Assembly (NCBI GenBank): GCA_030151165.1
Contig: JASLEM010000214.1
Span: 1 to 6,930, forward strand
Reading direction: 5' to 3'
Length of the DNA: 6,930 nucleotides
Source of the DNA: Burkholderiaceae bacterium
GTDB lineage: Bacteria; Pseudomonadota; Gammaproteobacteria; Burkholderiales; Burkholderiaceae
Within the stretch, counting starts at the first letter, position 1. Every line of letters starts with the position of its first letter. Below are positions 1-6,930 of the stretch, in pieces. The notes under the pieces were generated by a model. The model was given only the letters and a program-made list of their open reading frames with translations, made no database searches and had not been told where the DNA came from. The position numbers and the translations under genes were made by a program.

Positions 1-1284
1 GGCGGCCCGATGCTCAACGGCAAGTTCCGCGGCCAGGACATCGGCTCGGGCACCGGCGTCTGGAAGATGAGCGAGATGGTGCGCGCCGGCGAGATGACGC
101 AGGAGGACTTCACCGCCGCCGAGAGCTGCATGCACCGCTCCAAGGGCAACTGCATGACGATGGGCACGGCGTCGACGATGGCATCGATGGTCGAGGCGCT
201 CGGCATGTCGCTGCCCGAGAACGCCGCGATCCCCGCCGCCGACACGCGCCGCAACCGCCTCGCGCAGATGACGGGCCGGCGCATCGTCGACATGGTCAAG
301 GAAGACCTGACGATGTCGAAGATCCTCACGCGCGCCGCGTTCGAGAACGCGATCCGCACCTGCGCCGCGATCGGCGGCTCCACGAACGCCGTGATCCACC
401 TGCTCGCGATCGCGGGCCGCATCGGCATCGAGCTGAAGCTGTCCGACTGGGACCACCTCGGCGCCGAGATGCCCTGCCTCGTCGACCTGCAGCCCTCCGG
501 CAAGTTCCTGATGGAGGACTTCTTCTATGCCGGCGGCCTGCCCGCGGTGCTGCGCGAGATCGGCCACGTGCTGGACCTCAACGCGCCGACCGTCAACGGC
601 AAGACGCTCGGCGAGAACATCGCCAACGCGCCGTGCTGGAACCGCGAGGTCATCCGCCCGCTCGACCACCCGCTCGTCGAGAACGCCGGCATCGCCGTCG
701 TGCGCGGCAACCTCGCGCCGGACGGCGCCGTCATCAAGCCGTCGGCCGCGTCCGCGCACCTGCTCAAGCACCGCGGCCGCGCCGTGGTGTTCGAGTCGAT
801 CGAGGAGTTCCACGCGCGCATCGACGACGAGGCGCTGGACATCGACGAGCACTGCGTCATGGTGCTGAAGAACTGCGGCCCGCGCGGCTACCCCGGCATG
901 GCCGAAGTGGGCAACATGCCGCTGCCGCCCAAGGTGCTGCGCAAGGGCATCACCGACATGGTCCGCATCTCGGATGCGCGCATGAGCGGCACCGCGTACG
1001 GCACCGTCGTCCTGCACACCTCGCCCGAAGCCGCGGCCGGCGGCCCGCTCGCGCTGGTACAGAATGGCGACATGATCGAACTCGACGTGCCGGCGCGCAG
1101 CCTGAAACTCGAAGTGAGCGACGCGGAGCTCGCGCGCCGCCGCGAATCCTGGAAGCCGCTCGAGCCGCCCAAGCGCGGCTGGGCGAAGCTGTACGTCGAC
1201 CACGTGCAGCAGGCCCACCTCGGCGCCGACCTCGACTTCCTCGTCGGCGCGAGCGGCGCCGGCATCCCGCGCGACTCGCACTGA
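1..1284 (+). CDS. IlvD/Edd-family dehydratase, probable sugar-acid (L-arabinonate-type) dehydratase; 5' end missing
   Basis: This is the C-terminal 427 residues of an enzyme whose family is usually about 570-600 residues, so the first quarter or so lies left of the window. The reading frame is open from base 1 (GGPMLNGKF...), so the ATG at 10 is internal and not a start. Family members are cytoplasmic [2Fe-2S] enzymes that remove water from a sugar acid or dihydroxy acid to give a 2-keto-3-deoxy acid or 2-keto acid. The GNCMTMGTAS stretch at fragment residues 49-58 carries a conserved cluster-ligand cysteine (Cys51). SDARMSGTAYG contains the conserved serine (Ser329 of the fragment) that acts as catalytic base in characterised arabinonate dehydratases. 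The other two cluster cysteines and most Mg-site residues would be upstream. The GSGTGVWKM segment and the coupled lactonase gene favour a sugar-acid dehydratase over the branched-chain amino acid enzyme IlvD. The exact substrate (arabinonate, xylonate or other) is inference. Confidence 0.9.
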   Translation, partial: GGPMLNGKFRGQDIGSGTGVWKMSEMVRAGEMTQEDFTAAESCMHRSKGNCMTMGTASTMASMVEALGMSLPENAAIPAADTRRNRLAQMTGRRIVDMVKEDLTMSKILTRAAFENAIRTCAAIGGSTNAVIHLLAIAGRIGIELKLSDWDHLGAEMPCLVDLQPSGKFLMEDFFYAGGLPAVLREIGHVLDLNAPTVNGKTLGENIANAPCWNREVIRPLDHPLVENAGIAVVRGNLAPDGAVIKPSAASAHLLKHRGRAVVFESIEEFHARIDDEALDIDEHCVMVLKNCGPRGYPGMAEVGNMPLPPKVLRKGITDMVRISDARMSGTAYGTVVLHTSPEAAAGGPLALVQNGDMIELDVPARSLKLEVSDAELARRRESWKPLEPPKRGWAKLYVDHVQQAHLGADLDFLVGASGAGIPRDSH

Positions 1285-2186
1285 TGACGGCCCCCGCCCC
1301 GCAACTGCGGTCGTCGCTGCGCACGATCGGCGCCGTCCGCGCCACGCTCGGCGAGGGCCTGTGCTGGTCGCCGCGCGGCCAGGCGATGTACTGGGTCGAC
1401 ATCCTCGAGCGCCGGCTGTACCGCGAGACGATCGCGTCGGGCGGCCATCGCGCGTGGGACTTCGACGAGACGATCTCCGCCGTCGCCGAACGCACCGCCG
1501 GCCCCGGCCTGGCCGTCACGCTGCGGCGCGGCCTCGTGCTGTTCGACCCCGCGACCGGCGCCATCACGCGCTTGCACGAGCCCGAGCTCGAACGCGTCAA
1601 CAACCGCTTCAACGACGGCAAGTGCGACGCGCAGGGCCGCTTCTGGGGCAGCACGATGGACTTCGACGTCGTCGCGCCCAACGGCGCCTACTACCGCTAC
1701 GACGCGCAGGGCCGCGCCGAGCGCGCGCTCGACGCCGGCTGGATCGTCACCAACGGCCCGACGTGGTCGCTCGACGGCCGCACCATCTTCCTCAACGACA
1801 CCGTGCACCGCCGCATCGTCGCGCACGAGTTCGACATGGCCACCGGCGCCGTCGGCGCCGCGCGCGACTGGCTCGTCTTCCCGCCCGGCCACCACCCCGA
1901 CGGCATGACCACCGACGCCGCCGGCCGCCTGTGGATCGCCCACTGGGGCGGCGCCTGCGTCACCTGCCACGACCCCGAGACCACGGACGAACTGTTCCGC
2001 GTCGAGCTCCCCACCGACCACATCACCAACGTCGCCTTCGGCGGCCCGGAGATGACGACGCTGTTCATCAGCAGCGCGCGCTTCGAGCTGAGCAAGGAAC
2101 AGCTCGCGAAGCAGCCACTGGCCGGCGCGCTGTTCGCGGTCGAGACGAATGTCGTGGGGCGCGCCGCGAATCTCTTCGCGGGCTGA
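1284..2186 (+). CDS. SMP-30/gluconolactonase/LRE-family sugar lactonase
   Basis: This is a complete 300-residue protein of normal length for the SMP-30/gluconolactonase beta-propeller family. These metal-dependent enzymes hydrolyse aldonolactones to aldonic acids. All four expected metal/catalytic positions are visible: Glu24 in LGEGLCW, Asn110 in NRFNDGK, Asn157 in TNGPTWS and Asp206 in HHPDGM. No signal peptide is seen, so it is probably cytoplasmic. The ATG at 1284 overlaps the dehydratase stop codon (TGATG), which implies translational coupling. There is no separate strong ribosome binding site, and the ATG is supported by the overlap and by the normal distance to the first motif. Together the pair would act on successive steps, with the lactonase making the aldonate that the dehydratase dehydrates. 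The sugar is not determined; L-arabinose, D-xylose and related sugars are all possible. I see no convincing U-tailed terminator after the stop. Confidence 0.9.
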   Translation: MTAPAPQLRSSLRTIGAVRATLGEGLCWSPRGQAMYWVDILERRLYRETIASGGHRAWDFDETISAVAERTAGPGLAVTLRRGLVLFDPATGAITRLHEPELERVNNRFNDGKCDAQGRFWGSTMDFDVVAPNGAYYRYDAQGRAERALDAGWIVTNGPTWSLDGRTIFLNDTVHRRIVAHEFDMATGAVGAARDWLVFPPGHHPDGMTTDAAGRLWIAHWGGACVTCHDPETTDELFRVELPTDHITNVAFGGPEMTTLFISSARFELSKEQLAKQPLAGALFAVETNVVGRAANLFAG

Positions 2187-2336
2187 TCGCTCGACGCCGC
2201 ATCCTCGCGCGGGAGCGCGGGGAACGGCAGCGCCCCTCCTGCGCCAGGGCGAATCACCGCCCCGCGCTCCATCACCGCCACTTGGCGACTGAACGGGATG
2301 TTCGGCCGCTCCTCGTTCATGGGACGTGGAACTACC

Positions 2337-2373
2337 TCCCTAGGGTATCCGTTGCGATACGGCATGAGGTATC
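2337..2373. promoter_or_regulatory. Possible operator: palindrome plus three GTATC/GATAC half-sites upstream of the 2440 gene
   Basis: The 253 bp gap between the lactonase and the 2440 gene contains CCCTAGGG (2338-2345). It overlaps GTATC (2345-2349), followed by GATAC (2356-2360) and GTATC (2369-2373). The three five-base elements alternate in orientation with spacers of 6 and 8 bases, as in protein-binding half-sites. They lie about 70-100 bases before the start codon, a plausible operator or promoter position. No clear -35/-10 pair was identified, and short repeats like this can arise by chance. Confidence 0.3.
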
Positions 2374-2439
2374 AACACAATCGCGGGCCGCTGCGGCGTG
2401 GTGTCGCGGCGGGATCAACCCGAAAACAGGGAGCCCTCC

Positions 2440-2967
2440 ATGACCGCCATCCTGATCAGCCATCGCAGCACGCGCGACATCCCGGACGAAGACCTGCAGG
2501 CCAGCGAGGCCGCACTGCAGACACTGCAGGCCAGCCTGCTGCCCCACCTCATCAGCCTCAACTCCGTCGACCGCCTCGCGCTCGCGAAGATGGGCGCGAA
2601 GACCGTCGACTTCGTCTCGAAGACGCTGGGCTACGCGCAGGAGAATCCGCAACTCCGGCCGACGTTCGTCGACATCGACGAGTTCGCGGCCAACCTGGTC
2701 ACCGTCGGCCAGTTGCGCGCGCTGCTGCGCCCGCTGGCCCAGCTGCACGACATGGTGAACGACACGATGCTGTTCACCGGCAGCGAGACCTACAGCGCCG
2801 CCCTCGCCTGCTACACGGCCTTCAAGTCGGCCGCGAAGCTGAACATGCCGGGCGCGGTGACGATCAGCGACGACCTCTCCTCGCGCTTCCCGGGCCGCCC
2901 GCAAAAGCCCAGGAAGCCGGCCACTCCGGAGCCGGCCGGATCGGCGCCGGGCGCCGCGGCGTCCTGA
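2440..2967 (+). CDS. Conserved-looking small helical protein of unknown function
   Basis: A 175-residue protein. The ATG at 2440 is preceded by AGGGAG (2428-2433) with a six-base gap, which favours it over in-frame codons further upstream. No signal peptide or membrane segment is seen, so it is probably cytoplasmic. It is rich in Leu, Ala and Asp and looks mostly alpha-helical. Features such as ALAKMGAKTVDFVSKTLGYA, LRALLRPLAQLHDMVNDT and a final SSRFPGRP resemble, from memory, a widespread uncharacterised bacterial family that usually ends soon after the FPGRP motif. No function is proposed. The last residues (PAGSAPGAAAS, about 165-175) are encoded by a repeat element that also ends the unrelated gene at 4617-5582, so this tail is probably acquired. 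The gene stands alone, with its own leader and no close plus-strand partner. Confidence 0.8.
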   Translation: MTAILISHRSTRDIPDEDLQASEAALQTLQASLLPHLISLNSVDRLALAKMGAKTVDFVSKTLGYAQENPQLRPTFVDIDEFAANLVTVGQLRALLRPLAQLHDMVNDTMLFTGSETYSAALACYTAFKSAAKLNMPGAVTISDDLSSRFPGRPQKPRKPATPEPAGSAPGAAAS

Positions 2968-3013
2968 AGATCCGCGGTCGGGTCTTCAACATCCGTCGAT
3001 GCATCAAAAAATA
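2931..3013 (+). repeat. Tail-plus-array repeat, copy 1, left part
   Basis: Bases 2931-2982 align without gaps to 5546-5597 with about 46 of 52 identities. The match spans the shared stop codon (2965-2967 here) and the following bases GAAGATCCGCGG. It continues into one 21-bp array unit (2983-3003, containing TTCAACATCCGTCGATG) and the A-rich loop of a hairpin (CATCAAAAAATA). The left hairpin arm is 2990-3002, and its partner arm now lies at 3458-3470 across the inserted element. Copy 2 at 5546-5755 has more tandem units. Confidence 0.85.
3006..3013. repeat. Left target-site duplication of the inserted element
   Basis: AAAAAATA here is repeated directly at 3449-3456. The match extends to 11 bases (CAAAAAATAGG at 3005-3015 and 3448-3458) because of shared edge bases, so the true duplication could be 8 to 10 bp. 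Confidence 0.7.
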
Positions 3014-3127
3014 GGGTCATCGCCGAACTGCGGGGGGCGCCTTGGAAACATCGCGCCCGAAACGCTCACCGACCTGTGCGCGGTGGTCGTCGGAGATTCC
3101 CTGCCCGGCAGTCGCATCCGTCACCCC

Positions 3128-3211
3128 TGTCATCCTGCGCGCAGTCGCAGGATCCACCCCCGCCGAGGCGTTTCCCCTGGGGTGGATTCTGCGACTCCGC
3201 GCAGAATGACA
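3128..3211. repeat. BIME-like inverted repeat pair 1
   Basis: Arms 3128-3160 and 3179-3211 are reverse complements at 30 of 33 positions, separated by 18 bases. Each arm also folds on itself: TCCTGCG/CGCAGGA in the left arm and TTCTGCG/CGCAGAA in the right. The C-G pair of one arm is replaced by T-A in the other, a compensatory change that supports a selected or structurally maintained hairpin. This resembles REP/BIME-type intergenic repeats. Confidence 0.7.
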
Positions 3212-3219
3212 TGTCACCG

Positions 3220-3360
3220 GTCATCCTGCGCGCAGTCACAGGATCCACCCCCGCCAAGGTCTTGCGCCCGGAGCCGCGCGCTCGGCAGCGCGCCCAAACG
3301 CGCCCGTCCTCATCGCGGCATCGCGGCCTGCGTGGATCCTGCGACGACGCGCAGGATGAC
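3220..3360. repeat. BIME-like inverted repeat pair 2
   Basis: Arms 3220-3248 and 3332-3360 are reverse complements at 26 of 29 positions, with a GC-rich spacer of about 83 bases. They belong to the same family as pair 1 (core TCATCCTGCGCG...CAGGATCCAC). The left arm has CACAGGA in place of CGCAGGA, which weakens its own small hairpin and suggests drift. Confidence 0.7.
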
Positions 3361-3448
3361 AGGCAAAGACATGAGCCTGCGGATGTCGGAAAACCAGTTC
3401 TCGAGCGCCGCAGGGGCTGGACTCTTCCCCGCGATTCGGCGATGAACC

Positions 3449-3456
3449 AAAAAATA
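3449..3456. repeat. Right target-site duplication of the inserted element
   Basis: AAAAAATA, the direct copy of 3006-3013, immediately follows the right terminal inverted repeat. Confidence 0.7.
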
Positions 3457-3476
3457 GGCATCGATGGATGCTGGAG
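3457..3476 (+). repeat. Tail-plus-array repeat, copy 1, right part (separated hairpin arm)
   Basis: GCATCGATGGATG (3458-3470) pairs with CATCCGTCGATGC (2990-3002) over 13 positions, with one G-T wobble. The following CTGGAGA matches the TTGGAGA that follows the intact hairpin at 5689-5710. This is therefore the far half of the array hairpin, displaced by the insertion at 3014-3448. The array similarity fades after about 3476. The remaining 75 bases up to the transporter stop show nothing I can name. Confidence 0.7.
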
Positions 3477-3551
3477 AGTTATTTGGGGCGTTGGACCAGC
3501 CCCCTCGAGGCGAGGCCGTTGCGCGGGCCGGTGCCTGCGCCGATCGGCCTT

Positions 3552-4523
3552 TCAGGCGGACGACGAGCGCGTCGCTCGGTCACGCGGCGCGCGAAGCCCG
3601 GGCTTTTTCGCTTCCTGGGTCGTCGGCTCCAGATCGGTCGCCGATCGAGCAGGCCAGCCCGCCCAGGCCGCGGACACGACGATCAGCGCGCCGCCAGCCC
3701 ATCCCGCCAGACCAAGCCGCTCCCCGAGCCACAGCGTGGCCACCAGGGCGCCGAACAGCGGCTCGCTGCCCATCAGCAACGCGACGCGGCTCGGTGAGCT
3801 GCGCACCGCGGCGTAGTTCTGCACGAAAAACGCGAACAAGGTGCAGGCCAGCACCAGCCACGCGATCGTGCCCCAGAACGCGGGCGCGGTCGGCCAGGCG
3901 GCCCAGCGGCCACGGCCCGCGAGCGTCGCCAGGGCCGCGGCGCCGACGGCGATCGCGCCGGCTTGCAACGCGGTCAGCGTCGCCGCCGGCATCGCCTGCA
4001 GGCCGGCCAGCCGGCGGGTCAGGCAGACCATGAGCGCGCGCAGCAGCGCGGCGGCCAGCATCAGCGCGTCGCCGCGGCCGATCGCGACATCGATCGGCGA
4101 GCCCGCCGCCAGCAATGCCGCGCCGAGTGCCGACAGGGCCGCCGCCGCGAACACGCCGCGATCGGGCCGGCGCCCGAACATCGCCCACTCGACCCACGGC
4201 GTCAACGCCACGCACAGGCTGATCAGGAACGCGGCGTTGCCGGCGCTGGTGAGCGTGACGCCGAAGGTCTCGCACACGAAGATCGCCAGCAGGTTCGCGC
4301 CCAGCAGGCCCGCCGAGGCGAGGCCGTCGCGGCCGTCGCGGCGCAGCAGGGGCTTCAGCGCAGGCAGCAGGATCAGGAACGTCAGCCCGAAGCGCAGCGC
4401 GATGAACTGCAGCACGGGCACCAGCAGCGTCGCCTGCTTGGCGAGCGCGTAGCTGCTGCCCCAGATCGCGGCCACCACCAGCAGCAGCAGGTCGGCGACA
4501 CTGCTCGTCTTCTTCGCATCCAT
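3552..4523 (-). CDS. EamA/DMT-superfamily inner-membrane transporter
   Basis: A 323-residue protein if started at the ATG at 4523 (MDAKKTSSVADLLL). An upstream in-frame ATG at 4562 would add 13 residues (MIPPPRFPWTRRP). I prefer the shorter form because family members usually begin just before the first membrane helix. Neither start has a strong ribosome binding site. The sequence shows about ten hydrophobic helices in two halves, the EamA duplication. AAIWGSSYALAK lies in helix 1, and SEPLFGALVATLWLGERLGLAGW is the typical motif before the last helices. The C-terminal 35 or so residues are polar and charged. Members export or exchange small metabolites such as amino acids, and the substrate here cannot be told. 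It is divergent from a LysR-type regulator 93 bp away, which commonly controls such a neighbour. No convincing terminator follows the stop. Confidence 0.9.
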   Translation of the reverse strand: MDAKKTSSVADLLLLVVAAIWGSSYALAKQATLLVPVLQFIALRFGLTFLILLPALKPLLRRDGRDGLASAGLLGANLLAIFVCETFGVTLTSAGNAAFLISLCVALTPWVEWAMFGRRPDRGVFAAAALSALGAALLAAGSPIDVAIGRGDALMLAAALLRALMVCLTRRLAGLQAMPAATLTALQAGAIAVGAAALATLAGRGRWAAWPTAPAFWGTIAWLVLACTLFAFFVQNYAAVRSSPSRVALLMGSEPLFGALVATLWLGERLGLAGWAGGALIVVSAAWAGWPARSATDLEPTTQEAKKPGLRAPRDRATRSSSA

Positions 4524-4616
4524 CGGTCGTCTCGTCCAGGGAAATCGAGGAGGCGGAATCATCGAACGCGTCGCCGCGCGGCACTAGCCCGGCGCGCGGA
4601 ACAGGACTCTTGCGCC
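4524..4616. promoter_or_regulatory. Divergent promoter region between transporter and LysR-type regulator
   Basis: These 93 bases separate the two divergent starts and should carry both promoters and any LysR-type binding site. I see an inverted repeat, CCGCGCG (4574-4580) and CGCGCGG (4593-4599), with a 12-base spacer. It is GC-only and could be chance. A clean T-N11-A palindrome of the LysR kind was not found. AGGA at 4603-4606 can serve as the ribosome binding site for the GTG at 4617. Confidence 0.45.
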
Positions 4617-5582
4617 GTGGGAACGAAACCCTTCATCGACGTGCTGCCCGAGATGGTCGCGTTCGCGCGTGTCGCGGCGCTGGGCAGCTTCTCCGCGGCC
4701 GCCGCGCAGCTCGGGCTGACGCCGTCCGCGGTCAGCCGCCAGGTGACGCGGCTGGAAAAGACGCTCGGCGTGCAGCTGATCCAGCGCACCACGCGCCAGC
4801 TGCGCCTGACCGAGGCCGGGCTCGAGGCGTTCGCGCATTGCAGCGACCTCGTCGTCGCGGCGCAGGCCACCCTCGACCTGGCGCAACAACATGCGCGCGT
4901 TCCCCAAGGCCTCGTGAGGCTCAGCGCGCCGCGCGAGTTCGCGCGCAGCGTGCTGCATCCTCACCTGCTGACCTTTCTTCGCTGCTGGCCCGAGGTGGAC
5001 GTGCAGCTGATCGTCGAGGACCACGACATCGACCCGATCCGGGAGGGCGTCGACCTCGTCGTGCGCATCACCACGGACCCGCCGCCCGGGCTGGCCGCCC
5101 GCACGCTGATGGAGGTCGACCAGGTGCTGTGCGCGACACCGGATCACCTCGCGCGCGCCGGCGTGCCGGCGCATCCGCGCGACCTGCTCGCGCACCCCTG
5201 CTTGTATCTCGGCGAACGCGAACACGACAACCTGTGGCGCTTCCGGCGCGCCGATGACGAAGCGAGCGTGCGCGTGCGCGGCCGCTACGTCGCCAACCAT
5301 GCCGAGGTGCGCCTGGAAGGCGCGCTGGCCGGCCTCGGCGTCGCGTGCCTGCCCAGCTTCATCGCGGCACCGGCGTTGGACGATGGCCGACTCGTTCGCG
5401 TCCTCTCGGAGTGGGACTTCATCGCCCCCTACGGCGGCCGCGCACTGCTGATGTATCCGCCCAACCGCTTCCTGCTGCCCAAGTGCCGTGTGCTGATCGA
5501 TCACCTCGCGGACGCGTTGTCGATGCGACGAACGGCCGATCGGGCGCCGGCCGGGTCTGCGCCGGGCGCAGCGGCATCCTGA
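4617..5582 (+). CDS. LysR-type transcriptional regulator
   Basis: A 321-residue protein, close to the usual 300 or so. The winged helix-turn-helix lies at about residues 13-70, with the family signature GSFSAAAAQLGLTPSAVSRQV and then RTTRQLRLTEAG. The rest matches a periplasmic-binding-protein-like effector domain (VDVQLIVEDHDIDPIREGVDLVVRI, ATPDHLARAG, GLGVACLPSF). GTG at 4617 is chosen because AGGA precedes it by 10 bases. GTG 4641 and ATG 4653 are alternatives that would still keep the whole DNA-binding domain. It probably regulates the divergent transporter, its own gene, or both. The last residues (PAGSAPGAAAS) and the stop codon come from a repeat shared with the unrelated gene at 2440-2967, so the original protein probably ended near LADALSMRR. 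Confidence 0.9.
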   Translation: MGTKPFIDVLPEMVAFARVAALGSFSAAAAQLGLTPSAVSRQVTRLEKTLGVQLIQRTTRQLRLTEAGLEAFAHCSDLVVAAQATLDLAQQHARVPQGLVRLSAPREFARSVLHPHLLTFLRCWPEVDVQLIVEDHDIDPIREGVDLVVRITTDPPPGLAARTLMEVDQVLCATPDHLARAGVPAHPRDLLAHPCLYLGEREHDNLWRFRRADDEASVRVRGRYVANHAEVRLEGALAGLGVACLPSFIAAPALDDGRLVRVLSEWDFIAPYGGRALLMYPPNRFLLPKCRVLIDHLADALSMRRTADRAPAGSAPGAAAS

Positions 5583-5755
5583 AGATCCGCGGCCAGGTGT
5601 TGAACATCCGTCGAGAGGTGTTCAACATCCGGCGATGGGTGTCTGACATCCGACGACGGATGTTCGACTTCCGACGATGCATCAAAAAGATGCATCGTCG
5701 GATGTTGGAGATGGATCGACGGGTGTTCAACATGGATCGATGGATGTTGAACACC
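5546..5755 (+). repeat. Tail-plus-array repeat, copy 2: shared tail and eight and a half 21-bp tandem units
   Basis: Bases 5546-5597 match 2931-2982 and include the regulator stop codon (5580-5582). From 5577 the sequence runs in 21-bp steps: 5577, 5598, 5619, 5640, 5661, 5682, 5703, 5724 and a partial unit at 5745. The usual unit begins TGTTSAACATCC and continues RTCGATGGR. It is built from two short palindromes, TGTT-S-AACA and CCRTCGAYGG. Units 1, 2, 7 and 8 keep the first palindrome perfectly, and unit 3 reads TGTC-T-GACA, changed on both sides so that it still pairs. Bases 5756-5807 after this array are non-repetitive and unrecognised. Confidence 0.9.
5670..5702. other. Perfect 14-bp hairpin with A5 loop
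   Basis: Arms 5670-5683 and 5689-5702 pair at all 14 positions around a loop of AAAAA (5684-5688). It forms the centre of the array, about 90 bases after the regulator stop. There is no T-run after the stem, so it is not a standard intrinsic terminator. It could still shape the 3' end of the regulator mRNA. Confidence 0.85.
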
Positions 5756-5807
5756 CAAAACAGCAACCCGATTCAGCGGCACCGGGCTTCGGCACGGCCA
5801 ATTTGGA

Positions 5808-5891
5808 TGTTGGACATCCATCGATGGGTGTTCGACATCCTTCGATGCATCTTTTTGATGCATCGAGCGATGTTGGAGATGCAATTCGCGG
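5808..5891 (-). repeat. Second array block, four 21-bp units, hairpin in opposite orientation
   Basis: Units start at 5808, 5829, 5850 and 5871. The first has the perfect palindrome CCATCGATGG (5818-5827). The 23 bases at 5843-5865 are the exact reverse complement of 5675-5697, so this block is an inverted copy of the array core, separated from the first block by 52 non-repeat bases. Degenerate array-like sequence (GGAGATGGATGGG) runs to about 5902. From there to 6023 I see no confident promoter or other element apart from the ribosome binding site of the next gene. Confidence 0.85.
5842..5866. other. Perfect 10-bp hairpin with T5 loop
   Basis: TCGATGCATC (5842-5851) and GATGCATCGA (5857-5866) pair fully around TTTTT. 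It is the inverted counterpart of the A5-loop hairpin at 5670-5702. The T-run is in the loop and not after the stem, so it does not look like an intrinsic terminator. Confidence 0.85.
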
Positions 5892-6023
5892 AGATGGATG
5901 GGTCTTGACTGTCGGCGGGCGGGCCAGCGAGGCCCCCAAGTTCTCGGGGTGGCTGCAGCCGCGCGTTGCCCGGATGATGGACTACAGGTCGATTCCACAC
6001 CGACCACCACCGAGGGAGTTGGC

Positions 6024-6509
6024 ATGAAGATTCGTGAGATAGCCATCGGCGCCGCAGGCGCAGCCGCCGTTTTCGTCATCCTGGCATCGCCGCAGGTCCA
6101 TGCGGTGTCGGCCGCCGTGCTGGTCAACGTCATGAACACCGCGGCCAACCCGGTGCCGACGCGCCAGGCGGACATCACCAACAGCTTCGCCGTGCGGCTT
6201 TTCCCGACCAGTAACAGCCCGGCGACCTTCACCGTGCCGGCCGGCAAGTACCTGGTGGTGACGAGCGTGAACGGCTTCAGCTTCGGTGGCACCGCGCCCG
6301 ACGTCGAACTGGACGGCGTGGTCAACGGCGCCTACGCCGGCATCCGCTTTCCGTTCAACCGGCCCAATTCGTCGGCCAACAGCTACCTGCAGAACACGAA
6401 CACGCAGTACGTCATCGACCCCGGGACGACGGCCTACCTCTACCTCGGCAGCAATGACAACGGGGGCTACAACATCGACATCAAGGGGTACTTCCTGCCG
6501 GCGAACTGA
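6024..6509 (+). CDS. Small secreted beta-rich protein, function unknown
   Basis: A 161-residue protein. The ATG at 6024 follows GAGGGAG (6012-6018) with a five-base gap, a strong start. The N-terminus is a standard Sec signal peptide: MKIR, a hydrophobic stretch (IAIGAAGAAAVFVILAS), then PQVHA with likely cleavage after Ala27. The mature part of about 134 residues is rich in Asn, Thr, Gly, Val and aromatic residues. It alternates short hydrophobic strands with NG and GG turns (for example VTSVNGFSFGG, TAYLYLGSNDNGGYNIDIKGYF), which suggests a beta-sandwich. It has no cysteine and no lipobox. No family is recognised, and an exported envelope or surface protein is the most that can be said. It is followed one base after its stop by another exported-type gene, so the two are probably co-transcribed. 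Confidence 0.85.
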   Translation: MKIREIAIGAAGAAAVFVILASPQVHAVSAAVLVNVMNTAANPVPTRQADITNSFAVRLFPTSNSPATFTVPAGKYLVVTSVNGFSFGGTAPDVELDGVVNGAYAGIRFPFNRPNSSANSYLQNTNTQYVIDPGTTAYLYLGSNDNGGYNIDIKGYFLPAN

Positions 6510-6510
6510 C

Positions 6511-6930
6511 GTGTCGACCTCCTGGTGGCGCAGCGCCGGTGCCGGCGCCGTCCTCGGCATCGTCGGCTGGGTGGCCTGGCAGGCACACGACGGCTCCGCG
6601 CCGACTTCGGCCCTGCCATCGAGCGCTGCGGTCTCGGAAATCCCGGCCCCGCCGCCGACTCGAACGCGCGTCGCCGTGTCGCCGTCGCCTCCGTCCGCAG
6701 CGATCGACTCCCCGCCTCACGCGGCCGCGGTGCCCCTGGCCGACGGCCAGGTCATGCAACACCTCTTGCCGGTCGCGCTGCGCGCGCCGGCGAGCGAAGC
6801 GACCGCGCCCGTGGGCGCGATCTCACTGCCATCGGTGCTGCCCCCGGGCACGACGCCGGAGGACGTCTCGGTCAGGTCGTCGGGCCTGATGTCCGTGCTC
6901 CGTCACGAGCCGTCGTCGCAGGCCGACGCC
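6511..6930 (+). CDS. Membrane-anchored protein with Pro/Ala/Ser-rich linker, unknown; 3' end missing
   Basis: The frame is open from GTG at 6511 to the window edge (140 codons), with strong G/C third positions characteristic of real genes here. GTG lies one base after the preceding stop, pointing to translational coupling. The nearest purine-rich run (AAGGGG, 6483-6488) is too far for a normal ribosome binding site. The N-terminus MSTSWWRSAG is followed by one hydrophobic helix (about residues 9-24, AGAVLGIVGWVAWQA), which is an uncleaved anchor or a signal peptide. Residues 29-75 form a Pro/Ser/Ala-rich, probably extended linker. After that come ADGQVMQHLLPVAL and a further Pro-rich stretch. 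The topology suggests a periplasmic domain on a stalk. The family is not recognised, partly because the folded domain may be outside the window. It probably works with the secreted protein before it. Confidence 0.7.
   Translation, partial: MSTSWWRSAGAGAVLGIVGWVAWQAHDGSAPTSALPSSAAVSEIPAPPPTRTRVAVSPSPPSAAIDSPPHAAAVPLADGQVMQHLLPVALRAPASEATAPVGAISLPSVLPPGTTPEDVSVRSSGLMSVLRHEPSSQADA

Follow-up and report, generated by a model that had tools for sequence, protein, structure and literature searches.

A Putative ISL3-Type Mini-Transposon in the A-Rich Loop of an Intergenic Palindrome from a Burkholderiaceae Bacterium

Insertion at Palindromes and Terminators

The insertion sequences ISPpu9, ISPpu10, and ISPa11 target REPs and are reported to be REP specific (PMC1525189). 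At the locus described here, a repeated intergenic palindrome has likewise been entered; in contrast to the REP-targeting elements, insertion into a palindrome is here an isolated instance, accounted for by an A-run. IS1272 of the IS1182 family inserts at terminator hairpins. It is reported to cut inside the hairpin and to remove some of it without duplicating the target (PMC4923244). IS1272 and the ISL3 relatives treated below are alike in inserting at intrinsic terminators, whereas the present element differs from IS1272 by an exact 8-bp duplication in an A/T run and by the presence of both hairpin arms. A clinical report describes a disrupted rRNA terminator at which an ISL3 element and an 8-bp duplication are present (PMC11702846). 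Insertion into palindromes and terminators is known for other families, and no priority is claimed for the ISL3 habit; a literature search by titles, abstracts, and terms, with subscription journals and ISfinder outside its scope, did not recognize ISL3 targeting of terminators and T-tracts or of A/T runs.

The Element and Its Setting

The window, i.e., the whole stretch of DNA analyzed, comprises 6,930 nucleotides from a Burkholderiaceae bacterium (assembly GCA_030151165.1, contig JASLEM010000214.1); its genes and other features are given in Table 1. Among genomic sequences, the SMP-30 protein is matched most closely, at 71 to 72% identity, in an uncultured betaproteobacterium, a Burkholderiales bin, and Scleromatobacter humisilvae. 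The 175-aa protein has 39 homologues, of which 3 carry an organism name, always Burkholderiaceae bacterium. The 175-aa gene and the EamA frame are convergent, and the element is located in the stretch between their ends.

Table 1. Coordinates of genes, repeats, and parts of the element in the window
Feature	Position	Strand	Basis or remark
ILVD_EDD dehydratase			Window gene; Pfam match
SMP-30/gluconolactonase			Window gene; Pfam match
175-aa protein	2440-2967 (stop 2965-2967)		Without Pfam match
EamA transporter	Frame ends at 3552	-	
LysR regulator			Window gene
Two additional frames			Without Pfam match
Split hairpin, left arm	2990-3002	+	Fold of joined flanks
8-bp target duplication AAAAAATA, left copy	3006-3013		
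Putative ISL3-type MITE, 435 bp, without transposase gene	3014-3448		Ends, 8-bp duplication, relatives' ends, Pfam scan
Left terminal inverted repeat, GGGTCATCGCCGAACTGCGGGG	3014-3035	+	
Nested palindrome copies, GTCATCCTGCGCGC...GGATCC-like	3129-3155; 3184-3210; 3220-3246	+; -; +	
Fourth nested GTCATCC palindrome copy	3334-3360	-	
Right terminal inverted repeat, GGTTCATCGCCGAATCGCGGGG (minus-strand reading)	3427-3448	-	
8-bp target duplication AAAAAATA, right copy	3449-3456		
Split hairpin, right arm	3458-3470	+	Fold of joined flanks
Intact paralogous hairpin, core CGATGCATCAAAAAGATGCATCG	5670-5702		Uninterrupted counterpart of the split hairpin
Second intact hairpin, same core	5845-5872		Reverse orientation to 5670-5702

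Judged from its terminal and flanking bases, the most plausible reading of the element is that of a non-autonomous mini-transposon (MITE) whose ends are of the ISL3 family. These ends match at 19 of 22 positions, and the duplication flanking them is perfect (8/8); a separate repeat detection also returned the inverted ends (22 nt, 86% complementary). The target duplication of the ISL3 family is 8 bp long. The small transposon-like element proposed in the initial annotation is in this way upheld and can be placed, by its ends and duplication, as a probable ISL3-type MITE: it is short and noncoding, with inverted ends and a target duplication as in a MITE, and the terminal inverted repeats are ISL3-like. 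No Pfam family is found in the three long frames running through it. As it has no transposase gene, it is classed as ISL3 derived and not as an insertion sequence. The element itself is an ordinary, fresh example of an already known type.

The flanking identity runs two G's past the 8 bp, with AAAAAATAGG on either side. On the left side, the extra G's are assigned to the element interior because the ends of relatives place them there; the boundary rule in these relatives (GG start, CC end, 8-bp duplication) is the same as that in the window element. A scan of the window for position pairs 100 to 1500 bp apart with an exact 8-bp duplication and ends matching at ≥15 of 22 positions gives three pairs, namely, the element (19/22), 5684-5856 (20/22), which falls within an inverted array, and 4781-5003 (15/22), which sits at the threshold. 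There is next to no likelihood that the symmetry and the duplication arose by chance in ancestral sequence. In favor of such a reading, no empty site was seen; against it, the combination is rare in the window and multicopy relatives obey the same boundary rule.

The Split Hairpin

In the joined flanks, CATCCGTCGATGC and GCATCGATGGATG pair at 13 positions (12 Watson-Crick pairs and 1 G-T pair) around a 12-nt loop, ATCAAAAAATAG, which agrees with the hairpin that the initial annotation restored by deleting the element. The predicted fold contains an extra outer helix of 6 pairs, with the stem reaching outward to about 2983, and has a predicted RNA energy of -29.3 kcal/mol. Under equal scoring, 13/13 pairs are reached by 12 of 6830 window positions, which marks such pairing as rare.

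The two intact hairpins have the common core CGATGCATC-AAAAA-GATGCATCG with a 5-nt loop. The split hairpin is related to the intact hairpin at 5670 to 5702 but, contrary to the initial annotation, not of the same design: the loop has 12 nt instead of 5 nt, the inner ATC/GAT pairs are lost, and the split hairpin is more decayed than both intact ones. On the minus strand, positions 3471 to 3458 followed by CTATTTTTTG can be read as a weak terminator-like hairpin of 5 pairs, a reading at chance level in this stretch (1 found versus 0.7 in shuffles). The 23-base hairpin core is absent from the 250 family genomes at ≤2 mismatches; at 3 mismatches, 4 of the 250 contain a single match each, regarded as chance. 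No 21-base hairpin core is found in viral contigs.

Copies of the Ends in Related Genomes

The left end was searched with ≤3 mismatches in genomes G001, G002, G003, and G006, the genus group of G003 (Scleromatobacter). It occurs 20 times in G006, once in G002, and in neither G001 nor G003; the reversed-pattern control has no match in G006 and a single one each in G001, G002, and G003. A broader end pattern yields 33 matches in G006 (control, 1) and 31 in G002 (control, 0). With a degenerate end pattern at ≤2 mismatches, 22 of 250 family genomes are matched, many of them by one match without an adjoining A/T run, which looks like chance. The exact left end was not found in genome contigs.

The ends in G006 and G002 pair into elements of 225 to 1008 bp, so that copies sharing the ends exist and the proposed refutation by a lack of other copies fails. 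Two G006 pairs have an 8/8 duplication, one of 1008 bp (AAAAAAGA; L102) and one of 225 bp (AATGAAAA; L104), and a 226-bp pair has 7/8. Among the 11 listed pairs including the window element, the duplication is 8/8 in 4 (window, L102, L104, and L121), 7/8 in 2, 6/8 in 3, and 5/8 in 2. This listing excludes by hand 15 lone ends without an adjoining A/T run (L120, L122 to L125, L127, L128, L131 to L134, and L136 to L139) as well as L147 to L158 (PF01610 matches). The multicopy non-autonomous elements of G006, such as L102 and L104, resemble the window element in their near-identical ends and A-rich 8-bp duplications and differ from it in their interiors, except for GTCATCC doublets, which are present in four G006 elements. 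A second copy of the 435-bp element itself was not seen in the related genomes, which carry its ends; in the five genomes compared, matches to its interior are confined to the nested GTCATCC palindromes. L102 was first read as an autonomous transposon because of its length, a reading that was rejected: its listed frames look like repeat read-through.

A protein search at an E value of 1e-60 detects no ISL3 transposase in G006. Since the multicopy relatives in this genome stand without the enzyme, it must be lost, unassembled, or different. The only PF01610 match in G006 falls in a fatty-acid desaturase (L149, 742 to 1965), whose C-terminal 150 residues match DDE_Tnp_ISL3 above the cutoff (36 bits); either the protein is a fusion with transposase ancestry or the match is an artifact of the profile. 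Similar weak matches occur in the other genomes searched for PF01610, among which L149 is the one that was checked.

Autonomous ISL3 Partners

The initial annotation had suggested looking for an autonomous element with the same ends, and such a partner, with closely similar ends, is present in G042. The 1320-bp copy L121 is flanked by the duplication CGAAAAAA and, unlike the window element, encodes a transposase, a 449-aa protein with the domains Zn_ribbon_ISL3, HTH_Tnp_ISL3, and DDE_Tnp_ISL3. The right end of this G042 copy (L121/L146/L254) matches the left end of the window element at 18 of 22 positions by hand count. Relatives of the L121 transposase occur in 10 of 399 family genomes at an E value of 1e-60. 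A second transposase query matches 2 of 369 class genomes at 1e-80 and 127 plasmid records at 1e-60; the best 60 of these 127 mostly carry an ISL3-family annotation, in some cases as ISRta1- or ISAeme19-like.

The Cupriavidus plasmid copies L271 and L272 have the end GGTTCTTCGCCGATCTGCGT, which matches the window left end at 16 of 20 positions (hand count), and the duplications TTTTTTTT and GAAAAAAA. The ISRta1-like L274 and the ISAeme19-like L277 (names from the records) have GG...CC ends beginning GGTTCTTCGC, as does the window element, and 8-bp duplications, CTTTTTCT and TAAAAAAA, inside A/T runs. They are about 1300 bp long with a transposase of ∼400 codons, in contrast to the 435 bp of the window element, which has repeats inside and no transposase.

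Out of 27 transposase-bearing loci, 15 have a usable duplication (≥6/8), which is 8/8 in 14 and 6/8 in one. The 12 unused loci are L255 and L256, which have both ends but no common duplication, L261 to L263, which have a single end, and L270 and L279 to L284. All 15 autonomous copies used have left ends beginning GGTTC(A/T)TC. L257 (1489 to 2790, G248) and L264 (1486 to 2800, G010) apparently occupy one target sequence beside a T-run, either by inheritance or by repeated insertion, leaving 14 distinct targets among the 15.

It is very improbable that the element comes from a different family that also makes 8-bp duplications and bears ISL3-like ends by chance. Such a reading draws on the fact that no transposase is encoded, the family being assigned from ends and duplication alone; it is opposed by the 18/22 match to the G042 right end, the GGTTC(A/T)TC start of the 15 autonomous copies, and the agreement of the 8-bp duplications in A/T runs.

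Target Choice

The autonomous copies point to A or T runs as targets. A run of ≥5 is overlapped by 14 of the 15 copies with a duplication of ≥6/8; the exception, L278, has the AT-rich target ATATTGAT with no run. The flanks in G006 and G002 show the same preference: 8-mers holding A6/T6 make up 13/28 in G006 and 8/28 in G002, in total 21/56, compared to 131 of 1,199,520 genomic 8-mers (0.01%) in 1.2 Mb of these two genomes (980 kb and 220 kb). For A4/T4, the counts are 23/28 and 13/28, compared to 3660 of 1,199,520. This flank count applied no hand exclusions and left out 5 of 33 G006 matches and 8 of 31 G002 matches; it is the fair target count because the hand exclusion in the pair listing leaned on the flank. 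In G002, A4/T4 runs are missing from 15 of 28 flanks, and 7 of the 28 rest on ends with 3 to 4 mismatches; with ends at ≤2 mismatches, A6/T6 is found in 7/21 instead of 8/28.

The initial annotation had left two readings of the target side by side, cruciform or hairpin DNA or simply A-runs, and the data support the latter. Recognition of hairpin or cruciform DNA with insertion into the loop, in the manner of palindrome-seeking insertion sequences, is highly improbable. Its appeal lies in the position of the element exactly in the loop of the restored hairpin, with 13 or more pairs, and in the precedent of insertion sequences that target palindromic repeats (PMC1525189). Set against this are the other copies: paired arms of ≥9/10 around the duplicated 8-mer are found in 0 of 22 others with a duplication of ≥6/8, compared to 10 paired arm positions at the window element, so that loop targeting gains no support from them. 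The 22 consist of 18 copies, including 3 of the 9 non-window MITE-like pairs (L102, L104, and L105, with 8/8 or 7/8), and 4 added MITE-like pairs with 6/8 or 7/8; the two pairs with a 5/8 duplication likewise have no hairpin around the target. Of 20,000 random positions, 873 reach 9 or 10 paired arm positions, and none of 38 control A6/T6 runs lies in such a hairpin loop. Relatives have A/T runs in common and not loops, and two intact hairpins with A-rich loops remain without an element in the window. The three signals earlier described as independent, i.e., end symmetry, target duplication, and restored hairpin, do agree on the boundaries of the element. As arguments for hairpin targeting they are not independent, since the A-run favored by the relatives is provided by the A-rich loop itself.

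The relatives suggest that the element aims for A or T runs, often those that end genes, and not for hairpin loops. Very probably, an ISL3-ended MITE was mobilized in trans and entered an A-run with an 8-bp stagger, splitting the hairpin as a side effect. In such a mechanism, an ISL3 transposase acting in trans would have moved the 435-bp non-autonomous element and joined it to the target with an 8-bp stagger; AAAAAATA is duplicated at the site. The target would have been chosen among A or T runs, for which the preference is seen in relatives of this group. In GC-rich hosts, runs of this kind are infrequent and in many cases form the T-tract of a terminator. Here, the run belongs to the A-rich loop of an intergenic palindrome that lies between convergent genes, and the loop would have been entered for this A-run.

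The A/T-run habit of the ISL3 group is the most useful by-product of the analysis. The loop-seeking reading is replaced by a testable rule, namely, that this ISL3-type group enters A/T runs. If the rule holds widely, it predicts landing sites and transcripts that lose or gain a terminator, and a simple insertion assay can address it.

Terminators as Possible Targets

A stem of ≥6 pairs adjoins 17 of 24 element T-runs of ≥5 compared to 57 of the 148 T-runs used as controls (Fisher P = 0.004). With runs of ≥4, the values are 21/28 element flanks and about 22% of 692 controls, and 9 of the 15 autonomous copies adjoin a stem of ≥6 pairs on the terminator side. These values favor recognition of the whole intrinsic terminator by the transposase (hairpin plus T-tract or a paused transcription complex) and not just of the A/T run, a reading that is nevertheless rather doubtful. 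For runs of ≥6, the excess shrinks to 16/21 versus 18/38 (P = 0.053); among control T-runs of ≥7, 8 of 11 already adjoin stems of ≥6. Moreover, such a stem is missing at L254, L269, L274, and L278 and comprises only 5 pairs at L257 and L264; the controls were drawn from two genomes, and the flank statistics ignore relatedness. As long T-runs generally adjoin terminator-like hairpins, there is at most a weak sign of a structural need in addition to the run, and the run accounts for most of the terminator association. A first adjacency count (perfect stem of ≥7) gave 12/51 versus 84/2214 matched-8-mer controls and was discarded, as its 400-kb control contained too few long runs; this count alone left out 7 singles with AT-poor flanks.

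For the group as a whole, we lean slightly towards a use of terminator T-tracts as a safe harbor by proteobacterial ISL3 elements and their MITEs. The transposase would read the A/T run, perhaps helped by a hairpin or a stalled polymerase, and palindromes with A-rich loops would be accidental targets under the same rule.

Nested and Neighboring Repeats

The window comprises three levels: a palindromic intergenic repeat, the ISL3-type MITE splitting it, and a palindromic repeat within the MITE. The latter, of 27 nt, is present in four copies, the first two inverted and 55 nt apart. Doublets with a spacing of 53 to 56 nt are also found inside the G006 elements L107, L110, L114, and L118. The nested repeat also occurs at 17 loci in G001, G002, and G003, with an element end in none of the 17 stretches examined. 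These palindromes, located at 3126 to 3363 in the window, often form inverted doublets about 55 nt apart, both in ISL3-type MITEs and away from ends in the related genomes; G002 has 39 matches of the element, in both orientations. The best Rfam match, mir-1289 at 3126 to 3216, is subthreshold (35.8 bits versus a gathering score of 66 bits) and is taken as a resemblance to the nested repeat and not as a microRNA.

Further repeats are found near the hairpins. An 82-nt repeat at 2918 to 2999 is 85% identical to 5533 to 5614 and covers the final codons, the stop, and the onset of the 3' region in two unrelated genes. Both products, the 175-aa protein and the LysR regulator, consequently end in the tail GSAPGAAAS. 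The tail of the 175-aa protein is rich in Ala and Pro and varies among its 39 homologues; none of the 39 has the exact tail GSAPGAAAS, some have a short Ala-rich end, and one ends in SAGAAS.

A 312-bp array has no match in 250 family genomes, a weak negative for this type of search, and neither the array nor the 435-bp element has a match among plasmids in a distant-mode search. The inverted arrays at 5580 to 5755 and 5804 to 5881 consist of 21-nt units (consensus like ACATCCGACGACGGATGTTCG) around an AAAAA loop. In 15 genomes, the 21-nt array unit has a single match with 3 mismatches, in G003. Frames running through the inverted arrays read as heptad-like peptides.
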